Virus record (IMG/VR): IMGVR_UViG_3300031974_002528
Span: 1-64,000 of that record
DNA: 64,000 nucleotides
Direction: 5' to 3' (one strand)
Origin: a virus
The notes below the pieces were generated by a model, which saw nothing but the letters and a program-made list of their open reading frames with translations, ran no database searches and was not told the origin of the DNA. This document shows, in pieces, positions 1-64,000 of this stretch; the stretch's first letter is position 1, and each line of letters begins with the position of its first letter. Position numbers and translations under genes: made by a program.

Positions 1-948
1 TCTACTGCTGCCTATGGACAATCGCAAGCAGCGATTCGTGCTAAGAAGCAACGAGCAGGTATGTCCACCTCCGACCAACATAAGATGGGTAAGGTTGCTG
101 ATATGATGCGCCGCGAAAGAGAAAAGCGTGCAGCACAGCAACGAGAAGCAGTGTCTCCTGCTCAACAGGCAGCAATTGCTATCTCTAAAAAAGAGCGTGG
201 CGAAAAACCAAAGGACGAAGCGTACAATCCTCGCGCTTCTGCTGCGCAACGTAGTGCTGCCAATAAAATGTATGGTCGTACCAGCGATTCGCCTAGCAAA
301 CCTAAGACGACTTCCGGTCTTGACTCAAAGGGTCGCATGATCAGAGATAAGGATCCTGCTGCTTCTCGTCGAGCAGCAGGAGCACTGTCAAAGGCGATAG
401 CGACGAAGTATGGCACCAAGAAAGAAGACGCTGAAGCACGTGCACGTTTGAAGTTGAAGCATGCCAAAGAAAAAGAAAATCTCAAGAACCGTCACTCTAA
501 AGAACGCGAAGCGATGAAAGAGTCCGTCAACGAAGCAATGTCCAAAGTAATGCAAGACAAAGTTCGTGCGCTCGCCGATAAAGATGGTGTGAAGAAAATG
601 ACTGCTGCTGACCTGCGCAAATATAAAGCAATGGCAAAAGCGGAACTGAAAAAAGACAAGGAAACGAAGAAAGCAGTACCAGCGAAACCTGTATCTAAAA
701 CTTCAAAGGGTAAGGTTCGCACTGGTTCCGCTGATCCAGCAGATCGTAACATCTTCATGCAGTTACGCAAAGCGCAAGACCGTGGCGGTAAGCAGGCGAT
801 CACCGTATCCCCTACTGGTAAGAAAGTAACGCTGACTCCATCGCAGATTGATATGCTCTTGAAGCGACACGACAGTATTCAGAAACCAGTCGACAAGCGA
901 AAGTTTAAAATCATGTTAATCAAATCATTGAGGGCGAAAGCGAAATAA
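1..948 (+). CDS. Lys/Arg/Glu-rich phage protein, 5' end outside window
   Basis: The reading frame is open from the first base of the window, so the gene starts upstream; the ATG at 61 is only an internal candidate. At least 315 residues are visible. The protein is extremely rich in Lys, Arg, Ala and Glu, with long predicted charged helices in the middle (for example the KLKHAKEKENLKNRH segment) and no Cys, membrane segment or catalytic motif. It ends one base before the spanin pair. I do not recognise a function. The composition resembles accessory head or core proteins of marine T4-like phages, but that is inference. Existence as a gene is secure because of length and codon use; the role is unknown. 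Confidence 0.75.
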   Translation, partial: STAAYGQSQAAIRAKKQRAGMSTSDQHKMGKVADMMRREREKRAAQQREAVSPAQQAAIAISKKERGEKPKDEAYNPRASAAQRSAANKMYGRTSDSPSKPKTTSGLDSKGRMIRDKDPAASRRAAGALSKAIATKYGTKKEDAEARARLKLKHAKEKENLKNRHSKEREAMKESVNEAMSKVMQDKVRALADKDGVKKMTAADLRKYKAMAKAELKKDKETKKAVPAKPVSKTSKGKVRTGSADPADRNIFMQLRKAQDRGGKQAITVSPTGKKVTLTPSQIDMLLKRHDSIQKPVDKRKFKIMLIKSLRAKAK

Positions 949-949
949 G

Positions 950-1339
950 ATGCCAATCCTCCTTATATTATTACTATTTGGTTCCATTGCTGGCGGTGGG
1001 TACTTCTATTATGTTGATACTCAAAGCACGATTCGTCAACTTGAAGCAAACAATGCACAACTAAAGATCGCTGTAGAAGATAATCAGCGGACTATAGATA
1101 CTATGGTAGAGAACGCTGCAAAGACCGCAGAGTTACAGTTAAAGTTAGAAGCAGATTTAGCGAAGTCGGAAGAAAGTAGAAACAGATTGATTGAGGTGTT
1201 TGGCAATCACGACCTCACTCGACTCGCGCTGAAAAAACCAGGATTGATTGAAAAGAGAATAAACAATGGAACTAAGAAAGCATTCGACGGGATTGAAACT
1301 ATTAGTGGCAAGCCTGCTCCTGCTGACAACGGGATGTAG
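950..1339 (+). CDS. Rz-like inner-membrane spanin subunit
   Basis: Of 129 residues, 1-20 form a hydrophobic N-terminal anchor (PILLILLLFGSIAGGGYFYY). A long coiled coil follows (about 28-85) and then a KPGLIEKRINNGTKKAF segment. This is the layout of an i-spanin: an N-in/C-out membrane protein whose periplasmic coiled coil binds an outer-membrane lipoprotein and fuses the two membranes at the end of lysis. The 3' end overlaps, in another frame, the start of a lipoprotein gene at 1266, which is the classic Rz/Rz1 arrangement. The role is inferred from architecture and context rather than strong sequence identity. Confidence 0.7.
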   Translation: MPILLILLLFGSIAGGGYFYYVDTQSTIRQLEANNAQLKIAVEDNQRTIDTMVENAAKTAELQLKLEADLAKSEESRNRLIEVFGNHDLTRLALKKPGLIEKRINNGTKKAFDGIETISGKPAPADNGM

Positions 1340-1682
1340 TTTCCTAAAACCTGAAGAGGTTGTTGTCACTAGGACGGTAGTACAAACTCCCGATATTCCT
1401 TTAAGATCTCCTCCTCGTCCCATCAACATGGTTGATGTTAACTGGTACACAGTTACCACTGACAACATTCATGAGTTTGAGGAAAGGTTTGAAAACGCCA
1501 ACGGCGATTTAGTTTTCTTTGCGTTGTCTGTACCGCATTATGAGAACCTGTCATTGAACCTTGCAGATATCCGTAGATATCTTGAGCAACAAAAGGCAAT
1601 CATCATTTATTATGAAGAACAGATCACAGCGCAAACTAAAAAGAATATAAATAACGATACTAACTCTACTGATCAGGAGTAA
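1266..1682 (+). CDS. Rz1-like outer-membrane lipoprotein spanin subunit
   Basis: Of 138 residues, the N-terminus has basic residues, a hydrophobic core (LKLLVASLLLL) and a lipobox LTTGC, predicting lipidation at Cys 24. A Pro-containing linker (TPDIPLRSPPRP) and a mixed domain with a C-terminal helix follow. This fits an o-spanin that pairs with the product of the gene at 950. The first 74 bases lie inside that gene in a different frame. The start is supported by an AGAGAATAA stretch just upstream and by the exact signal-peptide placement. The globular part is longer than lambda Rz1 and resembles lipoproteins found at this position in marine T4-like phages. Confidence 0.72.
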   Translation: MELRKHSTGLKLLVASLLLLTTGCSFLKPEEVVVTRTVVQTPDIPLRSPPRPINMVDVNWYTVTTDNIHEFEERFENANGDLVFFALSVPHYENLSLNLADIRRYLEQQKAIIIYYEEQITAQTKKNINNDTNSTDQE

Positions 1683-1687
1683 TAAAG

Positions 1688-2338
1688 ATGGACTTAGATT
1701 CCATGAAAAAAGTTTGGGAGAGATATCTCGAAGTAACCGAGAAGAAACTTTCTCCTAAGCAAAAGCAATTAGACGTCGACAAGGACGGGGATATCGAAGG
1801 TGACGACCTCGCTGCCCTCCGTGCCAAGAAGGCGCAGAAAGACGAATCTTCTTGCGGCAAAGACCGTATGAAGAAAGAAGCAAAAATGGAATGCCCAAAG
1901 TGTAAGGGTGAAGGTTGCGACCACTGTGATGGCAAAGGTTATCACATAAAGGAAGAAGCACCTGCTGATCCTATTAAAGGTGCTCCTGCTCGTAAGGGTG
2001 ACAAGAAGAACGGCGACAAGTCAATGGCGCAAGATTATCCAGAGTTGACTCGCGAGTTTGCTGAAGTTCTTGAGCGTGCTGTTGCTTCGCCTGATAAAAA
2101 GCACACCAAAGGTGCTACAGATCCTGAAGGGATTGCTGATAAGGAATCCCCGAAGTCAAAAGAATTCATGGACATGCACAAAAAGTCTGACAAAGAAATC
2201 GAAGACAAAGAAGAGCAAGGGCATGATGACGTGTCAAAGGCAGGAAGGGCAGTGAAATCTCAAGCATCTTCCCGTCGCGGTGACAATCTCGGTAACGGTG
2301 ACTCAAAGAGTCCAGAGAAAGTAAAAGATAATTCATAA
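1688..2338 (+). CDS. Protein with EF-hand-like loop and CxxCxGxG zinc motifs
   Basis: The protein has 216 residues. Residues 29-40 read DVDKDGDIEGDD, matching a calcium-binding EF-hand or dockerin loop with Asp at positions 1, 3, 5 and 12. Residues 69-84 carry two CxxCxGxG units, as in the DnaJ zinc-finger domain, predicted to bind one zinc ion. The C-terminal half is low-complexity, rich in Lys, Asp and Glu, and probably disordered. An AGGAGT ribosome site precedes the ATG. It lies between the spanins and a membrane protein. Marine T4-like phages carry similar acidic/basic accessory proteins, but no function is established that I can name. Confidence 0.72.
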   Translation: MDLDSMKKVWERYLEVTEKKLSPKQKQLDVDKDGDIEGDDLAALRAKKAQKDESSCGKDRMKKEAKMECPKCKGEGCDHCDGKGYHIKEEAPADPIKGAPARKGDKKNGDKSMAQDYPELTREFAEVLERAVASPDKKHTKGATDPEGIADKESPKSKEFMDMHKKSDKEIEDKEEQGHDDVSKAGRAVKSQASSRRGDNLGNGDSKSPEKVKDNS

Positions 2339-2357
2339 TACATTGGAGTATGTTATA

Positions 2358-2657
2358 ATGGAATTGGTAATTCTAGGTGTTGTGGCTGCTGTTGTTATTG
2401 CTGCTTGGTGGGTAATGAACCCCAAAGAAGTCGAACAAACAGTTGAAGAAATTGAAGACAAAATTGAAGAGGTGGTTGAAGACGTTAAAGAAGACGTGAA
2501 AGAAGCACTGGACAATTTGCCTTCTGTTGATGACCTGAAAAAACTGACTAAAGCAAAGTTGGAAGAACTTGGTCGTGAACTTGGTGTTGAACTTGATAAG
2601 CGCAAGACCAAAGATAACATGATCAAAGAGTTGCAATCTAGCGTCAAGGAAAAGTGA
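2358..2657 (+). CDS. Membrane-anchored protein with C-terminal HeH/LEM-like domain
   Basis: Of 99 residues, 1-19 are one transmembrane helix (ELVILGVVAAVVIAAWWVM). An acidic amphipathic helix of VEE/VKED repeats follows (about 23-55). The C-terminal 40 residues (LKKLTKAKLEELGRELG...) have the helix-extended-loop-helix pattern of HeH/LEM/SAP-like nucleic-acid or protein binding domains. The ATG at 2358 is preferred over an upstream in-frame TTG (2343) because GGAG at 2345-2348 is well spaced for it. Role unknown; it may tether something to the host membrane. Confidence 0.65.
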   Translation: MELVILGVVAAVVIAAWWVMNPKEVEQTVEEIEDKIEEVVEDVKEDVKEALDNLPSVDDLKKLTKAKLEELGRELGVELDKRKTKDNMIKELQSSVKEK

Positions 2658-2685
2658 TTCATAATATCTCAACTATATAATCTGT

Positions 2686-3048
2686 ATGAATGTTGAGATA
2701 AACGAAGAAAACTTTTTCCTCTATGCAGCGAAGAACTATTACAGTCCTCGCTGCTTAGACGCAGATGAGTTTTATCAGGAGTTGAACCGCTTTAAGTATT
2801 TAAAGCGATTGTTCAACAGATACACTAGAGGAGGCGATCTTCAAGAACGATTGATCTTGAATCATATCACCATCCTCCTAAATGTATTCGGTAACGAACC
2901 TGCTATATTGATGTTAGTGTTTAAGGTTGGGGGGAACAATCTTCCTATTTTAAAACCCTTCCTTCAATACTTGAAAGCTCTGAAAGAAGGGGATCTAGAA
3001 GGAATAGAATCGGACCCATGGGTGGTCCAAAAATTGGAAAACATCTAA
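2686..3048 (+). CDS. Conserved T4-like phage protein of unknown function
   Basis: A 120-residue, mainly helical protein with the pattern AAKNYYSPRCLDADEFYQEL, a basic KYLKRLFNRY helix and LILNHITILLNVFG. I recognise this pattern from small conserved proteins of marine T4-like myoviruses, but no function is established. It has no catalytic motif. Its stop codon overlaps the start of the next gene (TAATG at 3046-3050), indicating translational coupling. A TATAAT-like hexamer at 2676-2681, just before the start, may be promoter-like but has no clear -35 partner. Confidence 0.7.
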   Translation: MNVEINEENFFLYAAKNYYSPRCLDADEFYQELNRFKYLKRLFNRYTRGGDLQERLILNHITILLNVFGNEPAILMLVFKVGGNNLPILKPFLQYLKALKEGDLEGIESDPWVVQKLENI

Positions 3049-3629
3049 TGGGACTATTATCTAGAACAGGCGACCTCGTCTACACCCTTCGATTCCTTCG
3101 TCTGCTTACAACCAAGTTTGAAGATACCACTGCGTTTAAACTTGGTCTGATCGACAAAGACGGTAAGAAAATCAAAAAACCAGATACTTCTGAAGAGAGA
3201 AGTGCTTACAATGCATTTCATCGTTTGGTTTTTAATCTCAAAAAACTTCTCGCCAAGGTTCCTGGTGGCGGTAGCAAACTTGCTTCCTATGCAGCGGCAC
3301 TGTTCCTGATAAAAGAACAACTAAACCTAACGGACTCCTCCATTGAGAAGATTGTTGAGGCGTGTGATATAGACCCTCTGGAGCGACTTAACGAAGATAC
3401 CTCATGGTTCTGTACTAAAGATGGTATGTTGTCACCAGGAATGTATCGCCTTGCCAATGATAAAATGCTTAATACCACCTGCGAAGAAGTTTGTAAGAAG
3501 GGCGACAAGGTACGAGTCTTTGACAACACCTACCCAGAAGGAAACATACTTGGCGTAGACATCTTTGAGGTCACGCACGAACGAACGGCGAAGCAACTGT
3601 ATGTTGCTGTGGGAGAACTCAGGAAATGA
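3048..3629 (+). CDS. Conserved T4-like phage protein, possibly structural
   Basis: The protein has 193 residues from the ATG at 3048, which overlaps the preceding stop. An upstream in-frame ATG at 3018 would overlap the previous gene by 31 bases and is less likely. The N-terminus (MGLLSRTGDLVYTLRFLRLLTTKFEDTTAFKLG split around a basic amphipathic helix) and the segment KVPGGGSKLASYAAALFLIKE are typical of a family conserved across marine T4-like phages. The N-terminal half is helical and the C-terminal half is beta-rich. No function is assigned. Its stop overlaps the start of the next small gene by ATGA. Confidence 0.7.
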   Translation: MGLLSRTGDLVYTLRFLRLLTTKFEDTTAFKLGLIDKDGKKIKKPDTSEERSAYNAFHRLVFNLKKLLAKVPGGGSKLASYAAALFLIKEQLNLTDSSIEKIVEACDIDPLERLNEDTSWFCTKDGMLSPGMYRLANDKMLNTTCEEVCKKGDKVRVFDNTYPEGNILGVDIFEVTHERTAKQLYVAVGELRK

Positions 3630-3787
3630 AAAAGTTTAAGGAATTTGCCGCTGAGGACGCAATGACTACTGCTGACGCTGGCATCCCTCAAGACACCGCT
3701 AATATGGGACCTCGTAAAAAGAAGCGATACCCGATTACCAGACGCTTCATTGAAGTTATGGGGAGAATGCGTAAGATTCAAAAATAA
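3626..3787 (+). CDS. 53-residue basic protein with capsid-targeting-like N-terminus
   Basis: The ORF is ATG 3626 to TAA 3787 and overlaps the preceding stop by ATGA. The N-terminus MKKFKEFAAE resembles the capsid-targeting sequence of T4 internal proteins (MKTYQEFIAE), which the prohead protease gp21 cleaves after the Glu. The remainder is basic (PRKKKRYPITRRF). It may therefore be a small protein packaged in the head core. This is inference from the N-terminal motif: position -3 is Ala, not the Ile or Leu usual for gp21 sites. It is the last gene before the nrdA promoter. Confidence 0.6.
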   Translation: MKKFKEFAAEDAMTTADAGIPQDTANMGPRKKKRYPITRRFIEVMGRMRKIQK

Positions 3788-3788
3788 C

Positions 3789-3816
3789 TTGCTTTGTCTA
3801 CAGTTCTGAATATAAT
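3789..3816 (+). promoter_or_regulatory. sigma70-like promoter of the nrdA unit
   Basis: TTGCTT (3789-3794), a 16-base spacer and a perfect TATAAT (3811-3816), placed 41 bases before the nrdA start. It has no TATAAATA box, so early or middle expression by host sigma70 is expected, as fits nucleotide metabolism. Confidence 0.7.
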
Positions 3817-3857
3817 ATATAACATTACCCTCAAAATTAATTCGTTAAGGAAGCGAA

Positions 3858-5660
3858 ATGGCAAAGCAAGTATACCGTGGGATCGAGATCGATCTCTCCC
3901 GCGATGAACTCTTCGATAAACTAGGTCTACAAAGATTACGCGAAAGTTATATGAGGGAAGATGAAGAGTCCCCTCAACATCGCTTTGCTTTCGTTTCAAC
4001 TACCTTCGCCTCAGACCCAGAACATGCTCAACGTCTTTATGACTACGCATCTAAGCACTGGTTATCCTACTCTACTCCTATCCTCGCGTATGGACGCACG
4101 GGAAAGGGTATGCCAATCTCATGCTTTCTGAACTACATTGAAGATACCGCTGAAGGTCTTGTAGAAAACTTATCCGAAACGAACTGGTTGTCCATGATGG
4201 GTGGCGGTGTCGGCATTGGTTTCGGTATCCGTTCCTCGGACGAAAAGTCTACTGGTGTTATTCCGCACCTTAAAACTTATGACGCATCTTCCTTGGCGTA
4301 TCGTCAGGGCAAAACTCGCCGTGGTTCCTATGCGGCATATCTTGACATCTCTCACCCAGACATTACTGAGTTCCTTGAGATGCGAAAACCAACAGGCGAT
4401 CAGAATCGTCGTTGTTTAAACTTACACCACGGCATCAATATCAGCGATAGGTTTATGGAACTTATCGAACGTTGTATGCAAGATGCTGACGCTGACGATG
4501 GTTGGAACTTAATAGATCCACACTCAGGCGAGATCCGCGACACAGTATCTGCTAAGGCACTTTGGCAAAAGATTCTAGAGTTGCGTATGGAAACTGGTGA
4601 ACCATACCTTCACTTTATCGACACCAGTAATCGGTTGATGCCAGAGTTTCAAAAAGACCTTGGACTAAAGATTCATCAGTCCAACCTTTGTTCCGAAATC
4701 ATTTTGCCGACTAACGAGGAACGCACTGCTGTTTGCTGCTTATCGTCAGTAAACCTTGAGCACTATGATGCTTGGAGCAAGAACGATATGTTTCTGAGGG
4801 ACATGGCAGAGATGCTGGATAATGTTCTTCAGTTCTTTATTGATAAAGCACCCGACACGGTGTCCCGTGCTAAGTTTTCTGCTATGAGGGAACGAAGTAT
4901 CGGCATCGGTGCCCTTGGGTTCCATGCTTATCTTCAAAAGAAAATGTTGCCTTTCGACTGCGCAATGGCGAAGGTAACAAATAATCGAATCTTTTCTTTG
5001 ATAAGGAGGAAACTCGATGAAGCAAATATGGAACTGGGTAAAGAACGGGGAGAAGCACCTGACGCCGCAGGCACTGGCAGACGCTTTTCTCACGTCATGG
5101 CTATTGCTCCTAATGCTAGCAGTAGCATCATCATGGGCAATACTTCTCCAAGTGTTGAACCATATCGAGCAAATGCTTACAGACAGGATACCCTTTCTGG
5201 AGCGTATCTTAACAAGAACCGCTATTTAGATCAACTGATTAAATCTAAGATTGAGTCGGGTGAGACAAAGCAGGACTATGATGAAATCTGGTCTAGCATT
5301 ATTGCTAACGATGGTTCTGCGCAACATCTAAGGTTTTTGACTGAAGATGAGCGTGACGTTTTCAAAACGTCAATGGAGATTGATCAACGTTGGGTTGTTG
5401 AGCACGCTGCTGATCGACAAAACTTCATTGATCAATCTCAATCAATTAATTTATTTTTCCGTCCTGATACAAATATTGTATACTTGCACGCAGTACACTT
5501 TTTAGCATGGAAGAAAGGCATGAAGACTTTGTACTACTGTCGGTCTGAGAAACTCGGTAAGGCAGACAGAGTATCAAAGCGGATTGAGCGCGAAGTTATT
5601 AAAGAAATAGATATGAGCGCAATGGTTAATGATGATGAATGTATTGCATGCGAGGGGTAA
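3858..5660 (+). CDS. nrdA: Ribonucleoside-diphosphate reductase, class Ia alpha subunit
   Basis: This enzyme reduces ribonucleotides to deoxyribonucleotides for phage DNA synthesis. It has 600 residues. The substrate-site Cys lies in PISCFLN (about C88), the radical-site motif is NLCSEI (N276, C278, E280), and the partner Cys is in AVCCLSSVNL (about 293). The radical-transfer Tyr pair is in KTLYYCRS, and the C-terminal redox pair is CIACEG. It is shorter than E. coli NrdA (about 760) because the N-terminal ATP cone is missing, so dATP overall-activity inhibition through a cone is not expected. The ATG follows AAGGAAG. It abuts an oxygenase gene with no gap and forms an operon with nrdB. Confidence 0.95.
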   Translation: MAKQVYRGIEIDLSRDELFDKLGLQRLRESYMREDEESPQHRFAFVSTTFASDPEHAQRLYDYASKHWLSYSTPILAYGRTGKGMPISCFLNYIEDTAEGLVENLSETNWLSMMGGGVGIGFGIRSSDEKSTGVIPHLKTYDASSLAYRQGKTRRGSYAAYLDISHPDITEFLEMRKPTGDQNRRCLNLHHGINISDRFMELIERCMQDADADDGWNLIDPHSGEIRDTVSAKALWQKILELRMETGEPYLHFIDTSNRLMPEFQKDLGLKIHQSNLCSEIILPTNEERTAVCCLSSVNLEHYDAWSKNDMFLRDMAEMLDNVLQFFIDKAPDTVSRAKFSAMRERSIGIGALGFHAYLQKKMLPFDCAMAKVTNNRIFSLIRRKLDEANMELGKERGEAPDAAGTGRRFSHVMAIAPNASSSIIMGNTSPSVEPYRANAYRQDTLSGAYLNKNRYLDQLIKSKIESGETKQDYDEIWSSIIANDGSAQHLRFLTEDERDVFKTSMEIDQRWVVEHAADRQNFIDQSQSINLFFRPDTNIVYLHAVHFLAWKKGMKTLYYCRSEKLGKADRVSKRIEREVIKEIDMSAMVNDDECIACEG

Positions 5661-6233
5661 ATGGAAGGATACATAAAGGATATAGTTCTTTCTGAAAAAG
5701 CATTGAAAGAGGCGCGAGAGTATGCCTCGACTGTTGATTGGTACGGAGTTTACCAGTATTACAATCTTTTCGATTGTTTTCGATATGATTTGCCATTCGA
5801 AGAATTTCAAAATCTGGGATTCATAAAAGAACTACATACATACTCTAGGAAAAGTCACAACATAGGATCATACCTTCTTAAGTATGTTCCTGGTTCTTTT
5901 TGTAGAGTACATCAAGACAATCAGTCTGACTTAACTATTGTTACATTATTAGACTCAACTGACTTAATTGGCGGCGATGCTGTAGTACAAGCGATCTATG
6001 AAACTAGAAGTAGACCGCCAGATTTGCATTGTGCTCGAACAGATCGAGAACATAATGATCCCCCATACGGGCGACCAATCATTCCAGATGTTGTTCCATT
6101 ACAAGATGGCGAAAGTATGATATATGGACCTGACCTGCACCACGGTGTTTCTAGAGTGTATGAGGGATCCAGAACTGTGTTGATTACTTGGTTTAAAAAC
6201 GGAGAAAGAGTACCTACTCACGAGGAAAAATAA
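5661..6233 (+). CDS. 2OG-Fe(II) oxygenase (prolyl-4-hydroxylase-like)
   Basis: A 190-residue double-stranded beta-helix protein. Iron ligands fit the HxD motif in CRVHQDNQSD and the distal His in DLHHGVSRVYEG, followed by Arg in SRTVLITWF for the 2-oxoglutarate carboxylate. Such enzymes hydroxylate protein side chains, nucleobases or small molecules; the substrate is not evident. The gene lies exactly between nrdA and nrdB with no intergenic bases, so it is co-translated with ribonucleotide reductase. Oxygenases are common in marine T4-like phages. Placement next to reductase could mean a nucleotide or DNA substrate, but fibre or ribosomal proteins are equally possible. Confidence 0.8.
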   Translation: MEGYIKDIVLSEKALKEAREYASTVDWYGVYQYYNLFDCFRYDLPFEEFQNLGFIKELHTYSRKSHNIGSYLLKYVPGSFCRVHQDNQSDLTIVTLLDSTDLIGGDAVVQAIYETRSRPPDLHCARTDREHNDPPYGRPIIPDVVPLQDGESMIYGPDLHHGVSRVYEGSRTVLITWFKNGERVPTHEEK

Positions 6234-7211
6234 ATGCGTCCTAGTTTGACCAACGAACGAGAATACTTCAAACCATTCAATTATCCATGGGCATATGAGT
6301 CATGGTTAAAACACGAACAATCACATTGGTTGCACACGGAAGTGCCAATGGCAGAGGACGTCAAGGATTGGCAGCGTAAACTCACACATGAGGAAAAAGC
6401 ATTCCTCACAAATATTTTTAGATTCTTTACTCAGGGCGATATCGACGTTGCTGGTGGATATGTTAATAACTATCTACCATACTTCAAGCAACCTGAAGTA
6501 AGGATGATGTTATCTGGTTTCGCGGCACGAGAGGCGTTGCACGTCGCTGCATACTCTCATCTCATCGAGACCTTGGGTATGCCCGAGTCAACATATAACG
6601 AGTTCCTGGAGTACGAGGCGATGCGTGAGAAGCACGAGTACTTCCTTGATCTCTCTTCTAGGAACGGCACTACTCAGTCGGTTGCTACTAACATCGCTGC
6701 CTTCTCAGCGTTTACTGAAGGTATGCAATTATTTTCATCTTTCATCATGCTACTCAACTTCCCACGTCATGGTAAGATGAAGGGTATGGGTCAGATCGTA
6801 ACTTGGTCAATCGTCGACGAAACGATGCACGCTGAGTCTATGATTAAGTTGTTCCGCACCTACGTTGAAGAAAATCTTGAGATTTGGAACGATGAACTCA
6901 AATCTTCAATCTATACTATCGCTGAGAAGATGGTGGAACTTGAAGACAAGTTTATTGACCTCGCTTTCGCTATGGGTCCGATGGACAATTTAACACCAGA
7001 AGATGTTAAAAAATACATTCGCTATATATGTGACCGACGACTTATTTCATTGGGTATGAAAGGTATTTTTAAAGCGAAGCGAAACCCTCTCCCTTGGGTG
7101 GAGGAAATGATCAATGCGCCAACTCATACAAACTTCTTTGAGAATCGTGCTACCGATTACGCTCGCGGTGCCTTGTCTGGTGATTGGAAAGAGGTTTGGG
7201 GCGCAGCTTGA
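6234..7211 (+). CDS. nrdB: Ribonucleoside-diphosphate reductase, class Ia beta subunit
   Basis: The 325-residue radical-generating subunit that partners NrdA. Dinuclear-metal ligands are visible in ferritin-like helices: Asp in TQGDIDV, Glu and His in REALHVAAY, Glu in FTEGMQLF, and Glu and His in VDETMHAES. The radical Tyr is four residues after the first His (REALHVAAY), as in E. coli Y122, so this is a normal tyrosyl-radical enzyme. The C-terminus (DWKEVWGAA) would dock on NrdA. It starts directly after the oxygenase stop codon and ends overlapping the next reading frame. Confidence 0.95.
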   Translation: MRPSLTNEREYFKPFNYPWAYESWLKHEQSHWLHTEVPMAEDVKDWQRKLTHEEKAFLTNIFRFFTQGDIDVAGGYVNNYLPYFKQPEVRMMLSGFAAREALHVAAYSHLIETLGMPESTYNEFLEYEAMREKHEYFLDLSSRNGTTQSVATNIAAFSAFTEGMQLFSSFIMLLNFPRHGKMKGMGQIVTWSIVDETMHAESMIKLFRTYVEENLEIWNDELKSSIYTIAEKMVELEDKFIDLAFAMGPMDNLTPEDVKKYIRYICDRRLISLGMKGIFKAKRNPLPWVEEMINAPTHTNFFENRATDYARGALSGDWKEVWGAA

Positions 7212-7747
7212 AAAAACTGACACGAGAAATCGTAAATCACAGTCCATTCTCGCAAGATATTCCAAAAGACTATCTTGACAGGTTTCCTAGTGCTGACGAT
7301 TTTCTCATAATGTGCAGTAAAACTCCCCAAGGTTGGTCGACCAGCGTAAACAGAAGGGTCAATCCACCAAGATGTGTACATAGGCATTATGACTTGGTTG
7401 AAGCAGATCATGGTAGGTGGTGCCCTAAAGTTTTCGCTGATATCATGAAAGAACTTGGTTGTCAAAACATTTCTGCTTTTTGTAGTCTCCCAGACGGGAG
7501 TCATGGCACCTTACAATGGCATATGGACGGATACAACGTCTATGCCTTTAACTTAGAAGGGACTACAGAATGGGAATGGTTTGATTTGGTGGAAGGCAAA
7601 GTCAAAAGTATTATCGTTGAAGCAAATAAAAATATGGTGGTGATGCCTTCCTTTATTACGCATAGAGTGAACCTGCTTTCTGACTCTAGAGTTTCTATAA
7701 GTATGGTCAGACCAGCGTTATTATCAGAAGCAGGGGGACAAGCATAA
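7208..7747 (+). CDS. Cupin/2OG-Fe(II)-like putative oxygenase
   Basis: About 179 residues from a TTG at 7208 that overlaps the nrdB stop (TTGA); an earlier in-frame TTG at 7184 lies inside nrdB. The motif HGTLQWHMDGYNVYAFNLEG gives an HxD pair. A distal His sits in PSFITHRVNLL and an Arg in DSRVSISMV, fitting a double-stranded beta-helix metal site of cupin or JmjC-like enzymes. Substrate unknown. It is the fourth gene of the nrd operon and is coupled to the following zinc-ribbon gene (TAATG). Start-codon choice is uncertain. Confidence 0.6.
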   Translation: MKKLTREIVNHSPFSQDIPKDYLDRFPSADDFLIMCSKTPQGWSTSVNRRVNPPRCVHRHYDLVEADHGRWCPKVFADIMKELGCQNISAFCSLPDGSHGTLQWHMDGYNVYAFNLEGTTEWEWFDLVEGKVKSIIVEANKNMVVMPSFITHRVNLLSDSRVSISMVRPALLSEAGGQA

Positions 7748-7872
7748 TGGATGATGAAACATTTTATATAACCTGTGACCTCTGCGAGACTGAGTGTCAA
7801 GTGATTGTACAAGAGGTTGATGAGATACCTGCCTTCTGTCCAATGTGCGCTTCCCCTATAGAAGTAGAGTAA
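7747..7872 (+). CDS. 41-residue zinc-ribbon protein
   Basis: ATG 7747 overlaps the preceding stop, and TAA 7872 overlaps the next ATG. The sequence has CDLC and CPMC pairs about 18 residues apart (ITCDLCETEC ... FCPMCASP), a typical rubredoxin-like or zinc-ribbon knuckle arrangement for one zinc ion. Too short for an enzyme; probably a nucleic-acid or protein-binding adaptor. Coupling on both sides makes it very likely to be translated. Confidence 0.65.
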   Translation: MDDETFYITCDLCETECQVIVQEVDEIPAFCPMCASPIEVE

Positions 7873-8282
7873 TGTCTTGGACATATAACGGTGAGATATT
7901 TGACACATTGCCTGAAGATTATTATGGCTTTGTTTATGTTATCACTGAAAAAGAAACAGACATGAAGTATGTCGGTAAGAAGTTCTTCTACCGAACCAAA
8001 ACCCTCCCCATAACTAAAACCCGCAAACGACGTAAGAAAACTCTAGTGGAGAGCGACTGGAAGACCTACTGTGGTTCCTCAGAGCGCGTGCAAGAGTTGA
8101 TAGAGTCGAAGGGGTTAGACGCCTTTACCCGTGAGATACTTCACCTGTGCAAGACGAAGGGAGACTGTGCATACTATGAAACCAAAGAACAGTTTGACCG
8201 TGAAGTGCTGCTAAGGGACGACTATTACAATGGTATAATTAATTGTAGGATATCGAGAAAGCACTTGAGTGCCAATAAGTGA
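7872..8282 (+). CDS. GIY-YIG-like putative endonuclease
   Basis: 136 residues from ATG 7872 (TAATG overlap); an upstream in-frame start at 7845 would lie inside the zinc-ribbon gene. The N-terminus YGFVYVITEKETDMKYVGKK matches the GIY and YIG strands of the GIY-YIG nuclease fold, with a basic insert (TRKRRKKTL) and a later YYETKEQFDREV segment carrying the candidate catalytic Glu. T4-like phages encode Seg-type homing nucleases of this fold, and marine relatives carry short stand-alone versions. Its position in the nrd operon may reflect a homing history, but activity is unproven. Confidence 0.65.
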   Translation: MSWTYNGEIFDTLPEDYYGFVYVITEKETDMKYVGKKFFYRTKTLPITKTRKRRKKTLVESDWKTYCGSSERVQELIESKGLDAFTREILHLCKTKGDCAYYETKEQFDREVLLRDDYYNGIINCRISRKHLSANK

Positions 8283-8314
8283 AATACTAAATATTTTTAT
8301 GATAGAGGTGATGT

Positions 8315-8764
8315 ATGATTACTGAGCAACAACAGGGTAAGAAGTCTCGCCCTGAACTATATGAAATGCTAGAAAACATTGCGAAAACTTCTTCGAGAAA
8401 GGATAAGATTGATCTAGTGAAGTCGTATGTAGATACGTACCAAGCATTTGCTGATTATCTGCGATGTGTCTTTGACCCCCGCATTAACTTTCTGCTCCCT
8501 GAAAGTAGACCCCCATTTGACCTTGCTGACGAAGAACACGTTCCTTCCACGTGGCACAAGCAGCACATGAAACTAAAATATTTCGTTAAGGGTGGTCCCA
8601 ACGTTCATGAACTTAAAAGGGAAACAATGTTTATTGGCGTTCTGGAATCAGTACATCCCCGCGACGCAGAGATTCTAGTAATGATGCTCGCTAAGAGAAC
8701 TGACTGTAAAGGACTAACTGAGAAAGTCGTAAAGGAAGCGGCACCTCAGTTGTTGCCTGCATAG
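8315..8764 (+). CDS. DUF6433-type conserved phage protein
   Basis: A 149-residue protein. The block INFLLPESRPPFDLADEEH, then LKYFVKGGPNVHELKRETMFIGVLESVHPRDAEILVMMLAKR, is the pattern of the DUF6433 family, widespread in marine T4-like phages and of unknown function. The start is preceded by GAGGTGATGT. A CTAAATA element at 8286-8293 upstream resembles the variant late-promoter sequence described in the findings. An AGGAGG follows the stop codon but no ORF uses it. The family call is from recalled pattern. Confidence 0.7.
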   Translation: MITEQQQGKKSRPELYEMLENIAKTSSRKDKIDLVKSYVDTYQAFADYLRCVFDPRINFLLPESRPPFDLADEEHVPSTWHKQHMKLKYFVKGGPNVHELKRETMFIGVLESVHPRDAEILVMMLAKRTDCKGLTEKVVKEAAPQLLPA

Positions 8765-8844
8765 GAGGATAATCATTACGAGATAACCGTGAGGAACATT
8801 GTTGTTATGGTATGCTAAACTTTAACATTTTTTAGGAGTCGCCT

Positions 8845-9018
8845 ATGGTAACTACAAATCAATTGGAACGATTACGCAAGGACAGCGCTGAGTTACAACA
8901 TTACATTCATAAACTGAATAAGAAAGGTAAAACTACTCTAGCACACAAGGTGGAAAGAAAAAGAGATTATCTTAACGATTATATCTCTGAACTCCAAGAC
9001 TCCCTCACGGTTAATTAA
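8845..9018 (+). CDS. 57-residue coiled-coil protein
   Basis: ATG 8845 to TAA 9018, with TTTTTTAGGAG upstream as ribosome site. The product is highly charged and helical (QLERLRKDSAELQHYIHKL ... HKVERKRDYLNDYISELQDSL) with heptad spacing and no Cys. It resembles small coiled-coil proteins scattered through T4-like early regions; function unknown. It is the last gene before the hairpin terminator at 9041. The 80-base gap upstream contains an extended -10-like TGGTATGCT at 8808-8816 without a good -35. Confidence 0.6.
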   Translation: MVTTNQLERLRKDSAELQHYIHKLNKKGKTTLAHKVERKRDYLNDYISELQDSLTVN

Positions 9019-9040
9019 AGGAAGGTGATCCTATCTCGTG

Positions 9041-9070
9041 CCCCCACTTCGGTGGGGGTATCGTCTATTT
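9041..9070 (+). terminator. TTCG-tetraloop hairpin, intrinsic terminator
   Basis: CCCCCAC (9041-9047), loop TTCG, GTGGGGG (9052-9058): a perfect 7-bp GC-rich stem capped by the stabilising UUCG-type loop. A T-rich but interrupted tail (TATCGTCTATTTTA) follows. It closes the nrd-containing unit immediately before a new promoter. Confidence 0.7.
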
Positions 9071-9076
9071 TATGGC

Positions 9077-9104
9077 TTGACATTTTGTATAAATTCATTA
9101 AAAT
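9077..9104 (+). promoter_or_regulatory. sigma70-like promoter for the FmdB-like/phoH unit
   Basis: Perfect TTGACA (9077-9082), 16-base spacer, TAAAAT (9099-9104), about 30 bases before the ATG at 9134. A TATAAATT (9088-9095, one mismatch to the T4 late box) is embedded in the spacer, so additional late use is possible. It may drive the whole phoH-lysozyme-glycan block. Confidence 0.7.
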
Positions 9105-9133
9105 AAGAGCTATCGTTGCCCAGTGGGAATATT

Positions 9134-9367
9134 ATGCCAACATATGATGTAAAAACTAAGGATGGAGAAGAGAAAGAAGTATTCTGTTCTATCTCTACAA
9201 TGGAAGAAAATGTTAAATCAGGAGAATGGCAACTCATACATAGAAATTCTTCTGCTAATCTAGTCACTGGGGTTGGTGGTACACTCTCCAAAGCACCTGA
9301 TGGTTATAAAGATTTATTAAAGAACATTAAGAAGAACTCAGGTCGCGGCAACACCATCAAAGTATGA
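9134..9367 (+). CDS. Small MPTY-type protein, FmdB-like N-terminus without zinc ribbon
   Basis: 77 residues from ATG 9134, preferred over 9116 because of the GTGGGAA ribosome site and the family-typical start MPTYDVK. Marine T4-like phages carry this family, with an FmdB-like N-terminus, a middle helix (SISTMEENVKSGEW) and a C-terminal GYKDLLKNIKKNSGRGNTIK tail. The CxxC zinc knuckles of true FmdB regulators are absent; only one Cys is present. Function unknown. Its stop overlaps the phoH start (ATGA), so it is translated together with PhoH. Confidence 0.6.
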   Translation: MPTYDVKTKDGEEKEVFCSISTMEENVKSGEWQLIHRNSSANLVTGVGGTLSKAPDGYKDLLKNIKKNSGRGNTIKV

Positions 9368-10074
9368 CACAAACAAAAAGACATAGACAAGAGTCTAACT
9401 TTAAAATCCGTATAGATAATCTTTGCACCTTCGATCCGTTAACCAATAATCAGCAAGTAGCATGGGATGAATGGAAAGACGGACATCACCTCGTACTCAA
9501 TGGTAGCGCAGGAACAGGAAAAACTTTTACTGCATTATATCTAGCATTGCAAGATGTACTAGATAAGAGTACTCCATGGGAAAAGGTGGTCCTCGTTCGC
9601 TCAGTAGTTGCTACTCGCGACATGGGTTTCCTCCCAGGAACCGCTGACGAAAAACTTGCGCCGTTCATAGCACCCTACATTGGGATATGCGACGACCTAT
9701 TCAACTTCGGTGGAAGTTATCAACAGTTGGTAGAGCAACGTATCATTGAGTTCTACTCAACTTCCTATATAAGAGGTACGACTTTTGATAACAGCATTAT
9801 CATTGTAGATGAGATGCAGAATCTGACGTTCCATGAACTGGACTCAGTGATTACAAGGGTCGGACTGGACTCTCGCATAATCTTCGCGGGAGATTTTTAT
9901 CAGTCGGATTTTACGAAACAATCTGATAGGAATGGTATACAAGAGTTCCTATCTATAATAGAAGTAATGAAGAATTTTTCAATAATTGAGTTTGGTTGGG
10001 AAGATATCATTCGTTCTGATTTTGTGCGTGATTACATAATGACAAAAGAAATGCTTTCTAGGAGCAATCAATGA
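9364..10074 (+). CDS. phoH: PhoH-like P-loop ATPase
   Basis: A 236-residue ATPase. Walker A is GSAGTGKT (residues 47-54) and Walker B is SIIIVDEMQN (about 143-152), with the family segment VLVRSVVATRDMGFLPG between them and an arginine-bearing DSRIIFAGDFYQSD sensor region. PhoH proteins are cytoplasmic ATPases related to helicase superfamily 1 and are common in marine phages. They are linked by name to phosphate starvation, but the biochemical role is unsettled and may be RNA-related. No Pho box is visible upstream. The stop overlaps the lysozyme start by ATGA. Confidence 0.92.
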   Translation: MTQTKRHRQESNFKIRIDNLCTFDPLTNNQQVAWDEWKDGHHLVLNGSAGTGKTFTALYLALQDVLDKSTPWEKVVLVRSVVATRDMGFLPGTADEKLAPFIAPYIGICDDLFNFGGSYQQLVEQRIIEFYSTSYIRGTTFDNSIIIVDEMQNLTFHELDSVITRVGLDSRIIFAGDFYQSDFTKQSDRNGIQEFLSIIEVMKNFSIIEFGWEDIIRSDFVRDYIMTKEMLSRSNQ

Positions 10075-10517
10075 ACAGAGAAGCAGTATACGAGCAACTT
10101 AAGATCGACGAAGGAGTAGAATATGAAATCTACAACGATCACCTCGGTTACGCCACGTTTGGAGTTGGTCACCTTGTCCTCGAAAGTGACCCAGAGCACG
10201 GACAACCAATTGGTACTCGAATCTCGGAAGAAAGAGTTAAGGAGTGTTTCGAGCACGACCTCGATCTCGCCATCGGAGAGTGTGAGCACCTATACGGAAA
10301 AGGGAACTTTGGAGACCTACCCGATGAGGTCCAGCAGATCTTGGTTAATATGATGTTCAACATGGGAAGGACGCGACTAAGTAAGTTTAAGAACTTTAAT
10401 GCCGCGATCGCTGACCATGATTGGAAGAAGGCAGCAGTCGAAGGTAGAGATAGTCTTTGGTATCGTCAGGTTACTAATAGAGCGGAACGTTTAATGACAA
10501 GAATGGAAAACGTCTAA
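10071..10517 (+). CDS. T4-type lysozyme (endolysin), GH24
   Basis: A 148-residue muramidase that cleaves the MurNAc-GlcNAc bond of host peptidoglycan. The catalytic triad follows T4 lysozyme exactly in spacing: E14 (IDEGVEYEIY), D23 (YNDHLGY) and T29 (ATFGVGH), against E11, D20 and T26. The C-terminal NMMFNMGRTRLSKFKNF and SLWYRQVTNRAERL motifs are family hallmarks. No signal peptide is present, so release needs a holin, which I could not identify in the window. It is coupled to phoH by ATGA overlap and would act with the spanins at 950-1682. Confidence 0.92.
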   Translation: MNREAVYEQLKIDEGVEYEIYNDHLGYATFGVGHLVLESDPEHGQPIGTRISEERVKECFEHDLDLAIGECEHLYGKGNFGDLPDEVQQILVNMMFNMGRTRLSKFKNFNAAIADHDWKKAAVEGRDSLWYRQVTNRAERLMTRMENV

Positions 10518-10532
10518 AAGGCAAACTTTGCT

Positions 10533-12059
10533 ATGAAACATTATTATGGAGTTGGTGGTGAGATGCTGCACGATTCAGGCATCACCATCATCGATGACAA
10601 AGGTAACATAAAGTTTGCCACTTTATACGAAAGGTTTTCTGGCAGGAAACACGACGGATGTCCTAGTCAAGAATTCCTTAGTGAGTATTGGAATCAATAC
10701 GAAAACTGCGAAGCAGTAATGAACGAGAACTGGAAGTACAGACTCGAGTTTCGCAATAACTTTACTGACGAATCAAAAAGGGATATGCCCCATCGCTGGG
10801 ATCTCAATCGAGATTGGTGGGGCAGGCATCCATCTGCTCGTCCAGAACTACGATACACCGATCATCACATAGCACACGCAGCAGCGGCATTCGCTACAAG
10901 ACCAAAGCATTTTGACAAAGAAGATTGCGTCATCGTTACCATTGATGGCGTAGGCGAGATGCGCAGTAGTGCTACTTACGATCACAACTTCAATTTGATT
11001 GAAGAAACCAACTTCCCTAAGTCTCTCGGATATTTGTATGCTAACTTCACAGACAGTATACAAGGATTGAAATCTAACGAGGACGAATACGTTGTCATGG
11101 GTTTATCCTGTTACGGCGAACCTACTGCTTGGGAGTCGGCATACGAAATGTTCAAATGTATTCCTGAATGGACCATGGAAGATCAGGATGGACTCGAGAA
11201 CATTCATTGGCAGTGGAAATACAAAATGAAGAGACTGTTCTTGAACAAGTTGATCAAACATTTGTATACATCCACTAAAAATAAAGAAGATGCAGCTGCC
11301 TCACTACAAAGAATGACTGAAGAAGTCATTTATGATTACATGAAGTCTGCTAGAAAGCACGGTAGTAAGTTGTGCTATAGCGGAGGTGTCGCGCAAAATA
11401 TCATGGCGAACAATCGCTTCCGCGAGTTATTCGATGATGTTTGGATTGACCTGAATCCTGGCGACGGTGGTGCCTCTTTGGGTGCCGCCGCATATTATTA
11501 TATGCAGGATACTGGTGCTGACAGAATCAACTGGGAGCATCCGTTCTTGGGTTATGATATTACTGGCGACCTTGACCCAGAAGTTGTAGTGAAGTATATC
11601 ATGGAACATAAAGTTGCTGGCGTGGCAAATGGTCCTGCTGAGTTTTCGTATCGCGCATACGGGAACCGTTCTCTTATCGCTGATGTACGGTATGACGTCA
11701 AAGATACTGTCAACGAAATAAAACAGCGACAGAAGTTCCGTCCCTTCGCACCAGCAATCTTAGCAGAACATGCCGAGGAATACTTTGACGGACATATGAA
11801 TGAATGGATGCAGTATACTGCTCAGGCAAAACACGACTATTCTTCAGTGACTCACGTTGATGGGTCGGGGAGAGTACAATTAGTCCCTGAAAACTCCAAA
11901 ACAGTTTTCCGTCAAATCTTGGAATGCTATTACGAAAAGACAGGCATTCCGATGCTATTAAACACCTCTCTTAACATCCGCGGCAAACCCATGGTCAACA
12001 ATATAGATGACGCATGGCGTTTCGAAGACAAGTATAACGTCAAAGTCTTCACGTCATGA
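10533..12059 (+). CDS. NodU/CmcH-family carbamoyltransferase
   Basis: A 508-residue enzyme of the O-carbamoyltransferase family, which moves a carbamoyl group from carbamoyl phosphate, via carbamoyl-AMP, onto a sugar or antibiotic hydroxyl. The N-terminal ASKHA/TsaD-like domain has the metal motif HHIAHAAAAF (about residues 111-120), DGVGE, and a KLCYSGGVAQNIMANNR loop. The C-terminal domain has RPFAPAILAE and the TGIPMLLNTSLNIRGKPM motif. A single gene of near-normal length (usual 550-600). It opens the coupled glycan block; the next gene starts inside its stop codon (ATGA). It probably decorates the glycan made by the neighbours, but a nucleobase substrate cannot be excluded. Confidence 0.88.
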   Translation: MKHYYGVGGEMLHDSGITIIDDKGNIKFATLYERFSGRKHDGCPSQEFLSEYWNQYENCEAVMNENWKYRLEFRNNFTDESKRDMPHRWDLNRDWWGRHPSARPELRYTDHHIAHAAAAFATRPKHFDKEDCVIVTIDGVGEMRSSATYDHNFNLIEETNFPKSLGYLYANFTDSIQGLKSNEDEYVVMGLSCYGEPTAWESAYEMFKCIPEWTMEDQDGLENIHWQWKYKMKRLFLNKLIKHLYTSTKNKEDAAASLQRMTEEVIYDYMKSARKHGSKLCYSGGVAQNIMANNRFRELFDDVWIDLNPGDGGASLGAAAYYYMQDTGADRINWEHPFLGYDITGDLDPEVVVKYIMEHKVAGVANGPAEFSYRAYGNRSLIADVRYDVKDTVNEIKQRQKFRPFAPAILAEHAEEYFDGHMNEWMQYTAQAKHDYSSVTHVDGSGRVQLVPENSKTVFRQILECYYEKTGIPMLLNTSLNIRGKPMVNNIDDAWRFEDKYNVKVFTS

Positions 12060-12643
12060 ACATCTGGATGATCGTTGTATCAAGCGATCCTAAGTCAGAA
12101 TACTATTCCTCCATGTGCCTTGACCAATGGCACAATTTAGGTTATACTATTATAAAGAAGGAAGGTACAACACCTTCAACTCTCGGTAACGATCTGCCAT
12201 TTGCTGACAGAAAGTTTAATGGTAACAAGTTTACCGAAATAGAAAAAGCGATTTGGTACAGTCACTATAATCTATGGAAGCAGGTAAAGCAACCGACTTA
12301 CATCATAGAACACGACACTTATCCGTATAAGAAGATACCAAAGTTTGAAGAACAAATTGGATTCTTTTCAACTTTTCCTCGCAATGATAATGCTTGGAGA
12401 AAACGAGTAGAAAGTATCTCGCCAGGATCTGGTTACTTTGTGAACAGAACCAGCGCAAGCATACTTCGCGATTGGGCGGTTGCCAAACCAATCACTGAGA
12501 ACGTTGACGGATTCTTGTATCAAACTGCAAAAAGATTACTAAATCAAACTGAGGAAGAGTTTGAACCCAATCAGTTAAAGTTTGCCAGTTGCTTCCAGTT
12601 AGTGAACTATGCGGTTGGTACATCTGCGGAACATAATGTATGA
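12056..12643 (+). CDS. GT25-like glycosyltransferase (first of four)
   Basis: 195 residues. The core EKAIWYSHYNLWKQ followed by YIIEHDTYPYKK matches the GT25 (LPS beta-galactosyl / procollagen galactosyltransferase) pattern of a substrate helix followed by an acidic metal motif, here EHD rather than EDD. The GSGYFVNRTSASILRDW segment corresponds to the family's G-AY-I-----A-L region. It shares this core with the proteins at 15672, 17817 and 18548. Donor and acceptor are unknown. ATGA overlaps on both sides place it in a coupled operon with the carbamoyltransferase. Confidence 0.68.
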   Translation: MNIWMIVVSSDPKSEYYSSMCLDQWHNLGYTIIKKEGTTPSTLGNDLPFADRKFNGNKFTEIEKAIWYSHYNLWKQVKQPTYIIEHDTYPYKKIPKFEEQIGFFSTFPRNDNAWRKRVESISPGSGYFVNRTSASILRDWAVAKPITENVDGFLYQTAKRLLNQTEEEFEPNQLKFASCFQLVNYAVGTSAEHNV

Positions 12644-13443
12644 AGCGAGCAATCTATCAAGTAGCAGTCGGACCACAGTCGAAACTGTACAAATATTGCG
12701 TTGCGAGTGTGAAGGCATATGCCGAGAGTATTGGCGTCGACCACATTGTACAAACTCAACCGAAGTTATGGATTAAACCTGATCCGTTTACTGGGCAACG
12801 TAGCAAAGAGTCGTACGAAAAGTATGGCGGTTTCTTGCCAATCTTTGAGAAGGAGAACGTCTTTGAACACTTTAAGGATTATGACCAAGTTGCAGTTATC
12901 GACGCAGATATTTTTATCAAACCTGATGCACCCGATGTATTCACTGACGTCAGTACCGATTATCACTTCGCTGCTCAGTTTGAGCGCGAACTACCAGTAA
13001 ACGAAAGATACAGTCGACAGATTAATAACTACTCGCGCGAGCAGTTGACTAACTCAGTTTGTAAGCAGTTTGACTGGGACTTCAATCACCCCCATGGGGG
13101 CGAGTTCTTTAACTCAGGTATGATCGTTTATAACTGCGACAAGATGCTTGAGGTTCTTGGTAACACAACGCCAAAACAGTTTATGAATCGCACATACTTC
13201 CGAGACTTCATAGACGGCATTGGTCCATTCCGCTGGCAAACTGATCAGATCATGCTAAACTATTGGGCGAAGAAAGACAACCTGTCTATTCAACACGTTG
13301 ATTGGAAGTTTAATGCACTTTTTAGTGCGCTAGAGAAAGGTAAGATTGCCGAAGCGCATTTCGTTCACTTCTTTATGCGACACAAGTTGCCTAATAACGG
13401 AGAGAACATTGAAGAATTGGCAGAAGCAATTGCTACAATATGA
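12640..13443 (+). CDS. GT-A glycosyltransferase with DAD motif, copy 1 of tandem pair
   Basis: A 267-residue cytoplasmic protein without a signal or membrane segment. The metal/nucleotide-sugar motif is VIDADIFIKP (DxD), preceded by LPIFEKENVFEHF and followed by GGEFFNSGMIVYN and FRWQTDQIMLNYW. Together these are the layout of GT8-like nucleotide-diphospho-sugar transferases. The adjacent gene at 13440 is a clear paralogue (both begin with IYQVAVGPQSKLY), so the pair arose by tandem duplication. Donor sugar not predictable. It is coupled by ATGA on both sides. Confidence 0.75.
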   Translation: MKRAIYQVAVGPQSKLYKYCVASVKAYAESIGVDHIVQTQPKLWIKPDPFTGQRSKESYEKYGGFLPIFEKENVFEHFKDYDQVAVIDADIFIKPDAPDVFTDVSTDYHFAAQFERELPVNERYSRQINNYSREQLTNSVCKQFDWDFNHPHGGEFFNSGMIVYNCDKMLEVLGNTTPKQFMNRTYFRDFIDGIGPFRWQTDQIMLNYWAKKDNLSIQHVDWKFNALFSALEKGKIAEAHFVHFFMRHKLPNNGENIEELAEAIATI

Positions 13444-14237
13444 AAAAGTTAATCTATCAGGTTGCGGTTGGACCACAATCTAAACTCTACGAACACTGTA
13501 TTCAGTCAGCAGCAGAATATGCTGAGAAGGTTGGCGCGGATCACATCGTTCAACGCCAACCTATCCTGCGCATCGCTCCCGATGTGTTCCGCACTGATCG
13601 CGAAGGTAAGTGTGGCGGTTGGAAGAAGTTGGGTTATCTACCTATCTTTGAAAAAGAAAATGCGTTCAATTACTTTGATGAATATGATCAGATTTTGATC
13701 CTCGACGCAGATATCTACATTCGCCCAACCGCATCTTGTATCTTTAAAGAACTTGAACCTGAGTATGCTTTCGGTGGTGTGTGCGAGTGTGATATGCCAA
13801 TCACTGGCGAACACTCGATCAAGATCAAAAACTATTCTCATATGCAGTATCAAAAGGTCACATCTCAAATAACGGGTTGGCGATACTCTGACTGGGGTGG
13901 TCTTGAGTTTTTTAACATGGGAATGATGCTATTAAATACTGCAACTATAAAACCATTTCTACGTGGACAATCGCCACGTGAGTTTTTGATGCGTCCTGAG
14001 TTCCAAGACATGCTTGATGGCGTTGGATACTATAAGTGGTCCACCGATCAGACTCTACTCAACTACTGGTTGAAGAAAGACAAGATACCAGTTAAGCATC
14101 TTGATTGGAAATACAATGGACTCTACGGTTCACTTTGGGGCGATAACATTGAGAAGTGCGACTTCATACACTTTTATCTGAAAGATAAGTTGCCTCAGAA
14201 CGGCGAGAACGTAGAAGCGTTGATGGAAAAAATATGA
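13440..14237 (+). CDS. GT-A glycosyltransferase with DAD motif, copy 2 of tandem pair
   Basis: 265 residues, collinear with the preceding protein throughout. It has IYQVAVGPQSKLYEHC at the start, LPIFEKENAFNYF, the DxD motif ILDADIYIRP, GGLEFFNMGMMLLN, YKWSTDQTLLNYW, and a shared C-terminus ending in LPQNGENVEALMEKI. Divergence between copies is considerable, so they probably have different acceptor or donor specificities rather than being redundant. It starts and ends with ATGA overlaps. Confidence 0.75.
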   Translation: MKKLIYQVAVGPQSKLYEHCIQSAAEYAEKVGADHIVQRQPILRIAPDVFRTDREGKCGGWKKLGYLPIFEKENAFNYFDEYDQILILDADIYIRPTASCIFKELEPEYAFGGVCECDMPITGEHSIKIKNYSHMQYQKVTSQITGWRYSDWGGLEFFNMGMMLLNTATIKPFLRGQSPREFLMRPEFQDMLDGVGYYKWSTDQTLLNYWLKKDKIPVKHLDWKYNGLYGSLWGDNIEKCDFIHFYLKDKLPQNGENVEALMEKI

Positions 14238-14956
14238 ACATATTATTGACAGGGACTAGAGGGTATCGCCCAGGATTTATTGGCGGCAACTTCCTCCGGA
14301 TGTACAAAGACAAATATAATATCTTTGAGTATGACGGCGACATCCGAAACTTTGACGTCAATATGTTCGACTATGACATGGTTGTACACCTTGCGGCACT
14401 CGCAGGTGTTCGTCGTTCTCACGAGATCCCAACTGAGTTTTGGGATGTCAACGTAAAAGCATCACAACTAATCTTTAAGCAGTGTGAAGCACAGCGGATT
14501 CCGATTATATATGCCTCTTCCTCTTCTATCTACGAGTGGTGGTTGTCGCCATACGCCAGTACCAAGTGGTTCATGGAATGTATCGCACCTTCTAACGCAT
14601 TAGGGTTGAGGTTCCATACAGTCTATGGACCCAATAGTCGTACTGATATGCTGTATGATAAGTTGTTAAAAAAAGATGTGACTTATATCACTAACCACCT
14701 TCGCGATTGGACTCATGTGGAGGATGTTTGTGACGCTATAGATATCTGTATACAAAACTTTAATGAGTTGAAGCAACACGTTGCGATTGACGTTGGCAAC
14801 GGTGAACCAGTTTCTGTTAGGCAACTTGCCGATAAAGTTTGGCCAGGAAATAACTTACCTACAAGGCAAGTAACAGGAGAACGAGAAGTCACCTGCGCTG
14901 ATCCTACCATACTAAAACAATACGGTTGGCAACCGAAACATCATATTTTGGATTGA
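14234..14956 (+). CDS. NAD-dependent nucleotide-sugar epimerase/dehydratase (short)
   Basis: A 240-residue extended SDR. It has an N-terminal Rossmann motif with an unusual glycine loop (TGTRGYRPGFIGG), VVHLAALAGVRRS, a SSSSIY serine strand, catalytic YASTK, and a later RDWTHVEDVCDA motif typical of the GalE/WcaG group. It is shorter than usual (about 310-340), lacking part of the C-terminal substrate domain. It probably converts a nucleotide sugar that feeds the neighbouring transferases. It starts by ATGA overlap with the glycosyltransferase upstream. Confidence 0.82.
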   Translation: MNILLTGTRGYRPGFIGGNFLRMYKDKYNIFEYDGDIRNFDVNMFDYDMVVHLAALAGVRRSHEIPTEFWDVNVKASQLIFKQCEAQRIPIIYASSSSIYEWWLSPYASTKWFMECIAPSNALGLRFHTVYGPNSRTDMLYDKLLKKDVTYITNHLRDWTHVEDVCDAIDICIQNFNELKQHVAIDVGNGEPVSVRQLADKVWPGNNLPTRQVTGEREVTCADPTILKQYGWQPKHHILD

Positions 14957-14958
14957 CT

Positions 14959-15675
14959 ATGTTCGGCACTGAAAAACTTTTTATTCATATTCCCAAAAAC
15001 GCAGGATGTACTATTTTATTTTCTGATGCGTTAAAAGGCAAGTTTTCTCGCATTCATGCACTTCATCATCTTGCCTCACAAGAATACGCAGAAAACATGG
15101 TTAATAAGATGACTGAGATTGAGAATCTCAGTAGTGCGCCGACTGAAGCGGAACTTGGGATTGGACATGCTCGTTGGCGCGACGTTAAACCTTCTTTTCG
15201 CAATTCTATGGATGCTTTCGCAGTTGCGCGTAACCCATGGGATAGGACTGTTTCCCGTTACTTCTTCGCAAAGAAAGTTATTGAAGTAGAGAAGAAGTAT
15301 CCTGTTGGGAAATATAAAATTAATTCTTTCGAGCATTTCCTCGAAGAGTACGATCAATGGATTGGACAGGAATATTTACATCATCGTGCTATTCGATATT
15401 GGGGACCAACCTTAGACTATGTTACCGACACTAAAGGTAATCTCCGTTGCGACATTATTCGATTTGAAGAACTGAATAAAGATCTAGAGGCATATTTCAA
15501 TATACCTAAGATGACTCGCGCGAGGAATGTCACTGCGTTAAATAAAGGCACATATAAAGATCTTTACACGCCGCATACTATTCAACTAATTGCCGACTGG
15601 TACAAAGAAGATATTGACTTTTGGGGTTATGATTTCGATACTGGTGCAACGCGCAATTACTGGGCGAAGAAATGA
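14959..15675 (+). CDS. Sulfotransferase family protein
   Basis: 238 residues from ATG 14959, two bases after the epimerase stop; an in-frame start at 14926 would overlap the epimerase. The PAPS-binding 5'-phosphosulfate loop is FIHIPKNAGCTI and the 3'-phosphate motif is AVARNPWDRTVSRYFF, both placed as in carbohydrate sulfotransferases (Sulfotransfer_2 type). It would transfer sulfate from PAPS to a glycan hydroxyl. No membrane anchor, unlike Golgi relatives. With the carbamoyltransferase and methyltransferase it suggests decoration of a sugar chain. Confidence 0.8.
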   Translation: MFGTEKLFIHIPKNAGCTILFSDALKGKFSRIHALHHLASQEYAENMVNKMTEIENLSSAPTEAELGIGHARWRDVKPSFRNSMDAFAVARNPWDRTVSRYFFAKKVIEVEKKYPVGKYKINSFEHFLEEYDQWIGQEYLHHRAIRYWGPTLDYVTDTKGNLRCDIIRFEELNKDLEAYFNIPKMTRARNVTALNKGTYKDLYTPHTIQLIADWYKEDIDFWGYDFDTGATRNYWAKK

Positions 15676-16358
15676 AAACCTATATCATATATGTGCAGGG
15701 GCATGATAAGTCCGAAAGATATGCTGAGGAGGCACTAAGTTCTTGCGAGGGTAAAAACTTCTCCGCAGAACTATTTGTCGGAGCAACGAAAGACACTGTT
15801 AAAAAATGGACTACGAAATACCCTTATCTTCTTGTAGATAAACCAAGGTCTAGAATAGAACGTTTTCGCGCAGAGTCAAGCGATGTTTATTGGACTAAGA
15901 AAGCATGTTTAACGAATCAAGTTCGTCTCTGGAATAAATGTTTGGAGTTAAACGAACCCATTGTTTGCTTGGAGCACGACGCTCGGTGCGTTAGGGAATG
16001 GGATTCGCCTGAGTTTGATGAGTTTCTAATATTAAACCCAGTGAGTGGATTCAATCAACCCTGTTTTGATCACGTAAAGAAATATGATTTTAAGGAAGGG
16101 GTGCATTCTTATCGCTCAAACTTGACATATTATTTTGATAACGACTGGATTGGCGCTTACATACCACCAGGACTTGGGTCATATGCGATCACACCTGCTG
16201 GTGCGCGCAAATTAATTGATGCTGTAAAACAGAGCGGTTGCGAGCAAGGCGATATGACGACTAACAGTTACAATGTTCGATTACAATATGCCGCCCCAGA
16301 TTATTTTGGTATGGCAAAAAATTTAAAAATGAGCATAGGATCATGGGAAGAAAATTAG
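15672..16358 (+). CDS. GT25-like glycosyltransferase (second of four)
   Basis: 228 residues. It starts MKTYIIYVQGHDKSERYAEE, the usual GT25 beginning with a strand and a modified residue-rich helix, then has CLTNQVRLWNKCLELNEPIVCLEHDA and a C-terminal GSYAITPAGARKLIDAV segment close to the GT25 YxIxxxxA pattern. The acidic motif is EHD. Cytoplasmic. It is coupled by ATGA to the sulfotransferase and overlaps the following methyltransferase by 16 bases. Confidence 0.75.
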   Translation: MKTYIIYVQGHDKSERYAEEALSSCEGKNFSAELFVGATKDTVKKWTTKYPYLLVDKPRSRIERFRAESSDVYWTKKACLTNQVRLWNKCLELNEPIVCLEHDARCVREWDSPEFDEFLILNPVSGFNQPCFDHVKKYDFKEGVHSYRSNLTYYFDNDWIGAYIPPGLGSYAITPAGARKLIDAVKQSGCEQGDMTTNSYNVRLQYAAPDYFGMAKNLKMSIGSWEEN

Positions 16359-16948
16359 AAATAGGACCAGGAAAAGGGTCGTACCGTGCACTGGGTGCTG
16401 GATGGGAAACCTTTAATCTTGGAAAAGAAAATCGTTCAGATGGGAGCGACTCTAACCATGTAGGAGACGCCAGAGATCTCAGTAGATTTGGAGAAGAGTT
16501 CGAGCATGTATATTCTTCCCATTGTATAGAACATATGCATTGGTATGATCTACACGATACTATAAAAGGTTGGACAAGGATTTTAAAACCAGGTGGGAAG
16601 TTAGAAGTCCATACAGTTGATGGTGCTAAGGTTATGAAATGCCTTCTAGAATGGGAAGAGGGTAAGGAAATATCGCAACATCTAAATTTGGGGTGGCGTT
16701 CAAATTTGACCAAAAGTCATCCACAATTATGGTTACAGGGAAAACTTTATAACTACACCCTTGACAGGAACAAAGACTTCGATTACCACCTACATCGATC
16801 TATGCTAACGCCAAAACTTCTAACTGAATTGTTCAAAGAAGCAGGTCTAGTTGATGTTAGAGTTATGAAAGAGCGCGAAAATACTGTTCCTGATAATATT
16901 AAAAAACATGGTTGGATAAACCTTGGCGTGATAGGTACTAAAGCATGA
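16343..16948 (+). CDS. Class I SAM-dependent methyltransferase
   Basis: A 201-residue Rossmann methyltransferase. Motif I is LEIGPGKGSY, the acidic motif is near VGDARDLSRF, the post-motif is VYSSHCIEHMHWYD, and motif IV is RILKPGGKLEVHTVDG (Methyltransf_11 group). The substrate is unknown; in this context a glycan hydroxyl or a sugar intermediate is plausible. The 16-base overlap with the upstream GT25-like gene and ATGA overlap downstream show coupling. Confidence 0.82.
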   Translation: MGRKLEIGPGKGSYRALGAGWETFNLGKENRSDGSDSNHVGDARDLSRFGEEFEHVYSSHCIEHMHWYDLHDTIKGWTRILKPGGKLEVHTVDGAKVMKCLLEWEEGKEISQHLNLGWRSNLTKSHPQLWLQGKLYNYTLDRNKDFDYHLHRSMLTPKLLTELFKEAGLVDVRVMKERENTVPDNIKKHGWINLGVIGTKA

Positions 16949-17820
16949 TTGATAAGCATATGCATGTTGCTCCTGGTAAAAGAATACGGTTTCGCACCTA
17001 TGACGATTTATTTCAATCTATCACGGACACACTGCCTCTCATAAAAAGTAAAGGACCATATGACTTCATAGTGGGCGTGCCAAGGTCTGGTATAACACCA
17101 GCAGTGAATCTCTCTATCATGATGGGTGGTATACCTTATGCTGACCTTGAGTTATTCACTAAAAAAAGAATTGCAATTACTCATAACGGTACAGTTGACG
17201 TTCCGGAAAATGCTAGAGTCTTGCTCGTCGACGATACGTTGAGTAGAGGCGAATCCATGGATCTAGCACGTAGAAAATTACAAAACGCATGGCCGAATCA
17301 TGAAATCGTAAGATATTGTGTTTGGACATCTGAAAAAAAGGAACAGAAAACAGAAATTTTTTCCGGAGTTTGCCCGAAACCTCGTGTGTTTGAATGGAAT
17401 ATTTGGAAGATAGGGCGTGTTAACAATATGGCATTTGACATGGATGGTGTTCTTTGCCGCGACCCTACGAGTCATGAAAATGATAAGGGTAAGAGATTAA
17501 TAGAGTATTACCTAAATGCTCAACCCAAGTTTATACCTTCTAAAGAAATTGGATTTATTATCACTAACAGATTGGAAAGAAACCGTCCTTACACAGAGGA
17601 GTGGCTAGATAAACATAATGTTAAGTATAAAGAATTGATAATGAAAGAGGATGAAAGGGAAGGGCATGTACAACACAAAGTTCGTAAAATCAATCAGTTT
17701 AAAACATATATTTCAATGTATGTTGAGAGTAGTGTGAAACAGTCGCGGGGAATCGCTGAGGCAATTCCAGACATGCCCATCTGGTGCATAGACGATAGAA
17801 AGGTCTATAACAAAATATGA
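16945..17820 (+). CDS. Phosphoribosyltransferase-HAD hydrolase fusion
   Basis: A 291-residue two-domain protein. Residues about 1-150 form a type I PRTase, with FIVGVPRSGITPAVNLS and the PRPP loop VLLVDDTLSRGES. Residues about 158-291 form a HAD-type domain with DxD nucleophile motif MAFDMDGVLC, motif II IITNR and a late IDDRK acidic motif. It might make or salvage a nucleotide and then dephosphorylate a product, or act on a sugar-phosphate needed by the glycan block. Both domains keep their catalytic residues. Substrates cannot be read from sequence. Confidence 0.78.
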   Translation: MIDKHMHVAPGKRIRFRTYDDLFQSITDTLPLIKSKGPYDFIVGVPRSGITPAVNLSIMMGGIPYADLELFTKKRIAITHNGTVDVPENARVLLVDDTLSRGESMDLARRKLQNAWPNHEIVRYCVWTSEKKEQKTEIFSGVCPKPRVFEWNIWKIGRVNNMAFDMDGVLCRDPTSHENDKGKRLIEYYLNAQPKFIPSKEIGFIITNRLERNRPYTEEWLDKHNVKYKELIMKEDEREGHVQHKVRKINQFKTYISMYVESSVKQSRGIAEAIPDMPIWCIDDRKVYNKI

Positions 17821-18545
17821 ATAAGGTTTTTGTCATAACAATGTTGGACGATCCGGACTCTCTTGCCAGAGCAGTTCGTGCCATTGCTTCAGTTGCAGAA
17901 TACACCGATCTACAAGACACAACTACTTTTAGAGCGTCATTACCAGATACAACTAAAGAAGATTGTATTGAAGTATTCGGTAAAGAGATACCTTGGAGTT
18001 GGCCAAGTTCGTACCACGGAGAATGTATAGATATGTCTACTGGTTTGTATAAGAAGGCATATGTAGCGAAAGACCAGAGGAGGGTTATTGCCTGCGCCTT
18101 GAGTCATTTTCGCCTTTGGAAAAAATGTGTCGATTTAGATGAACCTATTCTCGTGCTTGAGCACGATGCAAGATTTATCCGAAAGTTTGATCCGTCAGAC
18201 TTGGATATAAAAAATTGGGGTGCAGTTGGGTTGAATGACCCGAGAGGTAATACTCGCAAGGGACGTAAGTTCCATGATTTAGTCGCATCGTGTGGGGAAG
18301 GCATACACCGAGTACCCATCATCGACGAACCGACTGATCCTCCTTTACCGATGGGACTTGCTGGAAACAGCGCATACGCGATTAAACCTGCGTTTGCTAA
18401 AATGTTACTTGCGGAAGTTGAACGTATAGGAATGTGGCCGAACGATGCTGTTATGTGCCGTCAACTATTTCCTATGGACTTAAAAGTAGTGTACCCATAC
18501 TACACCAACGTAGAGCAAGGTGTATCTACAACCACGGCAATTTGA
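17817..18545 (+). CDS. GT25-like glycosyltransferase (third of four)
   Basis: 242 residues. It starts MNKVFVITMLDDPDSLARA, then has CALSHFRLWKKCVDLDEPILVLEHDARF (the clearest GT25 signature of the four), and LAGNSAYAIKPAFAKMLL near the C-terminus. The ALSHFRLWKK motif corresponds to the GT25 CxxSH-xxW helix that precedes the EDD/EHD metal site. It is coupled to the PRTase-HAD gene by ATGA and followed two bases later by another GT25-like gene. Confidence 0.78.
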   Translation: MNKVFVITMLDDPDSLARAVRAIASVAEYTDLQDTTTFRASLPDTTKEDCIEVFGKEIPWSWPSSYHGECIDMSTGLYKKAYVAKDQRRVIACALSHFRLWKKCVDLDEPILVLEHDARFIRKFDPSDLDIKNWGAVGLNDPRGNTRKGRKFHDLVASCGEGIHRVPIIDEPTDPPLPMGLAGNSAYAIKPAFAKMLLAEVERIGMWPNDAVMCRQLFPMDLKVVYPYYTNVEQGVSTTTAI

Positions 18546-18547
18546 CT

Positions 18548-19198
18548 ATGAAAGGATATGTGATCACAATAATGGACTTACCTGAGTCTGTTAAATCAGC
18601 GGAACGCTGTATAAAGTCTGCTGAGCGAGTTGGGTTTGAGGTTGAGATGTTTCCTGCTACCACCCCAGCAGATAATCCTGCTCAGTATTTACTAGAGGAA
18701 GGCATTAGCACAGTAGACTTTAAAGAAGTTTATTCACGCTTCGATAATTGCATCGCCGCTTTTACCTCACATTATCGCTTGTGGAAAAAATGTTTTAAAG
18801 AGAAGCAATCTTTGGTTGTACTTGAACATGATGCATACTTCGTTGACGCAATCCCAAACATTCCTGTACAGGGTGTTCTTTCTTATGGGGCACCTAGTTA
18901 TGGTCAGTTTCGTACTCCACCTCAACTCGGCGTTAATCGGTTGTGTTCTAAGGAATACCTTCCTGGCGCGCATGCGTATGGGGTATCTCCTGATGCTGCG
19001 GATATATTGATTCGCCGTGCTACTTCCAGAGCATGTCCGACTGATCTGTACCTTTGTAATAAGCACTTTGAGTTCATCAAAGAATATTATCCATGGCCAG
19101 TTGAAGCGAGGGATAGTTTCACAAGTATACAAACTGTTACAGGTTGCCTCGCCAAGCATAGTTACCAGAAAGATGAAAAGAGTTATAAAATACTATGA
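18548..19198 (+). CDS. GT25-like glycosyltransferase (fourth of four)
   Basis: 216 residues from ATG 18548; an in-frame start at 18434 lies inside the preceding gene and is rejected. It starts MKGYVITIMDLPESVKSAER and carries FTSHYRLWKKCFKEKQSLVVLEHDAYF and GAHAYGVSPDAADILIRRA. It is closest to the upstream GT25-like gene, so adjacent duplication is likely. The first residues and the EHD motif are conserved; the middle is divergent. Coupled to the next transferase by ATGA. Confidence 0.76.
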   Translation: MKGYVITIMDLPESVKSAERCIKSAERVGFEVEMFPATTPADNPAQYLLEEGISTVDFKEVYSRFDNCIAAFTSHYRLWKKCFKEKQSLVVLEHDAYFVDAIPNIPVQGVLSYGAPSYGQFRTPPQLGVNRLCSKEYLPGAHAYGVSPDAADILIRRATSRACPTDLYLCNKHFEFIKEYYPWPVEARDSFTSIQTVTGCLAKHSYQKDEKSYKIL

Positions 19199-19842
19199 GA
19201 AAATATTTCCTCACAGGATGTGACTCAAATACCGAATGGCAGTTACCTTGGTTTGTGAAAAACTTTCATCATCATTGTGATGAAGACTTGGTCATCGCTG
19301 ACTTTGGTATGACTGAAAGAATGCTTGAGTTCGCTCAAGAAAACTCAGTACACGTTATGAAGTGTAAGTCCAATGGTTGGTTTACCAAAGTAGAAGCAAT
19401 GCTCAAACTTCGCACTTTGTACCAAGGAAGTTATTGCTGGTTGGATACTGACTGCGAAGTTCGGGCAGATCCTTCTAGTATTTTCAACTGGGTAGAACCT
19501 AATAAACTCACAATGGTGATTGACCATCCATGGAGCAAGCGCAGACCAGAGTTGGGTCACTGGTACAACTCCGGAGTAGTCGCCTTTCAAAACAGTCCGC
19601 TGATACTTGAGCAGTGGTATGCGGAATGTAAAACTGGTAGGCACGTTGGAGATCAAGAAGCACTTCATTCTTTGCTCGGTGGCGACCTGATGCAAAAGAC
19701 TATACATATTTGTGAAGCACCGCATAAGTTTAATGTGCTTCGTATCGACATTATTGATAACAATGTCCCTAAAAATCCAGTGATTATGCACTGGACTGGA
19801 CAGAAAGGCAAACTTGAGATTAAAAAACAAATTGGACTATGA
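19195..19842 (+). CDS. GT-A glycosyltransferase with DTD motif
   Basis: A 215-residue cytoplasmic protein. CWLDTDCEVRAD supplies the DxD metal motif; KVEAMLKLRTL, GHWYNSGVVAFQ and GDQEALHSLL are the usual GT8/GT32-like acceptor and nucleotide segments. The C-terminus ends NPVIMHWTGQKGK, the family's typical H-x-G end motif. It probably adds one hexose in the glycan pathway. It is not a close paralogue of the tandem pair at 12640-14237. ATGA overlaps on both sides. Confidence 0.75.
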   Translation: MRKYFLTGCDSNTEWQLPWFVKNFHHHCDEDLVIADFGMTERMLEFAQENSVHVMKCKSNGWFTKVEAMLKLRTLYQGSYCWLDTDCEVRADPSSIFNWVEPNKLTMVIDHPWSKRRPELGHWYNSGVVAFQNSPLILEQWYAECKTGRHVGDQEALHSLLGGDLMQKTIHICEAPHKFNVLRIDIIDNNVPKNPVIMHWTGQKGKLEIKKQIGL

Positions 19843-20468
19843 CTAAGAAAGTACACATACTTGGTAATGGCGACATGGCGCAGATGATGCCTGAGAAGTG
19901 GCGTTATGAGCGTGATGGTAAACTTTTAATTTGTAATCAACCACCCTTTGAAGTACATAATGTGTATGCTACGGTGATGGTTGACTTTAAAATGATGCAA
20001 GCATTGACCGAGGGTTCTATCGTACTCGATCAATATTATTGGGTGTTAGGTAATCGCCCTAAGATTTGGTGCGATCAAAACCCAGCGTTTTACATGAAAC
20101 ACTCTGGACACATTCGAGAGTTTTATACTGATGTTCCAAAATACTGTGGACCCGACGCTGCAACAGCTGCCACAAATTTCAACTGTGGACATATGGCGGC
20201 GCATTACAGTGCTCGTAAACACAAACCAGACGAAATCCATATGTATGGTTTCGATTCAATTTTTGACCGTAATATGAGATCGTACACTGACACCGTCCTA
20301 AATAGTGACAGATCCGATAACAACAACCACCGACTTCTTGATATCTGGAGACCGATTTGGTTCAACATCTTCAAGGAGTTTCCTGAGGTCAAATTCGTCC
20401 TATACCATAAGCACCCCAACGCTAAAATATCGCTCCCAGAGAACGTGGAAGTGATAACCAAAACGTAA
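19839..20468 (+). CDS. Putative GT42/sialyltransferase-like Rossmann protein
   Basis: 209 residues. It begins KKVHILGNGDMAQMM, then has LLICNQPPFEV, TNFNCGHMAAHYSARKHKPDEIHMYGFDSIF and a C-terminal FKEFPEVKFVLY segment. The order GNG loop, CN motif and late YGFD motif recalls GT42 sialyltransferases and DUF115-like proteins, which bind a nucleotide sugar in a Rossmann fold. The match is weak, so the assignment is tentative. It ends the coupled glycan block; the next gene has its own promoter. Confidence 0.5.
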   Translation: MTKKVHILGNGDMAQMMPEKWRYERDGKLLICNQPPFEVHNVYATVMVDFKMMQALTEGSIVLDQYYWVLGNRPKIWCDQNPAFYMKHSGHIREFYTDVPKYCGPDAATAATNFNCGHMAAHYSARKHKPDEIHMYGFDSIFDRNMRSYTDTVLNSDRSDNNNHRLLDIWRPIWFNIFKEFPEVKFVLYHKHPNAKISLPENVEVITKT

Positions 20469-20497
20469 GTTATTGATTTTATTATAGTTTTTTCGAT

Positions 20498-20526
20498 TTG
20501 CTTTTTCACTCAATTTTAGGCATAAT
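20498..20526 (+). promoter_or_regulatory. sigma70-like promoter
   Basis: TTGCTT (20498-20503), a 17-base spacer and CATAAT (20521-20526), 30 bases before the ATG at 20557, in an AT-rich gap after the glycan block. No TATAAATA box is present, so early expression of the following small genes is expected. Confidence 0.6.
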
Positions 20527-20556
20527 AGTCTCATAGGTTGATAAAGGAACAAAGCA

Positions 20557-20757
20557 ATGAACAAAAGACATGGTGGTCCTTACGATCGTGGCGCTGCTGA
20601 CTCTTACTACCAGCGTGGTCCTCGCCCTCACTTCTTCAAAGGTGATACTTACACCAGTGAGGAAGTGCTTGAGGAAAACATGACCAAGCGAGAGATCGCT
20701 GAGTACATGGCAGGTTTCCAAGCGAACGAAGCAATCAACAACTTCAAGGAGTGGTAA
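20557..20757 (+). CDS. Conserved 66-residue phage protein
   Basis: ATG follows AAGGAACAAAGC. The sequence (KRHGGPYDRGAADSYYQRG, then YTSEEVLEENMTKREIAEYMAGF) belongs to a small family found in many phages, in which a basic Gly/Tyr/Arg-rich N-terminus precedes an acidic helix. Function unknown. It is the first gene behind the promoter at 20498 and is followed after one base by the next gene, so they are co-transcribed. Confidence 0.7.
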   Translation: MNKRHGGPYDRGAADSYYQRGPRPHFFKGDTYTSEEVLEENMTKREIAEYMAGFQANEAINNFKEW

Positions 20758-20758
20758 G

Positions 20759-21265
20759 ATGTTTGCAGTTATCCAAACTCAACACTATGAAAACTATGGT
20801 GCCCATGACTGGGACGGTACTGGCGAGTGCCCGCAGTACTGGAAACCCAAGGGTGGCAACACCTATATTTTCACCTGCTCCATCGAGGAGAACATGGATT
20901 CCAAGTGGTGGGAGCGTGTCGAAGCTGCTTGCACTAGCAAGAGCGAGTACTTCGAGGAGGTCTCAATAGGCGAGACTGTTGTCGATGATGTCGACTTCAA
21001 CGTTGCCGACCACTGTGCTGAGTGGGATGCTCCCTATTATGGCACGGTCAAGGAAGATCGCGTCTCTTTTCATCGCACTACCAACAACACGGAGTTCGGT
21101 TACTTGCGCAAGGAAATCGCAAAGCAGTTTGACGCACATGACGTCATGGACGACGGTGAGGTCGTGTCTAACGGTGTCTCCTATGAGATGATCAATGGCG
21201 ATGTGGTTGCTTTCGCTGATCTTCCTGCTTGGTTGGAGCGATACGCTCCTGCGGAGGCAGCGTAA
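20759..21265 (+). CDS. Conserved phage protein of unknown function
   Basis: 168 residues, acidic and rich in aromatic residues. The N-terminus (FAVIQTQHYENYGAHDWDGTGECPQYWK) is a pattern I recognise from early-region proteins of marine T4-like phages. The remainder (for example AEWDAPYYGTVKEDRVSF) is predicted beta-rich. No catalytic motif, membrane segment or zinc site is evident. A GGAGG just before its own stop serves the next gene, whose ATG overlaps the stop (TAATG). Confidence 0.68.
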   Translation: MFAVIQTQHYENYGAHDWDGTGECPQYWKPKGGNTYIFTCSIEENMDSKWWERVEAACTSKSEYFEEVSIGETVVDDVDFNVADHCAEWDAPYYGTVKEDRVSFHRTTNNTEFGYLRKEIAKQFDAHDVMDDGEVVSNGVSYEMINGDVVAFADLPAWLERYAPAEAA

Positions 21266-21789
21266 TGGATCCTCGACCAACATTATTGACTGCGTTTTTC
21301 ATTTTCTCATTGCTAGTCATCGCTGTTTGGTCAGCGCCAGCAATAAGTTCTGATGAAGACGGAGCAAGGTTTTGTATGGCACAAAACATTTATTTTGAGG
21401 CAGGTAATCAGTCACTCGCTGGCAAGATTGCCGTATCTCAAGTTGTACTGAATCGAGTGGTTGATAGAAACTTTCCTGATTCAGTTTGCGGCGTCATTTA
21501 TCAGGGACACCTCAGCGAGTGGCATTTGTCTCAGGGCAGAGAAGTCCCTTTGCGCAACAAGTGCCAGTTTAGTTGGTACTGTGACGGTAAGTCGGACAAA
21601 CCAGTCGACAGTGTTACATGGGAGCAGTCATTGCGTATAGCAGAGACTGTACTTGAGGCACAGTCATCACCCTACTGGACAGACTTCACCGATGGTGCTC
21701 TTTGGTATCACGCAGACTATGTACATCCCTTTTGGGCAGATTCACTTAATAGGACAACTGTGATTGATAATCACATTTTCTACAAATGA
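21265..21789 (+). CDS. SleB-like cell wall hydrolase with N-terminal membrane/signal segment
   Basis: 174 residues from ATG 21265, with GGAGG 8 bases upstream; an in-frame start at 21229 would lie inside the previous gene. Residues 6-25 are a hydrophobic segment (LLTAFFIFSLLVIAVWSAPA) acting as a signal peptide or signal anchor. The rest is a Hydrolase_2 (SleB) domain: NIYFEAGNQSLAGKIAVSQVV with the catalytic Glu, then FPDSVCGVIYQ, CQFSWYCDGK, and GALWYHADYVHPFW. It cleaves peptidoglycan on the periplasmic side. Together with the lysozyme and hub enzymes it gives several wall-degrading activities. Confidence 0.85.
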   Translation: MDPRPTLLTAFFIFSLLVIAVWSAPAISSDEDGARFCMAQNIYFEAGNQSLAGKIAVSQVVLNRVVDRNFPDSVCGVIYQGHLSEWHLSQGREVPLRNKCQFSWYCDGKSDKPVDSVTWEQSLRIAETVLEAQSSPYWTDFTDGALWYHADYVHPFWADSLNRTTVIDNHIFYK

Positions 21790-22067
21790 AAAAGAAACCA
21801 ATACCCCCATTTTCTTTCGCGAGACCCATGTATCCTGTTATCATGAGGCATCTTAAAAATGGCGTTGTCAACTTAAAGTATCTCAAAGAAGGCGAGGAAG
21901 TTGAGTTGAACGCAACTCTAAAAAGTTGGGACACAACAGCATACCGCCCAGAGGAAAACAAGGATAAAAATATTATCCAAGTCTGGGACAACGATGCTTC
22001 TAGATGGACTGAGTTTGACCACAGACAGTTAACCGAGTACAACGGAGGAAAGCGCAATGAGCAATGA
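21786..22067 (+). CDS. WYL_2/Sm-like SH3-barrel small protein
   Basis: 93 residues. The pattern RPMYPVIMRHLKNGVVNLKYLKEGEEVELNATLKSW followed by IIQVWDNDASRWTEFDHRQL resembles the small beta-barrel protein family of T4-like phages (WYL_2, Sm-like SH3 fold). Function unknown. ATGA overlap with the hydrolase and an 11-base overlap with the next gene show translational coupling. Confidence 0.6.
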   Translation: MKKKPIPPFSFARPMYPVIMRHLKNGVVNLKYLKEGEEVELNATLKSWDTTAYRPEENKDKNIIQVWDNDASRWTEFDHRQLTEYNGGKRNEQ

Positions 22068-22635
22068 TATGGACCATTTGCTAACACCTGCTCAAAAAAG
22101 AGCAAAAACTATGGAAGCAAAGAAAAAGTCTATGCTCGAACAGATGGGCGTGGATACCACTCCCAAGAAGGTTAAGCGCAAGCGCAAACCTATGACTCCG
22201 GAGCAACGTGAGGCAGCGGTAGAGCGTCTCGCGCTCGCTCGCGCGAAGCGAAGTGCTGGCAAAGAACCGAAAGCACATCCGCGAGTATTAGAGCTTGACC
22301 CAGACCATCCTTTAAGTTATTATAATGTAAAGGAGCAACTAAAAGTTTGGCGCGACAAAGTTAAAAGTATCCGTCATCAAAAAGATAGCAAGGATAGTAA
22401 ACAAAGACAAGAGTTTCAAATTGCTGAAACGTATGTAAAGAACCTTGGTATCTGGATTCGCGACGGTGTTTGGTGCGACAATAAATATGGCGCTGCCCGA
22501 GAAAGCGATATGGAATGGGTGTGTTATGCGTTGGCATATGATAAAAATGGCAACGTGAAAAGAGATGTCGGAGTGTTCTATCCTGATATTGGAATGACTT
22601 GGACGAAAGAACTTGCGAAGGAGCAAAGGGCATGA
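22057..22635 (+). CDS. Conserved phage protein with Lys/Arg-rich N-terminus
   Basis: 192 residues. The first 75 are very basic and helical (PKKVKRKRKPMTPEQREAAVERLALARAKRS), suggesting nucleic-acid contact. The C-terminal half (HPRVLELDPDHPLSYYNVKEQLKVW ... RQEFQIAETYVKNLGIWIRDGVW) is a conserved domain I associate with marine T4-like phages but for which I know no function. Overlapping genes on both sides indicate one operon. Confidence 0.68.
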   Translation: MSNDMDHLLTPAQKRAKTMEAKKKSMLEQMGVDTTPKKVKRKRKPMTPEQREAAVERLALARAKRSAGKEPKAHPRVLELDPDHPLSYYNVKEQLKVWRDKVKSIRHQKDSKDSKQRQEFQIAETYVKNLGIWIRDGVWCDNKYGAARESDMEWVCYALAYDKNGNVKRDVGVFYPDIGMTWTKELAKEQRA

Positions 22636-22802
22636 GCGAACAATACATAGCAGTTCCTCCAATACTGTTTAACAGGGTTGTAGAATACCTTGCATCAAAA
22701 CCTTTCTCTGAAGTGCATCAGTTGATTGATGCGCTGAAGGAAGAGGCATCCCCTGTCTCATTAGAGAAAGAAACTGAGTCGGAGGAGACTCATGATGACT
22801 GA
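22632..22802 (+). CDS. 56-residue acidic protein
   Basis: Starts at ATG 22632, overlapping the preceding stop (ATGA); an upstream in-frame TTG at 22599 lies inside the previous gene. The N-terminal part is a short helix-turn-helix-like segment (LFNRVVEYLASKPFSEVHQLIDALKEE) with a Glu-rich tail. Its 3' end overlaps gp33 by 11 bases. Function unknown; operon context suggests early or middle expression. Confidence 0.6.
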   Translation: MSEQYIAVPPILFNRVVEYLASKPFSEVHQLIDALKEEASPVSLEKETESEETHDD

Positions 22803-23043
22803 AGAAGAGATTGTTGATACTCTTGAGTTTATGACCAAAACCAAATTCGGTAAGTTGGTTGAAGACATAGTAATGTCTAAAAAGATGCCTTACATTGATG
22901 CGGTCATCTATGCTTGTGAAGAGAATGGAATCGAAATAGAAGATTCTCGAAAGTATGTTTCCGTCTCGTTGAAACAGAAAATTGAATCTGAGGCGATGGA
23001 TTTAAACTTCTTGGAAAAAAATGGACAACTACCCATTGACTGA
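22792..23043 (+). CDS. 33: Late-transcription coactivator gp33 homologue
   Basis: 83 residues (ATG at 22792 or 22795, after GGAGGA). The pattern EFMTKTKFGKLVEDIVMSKKMPYIDAVIYACEENGIEIED followed by ISESEAMDLNFLEK-like helices matches gp33 proteins of marine T4-like phages. In T4, gp33 binds the RNA polymerase beta flap and links the late sigma factor gp55 at TATAAATA promoters to the sliding clamp. The late boxes in this window make this role coherent. gp55 itself is not in the window. It overlaps the following oxygenase gene by 23 bases. Confidence 0.72.
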   Translation: MMTEEEIVDTLEFMTKTKFGKLVEDIVMSKKMPYIDAVIYACEENGIEIEDSRKYVSVSLKQKIESEAMDLNFLEKNGQLPID

Positions 23044-23617
23044 TCCCTTTGTACGGGATTTCATTTTTGACGAAGAACAAAAAGAGTTTCTCTTAGAGAA
23101 GTGGCAGGCAGATGAATCCCAAGTCTTCAGGGCAAAGGTCTATAATGAAAAAGATGGGGAATCTACAAGTCACAATAGAAGTTGCTATCACCTGCCTATA
23201 GACTACAAAAGATTGTTTGATGTTAGTCTTACCATTGATGAGATGTTTAGAGAATGGTATCCCGAAGCATCGGAAGATCTTTGGTGGGCGCAGTTTGAGT
23301 GGGTGAGATATTTTCCTGGGCAACAATTTAAAAAGCACCGCGACGATAATCCCGAAGGTTCGGCGCATAATAGGTACTTTACCTGCGTCACCATGATAGA
23401 AAAATCTGATGACCTTGAAGGCGGGAAACTGAAAGTTTGGTTGCCAACTACAGATATTGAAATCGAAGTTGATCTAGAACCATTCGAAACTATAATGTTC
23501 CCTGCTTGGTTTCAACACGAAGCAACCGAAGTCAAGAAAGGTAAAAGGGTCATCCTGATTAGTTGGGCAGGTAAGAAGGGAGTTAGATCCTTAATGAACT
23601 TCCCAAAAAGTGCTTGA
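23021..23617 (+). CDS. 2OG-Fe(II) oxygenase
   Basis: A 198-residue double-stranded beta-helix enzyme. The HxD motif is in FKKHRDDNPEG, the distal His in FPAWFQHEATEV, and the 2OG-binding basic residues in KGKRVILISW. RYFTCVTMIEKSDDLEGGKLKVW is the usual strand after HxD. This resembles 2OG oxygenases (PKHD/P4H type) common in marine T4-like phages; the substrate is unknown. It overlaps gp33 by 23 bases, and its stop codon lies within the -35 box of the gp32 promoter. Confidence 0.82.
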   Translation: MDNYPLTDPFVRDFIFDEEQKEFLLEKWQADESQVFRAKVYNEKDGESTSHNRSCYHLPIDYKRLFDVSLTIDEMFREWYPEASEDLWWAQFEWVRYFPGQQFKKHRDDNPEGSAHNRYFTCVTMIEKSDDLEGGKLKVWLPTTDIEIEVDLEPFETIMFPAWFQHEATEVKKGKRVILISWAGKKGVRSLMNFPKSA

Positions 23618-23642
23618 CATTCTGCTCAAAATCCAGTATGAT
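23614..23642 (+). promoter_or_regulatory. Strong sigma70-like promoter of gene 32
   Basis: TTGACA (23614-23619), 17-base spacer, TATGAT (23637-23642): near-consensus. The -35 overlaps the stop codon of the upstream oxygenase. A late box begins at the last base of this -10, giving a compact dual promoter. Confidence 0.8.
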
Positions 23643-23649
23643 ATAAATA
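23642..23649 (+). promoter_or_regulatory. T4-type late promoter of gene 32
   Basis: Exact TATAAATA sharing its first base with the sigma70 -10 box. It would keep single-strand binding protein expressed in the late phase. The predicted late +1 lies about six bases downstream, near or just inside the base of the leader hairpin at 23652. Confidence 0.75.
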
Positions 23650-23651
23650 TG

Positions 23652-23673
23652 GTTGAGCGTTATATTGCTCAAC
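23652..23673 (+). promoter_or_regulatory. Leader hairpin of gene 32 mRNA (possible autogenous operator)
   Basis: GTTGAGC (23652-23658), 8-base loop, GCTCAAC (23667-23673): a perfect 7-bp stem near the predicted 5' end of the transcript, 46 bases before the start codon. In T4 a pseudoknot in the leader is the site of gp32 autoregulation. Here the loop UAUU could pair weakly with AAUA at 23682-23685. The operator role is inference. Confidence 0.45.
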
Positions 23674-23719
23674 ATACTTTGAATACACTGTACATTTCAG
23701 ACATACAAGGAAAATACAC

Positions 23720-24628
23720 ATGGACTTAAACGCATTAAAATCACGTCGATACGACATCAATAAACTGGTTGCTGCTGCTCAAGAAGCAACTGGTGGTTCT
23801 ACCGAACGTTCCGAAGATACCAATATGTGGAAACCAACTGTCGATAAGGCAGGCAATGGTTACGCAGTCATTCGATTCCTTCCTTCCGAAAATGAAGTAC
23901 CATGGGTTCGCTACTGGGACCATGGGTTCAAGGGACCAACTGGTAAGTGGTACATCGAGAAGTCTCTGACCTCGCTCGGTCAGCAAGATCCTCTCGGCGA
24001 GTACAACTCCAAGTTGTGGAACTCTGGCAATGAGGAAGATCGTGAACAGGTTCGTAAGCAGAAGCGACGTCTCCATTATGTAACAAACATTTTGGTTATC
24101 TCAGATCCTGCTGCGCCTGAGAATGAAGGCAAAGTCTTCATGTATCAGTTCGGTAAAAAGATCTTTGACAAGATCCAAGACCTGATGCAACCACAGTTTC
24201 CTGGAGAAACTCCTGTTGATCCTTTTGATCTGTGGAACGGTGCTGACTTCCAACTGAAGATCCGCAACGTTGAAGGGTATCGTAACTATGATCGTTCTGA
24301 GTTTAAAGCACCTGCTCCGTTGTTTGAGGGCGATGAAGTACAACTTCAGGCAGCAGTTAACTCTCTGCATGATATTTCTACTTTCGTTGACCCAAGCACC
24401 TACAAGACCTATGATCAACTCCAAGCGAAGTTGAACGAAGTCTTGGGGGCGACTGCTAACACCCCTCAGCAAGAAGCAGCAGTGGACACAGTTGCTGAAC
24501 CAGCACCTGCTCCAGTTGCTTCTGCTCCAGAGATTAAGGTTAGTGCCGCTGCCACTGCTGAAGAAGCGAGTGATGATGGCGACGAGGATGCTTTCTCTTA
24601 CTTCCAGAAATTGGCGAACGCTGATTAA
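23720..24628 (+). CDS. 32: Single-stranded DNA-binding protein gp32
   Basis: A 302-residue SSB that coats ssDNA in replication and recombination. The basic N-terminal cooperativity region (ALKSRRYDINKLVAAAQ) resembles the T4 LAST motif area. The OB-fold core contains YAVIRFLPSENEVPWVRYWDHGFKGP and LHYVTNILVISDP. A Pro/Ala-rich linker and an acidic tail (EEASDDGDEDAF) for partner binding follow. The zinc ligands of T4 gp32 are absent: the whole protein has no Cys and the loop reads SLGQQDPLGEYNSKLW, as in other marine relatives. Dual promoter and strong terminator make it a single-gene unit. Confidence 0.92.
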   Translation: MDLNALKSRRYDINKLVAAAQEATGGSTERSEDTNMWKPTVDKAGNGYAVIRFLPSENEVPWVRYWDHGFKGPTGKWYIEKSLTSLGQQDPLGEYNSKLWNSGNEEDREQVRKQKRRLHYVTNILVISDPAAPENEGKVFMYQFGKKIFDKIQDLMQPQFPGETPVDPFDLWNGADFQLKIRNVEGYRNYDRSEFKAPAPLFEGDEVQLQAAVNSLHDISTFVDPSTYKTYDQLQAKLNEVLGATANTPQQEAAVDTVAEPAPAPVASAPEIKVSAAATAEEASDDGDEDAFSYFQKLANAD

Positions 24629-24642
24629 ACTTGGGAAGCTCG

Positions 24643-24670
24643 GGGCACTTCGGTGCCCTTTTTTATTTTA
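24643..24670 (+). terminator. Strong intrinsic terminator after gene 32
   Basis: GGGCAC, loop TTCG, GTGCCC (24643-24658) followed by TTTTTTATTTTA. A textbook terminator. The stop codon of the convergent minus-strand gene (24663-24665) lies inside the T tract. In the minus direction no T tract follows the stem, so termination is expected only for + transcripts. Confidence 0.9.
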
Positions 24671-24926
24671 CCTTAACAATATCAAACCCAACTGGGTTGA
24701 CAGTCTTGATCTTGTAGACTTTCTTTTCTACAGTTGTAAACTTGAACTCGCATTCACCTTTCACTACAACTGGTTTTTTCTTACATATAAAAGTCTTTGG
24801 GTTGCTCCCAGCGACTTTTGTGCCATCTGGATTTTCAGTTACAGGTCCTGGGAAGTAGATCGTTATCTCATAACGGTCTATGAATAGCGACTTGATCCAC
24901 TCAGCGATTTTCTTATGTATTTTCAT
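24663..24926 (-). CDS. Small conserved phage protein on minus strand
   Basis: 87 residues, basic. The N-terminus is amphipathic (MKIHKKIAEWIKSLFID), then beta-rich (YEITIYFPGPVTENPDG, KTFICKKKPVVVKGECEFKF). It is similar in style to short minus-strand proteins next to gene 32 in marine T4-like phages; function unknown. It reads towards gene 32 and ends in that gene's terminator. Its start is 26 bases from the divergent gene at 24953, with a shared palindromic promoter region between them. Confidence 0.65.
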   Translation of the reverse strand: MKIHKKIAEWIKSLFIDRYEITIYFPGPVTENPDGTKVAGSNPKTFICKKKPVVVKGECEFKFTTVEKKVYKIKTVNPVGFDIVKVK

Positions 24927-24928
24927 GT

Positions 24929-24949
24929 AAGTATTTAGTATAAATACTT
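24929..24949. promoter_or_regulatory. Palindromic, apparently bidirectional late promoter
   Basis: AAGTATTT, 5-base loop, AAATACTT: perfect 8-bp inverted repeat. The + strand holds an exact TATAAATA at 24939-24946, only 6 bases before the ATG at 24953. The minus strand holds ACTAAATA (24939-24932), 5 bases before the minus gene's ATG. T4 late transcription starts about six bases after the box, so both mRNAs would be leaderless or nearly so. Confidence 0.6.
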
Positions 24950-24952
24950 CGT

Positions 24953-25555
24953 ATGGATGAAAACCTGTTCGAAAAATATAAGGATCTTCTCGAGGAAGAA
25001 GGTATTGAGTCCAATACTAAACTTTCTCAGGAATGGTTTTACGACAGAATCAGGGAGATAAACAAACTACCAGTAGATCGCCAGAGTATTATTAGGAATC
25101 CTCCTATAAAAATGGCGGCGAATCAATTTATTGGTAGAATGTATTTGTTTAGATATAACCCTGTTGGGAAACAGGAACTACCATACTATGATAGATTCCC
25201 CCTTGTTATCATGATAAGCAGGCAAAAGGAAGGATTCACTGGATTGAATCTTCATTACCTTCCGATAGACCTGAGACAAAGGTTGTTCTACAATCTACTG
25301 TCAAGAGCAAGTAATACTGAGTTTAGATGGAATACATATCTGAAGATAGATTATGATTATTTGAAATCCAGAACTCAATTGCGCGCACACAAAGCGTGTA
25401 TAAAAAGATATAGATATGATCAGATTTATGGCAGGATAGCAAATGTTCCTGCCCCTGAATGGGAAGTTGCTGTACATCTACCGCTCGCCTCTTGGCGAAA
25501 AGCAGGTGAAGGAAGAGTGTTTAAAGACAGTAGAGAGATTGCCAGGAAACGATAA
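24953..25555 (+). CDS. Conserved T4-like virion-assembly protein
   Basis: 200 residues. FEKYKDLLEEEGI at the start, then GRMYLFRYNPVGKQELPYYDRFPLVIMIS, GLNLHYLPIDLRQRLFY and PEWEVAVHLPLASWRKAG. This is a well-conserved protein of marine T4-like phages located beside tail-tube genes and presumed structural or assembly-related; I cannot give a specific T4 number with confidence. No recognisable ribosome site precedes the ATG because the late promoter abuts it. The stop overlaps the start of the next gene by one base. Confidence 0.7.
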   Translation: MDENLFEKYKDLLEEEGIESNTKLSQEWFYDRIREINKLPVDRQSIIRNPPIKMAANQFIGRMYLFRYNPVGKQELPYYDRFPLVIMISRQKEGFTGLNLHYLPIDLRQRLFYNLLSRASNTEFRWNTYLKIDYDYLKSRTQLRAHKACIKRYRYDQIYGRIANVPAPEWEVAVHLPLASWRKAGEGRVFKDSREIARKR

Positions 25556-26103
25556 TGAGTTTTAGTACAGATACTCTTAGAGGAAGATTTGAAGCAGAAC
25601 AAGGACCAGCATACACCAATAGGTGGATGGTTGAGATGCCCCCAATTTCTGGTTCTACTCCTGGTGGAGAAGCAGTAGATGTTGCTGCTCTCGCCACATC
25701 ACTCAGCGAATTGTGCACAGCAGTGAGAATCCCAGGGAAATCATTAAACACCTTGGACCGACAACTTGGGATGGAACCTATAAAGGTTGCCTCTGGGTAT
25801 AACGTCGATGTATTGTCCATGACATTTTATTTGACGCACACGTATAGCGCAAGAAAATACTTTCAAGGATGGATGGATCTTTGTATTAATCCTACTGCGC
25901 CATATACTGCTGGATTTTATGACAATTATGTTCATCCGATTACTGTGAAGCAACAAGATAGGCAGGGAAATGATATCTACTCGGCAAAGATCCTAAATTG
26001 TTTCCCGTTAAGTATTAACGAAATTGAGTTAAACAATCAAGCAGTTGGTGCTGTGGGTGAATTGACTGTCACCTTACAATATAGTCAACTTGAGGTTCAA
26101 TAA
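25555..26103 (+). CDS. 54: Tail-tube-fold protein, probable baseplate-tail tube initiator gp54
   Basis: 182 residues. RIPGKSLNTLDRQLG, VASGYNVDVLSMTFYLTHTYSARKYFQGWMD and the terminal NAVGAVGELTVTLQYS-type strand match the beta-barrel tail-tube family (gp19/gp54/gp48). Its size and place before gp26 and the tape measure favour the gp54-like initiator on which the tube polymerises. A main tail-tube protein (gp19) is the alternative. Expressed from the late promoter at 24939. Confidence 0.6.
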   Translation: MSFSTDTLRGRFEAEQGPAYTNRWMVEMPPISGSTPGGEAVDVAALATSLSELCTAVRIPGKSLNTLDRQLGMEPIKVASGYNVDVLSMTFYLTHTYSARKYFQGWMDLCINPTAPYTAGFYDNYVHPITVKQQDRQGNDIYSAKILNCFPLSINEIELNNQAVGAVGELTVTLQYSQLEVQ

Positions 26104-26129
26104 AACACCTAATATTATTGGAGAATATT

Positions 26130-26849
26130 ATGGCATTACCACGCGTTAATGAGACGCTGAATTTTACTATGGAGATTCCCTCCACAGGGCGTCGAGTTAA
26201 ATACAGACCCTACCTCGTCAAAGAAGAAAAAATCTTACTTCAGGCATTTGAGTCTCAAGATCCACAGACTTGCCTTGAAGCAATGACCGATACGATTGTT
26301 TCTTGCCTAGACCCGTCAGAAAATGTTGATATGAACAAACTCGCTACATTTGATATCGAGTACATGTTCACGCAACTTAGATCAAAGTCAGTAGGCGAAA
26401 CCTCAACAATCATCATGACCTGTAAAGAAGAAAAATGCAAGATGAGAAACGAGTATGTCATCAATCTCGAACAATTGCATATTGACGTTCCCAAAGGCAA
26501 TAATATCATACCTATCACTGATCATATTTCAGTAGAAATGCAATATCCTTCTTATGGGTCTCTCATGGAAGGTGATGTCCAAAATGCTGAAAAGGACGTC
26601 AACGCTGCCTTAGAAGTTATCGCCAGATCTATTGCTGCTGTTATTACCGAAGAAGAAAGGATTGATTGTGAATCGCAAGAAATGTCTGAGATCGTAGAGT
26701 TTATACAATCTATGACAGCGAGTCAGTTGGAAAAAATTACTGAATTCTTACAGAATGTTCCAGCACTTACTCACCTTGCCCAGTTTAATTGTATTAAGTG
26801 CGGCGCAGAGAACGAACTAGAACTAAAAGGGTTGACTGATTTTTTCTGA
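26130..26849 (+). CDS. 26: gp26-like baseplate hub / tail assembly chaperone, zero-frame product
   Basis: 239 residues from ATG 26130, chosen because TTGGAG at 26118-26123 is a well-spaced ribosome site; the upstream TTG is part of it. The T4_baseplate (gp26) pattern is clear: KYRPYLVKEEKILLQAFE at the N-terminus, IEYMFTQLRSKSVGE, and a C-terminal zinc-knuckle-like FNCIKCGAEN plus a second pair CKEEKCK. T4 gp26 is a baseplate hub protein. Position directly before the tape measure also matches tail assembly chaperones. It ends GAT TTT TTC TGA, a slippery site immediately before the stop. Confidence 0.8.
   Translation: MALPRVNETLNFTMEIPSTGRRVKYRPYLVKEEKILLQAFESQDPQTCLEAMTDTIVSCLDPSENVDMNKLATFDIEYMFTQLRSKSVGETSTIIMTCKEEKCKMRNEYVINLEQLHIDVPKGNNIIPITDHISVEMQYPSYGSLMEGDVQNAEKDVNAALEVIARSIAAVITEEERIDCESQEMSEIVEFIQSMTASQLEKITEFLQNVPALTHLAQFNCIKCGAENELELKGLTDFF
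26840..26846 (+). promoter_or_regulatory. Programmed -1 frameshift site (T TTT TTC)
   Basis: The heptamer T TTT TTC lies in the correct register (X XXY YYZ) relative to the gp26 frame, and the UGA stop follows directly. The -1 frame has no stop until 27040. The canonical form and the conserved-looking extension support programmed frameshifting as in lambda G/GT. Confidence 0.72.
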
Positions 26850-27040
26850 TTACCCTCTCTCATGACAGTCTTATAAACCATTATAAGACCAACTTCGCTC
26901 TGATGCAACATCATAATTATTCGCTAACTGAACTAGAGCATATGTTACCTTGGGAGAGGGAGATCTACATAACCCTCCTCACTGAGTACATCAAAGAACA
27001 AAACGAAAAAGCAGAGCAGAGAAAACTCGCGAGGATGTGA
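26846..27040 (+). CDS. gp26 C-terminal extension made by -1 frameshift
   Basis: 64 codons in the -1 frame, with no ATG until about codon 20. Only weak CTG/ATT codons lie near its beginning, so frameshift rather than independent initiation is the likely route, giving a fusion of about 303 residues. The sequence has TNFALMQHHNYSLTELEHMLPWEREIYITLL (quoted in parts: TNFALMQHHNYSL, TELEHMLPWEREIY) and a charged tail EQNEKAEQRK. I recognise this as the small ORF after gp26 in marine T4-like phages. It probably forms the T-like domain that recruits tail-tube subunits to the tape measure. Confidence 0.68.
   Translation: MITLSHDSLINHYKTNFALMQHHNYSLTELEHMLPWEREIYITLLTEYIKEQNEKAEQRKLARM
26868..26889 (+). 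other. Hairpin downstream of the frameshift site
   Basis: GTCTTATAA (26868-26876), loop ACCA, TTATAAGAC (26881-26889): perfect 9-bp stem inside the extension ORF, 21 bases after the slippery site. This is further than the usual 5-9 bases for a frameshift stimulator, so its role is uncertain. Confidence 0.5.
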
Positions 27041-27048
27041 TATAAATA
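27041..27048 (+). promoter_or_regulatory. T4-type late promoter of the tape-measure gene
   Basis: Exact TATAAATA directly after the stop of the frameshift extension, 29 bases before the ATG at 27078. Confidence 0.78.
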
Positions 27049-27077
27049 AACAATATCGCCTAAACTGAGAATAACAA

Positions 27078-29222
27078 ATGGCATCTTTAGAGTCAGTCGT
27101 AGCAGAACTAAAAGAACTGAACACTTTTTCAGAACTTACTTTAGAATCTAATTTTGAGATCAACGATAATCTGAGTCAGTTGTCAGAGGTATTACTCACG
27201 TTCATGAACACCGTTCCCGCTGCGTTGACGCAAGGATTTGCTGACCTAATCAATGCTGATAAGAGTATCTACGAAAAAGAGAAAAAAGATGCTGACACTC
27301 GCGAAAAACTAAAAGGTCGCGATGAGAAAGATGGTGGTGACGGTGACGACAAACCATCAAGAACTGAAAAATTAAAAACAGAATTTAAATCTGGTTTCTT
27401 GAAAGGTCAAGAAGAAGATCTATTCGGAGGCATCTTTTCCGCAATAGAGGACTTCACTAACACAGCAGGTATGTGGGCAGGTAAGACTGTTAAAGTTCTT
27501 GGTTTGCTAAAAACTGGTATGCTGTCTTTGGGTAGTATGTTATTCTCTGGGATAAGTGCTGTTGCTGGATTCGTGATGACAACAGTGGTCCCTGCTATCA
27601 CTGCTATGTTTAGTGCTCTCATGGCCATGCTGGCGCCAATAGTTGCTGCTCTTGCTCCTATCCTCCTGCCTATACTTGCCATTGCTGCTGCGATCGGAGT
27701 AGCATTCCTAGCAATTAAAAAGTTCTTCCCAGAATTCTCTTTCTCAGAAGCACTTGATGGTATGAAAAATGCTCTTTCAGAGTTTTGGGATGGTTTAACA
27801 GAATGGGCATCGAACGCGATAAAATATCTTAATCCGTTAAATTGGTTCGGCGGTGATGATGACGAGGAACCAGAAGCACCTCCTGATGCCAAACGTGGTG
27901 GTCCTGAAGACCTAGAAAGTGACGTTCCTGAAAGAAGCGACAACCCTGACATTGCCGATGAAGGAGTGACAAAAGAACAAGTAGAGAAATTTACCGACCT
28001 TGGTTTCACTCCGCGTCAAGCAATTGCGATGGCAAATGAGGAATCTAGAGCAGAGCAAGATGCTCAAACTCAAAAGGTTCCTGGCAAGCGTGGTCGCGTA
28101 ATTGGTAGCGCACCTGCTGCTCCAACTAAAGTTAATCCAGAAACTGGCAAGAGGGGATTGGTTATTGGCGATGGACCTGCTCCTAGAGCAACGGGTGAAA
28201 TGCCAACTGAAGAAGGAGGTGCGTTCGAGTTCGGTACGATGAATGCGTTTGATCCGTTAATTGACGAGATCGCGTCAATAAACAGTTGGTGGATGGACCC
28301 GATGATAGAAGGTCTCCGCTCTCTAAAAGATTGGTTTGCTGGACTGTTTAACTTTTCTGGTATACAACAAACTTTAACGAATATGTTCGCCGAGATAGGT
28401 ATTCCTCGTGTAGAGTTTGATGTTCCGTTTATCGGTCCAGTTGGGTTTGGTCCGTTCTATCCTTTCCGTCCTGACGAAGGCACTACCCAGCTTGCAGGTA
28501 AAACTTCGGTGACTACTGAATCTTCTGGAGATGACTATCAGAAAACATTTGCGGATAATGCTTCTGGTATTGAGGACGATAGCATATTCTCATATGCAAA
28601 AGAGAGCGTGGACCAACAAGTTGTAAACGAACTTGGACAAACAGAAAATATTACCACTCAAACAGGAGTTACCGCCTCATTCGATGACATGACAGGTAAG
28701 GGTAAGGTGCGTTTCGATACCTATAAATCGATTGATAACCTTGCCACTGACGAGTTCAAGGAACTAGAGGACTCCCTTGAAGAGTTTGAGGTTGGTCCTA
28801 TCGTAATGGGTAAGGTTCGCCGTATGATTGATGCAGGTGCCACTCCAACTCAAGTGAAAGACTTCCTCAGGGAAAACGAAAAAAGTATCGCAGAAAAAAT
28901 CAATAACTTCTTTGCGCCAGCAACAGACGAGTTAAAAGAAGATGCTACAAATCTGCTCGGCAAGGTAAAAGGTTTCTTTGGATTCGGCGATGATGTTGGT
29001 GGCGGTGAGGCAATCGCTCGCGACAATGTTTTAAGTATGGAAACCGAAAAGGCAGCAAGAGCAAAAGAAGATGCGGCGCAAGCAGCAGCAACCCTTGTTA
29101 ATGCTCCAAGTAACACAAGTAACAGTGTCACCAACAATAATATTAATGCTGGTCCAATGCCTTCTCCAACTGATAAGAGCGATAGAACTCATCGTGGAGC
29201 ATATAGAGGAAGGAGAATCTAA
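27078..29222 (+). CDS. 29: Tape measure / tail-length protein (gp29-like)
   Basis: 714 residues, determining tail tube length and part of the baseplate hub. The N-terminus is coiled coil (VAELKELNTFSELTLESNFEI split) followed by an acidic-basic linker. A long hydrophobic stretch around residues 145-215 has many Ala, Leu and Met (AVAGFVMTTVVPAITAM, MLAPIVAALAPILLPIL), typical of tape measures that insert into the host inner membrane. Low-complexity linkers and a C-terminal helical part end in Asn-rich then basic residues. T4 gp29 is 590 residues, so a longer tail or extra domains is likely. Its stop overlaps that of the convergent gp4 gene. Confidence 0.85.
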   Translation: MASLESVVAELKELNTFSELTLESNFEINDNLSQLSEVLLTFMNTVPAALTQGFADLINADKSIYEKEKKDADTREKLKGRDEKDGGDGDDKPSRTEKLKTEFKSGFLKGQEEDLFGGIFSAIEDFTNTAGMWAGKTVKVLGLLKTGMLSLGSMLFSGISAVAGFVMTTVVPAITAMFSALMAMLAPIVAALAPILLPILAIAAAIGVAFLAIKKFFPEFSFSEALDGMKNALSEFWDGLTEWASNAIKYLNPLNWFGGDDDEEPEAPPDAKRGGPEDLESDVPERSDNPDIADEGVTKEQVEKFTDLGFTPRQAIAMANEESRAEQDAQTQKVPGKRGRVIGSAPAAPTKVNPETGKRGLVIGDGPAPRATGEMPTEEGGAFEFGTMNAFDPLIDEIASINSWWMDPMIEGLRSLKDWFAGLFNFSGIQQTLTNMFAEIGIPRVEFDVPFIGPVGFGPFYPFRPDEGTTQLAGKTSVTTESSGDDYQKTFADNASGIEDDSIFSYAKESVDQQVVNELGQTENITTQTGVTASFDDMTGKGKVRFDTYKSIDNLATDEFKELEDSLEEFEVGPIVMGKVRRMIDAGATPTQVKDFLRENEKSIAEKINNFFAPATDELKEDATNLLGKVKGFFGFGDDVGGGEAIARDNVLSMETEKAARAKEDAAQAAATLVNAPSNTSNSVTNNNINAGPMPSPTDKSDRTHRGAYRGRRI

Positions 29223-29722
29223 TTCTTCTTTTTCTTAAATGGAGCGAGAGGTTTTAGTTTCTTTAGTTTGCCAGGAGTTTTGTTGAGTATCTTCATTTTG
29301 GTCAACTCATCTTCAGTCCATATCGCAAACTTGTAACCATTATCCAAAGCGATCTGTTGCGCTGCCTCCCACTTGTTACGATTTTTGATGTAGGTGAATG
29401 CTTCGTTGAGAGAGCGTTTGGAGCGAGGATTCTTTGACTTCGGCGGTTGAGTTTGCTTTTTTGGTTTCACTTCTACAAGTAATACGTTCCCACTCTTAAA
29501 CTTAATCCAGAAGTCCATGTGGTATTTATGCCACTTCTTGTCCACATCGTAATAGTATGGGATGATAAAATCTTCGCTGTTCCACTGCGCAACTTCTGAG
29601 TTGTTGTCCAACCACTGCATAACAGATTTTTCCCAATGAGATCTGTACACGACCTCCTCGGGGTTGCCCTTATACTTGCTACGATGTTTTACAGTGTATT
29701 TGCCTTTATAAGTTCTTGGCAT
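29219..29722 (-). CDS. 4: Head completion protein gp4/gp50 homologue, minus strand
   Basis: 167 residues. VYRSHWEKSVMQWLDNNSEV, WNSEDFIIPYYYDVDKKWHKYHMDFWIKF and VLLVEVKPKKQTQPP are the hallmarks of T4 gp4, which seals packaged heads before tail attachment. The D...ExK pattern (DFWIKF, VEVKPKK) is that of a PD-(D/E)XK nuclease-like fold. The C-terminus is very basic. The gene is transcribed against its neighbours, its stop overlaps the tape-measure stop (CTAA), and GCTAAATA lies 31 bases upstream of its start on the minus strand. Confidence 0.85.
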   Translation of the reverse strand: MPRTYKGKYTVKHRSKYKGNPEEVVYRSHWEKSVMQWLDNNSEVAQWNSEDFIIPYYYDVDKKWHKYHMDFWIKFKSGNVLLVEVKPKKQTQPPKSKNPRSKRSLNEAFTYIKNRNKWEAAQQIALDNGYKFAIWTEDELTKMKILNKTPGKLKKLKPLAPFKKKKN

Positions 29723-29726
29723 TGTA

Positions 29727-29734
29727 TATAAATA
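29727..29734 (+). promoter_or_regulatory. T4-type late promoter of gp48 unit
   Basis: Exact TATAAATA in the 54-base gap between the divergent gp4 and gp48 genes, 42 bases before the ATG at 29777. Confidence 0.75.
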
Positions 29735-29753
29735 ACTGAAATAATAACAACCA

Positions 29754-29761
29754 TATTTAGC
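29754..29761 (-). promoter_or_regulatory. Variant late promoter (GCTAAATA) for gp4
   Basis: On the minus strand, GCTAAATA reads 29761 to 29754 and ends 31 bases before the gp4 start at 29722, the same spacing as exact late boxes in this window. The variant differs from TATAAATA at the first two positions. Confidence 0.45.
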
Positions 29762-29776
29762 AAAGAGTAAGGTTAC

Positions 29777-30520
29777 ATGGCGTACAAATTTCCAGTAGCA
29801 GATCGCGGATATCCTGGTTTGGTTCGGTTCACCCCAGTAGACGAAACCGATGGACCAGCAGGCGAGACCATAGAATTATATTTGCCAGCAGGAGTTTTAT
29901 TTGCTGATAAAATGGAATATGAAAATATGGGACTGGGAGCAGCAGGCGCTGCTGCTTTTTCAGCATCAGCTGATGGTAATGCAGTAGAAGAACAAGGTTA
30001 TCTAGAAACTCTAAAGCAAAGTGGTAATGTTGCCGTTGCTGAACTTGCTAGAAGAATGGGTCCTGGTGGAACAGGAGTAGCGGCACAATTAAGAAACAAA
30101 ACATCACCAAACCCAAATACACGTGCGCTGTTCAAACAGGTTAGTCTTAGATCTTTTCAATACAACTTTAAGTTGATACCGACTTCGCAGCAAGAAGCAA
30201 ACAACATCAAAGATATTATTAAAGAGTTTCGTACGCAAATGTATCCCACCTTGCTCGCAGGAGGAAATGAAGGAACTTCTTTGGGTTACAGATTTCCGAA
30301 CAGATATGAAATTGAAATGTTTTACGAGGGGGAAAGAATTGAAAATGCCCCTAAAACAGTTCCTGCTTATCTAGAAGCACTTCAGGTTTCATATAACCCG
30401 ACTGGACAAACTATGCTTCAGGAAGGAGGCGGTACTGGCACCTTTGCTGAAACAGACTTAAACTTAACATTCACTGAATCCAGAACTATCTCTCAAGAAG
30501 ATGTTCTGGCGGGGTACTGA
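29777..30520 (+). CDS. 48: Baseplate tail tube cap gp48
   Basis: 247 residues. SPNPNTRALFKQVSLRSFQYNFKLIPTS followed by IKDIIKEFRTQMYPTL, then YRFPNRYEIEMFYEG and QVSYNPTGQTMLQEGG, match marine gp48 homologues. The C-terminal domain has the tail-tube beta-barrel (as in gp54 and gp19); the N-terminal Ala/Gly-rich segment is variable. gp48 caps the hub and nucleates the tube. Followed after 3 bases by gp53. Confidence 0.78.
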   Translation: MAYKFPVADRGYPGLVRFTPVDETDGPAGETIELYLPAGVLFADKMEYENMGLGAAGAAAFSASADGNAVEEQGYLETLKQSGNVAVAELARRMGPGGTGVAAQLRNKTSPNPNTRALFKQVSLRSFQYNFKLIPTSQQEANNIKDIIKEFRTQMYPTLLAGGNEGTSLGYRFPNRYEIEMFYEGERIENAPKTVPAYLEALQVSYNPTGQTMLQEGGGTGTFAETDLNLTFTESRTISQEDVLAGY

Positions 30521-30523
30521 TAA

Positions 30524-31465
30524 ATGACTACAAACTACTTCAGACAATTCCCCTTGGTGGAATATAAATTTGGTAACGAAGAAAGTAAGGTAAACTTTCA
30601 AAATTTAACTGTATACATTGATGCTCTTGATCAAGTTAAAGAGTATGGTACATTTTATCAGAACTATCAAATTCAAAATGGGGAAAGACCAGATCACGTT
30701 TCATATAAGATTTATGGCACGACTGATTACTACTGGACTTTCTGGTTGTTAAACGATAAGTTGAAAGAGCAAGGATGGCCGATAGACAACTCTCAACTGT
30801 ATCTTCGCGCGCAACAATATTATCCGCATTTTACTTTTAGAGTTTCTGGCGAAGCGTTGAGCAACTCTTTGGGTGTATACAAACCACTATCTTCTTCTCC
30901 GACTTTTAAACTTGGTAGTTATGTCTGGTTGAGGGAAAATAAACTCGCAGGGCAAATCATAAAAATTGATTATGATCTTGGTCAGATAACATTAGACTTT
31001 AATATAGGAAGTGCAATAAACGTTGCTGCTACTACAACAGTTAATACTAACCCCAACTTAGACCTTGGACAAACTGGTATATTGACTTCCAACTTGATCA
31101 CCACATCAGAGTTCTCTGCTAAGTTAATTATGAACAATCAGAATGTTGCTGGACAAGAAGGGCAAGATCACGTTCCTCCTTCAGATAAACAATTTGAAGT
31201 AATGAGAATAATACAGGCATATAAACAGTATGATGCGCCACATCACTATGAGGATGCTGAAGGCAAATGGATAAAACCAACCTATGCTCCTACTTCTCCT
31301 CATGCTTATGACTGGACTAGTGTTACCACTCAACAATCAGTTTCAAATTTTCAACGTTTGCGCGAAGTGAACGATGAGCAACGATCAATAAAGGTATTGA
31401 AACGGGACGTCATCAGTCAAGTTGTCTCAGAGTACAACTCTCTCCTGACTGGTAGTAGAAGATAA
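30524..31465 (+). CDS. 53: Baseplate wedge subunit gp53
   Basis: 313 residues. TNYFRQFPLVEYKFGNE at the start, then RPDHVSYKIYGTTDYYWTFWLLND, GWPIDNSQLY and a LysM-like middle with the C-terminal segment NDEQRSIKVLKRDVISQVVSEY. All are characteristic of gp53, which joins baseplate wedges around the hub. T4 gp53 is about 196 residues; marine versions are longer, carrying an inserted beta domain (about residues 120-240). Confidence 0.85.
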   Translation: MTTNYFRQFPLVEYKFGNEESKVNFQNLTVYIDALDQVKEYGTFYQNYQIQNGERPDHVSYKIYGTTDYYWTFWLLNDKLKEQGWPIDNSQLYLRAQQYYPHFTFRVSGEALSNSLGVYKPLSSSPTFKLGSYVWLRENKLAGQIIKIDYDLGQITLDFNIGSAINVAATTTVNTNPNLDLGQTGILTSNLITTSEFSAKLIMNNQNVAGQEGQDHVPPSDKQFEVMRIIQAYKQYDAPHHYEDAEGKWIKPTYAPTSPHAYDWTSVTTQQSVSNFQRLREVNDEQRSIKVLKRDVISQVVSEYNSLLTGSRR

Positions 31466-31467
31466 TC

Positions 31468-32853
31468 ATGCCAGCACCGCAAAATGTAAAGCAAGAATAT
31501 AAAATCACTGGGGCATTGTTGTCCGCAGAAAGATTAGGCGAAGATTATGAATTAAAGCAAATGGTTGTTGAGGTAAACTTTTTCGAAGATCTTGAAAAAC
31601 CTTACATCACCGGTCAAATTGCAATTTTAGATGACGCTGGCGTTTTTGATGAAATAAAAATAAAAGGCACTGAAGAACTTACTATGACGATTGAAATCCC
31701 TGAATTAGAGGGAATTGAAGTCAAGTATAAGTTCAATGTGGTTTCAATAGTTCAAATTGTTAAAGTTGGCGAGCGTTCGGAAATCTATCATTTAAATTTA
31801 ATATCACCGCATGCCTATCGCGATCAAGCGATTAAGATATCTAGATCATACAGTGGTAAACTAGAAGATATTTCTGAAGCAGTTCTGAAGAATCACCTTG
31901 ATGTTCGTACAGATAGAAACTATATGGGCGGCGAACCTAGTCGACAAGAACCAGTTACAGTAGTCATACCATACATTACACCTCTAGAAACTGTTGATTG
32001 GTTAATCGACAGGGCAACTACGAGTATTGGGGCACCCTTTTACGCATACTGTACATTGTACGATCAGCAATTAAATGATGGTAAAGATGTGATGCGATTT
32101 GGTAACATTGAATATATGTTTAATAAAGAGGTTTGGAACGCCGATCAACCTCTACTGTATTCACAAAGTCGAGCTTCGGAAACTGGTGGCGGTTCCTTGG
32201 ATAAGCAGAAATTCCAAGTAAAAGACTTGCTAATGGAAAACATACAAGATACGTTAAAAATGATACAAGAAGGTGCTCTCGGTGCCAATCTAAGTTCTTA
32301 TGATGTGTTCAGCAGTCAAAGGTTTACTAGAAGATACGACATCACTAAGTTGCTGGAGAAAATGAAAGCATATGGGATGATGTCAGAGGGAGAACAAAAT
32401 GTTTTCGATGACAAACAAACATTGACTATCGAGAACGAAACGAAAACTATGGATCAGTTTGACTCGCGTTTTATAAACATCGTAACTTCTTATGGAACTT
32501 ATGGATATAGAAATAGTTATCACGATGTATTCGACGAGTCAGAAGCACTGAATAAGTTAAGGCATTATGCAGTAAAGAGCATGTTTAACAAAAATATGAT
32601 GGACTTAAAATTTCCTGGTGTCTCTTTTTGGCAAACATTATCTGAAGGTGCTTCTGGTGTTACCGTTGGCGACCTTGTTAAAATTAATTTCAAGAACACA
32701 AACGTAGAAGATGCTGGCGACGAAGAATTTAATAAAGACTTATCAGGTACTTTCTTAGTGCATAAAGTTAGAAATGCGTTCTATTCGACAAAGCACGAAG
32801 TGGTTGCCTCAGTAACAAAGGTTGCCGATTATGACGGAGGCACTCCTAAGTGA
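31468..32853 (+). CDS. 27: Baseplate hub protein, gp27-like
   Basis: 461 residues. YKITGALLSAERLGEDYELKQMVVEVNFFEDLEKPYITG at the start (quoted in overlapping parts: ALLSAERLGEDYELKQMVV) and a late VTVGDLVKINFK then TFLVHKVRNAFYS resemble the tube-like barrel domains of gp27/VgrG-N hub proteins. Position immediately before gp5 supports the hub assignment, since gp27 and gp5 form a (gp27-gp5)3 complex. Direct similarity to T4 gp27 is not visible by eye, so it could be another hub component. Overlaps the next gene by ATGA-type overlap. Confidence 0.6.
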   Translation: MPAPQNVKQEYKITGALLSAERLGEDYELKQMVVEVNFFEDLEKPYITGQIAILDDAGVFDEIKIKGTEELTMTIEIPELEGIEVKYKFNVVSIVQIVKVGERSEIYHLNLISPHAYRDQAIKISRSYSGKLEDISEAVLKNHLDVRTDRNYMGGEPSRQEPVTVVIPYITPLETVDWLIDRATTSIGAPFYAYCTLYDQQLNDGKDVMRFGNIEYMFNKEVWNADQPLLYSQSRASETGGGSLDKQKFQVKDLLMENIQDTLKMIQEGALGANLSSYDVFSSQRFTRRYDITKLLEKMKAYGMMSEGEQNVFDDKQTLTIENETKTMDQFDSRFINIVTSYGTYGYRNSYHDVFDESEALNKLRHYAVKSMFNKNMMDLKFPGVSFWQTLSEGASGVTVGDLVKINFKNTNVEDAGDEEFNKDLSGTFLVHKVRNAFYSTKHEVVASVTKVADYDGGTPK

Positions 32854-33749
32854 GAACATTTAATCAGGAATACTACGGTGACGATGTTCGTTGGTTCGTT
32901 GCTAACGTAATCGACAACACTCCTCCATATGGATTGGAAGGTAGAGTACAGATTCGCATACACGGTCTTCACGCAGATACAACAGATAAAACTGGTATCC
33001 CACAAAGAGACTTGCCTTGGGCGCAGGTTATGAACCCAGGAGATACTTATGGTGTTTCTGGTCTCGGTACAAGTTCTCAGATACTTCCTGGTGCTTTAGT
33101 ATTTGGATTCTTCCTAGATGGCGCAACTTCACAATTACCGTTGGTGCTTGGTTCTTTACCTCGTATTGAATTTCCAACTACGGTTCAGGCGTCAAAACGC
33201 GAGGATATGGCGACCAACCCATTCAGTTATGAATTTAAACAATCTAATGCTGAGGCGATTGATCCAATATTAACAACTAGCAGTAAACCAGCAGGAGATG
33301 TTGCTCGTTATTTTATAGACAATGGATTTAATGCAAAACAAGCATCTTCAATTACTGGAGTGCTACAAGAAATTAGTGGACTTGATCCCACCAACGTGAG
33401 TAATGGTATCGGCATTGCTGGATGGCAACCCAACACGCCTAGATACTATCGTTTCTACGCATACATACGCAGATTGGCACCTGCTAGAGATTCAACAGAC
33501 TTTGAAGGACAGTTGCTTTATGTTCTTCACGAACTTAAAACTGCTCGTTCTAATGCGATGTCCAAGTTGCTTCGTGCGCGCGAGATTGAAGGCAACTTGT
33601 TTGGCGCGAAGGTTGACGGTATTGAAGAGAAAGGTAATGGACAGGTCGCACAACTTGTGAAGTATTATGTTGATCCTAAAACTGCTTGTAGTAAATCATC
33701 AGCAGAAGGTAAGGCGAAGGCAATTTATGGTGGTCTTGGAGCAAGGTAA
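32850..33749 (+). CDS. 5: gp5-like hub protein with OB fold and tail lysozyme domain
   Basis: 299 residues. Residues about 10-110 form a gp5 N-terminal OB fold (WFVANVIDNTPPYGLEGRVQIRIHG, LPWAQVMNPGD). Residues about 145-290 resemble a phage tail lysozyme domain (GDVARYFIDNGFNAKQASSITGVLQEISGLDP, then GIGIAGWQ), with catalytic Glu likely in LQEISGL. It would locally digest peptidoglycan during tail penetration. The long beta-helix of T4 gp5 is not on this protein but on the gene at 36283. Its last base is the first base of the next gene (TAATG). Confidence 0.75.
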   Translation: MRTFNQEYYGDDVRWFVANVIDNTPPYGLEGRVQIRIHGLHADTTDKTGIPQRDLPWAQVMNPGDTYGVSGLGTSSQILPGALVFGFFLDGATSQLPLVLGSLPRIEFPTTVQASKREDMATNPFSYEFKQSNAEAIDPILTTSSKPAGDVARYFIDNGFNAKQASSITGVLQEISGLDPTNVSNGIGIAGWQPNTPRYYRFYAYIRRLAPARDSTDFEGQLLYVLHELKTARSNAMSKLLRAREIEGNLFGAKVDGIEEKGNGQVAQLVKYYVDPKTACSKSSAEGKAKAIYGGLGAR

Positions 33750-34798
33750 TGGCACGAATTAATTTAAGCGAAATTAATCAATACATCAAAAACTTTTTTG
33801 ATAGGATTGGACTTCGTGACCTTGAAAAAGCACACGCAGAAAGAATCAAGCAATGGTTGATTGAAAACTTATCAAACATTGGTCGATACAGCGTTCGAGA
33901 CTTCGAGAGGACAGGTAATCTAAACTCGTTCGGTAAACACCCTTACAATGACATGCGTCCAGTCCATCACGATAGAGCAGATGGTTGGGTCTCGTTGACC
34001 GAAGAAGTTCCCGACATAGATCACCTTACATATGGCACAGGTATGTTGTATGTACACGGCGAAATGGAGTTGCCTGAATACTGGAAAGAGCAGGGTGGTA
34101 AGCCAGGTGATCACATGTACAACGATGAGTTTCACCAAGTAAACTATTCGGGAACTCAAAAGTATTTGTATCAACAAGTTGGTAATGGTGGACTCACACC
34201 AGGATCTTTGCCAGTTTACATCCCACAATTTTGGTATGAACCAGAGTTTGGTGATGACGATGTTAGACTGCCAGGAAGAACTCCATTAACTAAACCGAGC
34301 ACTGGATCTCTCGCTTCGGGTTGGGGAGATCAAGATTGGGACCTTGGATATGTTTGGAAGCAAGATGTAGCAGTTCCTGCTCAAATAGTCTGCGGAACTT
34401 TTAAAGAACCAGGAGGCACTGTTCCTCTTTACAGTGATCAGGTCGCTTGGTTCTATGGTACAATCACCTATACGATTGGCGGCGACCAAGTTCGCGAGCA
34501 ACAAGGCGATGCCGCGGATGGTGATAACGATGATATCGTATATCACTTGGATAATGAAAGAAACAACTATCCATGGCGAGTGGTGAATGGCGCAACTGCT
34601 CTGAGCGTGAAGACTATGCTTGAAGAAGTCATCAAAGAAAAATCAAACGGTATGTATGATGGCAGTTTGCCAGCACTTGCGGAAGATGTCGGCACCTATG
34701 CACCTTTAGAAGGATTGAAGTTCGTGAAGGATAAGATTGACGGTATCGTGAACTTTATTTCACCAGTCGACGAAGTTCCTCCGAAAAATAAGGGATAA
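33749..34798 (+). CDS. Virion structural protein in hub gene cluster
   Basis: 349 residues. The N-terminus is helical (NQYIKNFFDRIGLRDLEKAH); the rest is acidic and rich in Gly, Trp and Tyr (SGWGDQDWDLGYVWK, QVAWFYGTITYTIGGDQ), suggesting a beta-rich, extracellular-type protein. I do not recognise a family with confidence. It sits between the gp5-like gene and the amidase, both hub components, so it is most likely part of the spike complex. Confidence 0.6.
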   Translation: MARINLSEINQYIKNFFDRIGLRDLEKAHAERIKQWLIENLSNIGRYSVRDFERTGNLNSFGKHPYNDMRPVHHDRADGWVSLTEEVPDIDHLTYGTGMLYVHGEMELPEYWKEQGGKPGDHMYNDEFHQVNYSGTQKYLYQQVGNGGLTPGSLPVYIPQFWYEPEFGDDDVRLPGRTPLTKPSTGSLASGWGDQDWDLGYVWKQDVAVPAQIVCGTFKEPGGTVPLYSDQVAWFYGTITYTIGGDQVREQQGDAADGDNDDIVYHLDNERNNYPWRVVNGATALSVKTMLEEVIKEKSNGMYDGSLPALAEDVGTYAPLEGLKFVKDKIDGIVNFISPVDEVPPKNKG

Positions 34799-34804
34799 TG
34801 TAAT

Positions 34805-36283
34805 ATGGCGATTGGAACACAAAGTGCCTTTAATACTCTCATCGCACAGTCAGTTGTCTCGGCGAATGGAACCGCTGCGGCGTTTGATTCTCTGACAGGA
34901 GGAACATTGCCAGACAGCACTAAAGAAGAAATCGACACTCTGGTTGCTACAACTCTCAGAGAAAATAACGGAAATCCAACGCCAGGATTATACGAGCAGG
35001 TCGCGGAGTTGATGGTCGGATCAACACCAGGAATGAGTGTTGAAACTTTGGCAAATGTTCTTCGGTCGACAGATATCGCTGGAGTGCTGACAAAAAAGGC
35101 ACCTTCGGTTAATATTGAAAATCAACTAGCAACCATAACAACTAGATACGAGAAGAAGTTACAGCAAATTGCTGGCGCGGTTGACCAAGAAGTTTTGAAA
35201 CTTGGATTGCCAGGATTTGCGCAGAATGCTGCGAACAATATAGTAAACGACAGCATGGCACTAATTAATGATGCCTTGCTACAAGCAGGGATAACATCGG
35301 ATACAGGTGCACCTGCTACAATAAACGATGCTAAAACAATAGTTGTAAACAAAATTTTATCTCAACAAGATTTGATTTCAGTTGATGACGTTATTGGACC
35401 AAAAACTTCAAAACAAGTAAAAGAATCTATAAAAGCAGCGGGTGATGCTGCGGGAATAATTGACACTTCCGAACTATCAGTAGAAAATGCAAAAGAACTT
35501 GCTGGTAACGCGATACAAGGGATAAATGGTGGACCAAACTCAAGTAAAGAGTATACCGATACCGTTGGTGATGTTGCTCCAACTATCATAGGATTAACAG
35601 AAGAGCAAGAACTTGATATTGTCGGACCTCCTAGTTATGAAATAGGTGGGAGTAATATTCAGGCAGGTAGCACCTACATTTCTTCTATAGAAGAACTTGA
35701 AGCGGAGATGGCGAGTATGACTCGCGATATTTCCGAGATAATCGTGCATTGGTCTGAAACTTTTACGAACGCTAATCTTACCGCTGCGCAGTTGACTAAA
35801 TTAACTGGAGCAGGCGATAATGCATATCACTTAATTATCCGTAGAGATGGAGCAGTTGAAAGAGGTGTTCCTCTAAACAGCGTAGGAAATCATTGCCCAG
35901 TTAATAACCATAATGCATACTCGATTGGTGTGTGCTTAGTTGGCGGTGTTAATGTACCTTCAGATTCGAGGGATATGGAAATAGAAGTTTCGCCGAGAAG
36001 CATTACACAGTCTCAATATAATAGTTTGTATCAAATTTTTAGAACGTTCTTTGACCAATATCCTGGTGGGCAGGCATTGGGTCATATGGATGTAGACGTG
36101 TCCCAAAACGATCCTGGGTTTGATGTGCGCGACTATGTGTACAACAATTTTAATAAGCAGAGTTTGTATATGGATCCTCCAAACGATCCTGCACTGTCTC
36201 CTCAGGACATCTTGAAGGCACTTGAAGGTCAAGGTCCAGATATATTAACCAAAGACCCTGACGCTATGGAGAAGAAATTCTAA
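34805..36283 (+). CDS. Hub protein with C-terminal amidase_2 (T7-lysozyme-like) domain
   Basis: 492 residues. About 1-280 is a helical, Ala/Thr/Ile-rich region with coiled coil character. About 300-450 is an N-acetylmuramoyl-L-alanine amidase domain: SEIIVHWSETFTNANLT with the first zinc His, DNAYHLIIRRDGAVERGVP, AYSIGVCLVGG, and ALGHMDVDVSQNDPGFDV. Zinc ligands appear to be His, His and Asp, the position of the usual Cys/His before PGFD being Asp. It cleaves the glycan-peptide bond of peptidoglycan. Fused to a virion domain, so probably a tail-associated wall enzyme. Confidence 0.82.
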   Translation: MAIGTQSAFNTLIAQSVVSANGTAAAFDSLTGGTLPDSTKEEIDTLVATTLRENNGNPTPGLYEQVAELMVGSTPGMSVETLANVLRSTDIAGVLTKKAPSVNIENQLATITTRYEKKLQQIAGAVDQEVLKLGLPGFAQNAANNIVNDSMALINDALLQAGITSDTGAPATINDAKTIVVNKILSQQDLISVDDVIGPKTSKQVKESIKAAGDAAGIIDTSELSVENAKELAGNAIQGINGGPNSSKEYTDTVGDVAPTIIGLTEEQELDIVGPPSYEIGGSNIQAGSTYISSIEELEAEMASMTRDISEIIVHWSETFTNANLTAAQLTKLTGAGDNAYHLIIRRDGAVERGVPLNSVGNHCPVNNHNAYSIGVCLVGGVNVPSDSRDMEIEVSPRSITQSQYNSLYQIFRTFFDQYPGGQALGHMDVDVSQNDPGFDVRDYVYNNFNKQSLYMDPPNDPALSPQDILKALEGQGPDILTKDPDAMEKKF

Positions 36284-38667
36284 TGACCACTGGTTCTAAT
36301 AAAGTTACAGACAGAATTAATGACCCTAATGCAGAAAGCGAGGAGTTAACAACAGGCATACCGCTAGATGGATCAGTGGATCCAACAGGTGAGTATCCTT
36401 TACGGTACAACTGGTTTTCTTCTAACGTAAGTGCTGCTGGTCGCGGCGTCAAGGTCAATGATCTTTGGATGCGCGGAAGCACTATGGGCGTCAGTTTTGA
36501 TGTCCCGATCGGCACAACTTCTATATTCCCATTTAACCAAGCAAACGTAACACCATCAGGTCATTCGTTTGAGATAGATGATACTCCTGGGAATCAGCGG
36601 ATCCTGATCAAACATCACACTGGCGCAGGCGTAGAACTAAAGCAAGACGGTTCAGTTCTTATCGCTTCGCGTACGCATCAGGTTCAAGTGGTTGGTGCAG
36701 ATCACGAACTGATTGTGCAGGGTGAAGGCAACATAACATACGACGGGGACATGAATCTAACAGTCAACGGAAACTATAATCTGACTGTTGGTGGTACAAT
36801 GAACGTAGATATTGGGGCGAATCACAATCACTCGATTCATGGTTCTTATATTACTGAAACTGGTGACACGCATCAAACCATTGTTCGTGGTAATAAAGAT
36901 ACAAAGGTCTGGGGTGACGTCGTAGATTTTACTGCGAGTGAGCATAAGGTAATCACAAAAGGCGATTATCGAATCCTGTCGAATAAAGATATTATTCCGA
37001 ACGCTCGTCGCGGTATTCGTATGACAGCAGAAAAACATCTCACAACTGCTTGTGGCGGGTTTACTACATTCTCATCTGATCGTATGCATATTATCGGAAG
37101 AAAGGGTAAGATTGGAGGTGAGGAGTTTCACTTCTTTGGATCTTTGTTCACTGGTGGCGGTGATGATACACAAGGCAAGAATACAGTATTTCATGGCAAC
37201 CTTGTAGGTCGTGCCCTTGAAGCATGGACTGCGAAATACTCCAAGTTTTCCGAGCATGCCCACTCTGCCTTTGCTGCGAGTGGCGCATTGGTAGCAAGTA
37301 GTGTCGGAGGAGTTCCTGGTACGTTTACTCCATCGCCGATGAGCGTAAAACCAGATTATCAATTTGAGTGGGGTTGGAACGCGAAGGATAACCATGTAGT
37401 TCTGCAATCCATGCGATTTGATGGTAGTGTGCTCAATGACGACCCAGATTGGTGGATTATCCCAGGATTGCCAGGAGGATTAAACCAAGGACTTGCCATG
37501 AGTTCGGAGCACTCAGAGAATATATTAGGGCACGAACCTTTGTACCAGTATTACGGAAACCCGACTAAGTGGTGGGAAGTATGGAACAAGACTTCCCCAT
37601 ATGCTGTTCGTAAGGTTGTTATCGACCACGACGATACCATTGAAGATAAGATTGCGAAGAACGACACATACACTTATTACTTCAACTGGACACCAGAAAC
37701 GCCAGAGATTCGCTCCAAGTTGCGAACGATGGACGGTGCTAACGATACGGCAACTTCTCCAGAAGGTCAAACTGATGGACCAAAGTGTATACAATCATTG
37801 CTAGACGAAAACAGGTTAAGCGCAAAATACAAAGATCCTGGTCCATCTGCTCCATACGAGATTAAGAGAACTGGTACAAGTATCCCAACAGCAAGGTTTG
37901 GATATTCGCTTCTTGGTAACCCAGTAGAGCGTGCGTCCAAAACATTCTTGCCTAAAAATAAACAGGCGGCAACTAGAACTATTTTGGCAGATCCTCTCTA
38001 CAACCCTGATAAAATGGATGCGCCGATCACAAGTAAAACCAGATTGTCTAAGTCTAGCACCATGTCTAAGTTCTTTGGTGCCCCAGGATCTAAAACTTCT
38101 TTGGACTTTGTTCCTATCGTTAAAGATCGACAAGACCTCGCGCGACAGTTTTATCTGCATGCATGGTTGATGGAAGGTGTTTCTTCTCTGAAAGAGTTTA
38201 GCAACTTCAGATTACAGGTTACGGAAGGATATTACAACCCAGCGAACGGTATCCGTAGAAAGTACGACGGTTCCTCTAGTGAACCTGCTATCAAGCGATA
38301 CTGGAGAGAACCATATCGGAAAGAAGATGGCGGTAGTTGTCAAAAATCTATTGTACAAGGCGCACCATATATTAATGAGTTGAAGTATGAGGGTCGCGCA
38401 TGCGCGTACACTCTTTATAACTCTCGCGGAAAGATCGACTATAGCGCGACCTTTGAACTTTCTTTGCATATTCGAGACTTGTTCTTCTACGACCAGTTAA
38501 GTTTGGATTATGATTATACTCGACCAGATAATGTTCTTACTCAACAACTAATAGTGGTGATGCCTAAAATCGAAAAAGACTTTAAGGCAACTTTTGAGAT
38601 GAAAGTTTGTACATACTTCAACAGACAATTGTTGTCAGGCGCAGACCTTATAGAAATAACCGACTGA
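36283..38667 (+). CDS. Large spike protein with gp5/VgrG-type beta-helix
   Basis: 794 residues. About 90-220 contains repeated short strands (QRILIKHHTGAGVELKQDGS, VQVVGADHELIVQGEG, DGDMNLTVNGNYNLTVGGTM), the signature of the gp5/VgrG triple-stranded beta-helix needle. A further His/Gly-rich region precedes a large C-terminal part of unknown fold. Around 640-760 a pattern FRLQVTEGYYNP and EGRACAYTLYNSRG faintly resembles M15 peptidase (VanY/VrlC-like) motifs, but metal ligands are not clear. It probably forms the central spike with the gp5-like protein. Confidence 0.65.
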   Translation: MTTGSNKVTDRINDPNAESEELTTGIPLDGSVDPTGEYPLRYNWFSSNVSAAGRGVKVNDLWMRGSTMGVSFDVPIGTTSIFPFNQANVTPSGHSFEIDDTPGNQRILIKHHTGAGVELKQDGSVLIASRTHQVQVVGADHELIVQGEGNITYDGDMNLTVNGNYNLTVGGTMNVDIGANHNHSIHGSYITETGDTHQTIVRGNKDTKVWGDVVDFTASEHKVITKGDYRILSNKDIIPNARRGIRMTAEKHLTTACGGFTTFSSDRMHIIGRKGKIGGEEFHFFGSLFTGGGDDTQGKNTVFHGNLVGRALEAWTAKYSKFSEHAHSAFAASGALVASSVGGVPGTFTPSPMSVKPDYQFEWGWNAKDNHVVLQSMRFDGSVLNDDPDWWIIPGLPGGLNQGLAMSSEHSENILGHEPLYQYYGNPTKWWEVWNKTSPYAVRKVVIDHDDTIEDKIAKNDTYTYYFNWTPETPEIRSKLRTMDGANDTATSPEGQTDGPKCIQSLLDENRLSAKYKDPGPSAPYEIKRTGTSIPTARFGYSLLGNPVERASKTFLPKNKQAATRTILADPLYNPDKMDAPITSKTRLSKSSTMSKFFGAPGSKTSLDFVPIVKDRQDLARQFYLHAWLMEGVSSLKEFSNFRLQVTEGYYNPANGIRRKYDGSSSEPAIKRYWREPYRKEDGGSCQKSIVQGAPYINELKYEGRACAYTLYNSRGKIDYSATFELSLHIRDLFFYDQLSLDYDYTRPDNVLTQQLIVVMPKIEKDFKATFEMKVCTYFNRQLLSGADLIEITD

Positions 38668-38673
38668 TAGCAG

Positions 38674-38681
38674 TATAAATA
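38674..38681 (+). promoter_or_regulatory. T4-type late promoter of gp25 unit
   Basis: Exact TATAAATA in the 41-base gap after the spike gene, 27 bases before the ATG at 38709. Confidence 0.78.
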
Positions 38682-38708
38682 GATGTATCAAACCATCGGA
38701 TAATAAGA

Positions 38709-39215
38709 ATGGCACTGAAACGAGTCACCCCAGGAAAGACTGATACTACGTTAGTCACTGGGAAAAAAATAGACTACAAAGACATAGATTTGTCTTTTTC
38801 TGCTAAGCCAGGATCTATTAATGAAGATGGCAAGAAGCAAGGCGACGTCTATAAAAAAGTTGACACTGCTGCTGTAATTCAAGCAGTGGAAAACGTCTTA
38901 CTGACTGACAGACTAGAAAAACCTTTCAACCCAAATTACGGTGCGAACCTCAGATCAATGTTGTTCGACATGGTTGAAACATACTCTGAAGAGTTGGTTA
39001 GAAGGCAAATTATCAGAGCACTTAATAGAGATGAACCGAGAGTAACTGTCACTGACGTTAAATTTTATGACGGAAACAGACTCGTTAATTCAGGCGCAGC
39101 AAGCATATTCGATAGGGATAGTCTTAGAAACACAGTTGCTATTATTGTAGAATTTGAAATAGACAATTCCCAAGGGCAATTTTCAGCAAGAGTAAACTTG
39201 AACAGGTTACGATAA
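38709..39215 (+). CDS. 25: Baseplate wedge subunit gp25
   Basis: 168 residues. The core AVIQAVENVLLTDRLEKPFNPNYG, MLFDMVETYSEELVRRQIIRAL and the EPR-type motif NRDEPRVTV are the conserved lysozyme-like fold residues of gp25/TssE, which initiates sheath polymerisation at the baseplate. T4 gp25 is 132 residues; an N-terminal extension of about 35 residues is present here. Stop and next start overlap (TAATG). Confidence 0.88.
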   Translation: MALKRVTPGKTDTTLVTGKKIDYKDIDLSFSAKPGSINEDGKKQGDVYKKVDTAAVIQAVENVLLTDRLEKPFNPNYGANLRSMLFDMVETYSEELVRRQIIRALNRDEPRVTVTDVKFYDGNRLVNSGAASIFDRDSLRNTVAIIVEFEIDNSQGQFSARVNLNRLR

Positions 39216-41137
39216 TGGCAACAACAATTAATTCTTCAAAGTTAGATTTTCAACAGATCAAAGATACTCTTAAGCAGTCTTTGAAAGACACTCAGGAGTT
39301 TGAAGATTACGATTTCGAGGCATCTGGATTATCAAACATCCTAGATGTTTTGGCATATAATACGCATCTAAATGGTCTTATCGCAAACTTTTCTCTAAAC
39401 GAATCTTATCTCGTTACTGCTCAACTGCGTCCATCTGTTGTATCCCTTGCTGAGTCTTTGGGTTATGTTCCGAATTCTAAAAAATCTCCAGAGTCTACGG
39501 TTGAGGTAGAAGTTAATACAGTCGATCTATTAAACGTAGCAAACAATCAAACTTTGCAACCAGGACAACTGGTACTTCGAGGTGTAAAAGACGGAATCGA
39601 CTATACATTTTCTAACAGAGAATCTATTAGTGCTGTTTCTAGAGGCGGTGAAGTCTACAGGTTTGCCCCAACTGCTGACGCATCACAACCGATTAGAGTG
39701 TTTGAAGGCGAAGAAGTAAACTTACAGTTTGTTGTTGGTGATGTTGTGGACACAGTTTATGTTATCCCTGATGAAAACATTGATATCAACACTGCAATCG
39801 TAAAAGTTTACACCAATCAAGAAGCAGCAGCGACTGATGGTAGTTCGGTGGAGCATACTAATCTGTTAAACGCAACAACCATTACTGAACTTTCTCGCTT
39901 GTACGTATTGAGAGAATCCCCGAACGGATTTTATGAATTGACTTTCGGTAACGGAAATTCTTTAGGACAAGCACCGCAAGCAGGTAATGTTATTAACATT
40001 AACTATCTGCGAACTAATGGGGCAATTGCTAACAATATTCCAACTCTGCGATTGAGTAGTTCTCTAGAATTCGTTGAGAGGCAAACAGGAGACGCAATTG
40101 CTGTTCCTGATGAAGATGTTAGTATTTCAGTACAGACCAGATCTGCTGGCGGTGACGATAAAGAAGATATCGAATCTATCAGAATAAGAGCGCCATACCA
40201 GTATGCTGCTCAAAACCGAATGGTAACAGCAACAGACTATTCTGCAATTATTTTGAAGAGATACGCAAACTATATTGACGACATCAAATCTTGGGGCGGC
40301 GAAGACGACGACAAACCAGACTATGGTGCGGTGTTCACTTCCATTGTATTCAAAGAGAACTTGACCAATGCCACCATTGACCTTGTTAGGAGAGGCATAC
40401 TTGACCTAGCAGATGAGTTTTCGATCGCTTCTTTCCGATTAAACTTCACCGATCCAGTGGAAACTTTTATTTCTGCGCAAACTTTTTTCCAGTGGAACCC
40501 TTCTTTAACAGGTAATACTGAGTCTACGATTCGCGCTGATGTTCAAACTGCCATTGATAACTACTTTAATGACAACACAGGTAAGTTTGATCAAGTTTTC
40601 CGTAGATCTAATATGTTGACTAAAATTGATGCTACTAACCCGTCAGTTCTTTCTTCTAGATCCAATATTAGGATAAACAGAAGAATTACCCCAGTTTACA
40701 ACTTACAGCAAAATCATGAATTGTATTTCCCTGTAGCATTGAGGGATCCAACACTCGTTATTGAACCGACAATCACCAGTTCTTTGTTCATATACCGAAA
40801 CCAGACATGCTTTATTCGCAACAAGTTGGATAAGAGAGTTAGAATTTCTCCACCAGGAATAAATCCAGTTGTGTTTGATAGCAAACCTTCTAGCGATCTT
40901 GAGTTGGTAAGTATCTCAGGGAGGATATTGGTAAGTAATATTGGTTCTTACAATGCCGCCGAGGGAATCGTGAAAATCGACGGACTTACTGTTCAAAGTA
41001 TTCCGAACGCCAGAAACTTTATCAAAATTTTTGCGGTTCCGGCAAATGAATCAGTTGTGGTGGCAAAGTTGAATAACGTAGTTAAGTATGACGCTGAAGA
41101 ATCTTTCGCGAAGGCAATATTGGTCGACACTGAGTAA
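39215..41137 (+). CDS. 6: Baseplate wedge subunit gp6
   Basis: 640 residues. The N-terminus (LDFQQIKDTLKQSLKDTQEF, SGLSNILDVLAYNTHLNGLIANF) and the central RIRAPYQYAAQNRMVTATDYSAIILKRY are unmistakable for gp6 and the wider gpJ/TssF-type baseplate proteins. gp6 dimers form the continuous iris ring that triggers sheath contraction. Length matches T4 gp6 (660). It follows gp25 directly, the usual order. Confidence 0.9.
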   Translation: MATTINSSKLDFQQIKDTLKQSLKDTQEFEDYDFEASGLSNILDVLAYNTHLNGLIANFSLNESYLVTAQLRPSVVSLAESLGYVPNSKKSPESTVEVEVNTVDLLNVANNQTLQPGQLVLRGVKDGIDYTFSNRESISAVSRGGEVYRFAPTADASQPIRVFEGEEVNLQFVVGDVVDTVYVIPDENIDINTAIVKVYTNQEAAATDGSSVEHTNLLNATTITELSRLYVLRESPNGFYELTFGNGNSLGQAPQAGNVININYLRTNGAIANNIPTLRLSSSLEFVERQTGDAIAVPDEDVSISVQTRSAGGDDKEDIESIRIRAPYQYAAQNRMVTATDYSAIILKRYANYIDDIKSWGGEDDDKPDYGAVFTSIVFKENLTNATIDLVRRGILDLADEFSIASFRLNFTDPVETFISAQTFFQWNPSLTGNTESTIRADVQTAIDNYFNDNTGKFDQVFRRSNMLTKIDATNPSVLSSRSNIRINRRITPVYNLQQNHELYFPVALRDPTLVIEPTITSSLFIYRNQTCFIRNKLDKRVRISPPGINPVVFDSKPSSDLELVSISGRILVSNIGSYNAAEGIVKIDGLTVQSIPNARNFIKIFAVPANESVVVAKLNNVVKYDAEESFAKAILVDTE

Positions 41138-41142
41138 ATAAA

Positions 41143-42687
41143 ATGCCATTAGATAAAACTCTAACAGACGTTTATCGCCATAAACTTGACCTTGATAAGT
41201 ATCAGGTTTATGAGACCTTGCCCGGACATTTTGACACCAAGTACCCAAAACTTGTAAACTTCCTACAAGAATATTATAAAACATTAGAGGAAGAAGGTGC
41301 AGCGACTGAAGCACTAAATGATTTGTTGTTGAACAGAGACGTAACTGGCGCGAAGGTTGAGTTGCTCGACTTTATTGCCAACGAACTCTTGATGGGTAAA
41401 CCATACTACGAATCGTTCCAAGATAAAAGAACTTCGTTACAATATTCAAACTTATTATACCGATCAAAGGGAACTGAGTTTTCTATCAAACAGTTCTTCC
41501 GTGTATTTTACGGTCTCGATATTGAAGTTCGTTACGGAAAAGATGAAGTTTTCTACGTTGGAGACCCTAACGAAGAAGAAATGATTTTTGAAGGTCAAGG
41601 CGAAAACGGTGGACATAACTTCCCCTATACCTTTATGGGTTCAGAAATAAACCTATATGTTCAAGACAGTCAAGGCGAATATGTTCCACTGAGGCAGGGC
41701 ATAGATTACACGAGAGAGTTTTCTGCTTTTAATATCAGATTGACCCCAGTTGACAGTGAAGGGCAATATTTAACGCCACTGACTCCTATCGGAACTGATA
41801 GTAACGGCGAATCACTATATGATAGTGACTCACAATTAAAGTTCTTAAATGATACAGGGTATGTTCCTGTCGGAAGTAATCTGAAGATGGTTTCAGAAAC
41901 CAGATCATACTCAACTATCGGTTCAGAAGTAACGCTGAAAAGAATCACTGATAATAAGTTCTATCAATTGTATGGAATTTTAATATCTACTCCTATTGGT
42001 GTACCAGTTTGGAGGCAGGCATACAAAACGTTCGTGCATCCAGCAGGTATGTACCTTGCTGGTGAGGTGCAGATAAACTCGATTTTTGACTTTAATTTGG
42101 GTCCACAACCATCGTTTATCGAACCACCACCTCCTGTAGAGGTGTTCTCTACTGCGCAAGTATTGAAGCGCAACGGAACAGGATTGTTCTCTACTTCAAT
42201 CACAGAGATTGGACCAGGACCATATGGTGAAAAGATTAGGACTCGCGTTAATGATATGACGCATCCTCGCAACGTTGGTGGTTGGCACACTCAGTATAAA
42301 TCAATCTATGAGGCAGATCTCATTGAAGGAAGAACGATTGATGGCACATATGCTGACCTTTCAAACACAATTAACCTGCTTGATGAAGATAAGTGGTATG
42401 GATACGATAGTGATGGATCAGGCAACTTCACGACTATAAAGTTCCCTAACGATCTTCGCGATAGTTCGACAGCACCAGATACCGAGTTAATTAGAGATAG
42501 ACTGGCAGCAATGGCAGGTTCTTCTTCTGGACGGTTGAAAAATGCTTTCTTGAATGGCGACAGTGATGGTCTAGGAAACACAAGTGTATTTGGGGCGAAT
42601 GACGATAATCTTATCCAATATACAGAAAATCCATTATTGCCTATAGATAGTGATGGAACTATTCATAATCCTAGTGGAACTTCATAA
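41143..42687 (+). CDS. Baseplate/tail structural protein downstream of gp6
   Basis: 514 residues. PKLVNFLQEYYKTLEEEG, DFIANELLMGKPYYESFQDKRT and YRSKGTEFSIKQFFRVFYGLDIEVRYGKDE are typical of a structural protein conserved after gp6 in marine T4-like phages. The C-terminal half is rich in Asp, Ser and Gly with probable fibre character. A relation to wedge protein gp7 or a tail-plate protein is possible but I cannot demonstrate it. No enzymatic motif. Confidence 0.68.
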   Translation: MPLDKTLTDVYRHKLDLDKYQVYETLPGHFDTKYPKLVNFLQEYYKTLEEEGAATEALNDLLLNRDVTGAKVELLDFIANELLMGKPYYESFQDKRTSLQYSNLLYRSKGTEFSIKQFFRVFYGLDIEVRYGKDEVFYVGDPNEEEMIFEGQGENGGHNFPYTFMGSEINLYVQDSQGEYVPLRQGIDYTREFSAFNIRLTPVDSEGQYLTPLTPIGTDSNGESLYDSDSQLKFLNDTGYVPVGSNLKMVSETRSYSTIGSEVTLKRITDNKFYQLYGILISTPIGVPVWRQAYKTFVHPAGMYLAGEVQINSIFDFNLGPQPSFIEPPPPVEVFSTAQVLKRNGTGLFSTSITEIGPGPYGEKIRTRVNDMTHPRNVGGWHTQYKSIYEADLIEGRTIDGTYADLSNTINLLDEDKWYGYDSDGSGNFTTIKFPNDLRDSSTAPDTELIRDRLAAMAGSSSGRLKNAFLNGDSDGLGNTSVFGANDDNLIQYTENPLLPIDSDGTIHNPSGTS

Positions 42688-42693
42688 AACTGG

Positions 42694-42701
42694 TATAAAT
42701 A
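42694..42701 (+). promoter_or_regulatory. T4-type late promoter
   Basis: Exact TATAAATA 26 bases before the ATG at 42728, in the 40-base gap downstream of the gp6-linked structural gene. Confidence 0.78.
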
Positions 42702-42727
42702 AACAGTAGAATTTACGGAACGCAAAA

Positions 42728-43573
42728 ATGGCACACAGTACAAACCGACTAATATTGCTGAACGGAACCACTGCTAATGATGGCACTGGTGATACTCTGC
42801 GCGCTGCTGCTGATAAAATCAACGGGAATTTTGAAACAATCTTCGAACTCCTTGGCGATTCAGATGCAGCGACGGGAAACTTTCACCTAGATTCCGATGG
42901 TAATATTATTTTTGGCGATTCAGATGTAGGATCATATACAACTACGTTAGTTGGTGATGTCGCGACTGGTAGTAATAAAACAATTACTTTGCCAAATACG
43001 ACTGGTACTGTAGTTCTTAAAAATACTATAGACACTCTGACTAATAAGACTTTGACTACACCAAAGGTTGGCATGATTCATGACTCCAATGGTAATCAGA
43101 TTCTAGAGTTAAATGGCGTCACTTCTTCAACACATTTTCTAAGATTGGATAACGGCGATTCTGTCAATTCCATAAAGTTGTGCGTTGATAGCGATGCTGC
43201 AAGTGGAACAACTGACGTTGATATTCGAATCACTCCTTTAAATGAAGGAGGTTTGTACGTAGATGCTCCGATCATTCAAAACACAGAAGAATTAACTGCT
43301 TCTGGCGCTGCTGATCCATGGGTTCCTATCACGTTCATCAACAGCACTGGAACAACGACGATTACTTGCCCAGATGGAACAGTAACAGGGCAAATTAAAA
43401 AGTTTGTAAACATTAACAGCGGGAACGCAACTATCACGCCATCAAATTTCGGACCAGGAACTTCAATGGTCTTGAAAGGAAAGCGCGGAATAGAATTGAT
43501 TTGGCACGCTACGCCATCCGAATGGATGCCTATGGGTCTTGATTCTTCCGATAGTTTAACAATTGTACCATAA
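42728..43573 (+). CDS. Fibre-like virion protein
   Basis: 281 residues. The start NRLILLNGTTANDGTGDTLRAAADKINGNFETIF is the domain that opens many phage fibre and tail-appendage proteins (NG..ANDGTGD.L..A..K.N.NF), and it is followed by TGTVVLKNTIDTLTNKTLTTP, a common fibre linker. The C-terminal domain is beta-rich. Lies between baseplate wedge genes, so it may be a short baseplate fibre. Role in host contact is inferred. Confidence 0.65.
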   Translation: MAHSTNRLILLNGTTANDGTGDTLRAAADKINGNFETIFELLGDSDAATGNFHLDSDGNIIFGDSDVGSYTTTLVGDVATGSNKTITLPNTTGTVVLKNTIDTLTNKTLTTPKVGMIHDSNGNQILELNGVTSSTHFLRLDNGDSVNSIKLCVDSDAASGTTDVDIRITPLNEGGLYVDAPIIQNTEELTASGAADPWVPITFINSTGTTTITCPDGTVTGQIKKFVNINSGNATITPSNFGPGTSMVLKGKRGIELIWHATPSEWMPMGLDSSDSLTIVP

Positions 43574-43587
43574 GAGAGTAGGGAAAA

Positions 43588-45162
43588 ATGGTAGCAACAG
43601 TATCAGATAGTTTTAAAAGAGAAATTCTTGAAAAGATTTATGACTCTTACTTAAACATTGGTAAAACAGCAGGAACTGACTCGGATCGTTTTTATCTTGG
43701 GATTGGTCGAGCAGAAGAGTGGGATTCGACTGCCACAACTGGCGAACTCAATCCTCCTGTTCCAAATCCTTCACGCGATGATGCCTTAAAGTTTCAAGAA
43801 TCCCTACAGTCTTTGAAACTTGTTCCTGACGTTTCATACGTTGTACCAAGACATAACTGGATTGCTGGTACAGTATACAATCAGTGGGACAATTATTACA
43901 GTTCTAACACTACCATTAGAGCAGATGGTGATATTCAACAGTCATACTACGTGATCACTGATGATAATAGTGTGTTTGTTTGCCTACAACAAGGTATGGA
44001 CGCGGATGGAAACCCAAATACTTCTACCGTAAAACCTGCTACAACTACAGGAGTACCTTTTTCTGACCCTAATGACGGATATGTTTGGCAGTTTTTGTTT
44101 ACGGTTGGTGCTGCTGAAGCGAGAAAGTTTTTAACTTCATCATATATCCCAGTAGAAAAAATCATTGACTCCGCTGACGGCGGTCCTGCCACTGACGAAC
44201 TAACAACCACAAGAGCGAATCAGTTAGCGATTCAAAAAGCAGCGGTTGATGGACAAATCATCGGTGTTGCTGTCGAAAATGGTGGTAGTGGATATTCTGC
44301 AAACACCACTATTAGTCTGCAAATATTTGGAGAAAATATTCGCAACCGAGGTCTTGGATTTAGAACTAATCCAGGAGACTCCGCGCGAGGGTTTGCCAGG
44401 ACTAATGCCTCTGGTGTCGTCTATCAGGTAATTATGAAAGACTCTGCTACTGCGTCGACGTTTTCGTTCGGTAAAAATTATAAAAACGCATCTGTAGAGT
44501 TGGATCCAGACAGTGTTGGTACTGGTTCTGGATGTGTGCTTCGCGCGATTATCGACGGTGACTCTGGCATGGGAGGCAACCCAGTTGTAAACTTGAACTC
44601 GTCAGCAATTATGTTTAACGCAACTCTGACTGGTGTAGAAAACAACGACTTTAATGTGCGAAACGACTTCCGTCAGGTTGGATTGATCAAGAATCCGCTA
44701 AAAGATTCAGCAGATTTGATTGATTTCACAGGCGATTCAGTTGTGAGTAGTCTGACCGCCCAAGTTTACAAGAGATTGTTCGTACAAGGAACAAGTGGTT
44801 TTGCTGCTAACTTAACTGGTGACCAAATAGTAAGGCAGACTAATTCGAATGCTGAAGCAATTCTAGACTACTTCGATGCTACATATGATTCAACAACAGC
44901 AGTTGCGTATGTCCATCAAACAAGAGCAACTGGATTTAAGAGATTTGATGGAACAAATAACATAGAATTTTACGAAGGAACATCTCCTTTGGGCACTGGA
45001 ACAATTGTTCCAAATGATAGTGCTAATAATATTCGTGAACCACACTTACGACCAGCAGAAGCAGACAGGTTCTCGGGAGAAGTTATCTACATAGATAACA
45101 GAGTTAAAATTACTCGAGATGACGAACAAACTGAAGACGTCAAGATCGTGATTGACCTGTAA
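43588..45162 (+). CDS. 8: Baseplate wedge subunit gp8-like
   Basis: 524 residues. SFKREILEKIYDSYLNIGKT, DRFYLGIGRAEEW, NDGYVWQFLFTVGAAEARKFLTSSYIPV and GQIIGVAVENGGSGYSANTTI are shared by gp8 homologues of marine T4-like phages, which connect wedge proteins gp6, gp7 and gp10. It is longer than T4 gp8 (334) because of additional beta-rich segments in the middle and C-terminus. Preceded by a GGGAAAA ribosome site. Confidence 0.7.
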   Translation: MVATVSDSFKREILEKIYDSYLNIGKTAGTDSDRFYLGIGRAEEWDSTATTGELNPPVPNPSRDDALKFQESLQSLKLVPDVSYVVPRHNWIAGTVYNQWDNYYSSNTTIRADGDIQQSYYVITDDNSVFVCLQQGMDADGNPNTSTVKPATTTGVPFSDPNDGYVWQFLFTVGAAEARKFLTSSYIPVEKIIDSADGGPATDELTTTRANQLAIQKAAVDGQIIGVAVENGGSGYSANTTISLQIFGENIRNRGLGFRTNPGDSARGFARTNASGVVYQVIMKDSATASTFSFGKNYKNASVELDPDSVGTGSGCVLRAIIDGDSGMGGNPVVNLNSSAIMFNATLTGVENNDFNVRNDFRQVGLIKNPLKDSADLIDFTGDSVVSSLTAQVYKRLFVQGTSGFAANLTGDQIVRQTNSNAEAILDYFDATYDSTTAVAYVHQTRATGFKRFDGTNNIEFYEGTSPLGTGTIVPNDSANNIREPHLRPAEADRFSGEVIYIDNRVKITRDDEQTEDVKIVIDL

Positions 45163-45174
45163 GGAAAATAAAAA

Positions 45175-48100
45175 ATGCCTAATCCGTATACTGATAACAC
45201 GTTTAAGAACGTTTACAAAGACGATTTCCTTGATAGCGATGGATATTATCGCATCCTGTTCAACAGCGGTCGTCCTTTGCAGGCGAGGGAACTTACTCAG
45301 TTACAAACAATCTTGCAGAATCAAATCACGAAGTTCGCTGCAAACATTTTTCAAGATGGCGGTGCGGTAGCTCCGAAGAGTTCTGGTGCAGGTACTGACA
45401 TTCGATCATATGTGATCGTTGACGAACTGTATGACGATCCGGAAGATTATATTGGCGCCACAATTACTGGTACAAGTACACAGGGCGGCAAAACATCTGG
45501 ACTTATTTTCCAATGTAACCACGTAGAAGTTGCAAGCGGAGACGATCTTCCTGTATTATATGGAAGATATGTTTCTCAAGGCGCAGCAGGTGCATCTAAC
45601 ACTGATACTTTTACCGCCCCACTTGCTTTTGTCGAAGAAGAAACTTTGGAAATTCCTGGGTTGAGCGACTTGCGAGTACACAAGCAGGATACTGCTGCTG
45701 GTGAACCCTCTTCAACTGGACGAGGTGTTATCTTCACAATGCAGACTGCTGACTTCTTTACTCGTGGGCATTTCGTTATCGCCCCGAAACAGCAACTTGC
45801 CATCTCTAAGCACAGCGCAGTAGCAAACGCCAACGTTGGTTTTGAAATTGTACAAGACATTGTTACTGTTCTTGATGACGAAAGATTGTACGACAACCAA
45901 GGTGCTCGACCAAACCTATCATCTCCAGGTGCCGATCGCTATAGAATCCGACTTCAACTAATAACTGAAAATCAAGTATCTGATAGATTGGACTTCATTG
46001 AATTTGCTAAGGTTCGAGAATCTAAGATTGTACAGATTAAACAGGGCACGGATAGTTTTAATCAAATTGAAAGAAGAATGGCGACTCGCCAAAACGAAGC
46101 ACTCGGAGACTTTATCGTCAACAAATTTGCTTTGGAAGTTGACGAATGGGATGACTCCAACGGTGATGCTACGAGAATGCGATATCACTTGTCCGGAGTC
46201 AATGATCAAGGATTGAATCCCCTTGCCTATGTAGACGGATTTCGTTTAGAACAAGAACTCGACAATGTTCTTTATGTTGAAAAACCAGTCTCAACTACTT
46301 CAGATTCAGGCACAAGCACAGGCGTTTTCTTCAAGAACTATCTCGGCGTCAAGGGCAATGATTCAGGCACTAATAGTTTCTTAGGAGACTGGAATCCTTC
46401 TAACCTTAACTTACTGAAGAAACAACAACTGCTAAACGAAAGTGGTGTCTGTATCGGTCATGCGCGAGTTAAGTCCGTTGTTAATATGGACTGGACAACT
46501 GTAGACAACGGTAAAACAGGCAATAATGTAAAAGGTATTGATACTCAATATCGAGTTCATTTGATGGATATTCAAATGCAGGCAGGAAAAAACTTCCGCG
46601 ATGTTGAGACTATGCGCGAAGTTGGTGCTGCATCTGCTACTGACACATTACAGTTTCAATTAGAAGATCAACAAGCATTTATAATTGGACCGGAAGTTAA
46701 TAATTCTCTATTTGAAATTTCAAACCACCGCGTTAAGAGTGTCAGTGATGTAAAAATGACAGTTCAAAGGTTTGATGATGTTTCGGTTTCATCAGGAACT
46801 CTATCACTCACTTGTGGATCAGATGAAGATTTCGTTGATGATGGACAATGGGTTTTCATCAACACTGACACAGATAGTGCGCCTATCATCGGCGCGGGTG
46901 ACATTACTATATCGTCAGGAACAGCAACTATTACTCCCCCAAATCCTGTAAACGGTCACAACTACAAAGTATACTATTATGTACAAAAAGGATTGAAGTC
47001 TGGTGGTCTTACTCCAGACACGAAGAAGTACACAGAAGGTTGGTTTAAACTGCGAAGATACAATGATTCTGTTGGTGATCGTTTCCTGATTACCAGTAAA
47101 GCAGATGGAACTGCGATGTCTGGATTGTATGACGGTGTGAGATTGCTCCACGCATATGATTCTGACTCTGATGGATCAGTGATCACTAACAACGTCGTAT
47201 TTGACGGTGGACAACGAGATAACTTCTACGGTCCTGTTTCATTGACCCCAAACAGAGGAGTCAGTGATCTTACCGACTCAGTCCTTGCGAAGATTGGATA
47301 CTTTACTTGGACTAGAAATGACGGATACTTCTCACCAAACTCATACTTGTTTACTGACTCAGCATCTGCAACAAGTCAGTTCCCTGAGTTTGACTACGGT
47401 GATATTCCTACGTTTGTCTCCAAGTTGGATGGCGAACCATATCCTCTACATCAGTATTTCGACCTGCGTCCAAAACTTAACCCATTAGAAGATACCATAA
47501 ACTCTGCAGACTACAATGAAATTCCTAGAGATGGTGATACAATTAGTTTTGGTGTAGAATACTATAATAAGAGAATAGATGGGATCAACTTAACATACGA
47601 CAAAACCACATTTAGACCTGTTCTCTATACTAAGAGAGGAGATGAGGAACTCGTACCAGGAATTCCTCAACCAGATGAAAGTACAATGCGCCTCTTCAAT
47701 ATTTTGTTGAACGGCAATACTAAATCTGTCAGGGATTTGATGGTTTCCACTAACCGATATCCTCGCTACACTATGCGAGACATCGATCGTCTAAGAAACC
47801 GAGTCGGGCGATTGGAAGAAACTGTTGCCCTTTCGTTTATCGAACAAGAAGCGCAAAATCTTATCGAGCAGGATGGCGAAGGGAATATTCGCTCTAAGAC
47901 TGGTTTCTTCGTTGACGATTTCAGTTATGGACTTGCCCTCGCTTCAGCAGAAGTTGGACCGAACTTTATTGATGACGAAAGTTGGATCACGCAGACTCTT
48001 GATACGTTAAAGGGCGAGATTCAACCGAAGCATACTAAGTTCTGGAACGACTTTATCTACGATTCAGGCGACTCGGTATCCGGAGCAAGAGGCACAACTA

Positions 48101-51003
48101 CTATTCCTTCTTTGAGCAACATTGTCCGAAAGGGCGATATGTTGATGCTGGACTATCAAGAAGTTCTTGATTCCGCTCTAAGTCAAGAAGTAATTTCATG
48201 GATGACCCCATACTCATACGAAGAACGTGGGTACTATAATGTCAACCCATTTAACGTATTTGCTGGTGAAGGTAATCTGAAACTAAGACCTTCCGCTGAT
48301 TTCTGGGTAGACAATCATCGCTTGCCTGATAGAAATATTACCAACGAAACCATTTACATTAAGTTGAATGATCTATCTGCATATGTTCCTAGAACTTGGA
48401 CTGCTACCTTTGTTTCTACAAGAACCACAACTAGAGATTTGGGTGGACGTAGAATTAATGAGGCAGGTCGTGTCGAGCGAGAAATCGAAAGAACGACAAC
48501 CACTCGCCGAGTTACTCAAAGAATTACTGAGCGTGTTCGCACTCGCGTAGTAAGCGATCAAATTGAAACTTTCGACGAAGATAAGATCATAGATGTAAGT
48601 ACTGTTCCATTTATCCGAGCTCGACGAGTGCTCGGTAAAGCAGAAGGTCTGCGCCCAGATACACGTTTCTGGTTGTACTTCGACGGAGTTAGGATGGATC
48701 AGTGGGTATTGAGTCGGGACGAAGGTTCTTACACCACATTGCTGGACGCAGGTGCACAAAATAAACAATATGCGCCTGTTGCTACTTGGATGAAGAAGCA
48801 TCCTAATTCTCTCAATGTTTCAAACGAAAACGTTCTTATTTCAGACCAATTCGGTAATCTGTATTTTGATTTGTTCATCCCGAATACAGCAGTCATCCCT
48901 GTTCCTGAATCTGAAGTGTTCCCTTACGAAGAAGAACTTGAAACTTGGTTGAAGAAAGTTAAAGAAGGTGTTGCTCGTTTCGGCGCAGGAGATCCTGCTG
49001 TTTATGACTATGCCGGATGGAAGTTTAGAGTTGGTTCGCGCGAAGTAAAACTTTTGGACGTTTCTTCTGGCGTAAGTAGCGACGCACTTTCTAGAGCGAA
49101 AACAAGATATCGCGCTGCTGGTCGTGCAATCACCAGAAGGAGAGATATTGTAAGCACTCGCGTTGTTAGAACTGAGGATTATATTGATCGAGTGGCAGAG
49201 ACGTTAGAAAGCGAAACGATCTCGACAGAAAGCGAAGTTGTTTGGGTTCCATATGATCCATTGGCGCAGACTTTCTCGCTAGTCGCTTCATCCATGACTA
49301 GCGGAGCATTCATCACCAAGATTGATGTGTTTATGCGGAGAGCACCTGCTGCTAGTGAACCTCAAGTTCAACTACAGTTACAGATAAGAGATGTGACAAA
49401 CGGAACTCCGAACCGTGCGCCTATAAGCGAGCAGCACTGTGTTTATAAGACCGCTAAAGAAGTGCGTGATGTGGTTGCTGCGATTCCTAATGTGACCGAT
49501 CCTGACGAAACTACTCTGGATAATATTCTAGCGAACCCAGTAACTTTTGAGTTTGAAGAACCAATTTATATTCAGGCGGGTAAAGAATACGCTCTGGTTC
49601 TATTGTCAGACTGTGATGGATACGAGGCATTTGTAGCAACAACATATGATCTGGTAATCGGTAGAACTGATAAGCGTGTTTCTAAGCAACCTGCAACTGG
49701 TTCTCTCTTCTTGTCTCAGAACGGTTCTACTTGGACTCCAAAACAGAATCAAGATTTGGCATTCCGTATCTATACTGCGAAGTTCAAGAAGCAAGGATTT
49801 GTTAATTTCTACAATCAACCAGATTTTAGAGTTAACCACAATTATGCAACAAGTTTATCTGTTGATTCGGACGACCTAACTCGTTTCCGTGTTGAGCACA
49901 AGTACCACAACTTGCTAGACGGCGATAAGGTTATTATCCGAGGATTAGGATCAGGAACTGATTACAACGGTGTTACTGGCGGTTCAATTATGGACAGTGC
50001 CAACGTGGTTGTGGATCCTGATGTTAATGGTTATTATGTTGCCATTAATGACGGATCAACCTTTACTTCGACTGGTAAGTTTGGCGCAGATTCAGTAAGC
50101 AGTCTTTCCGCTTGTAATATCGACAGGTTTACTTGGAATGTTTCTGATGTAGAATTCACAGGAACCAGTATTCAGTATCAAGCAAGTTTCGTTAGCGGAT
50201 TCTCGCATGGTAAGGTTGGACTTTCTACACCAACCCAAGACACCAGATTTGATATCGACGATACGTCAACCCCAGGAACAAATGGTAATGGAATGTTTAC
50301 ATTGACTCCATTTGAGACAATATACTTTGACACACCTCGTTACCTCGCTAATAGTGATCAAACTTTGAGTCCAACAGCGTTGAATGGAGAACCTTCAATC
50401 GTTGTTACCACTAAGTTACAAACATCTCAGGTTTCCAACTTTGGCGGTCCTAGAGCGCAATCTGTGAAAGCGTCTGGTTACGTTTCTGATTTGACTCCGA
50501 TGATTGATATTCAAGGTGTCGGAGCAAACATGCTTAACTACATCGTTGACAACCAAGCATGGGATTCTGATGGTGCTGATACCGTAAGGAATGCTCCACA
50601 AGACTTCCTGCCTGAAACTCATCCGTTGTCTGGTACTACTCCATCCAAGCATATTACAAAACCAATTATCCTCCCTGAGGCAGGAAATGGTTTGCGAATT
50701 ATTGCTAAGTTGCACGTACCGCCAGAAGCAGATTTCGATTTATATTATCGAACAACTACTGGCGATGATCAGGATATCTATACTGTAGACTGGGAGCGAG
50801 TCGTCCCAGATAATGATCCTCCTAAGAACCTGTATGTTCAGGGTCCTGGAGAGATTACATATAGCGAGTATAGGTATCTTCTAGGCGGGATTGATGGCAA
50901 CCTTCCTGACTTCCGTCAGTTCCAAATAAAAATAGTGTTGAGAACCAGGAATAGTTGTCAAGTTCCGATCATTCGAGACATTAAAGCGATTGCTTTGATC
51001 TGA
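45175..51003 (+). CDS. Very large DUF4815-containing baseplate/tail protein
   Basis: 1942 residues, the largest gene in the window. The N-terminus (YYRILFNSGRPLQARELTQLQTILQNQITKFAANIFQDGG, in parts) is the DUF4815 pattern found in tail/baseplate proteins of marine T4-like phages. Around residue 1110 an Arg/Thr-rich coiled segment appears (RVEREIERTTTTRRVTQRIT). Around 1390-1510 a domain with VWVPYDPLAQTFSLV and PIYIQAGKEYALVLLSDCDGY is typical of this family, followed by receptor-like beta domains. It probably fills the role of gp7/gp10-type wedge periphery. The frame is intact throughout. Confidence 0.75.
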   Translation: MPNPYTDNTFKNVYKDDFLDSDGYYRILFNSGRPLQARELTQLQTILQNQITKFAANIFQDGGAVAPKSSGAGTDIRSYVIVDELYDDPEDYIGATITGTSTQGGKTSGLIFQCNHVEVASGDDLPVLYGRYVSQGAAGASNTDTFTAPLAFVEEETLEIPGLSDLRVHKQDTAAGEPSSTGRGVIFTMQTADFFTRGHFVIAPKQQLAISKHSAVANANVGFEIVQDIVTVLDDERLYDNQGARPNLSSPGADRYRIRLQLITENQVSDRLDFIEFAKVRESKIVQIKQGTDSFNQIERRMATRQNEALGDFIVNKFALEVDEWDDSNGDATRMRYHLSGVNDQGLNPLAYVDGFRLEQELDNVLYVEKPVSTTSDSGTSTGVFFKNYLGVKGNDSGTNSFLGDWNPSNLNLLKKQQLLNESGVCIGHARVKSVVNMDWTTVDNGKTGNNVKGIDTQYRVHLMDIQMQAGKNFRDVETMREVGAASATDTLQFQLEDQQAFIIGPEVNNSLFEISNHRVKSVSDVKMTVQRFDDVSVSSGTLSLTCGSDEDFVDDGQWVFINTDTDSAPIIGAGDITISSGTATITPPNPVNGHNYKVYYYVQKGLKSGGLTPDTKKYTEGWFKLRRYNDSVGDRFLITSKADGTAMSGLYDGVRLLHAYDSDSDGSVITNNVVFDGGQRDNFYGPVSLTPNRGVSDLTDSVLAKIGYFTWTRNDGYFSPNSYLFTDSASATSQFPEFDYGDIPTFVSKLDGEPYPLHQYFDLRPKLNPLEDTINSADYNEIPRDGDTISFGVEYYNKRIDGINLTYDKTTFRPVLYTKRGDEELVPGIPQPDESTMRLFNILLNGNTKSVRDLMVSTNRYPRYTMRDIDRLRNRVGRLEETVALSFIEQEAQNLIEQDGEGNIRSKTGFFVDDFSYGLALASAEVGPNFIDDESWITQTLDTLKGEIQPKHTKFWNDFIYDSGDSVSGARGTTTIPSLSNIVRKGDMLMLDYQEVLDSALSQEVISWMTPYSYEERGYYNVNPFNVFAGEGNLKLRPSADFWVDNHRLPDRNITNETIYIKLNDLSAYVPRTWTATFVSTRTTTRDLGGRRINEAGRVEREIERTTTTRRVTQRITERVRTRVVSDQIETFDEDKIIDVSTVPFIRARRVLGKAEGLRPDTRFWLYFDGVRMDQWVLSRDEGSYTTLLDAGAQNKQYAPVATWMKKHPNSLNVSNENVLISDQFGNLYFDLFIPNTAVIPVPESEVFPYEEELETWLKKVKEGVARFGAGDPAVYDYAGWKFRVGSREVKLLDVSSGVSSDALSRAKTRYRAAGRAITRRRDIVSTRVVRTEDYIDRVAETLESETISTESEVVWVPYDPLAQTFSLVASSMTSGAFITKIDVFMRRAPAASEPQVQLQLQIRDVTNGTPNRAPISEQHCVYKTAKEVRDVVAAIPNVTDPDETTLDNILANPVTFEFEEPIYIQAGKEYALVLLSDCDGYEAFVATTYDLVIGRTDKRVSKQPATGSLFLSQNGSTWTPKQNQDLAFRIYTAKFKKQGFVNFYNQPDFRVNHNYATSLSVDSDDLTRFRVEHKYHNLLDGDKVIIRGLGSGTDYNGVTGGSIMDSANVVVDPDVNGYYVAINDGSTFTSTGKFGADSVSSLSACNIDRFTWNVSDVEFTGTSIQYQASFVSGFSHGKVGLSTPTQDTRFDIDDTSTPGTNGNGMFTLTPFETIYFDTPRYLANSDQTLSPTALNGEPSIVVTTKLQTSQVSNFGGPRAQSVKASGYVSDLTPMIDIQGVGANMLNYIVDNQAWDSDGADTVRNAPQDFLPETHPLSGTTPSKHITKPIILPEAGNGLRIIAKLHVPPEADFDLYYRTTTGDDQDIYTVDWERVVPDNDPPKNLYVQGPGEITYSEYRYLLGGIDGNLPDFRQFQIKIVLRTRNSCQVPIIRDIKAIALI

Positions 51004-51233
51004 TGAAAAAAGAACTTAGGCATGTTGAGGGTCATTCTAGTCTAGTTAAAGACCTCTCTACTGGCGCAATACTAAATACAAACAAGGAAGAAATACAGCG
51101 TGCACGCGAAATGAAAAAACGTGTAATCGCCAAAAGGGAAAAAGAAAAAGCGATGCAAGAAGATATCGCTGATTTAAAAAAAGAGTTCTCGGAACTTAAA
51201 GACCTAATAAAAACAATGATAGAGAAGCACTAA
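51003..51233 (+). CDS. Small coiled-coil virion-region protein
   Basis: 76 residues starting on the last base of the large gene's stop (TGATG). LVKDLSTGAILNTNKEEIQRARE followed by a heptad-rich helix (IADLKKEFSELKDLIKTMI) is a pattern I recall from small proteins placed before tail-fibre genes in marine T4-like phages. It may be a linker or chaperone of the fibre proteins. Function unknown. Confidence 0.65.
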   Translation: MKKELRHVEGHSSLVKDLSTGAILNTNKEEIQRAREMKKRVIAKREKEKAMQEDIADLKKEFSELKDLIKTMIEKH

Positions 51234-51234
51234 A

Positions 51235-52389
51235 ATGTCGAATAACATGTTTCATGACAGCGACCATCCTCTATTTCAGACGACGGATACCTTTCAACAA
51301 CTAATCACTGACCTTAATCATTTCGGTGATATTGTTGACTCAGATATGAAGTATCTGGATTCCGCTATTGGACCAGAAACATCAGGCAATTTGGGTAAGG
51401 TAAGGGGTTTGACCGACTTTACCGCGAACACCCTTGTAGACGCTCTCAACGAACTTGACAGCGACTTGCACGGTGCTGGTGGCGGTAGTGGTGCTGACTT
51501 GGACACCGAAGCGAAGGTGATTGTTGACGCCATTAATGAAATCGAAGCAGTATTTGATGCTAACGCAGGTAAGATTACCACTGACTCCGCTCTCGCCGTA
51601 ATCACTGTTGGCGATGAAACGCACACAGTAACAGGCGATCTTTCATTCGATGTTCAAAATAACATTACCTTAGATGCTGATGGTGGGGTCATCGTCCATA
51701 AAGATGGCGGCGTCACTCGATTCAATCGTACGATGGGAACCAGTAACATAGATTCTGTAACTGGCGACTACACCATTTCAACTGATGGTCAGTTGACTCT
51801 GCAAGTAGCAGATTCTGCTTCTGGTATTACCTTCATGCGAGGTAGCAATACAAGATACGAGTACACCTTTGGTCCAGATAATAAACTAGAAGTAACTGGT
51901 GGATACCATATTGATGTTACAGGCGATATGACACTAGACACCTATGACGGTAATATTTACTTCTATAGAGACAGCGATCAGGTTATCAGTTGGAACCTCG
52001 CGCCAGCAGAAACTCGAATGGAAGTTGCTCGCACTCTCATGATTACTACCGCTGTTGGTGGTGTTACTCTTGATGCTGACTCGGATGTGCGCCTTGCTTC
52101 TGGTAATGGGCATATTCACTTTCAAACTGATTCTGTAGAAGGTTCTGAGTTTGCCAGTATTGTTAATAATTCCGGCGACATAATTTTCTACACTGGACTT
52201 TATTCTGCTTCACAGGAAGTGTGGAGAACTGACAGCGCAGATATCGTTTTCTCTCGAGCAATAGAAATGCCTGCCTCTGGTGATGCCACTCCGCATACAA
52301 CTGCTAAAACTGTCCACGGAGCACTTGCCGAAGTCAACGCCAGAGTCCCGAACGTTTATGATCGCAATGGCACATTGTTGAACGCTTAA
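51235..52389 (+). CDS. Tail fibre-like protein with beta-repeat shaft
   Basis: 384 residues. An N-terminal helical part (FQQLITDLNHFGDIVDSDMK, TLVDALNELDSDLHG) is followed by short repeated strands (ITLDADGGVIVHKDGG, YTISTDGQLTLQVADS, MTLDTYDGNIYFYRDSD, VTLDADSDVRLASGNGHI) that predict a trimeric beta-helix shaft. This is typical of fibre or fibre-like structural proteins in marine T4-like phages. The C-terminus is a short amphipathic helix and tail (AKTVHGALAEVNARVPNVYD). Confidence 0.7.
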   Translation: MSNNMFHDSDHPLFQTTDTFQQLITDLNHFGDIVDSDMKYLDSAIGPETSGNLGKVRGLTDFTANTLVDALNELDSDLHGAGGGSGADLDTEAKVIVDAINEIEAVFDANAGKITTDSALAVITVGDETHTVTGDLSFDVQNNITLDADGGVIVHKDGGVTRFNRTMGTSNIDSVTGDYTISTDGQLTLQVADSASGITFMRGSNTRYEYTFGPDNKLEVTGGYHIDVTGDMTLDTYDGNIYFYRDSDQVISWNLAPAETRMEVARTLMITTAVGGVTLDADSDVRLASGNGHIHFQTDSVEGSEFASIVNNSGDIIFYTGLYSASQEVWRTDSADIVFSRAIEMPASGDATPHTTAKTVHGALAEVNARVPNVYDRNGTLLNA

Positions 52390-52406
52390 AGAAAGGATAA
52401 TACAGT

Positions 52407-54359
52407 ATGTCTGCTTGGAATAGCATACCGATAAAGATCCTAAACTCAAGCGGCGATCTTAAACAAATGACCTTGTTGGAAGAAGAACTCTTCGCCAACG
52501 AAGGTGGTCTTGCACTTGTCGGTGCATTCGATTCAGTAGGTAAACGATATTCCGGTGCTATTACCTTAACGAATACTGCTGAAGATTCTGCTATTGGTAC
52601 TTTTACCGATACGTTCTACACTGATCCAATCGGAACGCACCCAGGAACGTCCATTTCCGCACCATCAACTACCACTACAACATTGTATCAGATGTTGGAC
52701 TCAGTTTATGAGGTGCCATTTGATGGCGTAGTTGAGAACATGATTGTTGTAGATTCAGACGGTGGATTACACCCTATGGATTCTGCGAGTTATGAACTTC
52801 TTGCTCTCAGAGTAAACGAAATTGTCCATTCTGAAGAAAGAGTTGGAACTTTCAGGTTGTCCTCTACTCAACCATCAGCAGAATACGAAAAATGGATTGA
52901 TACTTGCTTCAGTGATACTAAAACTGACGGGACAACTGATTATCATATTTGGCGCAAATTCACAATCAATGTTGACTCAGAAGTATATTATCCAATTAAA
53001 CGAATAAACGATTTTGATTTTCAGGAGTTGTCGGCATCAGAAGTTGGTGAAATCGGTAACGGTATGATTCGTTATGGGTACTATACGAACGGAGTTGGTG
53101 AATACGAACTGCGCTCTTCAGCGCAAGGTGCTCCAACTGCTTCCGGAACTTGGGAAGCAAGAGGAACTGCTGTTGATACAAAGAACACCACACAGATTCT
53201 GCAATATGCTGGAACTCAGTATACTGGACAGTTCGCTACTCAGTACAGTGGACAGTACACTGGGCAATACACAAGATTAAGGTATGAAAATCCTCCCGCA
53301 ACTTTCCTCGGTGTAAGGCAAGTTCTTTTTAGTGGATCACGAACTAAATCTGAATCCTTTGCTGGCGTTAGAGCAAATCCTGTAAACTTTGCGGGAACTC
53401 GTCAGTTTGCGGGGTCAAGGAACTATGCTGGGCAATACACAAGCGCCACAACACAGTTTACTTCTGCCTTGACTAACTTCTTGGGCGTGAGACCAGCAAC
53501 AGATTATGTTCCAATGACCTTTACTGCTTTCGGAACATCCTCTTACCTTGGTTCTAGAAACTTCCTAGGAACTAGACCTGCTCCAGGAACCTTCACTGCT
53601 AATATTGCATCATCCTATGTGGGTGTTAGGCAAGCAAACTTCGCAGGAACTCGCTCTTATTCTGGAATACGCAGTTATACAACCTTTGGTGCGCCTACTC
53701 CTGGCACCTTTGTTGGACCAGCATTTTACACTGGTCAAAGATTAGGCAACACCGCACCTTTTGAAGCAGGTTTTCCGAATTTCTTTTCAGGGGTGAGACC
53801 AGGACCAACGAATAACTTTGTTGCGGTATCTGAAAACTTCTCTGGACCTGTTACGAATTTCTTGGGACCTGCTCCTGCAACTTTTACTGGATTCCCAACT
53901 TATTCTGGAGTCAGAGCAACACCTGCTAACTTCCTAGGAAATAATTATTTCGCATCCACTAACTATATTGCATATTCTGGGGTTCGTGCTTTCTTAGGAA
54001 CTAGAGCAGCAAACTTCCCAGGAACTAGACAGTTTGCTGGCACTAGGCAGTTTGCTGGTTCAAGAAACTATGCAGGACAATATACAAGTGCACCTGTTAA
54101 CTTCTTAGGAGTCAGAAACTTCGCAGCAAACTATACTGGCAACCGAAACTATGCTGATCAGTACTTGGGTCCTTCTAGTATCAACTTCACCGGAACAAGA
54201 TCAGCAACATACACTGGTTATTATGCAGGGCAGTACACTGGACAATACACTAGATACTATACGAGACAGTTTGGTAATCAATATGCTGGCGAAACTCTGG
54301 TGGCAGTGCCAGTAGATGTGGAAACATATACACTATATACAAGGGTGTCAGCAACTTAA
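52407..54359 (+). CDS. Aromatic-Gly-Arg repeat adhesin 1
   Basis: 650 residues. About 1-260 form a conserved head shared with the protein at 55677 (AIGTFTDTFYTDPIGTHPGTS, ELRSSAQGAPTASGTWEARG). About 260-630 is a low-complexity array of short units of the form N/R-(F/Y)-(L/A/S/T)-G-(V/T/S/P)-R, for example NFLGVR, NFAGTR, RNYAGQYT, with YTGQYTGQYT ends, and a common C-terminal cap ETYTLYTRV. No catalytic motif. The repeats suggest an extended Gly-rich beta structure exposed on the tail, likely a receptor-binding or adhesive fibre. The next-but-one gene encodes a glycosyltransferase. Confidence 0.72.
   Translation: MSAWNSIPIKILNSSGDLKQMTLLEEELFANEGGLALVGAFDSVGKRYSGAITLTNTAEDSAIGTFTDTFYTDPIGTHPGTSISAPSTTTTTLYQMLDSVYEVPFDGVVENMIVVDSDGGLHPMDSASYELLALRVNEIVHSEERVGTFRLSSTQPSAEYEKWIDTCFSDTKTDGTTDYHIWRKFTINVDSEVYYPIKRINDFDFQELSASEVGEIGNGMIRYGYYTNGVGEYELRSSAQGAPTASGTWEARGTAVDTKNTTQILQYAGTQYTGQFATQYSGQYTGQYTRLRYENPPATFLGVRQVLFSGSRTKSESFAGVRANPVNFAGTRQFAGSRNYAGQYTSATTQFTSALTNFLGVRPATDYVPMTFTAFGTSSYLGSRNFLGTRPAPGTFTANIASSYVGVRQANFAGTRSYSGIRSYTTFGAPTPGTFVGPAFYTGQRLGNTAPFEAGFPNFFSGVRPGPTNNFVAVSENFSGPVTNFLGPAPATFTGFPTYSGVRATPANFLGNNYFASTNYIAYSGVRAFLGTRAANFPGTRQFAGTRQFAGSRNYAGQYTSAPVNFLGVRNFAANYTGNRNYADQYLGPSSINFTGTRSATYTGYYAGQYTGQYTRYYTRQFGNQYAGETLVAVPVDVETYTLYTRVSAT
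53190..54290 (+). repeat. In-frame short aromatic-Gly-Arg repeat array in adhesin 1
   Basis: About 40 degenerate coding units of 6-12 codons with the consensus aromatic-x-Gly-x-Arg. Conservation is at protein level; codons vary, so the array is old or under protein-level selection. Confidence 0.65.
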
Positions 54360-54385
54360 ATTATTTTATATCATAGGAGTTTATG

Positions 54386-54862
54386 ATGGCGACCAGAAAG
54401 TGGATGGACAATGCCTTTTGGCACAATGAAGAAAAAGAAATGGCAGAAGCCATTCTTTTAATTACTGACGAAAATAACAGAGAAATCTCTCAAGTCGTTA
54501 CTGTCCGGAAGTTTGACATTAATGGGGATTTAAATCCCGACTTCACCGAATTGTTAGAACAGATTGGTGAGGAAAAAATTGACGAGAACACCAAAGAACG
54601 TCAAGAACGCAAATCCAAAGAAAAGGAAATCGACGAGCAAAGGAAGAAGGCAGAAGAGCAGGCGAGAGAGTTAGAAAAACTGTTTGACGCCAAGATCAAA
54701 ATCCTAGAAATCGATCAAATCAAAAACACTTCCAATAAAACTTTAAAGAGCAAACTGCGACGTTCTAAGAATCTTGTAGAACTCAACTTGTACGCTCAAC
54801 TAATCATGATGGAAGAACTTGGTATTGGATTTGTAACTAATGAAGCAGCAGAGTCAAAATAA
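54386..54862 (+). CDS. Coiled-coil protein between adhesin genes
   Basis: 158 residues from ATG 54386, preferred over the adjacent ATG at 54383 because AGGAG (54375-54379) is better spaced. The N-terminal third (MATRKWMDNAFWHNEEKEMAEAILLI) is compact. Residues about 60-105 are a highly charged coiled coil (ERQERKSKEKEIDEQRKKAEEQ in parts). The C-terminal helix region follows. No enzyme motif. Possibly a fibre chaperone or linker for the flanking repeat adhesins. Overlaps the glycosyltransferase gene by 23 bases. Confidence 0.68.
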   Translation: MATRKWMDNAFWHNEEKEMAEAILLITDENNREISQVVTVRKFDINGDLNPDFTELLEQIGEEKIDENTKERQERKSKEKEIDEQRKKAEEQARELEKLFDAKIKILEIDQIKNTSNKTLKSKLRRSKNLVELNLYAQLIMMEELGIGFVTNEAAESK

Positions 54863-55622
54863 CGGATACTTGATTGTTGCCTCTAAAGAAGATGTCTACT
54901 ATGCTTGGGCATTAAATCTTATAGAGCAGATAAAGGACTATCACCCCGAGGCAAAAGTCTGCTTTGTAACCGAAGAACGGTTTTGTGATGGTCGGGAAAA
55001 GATTGCTGATCATATAATTTTCTGCGACGACAACTACAGAGCGAAACTTTGGGGCATGGCTCAAAGTCCATTCGATAAAACTTTCTATATTGACGCAGAT
55101 ATGGAATGTTTGCATGAAGACATCGCCTTGGTGTTTGATGAACTCGGCGATAATGATATGGTATTCACTGACTTAAGAGAAGAGTGTTATCATATCTTTA
55201 GAGACATAGATTTTCCTGGCGGTAAGTTTACTCTTTGCGGTGGCGTTTGTTTGTATGATAGCAGCAACCCTCTAGTCATGGAATTTATGCAAGAATGGTA
55301 TGACATTTATGTGCAGCAAAGAGCAGGTCATTGGTGGCCGACCGATGAAGAGGGGAACTATGATAAAGAAACTTACCCATACCATTTAAGGCATTGGGAT
55401 CAGTTTACTCTTTGGTGGTTAACAGAAAAAGTTGAGAAGTATAAAGACTTGAAGATTGGTGTTTTTGAAGACAACTATCGTTGGAACTATTGGTCTTTGT
55501 TGCATAGGGAAGTGCCTATGCCAGAAAATACAGTTTTATATCATAAATCATATACTGCTACTAGAAATCTATCTGAAATAACAGCGATTCAGGTTGGGGA
55601 TCATTTTGAAGGCAAACCATAA
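54840..55622 (+). CDS. GT-A glycosyltransferase inside the adhesin locus
   Basis: 260 residues. FYIDADMECLHEDI carries the DxD metal motif of nucleotide-diphospho-sugar transferases; KLWGMAQSPFDKT precedes it, and GGKFTLCGGVCLYD and HLRHWDQFTLWW follow at the usual acceptor positions. No signal or membrane segment. It is separated from the glycan block by over 34 kb and lies between two repeat-adhesin genes, so its likely acceptor is a fibre protein. This is inference from position. The start overlaps the coiled-coil gene. Confidence 0.75.
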   Translation: MKQQSQNNGYLIVASKEDVYYAWALNLIEQIKDYHPEAKVCFVTEERFCDGREKIADHIIFCDDNYRAKLWGMAQSPFDKTFYIDADMECLHEDIALVFDELGDNDMVFTDLREECYHIFRDIDFPGGKFTLCGGVCLYDSSNPLVMEFMQEWYDIYVQQRAGHWWPTDEEGNYDKETYPYHLRHWDQFTLWWLTEKVEKYKDLKIGVFEDNYRWNYWSLLHREVPMPENTVLYHKSYTATRNLSEITAIQVGDHFEGKP

Positions 55623-55636
55623 GCAGTTGCTAAACG

Positions 55637-55644
55637 TATAAATA
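55637..55644 (+). promoter_or_regulatory. T4-type late promoter of adhesin 2
   Basis: Exact TATAAATA 32 bases before the ATG at 55677, after the glycosyltransferase stop. Confidence 0.78.
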
Positions 55645-55676
55645 GATTAATAAATTCATCGGCATAGCAGATAGTC

Positions 55677-57812
55677 ATGGCGAAACCTTACAAATTACCA
55701 ATTATTCAAAAAGATGCGTCTGGCAATTTGCAAAGGGCGACTTCTACCAATGAGAACTATCTCGCGTATCAGGCGGGATTGCGCTTTGCTGAAAGAGGGA
55801 CTCTTGGTCCCACTGCTATTAAATCATCTATTACAATCGCGCATAGAGATTCTGCCATTGGTTCATACACTGACACTTTCTATAACGAAGCAGTAGGAAC
55901 ACACCCAGGATCTTCACTTTCTATTGGATCGACCACAACTACTCTCTATCAATTAAAGGGTGATAGTGCTTCCGGAGCAGTAAAACTGGACGACCAGAGT
56001 ACGGGATTGTTTCGTCGTCCTGTTTATGAGTCGGACGGTAACATATTTGATATGGATTCTGATGCTATGGATGGCATCGGGCAATCGCTCATGTCAATTA
56101 TACAGTCAAATGAATATCCTGGATCGCAAAGACTTGCTGCCTCTGCTCCGAGCGGAGACTGGTCTGCCACTCTTTCTAATGTTTTTACTGATACAACTAC
56201 AGATGGCAATGTAACTCAGTATAGTATTTGGCAGAGACAGACTATTACTGCTCCTGCTAAATGTAATGCGATGCACGTCAAACGAACACAGTATGGTTCC
56301 TATCCTCTAGCGTCATATGATGGTGGTTTAGAAGCGATGACTGATTCAGAGATGTCGCTTACCTTTGGACAGATAGCAGGAAAATATTTTAGGCATGGAG
56401 AAGTCGGTACATACGAACTACGCTCATCGGCACAGGGCGCACCTACGAGAACAGGAACTTGGGAAGCACGTGGTACAGCTGTAGACACTCGTTATACTAC
56501 TGCGGACCAACAATACGCAGGTCAGTACACTGGATATTCTAATGTTCAATATTCTGGTACTAGGAACTACGCTGCCACTTATACTTCTCCTGCCAATTTT
56601 ACTGGAGTGCGAGCATTTGGTGGTTCGAGAAACTATGCTGGTAACTATACAAGTCCTGCCAATTTTACTTCTCCAGCAGTTTTTGCGGGAACGAGACCAG
56701 CAAACTATGCTGGTGTAAGAACAGGTTCTTATGTAGGAAACCGTGCATTTAACTTCCTTGGCACCACCCCAGCAAACTATACTGGACCAAGAAGTTTTGC
56801 TGGTACAAGAGCAGCAAACTTCCTAGGAACAACTCCAACATATTACGTTGGACCCAGAAGTTTTGCTGGTACGAGATCTGCTGCATTTGGAGGTGTTACG
56901 CCAACATATTATGTTGGACCAAGAAGTTTCTTGGGTCCAAGAAGTGCTTATTTCTCTGTCACCACCCCTGCAAACTTTGCGAGATCCGTTTACTTCGAAG
57001 GAGCGCAACAAACATTTGGTGGATCTGCAAACTTCAATGGTCCAATGCCAGCAAACTTTGGCGTTTATCAGTCGTTCTTGGGTGTTGGCGGTTATCAAGG
57101 GGCAAGGGTATTCACTCGTTTCCAACCTTTTGAACCACTCCCCTTTACTGGATTGCGCTGGTTCCAAGGACCGAAGAACTTTAACGGTTGGCGATTATTC
57201 GCTGGATCGAGAACTTGGCAGTTTGCTGGCACCAGAAACTATGTCGGTCCTCGTGGGTATCTTGGGGTAAGAAACTATCTTGGCAGTAGAACATCATCTT
57301 ATCTCGGCACAAGAAACGCATACTTCGCCGCGAACTTTAACTTCTTGGGAACCACTCCAGCGAACTATACTGGTGTGAGACCAGGAAGTTTTGCGAGCAA
57401 TAATAACTTCCTCGGAGTAACACCAGCAAACTATTCTGGAGTGAGGGCAGGAAACTTTGCATCAAATGCTGCTTTCCTAGGTGTAACTCCCGCAAACTAT
57501 TCTGGTGCGAGATCTGGTACTTTCACCAGTCCAGTCCCTGGCACCTTTGCTGGTTTTGCGAATGCTAACTTCACAGGTATTCGAACATTTGGTGGTACCA
57601 GATCCTTTGGTGGATCTAGAAACTATGCAAGCTCTAACTACCTCACACCAGGAACATTTTTGGGCATACGAGGATTTGCTGGATCAAGAACTTATACTGC
57701 GAACTTCACTGGAAACTATACTGCTCAATACACTGGGCAATACACTGGTGCGACACTAACTAATACTCCGGAGACGATTGAAACTTATACGCTATATGTG
57801 AGAGTTGATTAA
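55677..57812 (+). CDS. Aromatic-Gly-Arg repeat adhesin 2 (paralogue)
   Basis: 711 residues. The N-terminal head (about 1-270) shares SAIGSYTDTFYNEAVGTHPGSS and YELRSSAQGAPTRTGTWEARG with the protein at 52407. The repeat part (about 271-690) has units such as NYAGVR, NFLGTTPANYTGPR, SFAGTR and YYVGPR with more Pro than in the paralogue, and it ends in NYTAQYTGQYTG plus the cap ETYTLYVRV. Duplication of a head-repeat-cap gene followed by divergence of the repeats is the simplest history. Probably a second receptor-binding or adhesive fibre with different specificity. Confidence 0.72.
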   Translation: MAKPYKLPIIQKDASGNLQRATSTNENYLAYQAGLRFAERGTLGPTAIKSSITIAHRDSAIGSYTDTFYNEAVGTHPGSSLSIGSTTTTLYQLKGDSASGAVKLDDQSTGLFRRPVYESDGNIFDMDSDAMDGIGQSLMSIIQSNEYPGSQRLAASAPSGDWSATLSNVFTDTTTDGNVTQYSIWQRQTITAPAKCNAMHVKRTQYGSYPLASYDGGLEAMTDSEMSLTFGQIAGKYFRHGEVGTYELRSSAQGAPTRTGTWEARGTAVDTRYTTADQQYAGQYTGYSNVQYSGTRNYAATYTSPANFTGVRAFGGSRNYAGNYTSPANFTSPAVFAGTRPANYAGVRTGSYVGNRAFNFLGTTPANYTGPRSFAGTRAANFLGTTPTYYVGPRSFAGTRSAAFGGVTPTYYVGPRSFLGPRSAYFSVTTPANFARSVYFEGAQQTFGGSANFNGPMPANFGVYQSFLGVGGYQGARVFTRFQPFEPLPFTGLRWFQGPKNFNGWRLFAGSRTWQFAGTRNYVGPRGYLGVRNYLGSRTSSYLGTRNAYFAANFNFLGTTPANYTGVRPGSFASNNNFLGVTPANYSGVRAGNFASNAAFLGVTPANYSGARSGTFTSPVPGTFAGFANANFTGIRTFGGTRSFGGSRNYASSNYLTPGTFLGIRGFAGSRTYTANFTGNYTAQYTGQYTGATLTNTPETIETYTLYVRVD
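56480..57755 (+). repeat. In-frame short aromatic-Gly-Arg repeat array in adhesin 2
   Basis: Degenerate coding repeats of (N/S)(F/Y)xG(T/V/P)R with inserted TTPANYTG and TPTYYVG modules; several 30-45 base blocks recur nearly unchanged at DNA level (for example around 56760-56900 and 57340-57510), which invites recombination. Confidence 0.65.
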
Positions 57813-57816
57813 TATT

Positions 57817-58488
57817 ATGGATTTTTATGCTGAACCGATGAACACTGCGATTATTCGCAATGAAGAATTCTTAGATCTGTTAAACGAATATTCTGATTTA
57901 GTACAAACGATTGACATTGCAAAAGTCAGCAACTACAACAAAGATGATGATGCTGACTGGTACACTGGAGACGATTACCGCAAACAAATAATCTACAAAG
58001 GTAGAGAACATTTTGGATACCCAGAATCATCGATGGGATTTGAACTGAGAGCGGAACACTTTCGATACGCCGATATCGACAAACAAGTAGAACTCGCGGG
58101 AAAGGGTGAACAACTTGTTGATGATGTTTGCATTTATCTTGGTGCTCACCGTAAAGCACTTTCTATGGTTTACCCCCCAAAAGGTTATATTGGTTGGCAT
58201 AACAACGCCAACGCACCAGGATTTAATATTATCTTTACTTGGTCTGAAAGCGGTGACGGGCAATGGGAACATATTGATCCCAAAACCAAAGAACATGTAG
58301 TAATCCCTGACGTGAAGGGTTGGCAGTGTAAGTATGGATATTATGGAACATATGAAGAACCTGATAGACTTTTATATCATGCTGCTAAGACCAATTGCCT
58401 CAGAACTACTATAGCATTCGTCTTTAATGGTGATGAACGAGGAAAAGCAATGGCCGAAAACGTGATTGAGGAAATAGAAACTGCCTAA
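57817..58488 (+). CDS. 2OG-Fe(II) oxygenase-like protein with altered HxD motif
   Basis: 223 residues from ATG 57817; an in-frame TTG at 57805 overlaps the adhesin gene. ALSMVYPPKGYIGWHNNANAP, NIIFTWSESGDGQW and LLYHAAKTNCLRTTIAFVF follow the strand order of prolyl-hydroxylase-like folds, with His in HNN, a distal His in LLYHAA and Arg in LRTTIAF. The usual Asp of HxD is Asn, so activity or metal binding may be altered. Lies directly after a repeat adhesin (4-base gap), suggesting protein modification of fibres, but this is inference. Confidence 0.6.
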   Translation: MDFYAEPMNTAIIRNEEFLDLLNEYSDLVQTIDIAKVSNYNKDDDADWYTGDDYRKQIIYKGREHFGYPESSMGFELRAEHFRYADIDKQVELAGKGEQLVDDVCIYLGAHRKALSMVYPPKGYIGWHNNANAPGFNIIFTWSESGDGQWEHIDPKTKEHVVIPDVKGWQCKYGYYGTYEEPDRLLYHAAKTNCLRTTIAFVFNGDERGKAMAENVIEEIETA

Positions 58489-58493
58489 ATAGT
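58486..58493 (+). promoter_or_regulatory. Variant late promoter (CCTAAATA)
   Basis: CCTAAATA overlaps the oxygenase stop and lies 36 bases before the TTG start of the GVAER-repeat gene. It differs from TATAAATA only at the first two bases; no exact box is present in this gap. Confidence 0.4.
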
Positions 58494-58529
58494 AGTTGTA
58501 CTGATTTATAACTATAAAAAGGTAACACC

Positions 58530-61500
58530 TTGGCATCATCAGCACAGTTTATCCCATACGTAGACGATACGTATCATGATTCTGGATATGTTGGCGGCGA
58601 GCATAGACTCGTCGTTGAACTAACAGCGCAAGACGCAACAGTCTCTGGAGTTGCCGAGCGCAAGATTACTGGATCTGGCGCTGCCCAATCACAAGATTCT
58701 TCCGTCTCAGGTACTACCAAGAGAACTGTAACAACAATCGAAGCAGATTTAACTGCTGATGAGATTGGTGTTTCTTCCGTAACTGGTAATGGTGAACGTG
58801 AAGTTGTCTCTGAGGTCGCTGCCCTCGTTGTATCTGACGCATCAGACGTCGCAGGTATTGCCGAACGTAGTGTAGTAGATACTGATGCTACTCCTGCTGC
58901 TCAAGAATCTTCTGTTTCTGGAACCACTGTAATCACAAGTAATGGTAGTGGTTCCCCGCAAGCACAAAATTCTACTGTTTCTGGTTCCGCTACAGCAACT
59001 AGAAATGCATCAGGTGCTGTATCTGCTCAAAATGTAGCAGTAGATGGTGCCGCCGAACGCGAAATAACACAAGTTGGATCAGCGGCACTTCAACCTATCA
59101 CTAATAATAATGTATCTGGAGAAGCACGTGCTTCTCGTACTGCTCAAGGCACGTTACAACCTACTGCTAACAATGTAGTTGCTGGCGTTGCTGAAAGAAT
59201 CATCGATGATCAAGGTGGCATTACAGTAACAGCGGAATCATCTTCTGTTTCTGGATCAGGTAATCAAGGGTTTGTAACATCACCTACGATATCTGCTCAA
59301 GACGTTACTGTATCTGGCGTAGCAGAAAGAACTATTGTATCTGAGAGTGCTGCGATACAAGCACAAAGTAGCACCGTTGCTAGTGCCGCCGAGAGGGTTA
59401 TTACAGGTTCTGGTGCTCCGCAACCAACTTCAAATAACTTAGTCTTTGGTGTTGCCGAGCGTGTTATTGAACTTGAAGTACATGGGCAAGTTGATGGTGA
59501 TGTAAACGCAGATCCATCTAGTGCCTCTGGTGTCGCAGAGCGTATCATCGCAGATGTAGATGCCACACCTGCTTCTCAAGATGTTACTGTTTCTGGTGTA
59601 TCGGAAAGAACCATAGTTGGATCGGGAACTCCTACTGCTCAATCTTCTGTTGTTGCTGGTGTATCTGAACGTGAAATCACTGGATCTGGTTCTTTACACG
59701 ATGACGAATCAGTTATTACTGATGTTGCTGGTGATGGCGAACGTTCTATTGTAACTGTTGTCTCAGCAGCAGAAGTAGATACTCCTTCTCAAGTTACAGT
59801 AACAGCAAATATTGGACGAGTAACTTCCGCTGCCTTACAACCATCAGAAAACAATGTAGTTGCTGGCGTTGCTGAGCGTACTATAGTTGCTGGAGCAATA
59901 GCACTAAAACCAACAGAAAATAACATTACAAATATCACCGCAACTAAAGGACCATCAGTCTTAAGTTCTTCTCTACAAACGAGTGGTAGTGGTACAGGTG
60001 GTTTTGCTGAGCGCAGCATTGTTGATGTAGATACTGTTCTTGCTGCTGATTCTTCAACTATAGAAACTGGAGTCGCTGAGCGCACCATAGTTGGAGTTGA
60101 CACTGATTTAACTGCTGCTGAAGTTGGAGTAGCGGCAACCACAGGTAACGCTGAACGAAACGTTGTTACTCAGGTAAGTGCGCTTGCGATAGATGATCCT
60201 TCTGCTGTTGTTGGTGCCGCTGAGCGCATCATTGTAGACGTCAGCACTGCGCTTGCTGCTCAATCTTCTAGTATTGAAACTGGTGTTGCGGAAAGGACTA
60301 TAGTTGATGTTGACACCGCTCTTACTGCCCAGTCTTCGACGGTTGGTGGTGTATCTGAAAGAACTGTAAGAGATCCGATACCACCGCAAGTAGCATCTCA
60401 GGACGCAATAGTATCGGGAGTCGCGGAAAGAGAAATACGATCAGGCGCGACCTTATCTGCTCAAAATGTAACTGTTGTTGGCACAGCAGAAAGAGAAATC
60501 ACTGTCGTTGACGGAGCATTAACTGCTTCAGAGATAGGATCTTCTGGTGTTGCTGGTGTAGCAGAACGCGAGATTGAAACTAACAACGTTGTACAAGCAC
60601 TCGCTGTTGATTCTTCTTCTGTAGCAGGAACAGCAGAACGTACAATCAATGATGTTGATGCTACTCCTGCTGCTCAATCTTCTGTTGTTGTAGGTACATC
60701 CGAACGTACTGTTATATCTGTTGAAGCAGATCTAACCGCTGATGAAATCGGTGTTTCAGTAGTTGCTGGTAATGGTGAGCGCGAAATAATCACCGAGCAA
60801 TCTGCGCTAATAGTTGACGATCCTTCCGATGTTTCTGGTGTTGCCGAGCGTGAGATTAGGTCAGCAGTTACTCTTACCACCGATGCGCCAGTTGTAACTG
60901 CTGTTACAGAAATAACTTCTAACTCAACAGGTGCTATACAGGCGCAGGATGCTGTTGTATCTGGCGTAGCAGAAAGAACTGTCGTATCTGTTGAAACAGA
61001 TCTAACTGCTGCTGAAGTTGGTGCTTCCGGTGTCGCTGGTGTAGCAGAACGCGAGATTGAAGACGATGGCGTTACCCATGCTCTAAGACCTACGCTCAAC
61101 AACGTTGTTGCTGGTGTAGCAGAGCGTGAGATTAGATCAGCAGTTTCCTTAACTACACAAGATGCAGCAGTTAATGGATCTGGTATTAGAACTATAAACG
61201 ATATTGATGCAACTTCTTCTGCTCAATCCTCTACCGTTTCTGGCGTATCAGAGAGAACTATTGTTATTGTAGATGGCGATCTAAGTGCTTCGGAAGTTGG
61301 TGCTTCGGGAGTCGCAGGCGTTGCTGAACGTGAGATTGATGATAACCTTGCTACGCATGCCCTAAGACCTACTGTTAACAACGTTGTCGCTGGTGTAGCG
61401 GAACGTGTTATAACAGCAACTGGTTCACTACAACCTAGCGATTCACAGGTAGAAGTTGTACCAGAAATTGTTGCCAATTCGTCAGGAACGCCAAAGGCGC

Positions 61501-62219
61501 AAGAAGCAACTGTATCTGGCGTAGCAGAAAGAACTGTCGTAATAGTAGACGGCGATCTAACTGCTGCTGAAGTTGGTGTTTCTTCTGTAACTGGTAACGG
61601 CGAACGTGAAGTTGTAACAGAATACGCTGCTTTGGTGGTAGCGGATGCATCTGATGTTACTGGTGTGGCAGAACGTGCCGTTGTTGACACTGACGCAACT
61701 CCTGCTGCTCAATCTTCGACTGTTGCTGGTGTATCTGAAAGAACCGTAGTTGGTTCTGGCGCTGCTGTTGTTCAAGATGTAACAGTAGTTGGAGTTGCTG
61801 AAAGAGTAGTTGTCATAGTAGACGGTGCTCTAACTGCTGCTGAAGTTGGTGCCTCCGGAGTTGCTGGTGTTGGTGATCGAGAAGTTGATGACCAAGGTGG
61901 ACTATCTGTAGAAGCAGGATCATCTTCAGCATCTGGTGTTGCTGAGAGAATAGTGGTTGTAGCAACAGGTGTGCCAGATAGTAATGGCGTTGCAGGTTTA
62001 GATGCTCAACCTTCAGTAGTTAATGCTGTAACTAAACGAACTGTATTCTCGATAGAAGCAGATCTAACCGCTGATGAGGTTGGTGTATCTTCAGTAGAGG
62101 GTGTTGCCCAACGTACAGAGTTGACTGAGGCGATTCCGCTGGTTAAAGCATTTAGAATATATAAACCTGCATTGTCGACAATTACTATCAGACGACCACT
62201 TGGTCAGATTGAAGTATAA
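58530..62219 (+). CDS. 1229-residue GVAER-repeat fibre/adhesin
   Basis: Starts at TTG 58530 with AAAAAGG 8 bases upstream; no suitable ATG exists. After a short head (AQFIPYVDDTYHDSGYVGG) nearly the whole protein is built of 20-30 residue units ending in (V/T)xG(V/T)(A/S)ER(T/E)(I/V), about 40 copies, preceded by AAQSSTV-like strands. A longer super-repeat recurs four times. Few Lys, no Cys, many Val, Ala, Ser, Thr, Asp and Glu: this predicts an extended beta-solenoid or fibre. A short distinct C-terminus (IYKPALSTITIRRPLGQIEV) may be the attachment or trimerisation end. Probably a tail fibre or sheath decoration; not a recognised family. Confidence 0.72.
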   Translation: MASSAQFIPYVDDTYHDSGYVGGEHRLVVELTAQDATVSGVAERKITGSGAAQSQDSSVSGTTKRTVTTIEADLTADEIGVSSVTGNGEREVVSEVAALVVSDASDVAGIAERSVVDTDATPAAQESSVSGTTVITSNGSGSPQAQNSTVSGSATATRNASGAVSAQNVAVDGAAEREITQVGSAALQPITNNNVSGEARASRTAQGTLQPTANNVVAGVAERIIDDQGGITVTAESSSVSGSGNQGFVTSPTISAQDVTVSGVAERTIVSESAAIQAQSSTVASAAERVITGSGAPQPTSNNLVFGVAERVIELEVHGQVDGDVNADPSSASGVAERIIADVDATPASQDVTVSGVSERTIVGSGTPTAQSSVVAGVSEREITGSGSLHDDESVITDVAGDGERSIVTVVSAAEVDTPSQVTVTANIGRVTSAALQPSENNVVAGVAERTIVAGAIALKPTENNITNITATKGPSVLSSSLQTSGSGTGGFAERSIVDVDTVLAADSSTIETGVAERTIVGVDTDLTAAEVGVAATTGNAERNVVTQVSALAIDDPSAVVGAAERIIVDVSTALAAQSSSIETGVAERTIVDVDTALTAQSSTVGGVSERTVRDPIPPQVASQDAIVSGVAEREIRSGATLSAQNVTVVGTAEREITVVDGALTASEIGSSGVAGVAEREIETNNVVQALAVDSSSVAGTAERTINDVDATPAAQSSVVVGTSERTVISVEADLTADEIGVSVVAGNGEREIITEQSALIVDDPSDVSGVAEREIRSAVTLTTDAPVVTAVTEITSNSTGAIQAQDAVVSGVAERTVVSVETDLTAAEVGASGVAGVAEREIEDDGVTHALRPTLNNVVAGVAEREIRSAVSLTTQDAAVNGSGIRTINDIDATSSAQSSTVSGVSERTIVIVDGDLSASEVGASGVAGVAEREIDDNLATHALRPTVNNVVAGVAERVITATGSLQPSDSQVEVVPEIVANSSGTPKAQEATVSGVAERTVVIVDGDLTAAEVGVSSVTGNGEREVVTEYAALVVADASDVTGVAERAVVDTDATPAAQSSTVAGVSERTVVGSGAAVVQDVTVVGVAERVVVIVDGALTAAEVGASGVAGVGDREVDDQGGLSVEAGSSSASGVAERIVVVATGVPDSNGVAGLDAQPSVVNAVTKRTVFSIEADLTADEVGVSSVEGVAQRTELTEAIPLVKAFRIYKPALSTITIRRPLGQIEV
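58740..62100 (+). repeat. Nested coding repeats of the GVAER gene
   Basis: The short unit (consensus GVAER(T/E)I plus about 15-25 residues) occurs about 40 times. A super-repeat of about 60 codons, beginning (A/G/T)DLTA(D/A)E(I/V)GV and running through GERE(V/I) to GVAER, recurs near 58743, 60100, 60721 and 61549. Near-identical DNA blocks also recur at 61021-61140 and 61291-61410. Confidence 0.7.
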
Positions 62220-62222
62220 ATA
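62215..62222 (+). promoter_or_regulatory. T4-type late promoter
   Basis: Exact TATAAATA overlapping the stop codon of the GVAER gene, 32 bases before the ATG at 62255. Confidence 0.78.
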
Positions 62223-62254
62223 GAATAGTTAAAAAAGATACTTGGATATAACAG

Positions 62255-62611
62255 ATGGCATTGTATGAAGATTTATATGTAGATCAAGGAGCAGACGCTA
62301 GATGGCGTTTGAGACTTCTTGACGCAGATGCATCTTACAGGGATTTAGCGAATACCACTGTTAGAGGAAAGATTAATCGTAGTTATGGGGCAGACTCCTC
62401 AGAAGCAGTTTCATTTGACGCTAGAGTTATTTCCCCTGCTAGTGACGGGATTATTGATATAATCCTCACTAACACACAAACCGACTCCTTGACCAGGAGG
62501 AGGTATGTTTATGACGTGGAGATTGAATATACGGATTCAGCATCAGGTAATCCGTATGTTGAACGAATCTTAGAAGGTAAAATAATTGTCTCTAAGAGCG
62601 TAACTAAATAA
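62255..62611 (+). CDS. Conserved virion-region protein, BppU/DUF-like beta domain
   Basis: 118 residues. YVDQGADARWRLRLLDADASYRDL, VRGKINRSYGAD and RRRYVYDVEIEYTD follow the pattern of a small beta-sandwich protein that T4-like marine phages carry next to fibre genes (similar in outline to N-terminal domains of upper-baseplate proteins). Presumably a fibre accessory or capsid/tail decoration. Function unknown. Confidence 0.65.
   Translation: MALYEDLYVDQGADARWRLRLLDADASYRDLANTTVRGKINRSYGADSSEAVSFDARVISPASDGIIDIILTNTQTDSLTRRRYVYDVEIEYTDSASGNPYVERILEGKIIVSKSVTK
62603..62610 (+). promoter_or_regulatory. Variant late promoter (ACTAAATA)
   Basis: ACTAAATA overlaps the preceding stop and ends 28 bases before the ATG at 62639, the usual late-promoter distance. 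An exact TATAAATA at 62631-62638 abuts that ATG and is too close to serve it. Confidence 0.4.
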
Positions 62612-62638
62612 TTTTTAAATCATTGAGGATTATAAATA

Positions 62639-62803
62639 ATGGGTATTAAGACTAAATCAAGTCTTGGAAAGTTGACGGGCACCGCCACAGTTATCCGAAA
62701 GGATGGCACTCGTGAAGAGGTGAAAGTGACCGCAAAAGTCTCGAAAGAGCAACTCGCTAAACTTGTCGCCGACGGCAAAGAGCGGGATGAAAAACAAAAG
62801 TAA
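62639..62803 (+). CDS. 54-residue basic protein
   Basis: ATG 62639 to TAA 62803, with TTGAGGA upstream as ribosome site. A short beta part (GKLTGTATVIRKDGTREEVKVTAKV) is followed by a Lys/Glu-rich helix. Small and highly charged; no motif. Similar short proteins accompany fibre genes in marine T4-like phages. Function unknown. The exact TATAAATA between its ribosome site and ATG could instead serve the gene at 62825. Confidence 0.62.
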   Translation: MGIKTKSSLGKLTGTATVIRKDGTREEVKVTAKVSKEQLAKLVADGKERDEKQK

Positions 62804-62824
62804 TAAATCCTAAAGGAGATTAAA

Positions 62825-63205
62825 ATGGCTGTTACTCACCCAACTGATGTTCGCAACGGTATTGCGGATTATGTTGTTGACCTGATTGACGCTGGCGGTG
62901 CTGGTTCTATTAAGTTCCAGAATGGTGGTCAGAACGACTCAGTAGTTGCTTCACTTGCTTTTAGCGCAACTGCTTTCGGTGCTGCTGCTAACGGTATTGC
63001 TACTGCTGCTGCAATCACAGACGACACTAACTGTAAAGCAGGTACTGTAACTAAGTTTACTGTATTCTCTGGCGCTGGTGATTCTTGCTTCACTGGTTCA
63101 GTTACTGCTACTGGTGGCGGTGGCGACATTATCTTGTCATCTACCTCTATCGGTGCTGGCGATACTATCAGTATTTCTTCACTGACTTACGAAGCGCCAA
63201 ACTGA
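62825..63205 (+). CDS. Ala/Gly-rich conserved phage virion protein
   Basis: 126 residues. HPTDVRNGIADYVVDLIDAGGAGSIKF, then VASLAFSATAFGAAANGIATAA and a Ser/Thr/Gly-rich C-terminus (TGGGGDIILSSTSIGAGDTISISSL). This pattern occurs in abundant small structural proteins of many phages, possibly decoration or tail-tip proteins. AAAGGAG precedes the ATG. Two hairpins follow the stop. Function not established. Confidence 0.65.
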   Translation: MAVTHPTDVRNGIADYVVDLIDAGGAGSIKFQNGGQNDSVVASLAFSATAFGAAANGIATAAAITDDTNCKAGTVTKFTVFSGAGDSCFTGSVTATGGGGDIILSSTSIGAGDTISISSLTYEAPN

Positions 63206-63211
63206 TTTAAA

Positions 63212-63232
63212 ACGAATCAGTTGTTGATTCGT
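63212..63232 (+). repeat. Hairpin 1 after the Ala/Gly-rich gene
   Basis: ACGAATCA (63212-63219), loop GTTGT, TGATTCGT (63225-63232): perfect 8-bp stem just after the stop. No T tract follows. Confidence 0.55.
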
Positions 63233-63248
63233 GATGAATAAAGATCAA

Positions 63249-63266
63249 GGGGGAGTATCCTCCCCC
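63249..63266 (+). terminator. Hairpin 2, GC-rich, possible weak terminator or processing site
   Basis: GGGGGAG (63249-63255), loop TATC, CTCCCCC (63260-63266): perfect 7-bp stem followed by TCAACTTGCC rather than a T run. It may attenuate transcription or protect the upstream mRNA end, lowering fibre expression relative to the abundant upstream protein. Confidence 0.45.
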
Positions 63267-63291
63267 TCAACTTGCCTGAGGAAATAATGGT

Positions 63292-64000
63292 ATGGCCGAA
63301 CTCACTCTAAGAAACGTAAAAGGATCTGCACTAACCTTCACAGAGTTAGACTCCAACTTTCAGGCATTAAATTCAGATGTTACAAACAATTATGTAACTC
63401 TCGGCACTAGTCAAACGATTAGCGGTGCTAAGACGTTCTCTAATACTTTGACTGCATCCAACGGTGCTGTCTTAAATGGTCTGACCTATCCTACTGTTGA
63501 TGGTGCTATCAATCAGTTTATAACCACAAACGGTTCAGGCACACTTTCTTTTGCAACTGTAGAATCATATGATTCCGCGAAAGTTCTAGGTCAGATTGAT
63601 TCTGCTGCTGTTACACTAACTGGTACGCAATCTGTTTCTGGTGCTAAAACTTTTACTAATACTTTAACAGCATCTGGTGGTGCGGTATTAAACGGATTGA
63701 CTTATCCTGTTTCTGATGGCGCAATTAATCAGTTTATAACTACGAATGGATCTGGTGTACTTTCCTTTGCTACTGTTGAGTCGTACGATTCGGCAAAGGT
63801 TCAAGGTCAAATTGATTCAAATGCCCCATTGTTCCTTAGCAGCGGTGCTACCGATAACTACACTACTGGTACGCTGACGTTCGATAACGGAACTACACTT
63901 ACTGCTGCTGCTGGTGCAACTGTTAACTTCAGTAACACAACAGGAACAGCACCTTTTACTGTTGCATCAACAACTAAAGTAACAAACCTCAACGCAGATC
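63292..64000 (+). CDS. Tail fibre protein, 3' end outside window
   Basis: Open from ATG 63292 (GAGGAAATAATGGT upstream) to the window end, at least 236 codons. The start ELTLRNVKGSALTFTELDSNFQAL is the fibre-type N-terminus, with the T..ELD.NF pattern of phage fibres. Two tandem 72-codon repeats follow (63394-63609 and 63610-63825), each with SGAKTF(S/T)NTLTAS, GAINQFITTNGSG and LSFATVESYDSAKV. Trimeric beta-rich shaft expected; the receptor-binding end lies beyond the window. Confidence 0.78.
   Translation, partial: MAELTLRNVKGSALTFTELDSNFQALNSDVTNNYVTLGTSQTISGAKTFSNTLTASNGAVLNGLTYPTVDGAINQFITTNGSGTLSFATVESYDSAKVLGQIDSAAVTLTGTQSVSGAKTFTNTLTASGGAVLNGLTYPVSDGAINQFITTNGSGVLSFATVESYDSAKVQGQIDSNAPLFLSSGATDNYTTGTLTFDNGTTLTAAAGATVNFSNTTGTAPFTVASTTKVTNLNAD
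63394..63825 (+). repeat. Tandem 216-base coding repeat in tail fibre
   Basis: Two copies of 216 bases (63394-63609, 63610-63825), in frame and of equal length, differing at about a dozen amino-acid positions. The array may continue in degenerate form afterwards. Confidence 0.75.

Follow-up and report, generated by a model that had tools for sequence, protein, structure and literature searches.

Probable expression of gp26 and gp51 of a T4-like phage as two tail assembly chaperone forms by –1 frameshifting

Genes gp26 and gp51 of the T4-like phage analysed here are, judging from the sequence, very probably a single gene that is read in two ways by –1 frameshifting and yields two forms of a tail assembly chaperone. 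The analysed DNA comprises positions 1–64,000 of the IMG/VR virus record IMGVR_UViG_3300031974_002528, and this whole stretch is referred to below as the window. Most ribosomes would stop at TGA 26847, giving a short chaperone (TAC-N) of 239 aa. A minority would slip back one base on T_TTT_TTC and continue to a long form (TAC-NC) of 303 aa, which ends in the three-helix gp51 domain. A Shine-Dalgarno-like stretch upstream of the site would favour this slip, and a hairpin downstream of it would probably do so too. If the two forms work like lambda gpG/gpGT, the short one would bind the tape measure protein, to which the less abundant long one would recruit the tail tube subunit. Slippage itself, its frequency and these binding partners are what we infer from the features described below.

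The gp26–gp51 locus and its conservation

The gp26 frame (26130..26849, plus strand) runs from ATG 26130 to TGA 26849 and encodes 239 aa followed by the stop codon. It matches Pfam T4_baseplate (6.2e-52) and phrog_150 (9.3e-52), and its structural model has a pLDDT of 91.3. The 3' end of the frame reads GAT TTT TTC TGA (26838–26849), so that the slippery heptamer T_TTT_TTC (26840..26846, plus strand) lies in the phase required for a –1 slip. The gp26 stop codon TGA (26847..26849, plus strand) adjoins it, in the very register that the original prediction had described. The –1 frame extension (26846..27040, plus strand) consists of 64 codons and a stop codon, TGA 27038–27040. Added to the 239 aa of gp26, these 64 codons give a predicted fusion of 303 aa, the approximate size proposed earlier. 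The extension was also said to lack a usable start codon, and this holds: its first ATG is codon 20 (26903), located inside the conserved domain, no ATG occurs in the first 19 codons, and neither GTG nor TTG occurs anywhere in the extension. Heptamers of the type XXXYYYZ were found in phase within the last 10 codons of 3 of the 90 window ORFs of at least 100 aa. Besides gp26, these are the ORF at 23021–23617, with an extension of 12 codons, and a minus-strand ORF antisense to ORF 61–948, with an extension of 62 codons.

The –1 frame of the window matches phrog_634, "baseplate hub assembly catalyst", which is gp51 (9.5e-26), and also positions 235–281 of phrog_150 (2.1e-06). Since both the gp26 frame and the –1 frame match phrog_150, this profile covers both parts. 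The gp51 domain was modelled as three helices (pLDDT 89.4). When this model was compared with 5 chains of known structure, the matches were weak, to helical DNA-binding proteins, with a best Z of 3.3; the list of 8 Pfam families for the domain contains no chaperone family. Differences at codon positions 1/2/3 of the –1 frame amounted to 417/173/852 in the window clade (36 pairs) and to 38692/17908/66311 in cyanophages (3077 pairs). By this measure the –1 ORF is coding and under purifying selection, with changes concentrated at third positions. The codon-position pattern and the gp51 match agree with the earlier suggestion that the small –1 product is a real conserved domain. In the annotation of the cyanophage records examined, this domain appears as a separate short gene.

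A protein search with gp26 revealed relatives in 645 phage records at E 1e-5. Eighteen of these named records were examined besides T4. Phased T_TTT_TTN was present in 13 of them, namely in members of the Kyanoviridae, Eurybiavirus, Straboviridae (Aeh1, ValKK3, and P19), Pootjesviridae, and Menderavirus as well as unclassified phages. The five records without a phased heptamer belong to the Ackermannviridae (four) and the Kleczkowskaviridae (one). A larger set of 183 loci was made up of named phage records, 11 of the 18 among them, and IMG/VR contigs with the gp26 stop in view. Locus L018 was dropped, its gp26 stop being outside the view, and T4 (L019) stands outside the 183. T_TTT_TTN occurs within 15 nt of the gp26 stop in 180 of the 183 loci and at –33 in L178; it is absent from L026 and L027. 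The total of 181/183 phased heptamers and the count of 131/131 given below are not numbers of independent events, the loci being related to one another. The set includes the window's own contig (L003) and the duplicates L016/L110, L061/L179, and L030/L181, which a collapse at 80% protein identity was meant to remove. After this collapse the heptamer was found in 131 of 133 representatives, L178 counted, and the –1 extension measured 56–69 codons in all 127 complete representatives. The alignment of homologous loci proposed with the original prediction thus came out in favour of a conserved heptamer, phase and –1 ORF.

Codon choice at the site was analysed in the 131 heptamer-bearing representatives. 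The codon 5' of the two Phe codons ends in T in 131/131, where codon use of the same genes predicts 55.6. The residue that it encodes varies: S 64, D 47, A 10, N 8, G 1, and R 1. The first Phe codon is TTT in 131/131, as compared with 935 TTT versus 350 TTC elsewhere in these genes. In the codon-position analysis sites were picked by protein, and all 180 loci with a gp26 end near Phe-Phe or Phe-Leu (180/180) use T TTT TT.

The family also has an edge at which the heptamer is missing. In four Ackermannviridae loci (L026, L185, L186, and L187) the gp51-like –1 ORF is kept (4/4), and the T-run heptamer is replaced by ATTTTCAT (4/4). An ATG overlaps the gp26 stop (TAATG) in L185 and L187; no ATG is located there in L026 and L186. 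A homologue with its own start for the small ORF and no slippery site had been named at the outset as evidence against frameshifting. Such an arrangement does exist at this edge, in L185 and L187. The Kleczkowskaviridae record, Rhizobium phage RHph_TM2_3B (L027), encodes a gp26 relative with neither the heptamer nor the –1 ORF, the –1 frame closing at once. In this phage a +1 ORF (annotated MSLKS...) follows gp26 and is not clearly gp51-like.

RNA elements around the slippery site

Across the representatives, a Shine-Dalgarno-like stretch ends 7–11 nt 5' of the heptamer. Pairing with the anti-SD sequence at –5 kcal/mol or lower was calculated for 54% of representatives versus 24% of synonymous shuffles at offset –9, and for 30% versus 5% at offset –11. 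Upstream stimulators of this type are known from some frameshift sites in bacteria. In the window, the candidate upstream stimulator is AAAAGGG (26825..26831, plus strand), 8 nt 5' of the heptamer. It is moderate, with a best 8-mer of –4.5 kcal/mol, that is, weaker than the –5 cut-off of the family test.

Downstream of the site, the mean folding energy over 18 codons from the start of the extension is –9.2 kcal/mol versus –5.1 kcal/mol in synonymous shuffles (12–15 shuffles per sequence in the folding controls). The mean z is –2.05, and 58% of 129 representatives lie below –1.5; the values for two later stretches are –0.28 and –0.72. Dinucleotide shuffles agree with this excess of folding. Both the Shine-Dalgarno-like stretch and the downstream folding exceed the synonymous-codon controls, which is evidence of selection on RNA signals.

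Two recurrent helices were recognized. The figures quoted for them are based on rows taken from searches, instead of the helix classes A and B, which were chosen for pairing. P-SSM2-like cyanophages possess an 11-bp stem located 5 nt 3' of the heptamer. In 76 rows (80 cyanophage loci, 75 of them distinct and usable, plus P-SSM2), 77.3% of cells are paired, versus 27–48% when the stem is slid. Its covariation is 0.171, compared with 0.128 in shuffles (0/500) and 0.028–0.093 in slid positions. The paired percentage and the covariation score are thus distinct from their controls. Changes on both sides of the stem separate less well: 5 pairs versus 4–5 when slid, 28 cells versus 26 at slide –2, and 39/500 shuffles reaching the observed count of both-sided changed pairs. 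The window clade has a 9-bp stem 21 nt 3' of the heptamer, which corresponds to the hairpin at 26868..26889 (plus strand) of the window. It is paired at 91.4% over 9 rows (the 9 distinct sequences among the window and 15 relatives from searches), versus 32–49% when slid, and its covariation comprises two pairs with one compensatory cell each. Neither recurrent helix fits well to 73/129 representatives.

Classic downstream stimulators are located approximately 5–9 nt past the heptamer. The 9-bp hairpin of the window is a candidate stimulator whose role is uncertain because its distance of 21 nt places it beyond these. If it does stimulate slippage from this distance, it would act otherwise than by the classic block at mRNA entry, for example by slowing termination at the adjoining TGA. 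We also considered pairing of the Shine-Dalgarno-like AGGG with a downstream CCCT around the heptamer and rejected it; CCCT is kept in just 5 of the 9 distinct window-clade rows. A search of the open-licence literature listed no paper that deals, by its title or abstract, with stimulators in gp26/gp51 genes. As a tentative and rather doubtful scheme, one heptamer would have been kept and the RNA element that tunes it swapped between lineages: the 11-bp stem at 5 nt in P-SSM2-like phages, the 9-bp stem at 21 nt in the window clade and some others, and other folds elsewhere. Under the same scheme, ATG-bearing phages may make three products, namely gp26, the fusion, and free gp51.

Chaperone assignment and alternative explanations

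The gene order in the window is tail tube, gp26–gp51, and tape measure. The tape measure gene, the presumed client of the chaperone, occupies 27078..29222 on the plus strand and was recognized by the profiles phrog_58 (4e-09), phrog_305 (2.9e-07), and phrog_28 (3.3e-07), each of which bears the name "tail length tape measure protein"; a Pfam match was not found for it. The predicted position of gp26–gp51 directly upstream of the tape measure is therefore correct. The minus strand carries a head closure gene (phrog_218, 4.2e-53) at 29219–29722, with the tape measure gene on one side and the tail tube cap gene on the other.

Residues 1–98 of the gp26 model resemble Rbstp2171 (3FGX; Z 8.9, 88 aligned, rmsd 3.5) and HK97 gp13 (2OB9; Z 7.2, 87 aligned, rmsd 3.5). 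These were the top two of 942 chains compared, the next one having Z 4.6, and values of 7–9 are moderate on the scale of the comparison tool itself. Foldseek alone gave E 1.2 and 2.2 for the chaperone folds and ranked them below unrelated chains. Given these non-significant values and the unrelated chains on top, the support from the fold is good but moderate. One source describes both structures in its text as tail assembly chaperones of phages, although its table leaves 3FGX uncharacterized (PMC9603447).

The third structural match of the gp26 model, over residues 9–92, is 5IR0 (Z 4.6, rmsd 3.2, 77 aligned), which is ORF19 of a Vibrio cholerae PICI-like element. The match is weak; if its fold is chaperone-like, this satellite protein might imitate the phage chaperone. 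Weak zinc-ribbon matches to PF01096 were obtained for 17/46 gp26 relatives (best 1.2e-4 among the matches listed). No chaperone family appeared among the 25 of 108 Pfam families listed for gp26, and a sequence search to E 1 with the gp26 profile or T4 gp51 matched no PDB chain. The assignment of the gp26 family to tail assembly chaperones, as put forward in the original prediction, is consistent with the tape measure neighbour and with the predicted fold.

The assignment has to be weighed against a structural role, in which the frameshift is real and gp26 and the fusion are parts of the hub or baseplate, not chaperones of the tape measure protein. The names given by Pfam and PHROGs ("T4 bacteriophage base plate protein", "baseplate hub") point in this direction, as do the genetic data, cited in a 2010 review, which place gp26 in the hub (PMC3004832). 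The same review counts both gp26 and gp51 among the hub assembly chaperones and states that the particle contains no gp51 (PMC3004832). This also corrects the earlier statement that T4 gp26 is described only as a hub protein; chaperone genes of T4-like phages have, moreover, been named by Vladimirov et al. (2022). The fold likeness to two solved chaperones and the adjoining tape measure gene argue against structural parts, and the lack of PDB matches in the search mentioned above is consistent with this but no proof. We regard a structural role as unlikely.

A programmed –1 frameshift is the best reading of the locus, as suggested by the phased heptamer in 181/183 loci, the purifying selection on the –1 ORF, and the RNA features that go beyond synonymous controls. 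The annotation of gp51 as a separate gene assumes another route, namely that ribosomes stop at the gp26 TGA and restart at a nearby start codon to make free gp51. Separate gp51 ORFs are annotated in P-HM1, P-SSM2, Ps15, AF3, and ValKK3. An ATG lies within four codons after the heptamer, and together with it, in 45 of 127 representatives, often overlapping the stop or just past it; 5 more have one within nine codons and 77 have none in nine. The gp51 starts chosen in annotations are of this kind or lie farther downstream. The TAATG of the heptamer-free Ackermannviridae loci L185 and L187 would also suit a restart. However, nine codons from the start of the extension are free of ATG, GTG, and TTG in 48/127 representatives, and 19 are so in the window; moreover, the gp51 starts annotated in C48C1 and phage OC lie inside the conserved domain. 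The phased heptamer, the invariant third-position T, and the Shine-Dalgarno-like stretch 7–11 nt upstream have no role in a restart. No start codon precedes the gp51 domain in the window, and restart cannot serve as the general route. It is a very unlikely explanation of the locus and may be an extra source of free gp51 in some phages.

Slippage could in principle occur during transcription, with RNA polymerase adding one U in the T run and the mRNA then encoding the fusion in a single frame. The run is six T long in the window and reaches eight T in some relatives, C48C1 for instance; for slippage by the polymerase, a stretch of six T ending at a C is short. Such slippage needs no fixed phase, yet the phase is kept throughout the 181 heptamer-bearing loci, and the Shine-Dalgarno-like element and downstream folding act on ribosomes. 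We consider it extremely unlikely. A sequencing error in a single genome, or a broken gene, would presumably look similar, with one frame closed by a stop and a conserved domain continuing in a different frame. Here, however, the same layout recurs in nearly all loci, isolates and metagenome contigs alike, with codon-position selection in the –1 frame. The conservation of the arrangement already refutes this explanation, the probability of which is negligible.

Comparison with known tail assembly chaperones

Frameshifted chaperone genes in T4-like phages are not new, and tail assembly chaperone genes have been identified in these phages by Vladimirov et al. (2022). Since the principle was published in 2022, the gain from this analysis lies in confirmation, breadth, and the RNA signals. 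It extends the known cases by a further lineage, provides evidence that RNA signals are under selection, proposes how these phages may adjust the proportion of the two chaperone forms, and offers an explanation of gp51 genes that look truncated or missing. In cyanophages, gp51 was reported to be short, by approximately 200 residues, and none was reported for Aeh1 (Sullivan et al., 2010; PMC3037559). Both descriptions follow if gp51 forms the C-terminal part of a frameshift product instead of being a truncated gene. In Aeromonas phage Aeh1 (L024), TTTTTTC is directly followed, in the –1 frame, by the gp51 domain, which is missing from the annotation. When such genomes are annotated, gp26 and gp51 should be joined.

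T4 appears to have arrived at a different solution to the same need. Its gp26 (208 aa) matches positions 14–235 of phrog_150, and its gp51 (249 aa) matches positions 13–280 of the 282 in this profile. Each of them also matches Pfam T4_baseplate over the whole length of the family model, and the two share 20% identity over 161 columns (E 2e-6, single comparison). Because T4 gp51 covers both parts of phrog_150 and gp26 the first part, genes 26 and 51 of T4 seem to encode the short and the long form, respectively. T4 gp26 would thus correspond to the short form and T4 gp51 to the short form plus the C-terminal domain, like the fusion predicted for the window. The difference is that T4 has two separate genes on opposite strands, and no frameshift is needed. 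Frameshifting reportedly appears conserved in several T4-like groups, with T4 said to use genes 26 and 51. The PRFect paper, citing Vladimirov et al. (2022), notes that some T4-like phages dispense with frameshifting and have one gene for the short form and another, fused one for the long form (PMC10885494), and a 2016 review still treats T4 as an exception (PMC5009743).

A functional parallel is lambda gpG/gpGT, where ribosomes likewise shift to the –1 frame at a low rate close to the 3' end of the short-form gene, with the tape measure gene immediately downstream; according to the same 2016 review, neither gpG nor gpGT is part of the virion (PMC5009743). No sequence relation to the lambda proteins was seen, and details of the fold differ. 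Unlike the lambda protein, gp26 has an added zinc-ribbon-like region, recognized by weak matches, and its T-run heptamer lies beside the stop. Compared with HK97 gp13 (2OB9) and Rbstp2171 (3FGX), gp26 is more than twice as long and shares 11–12% identity. The paper on phage Adele describes, for the Vandenendeviridae and Andersonviridae, a conserved poly-T –1 site where the short form ends, ahead of the tape measure gene; it also refers to Vladimirov et al. (2022) for slippery poly-T sequences that T4-like phages have in their short-form genes (PMC12846349). The Adele locus belongs to other phage families and uses the motif GTTTTT (PMC12846349), in place of the T_TTT_TTC of the window.
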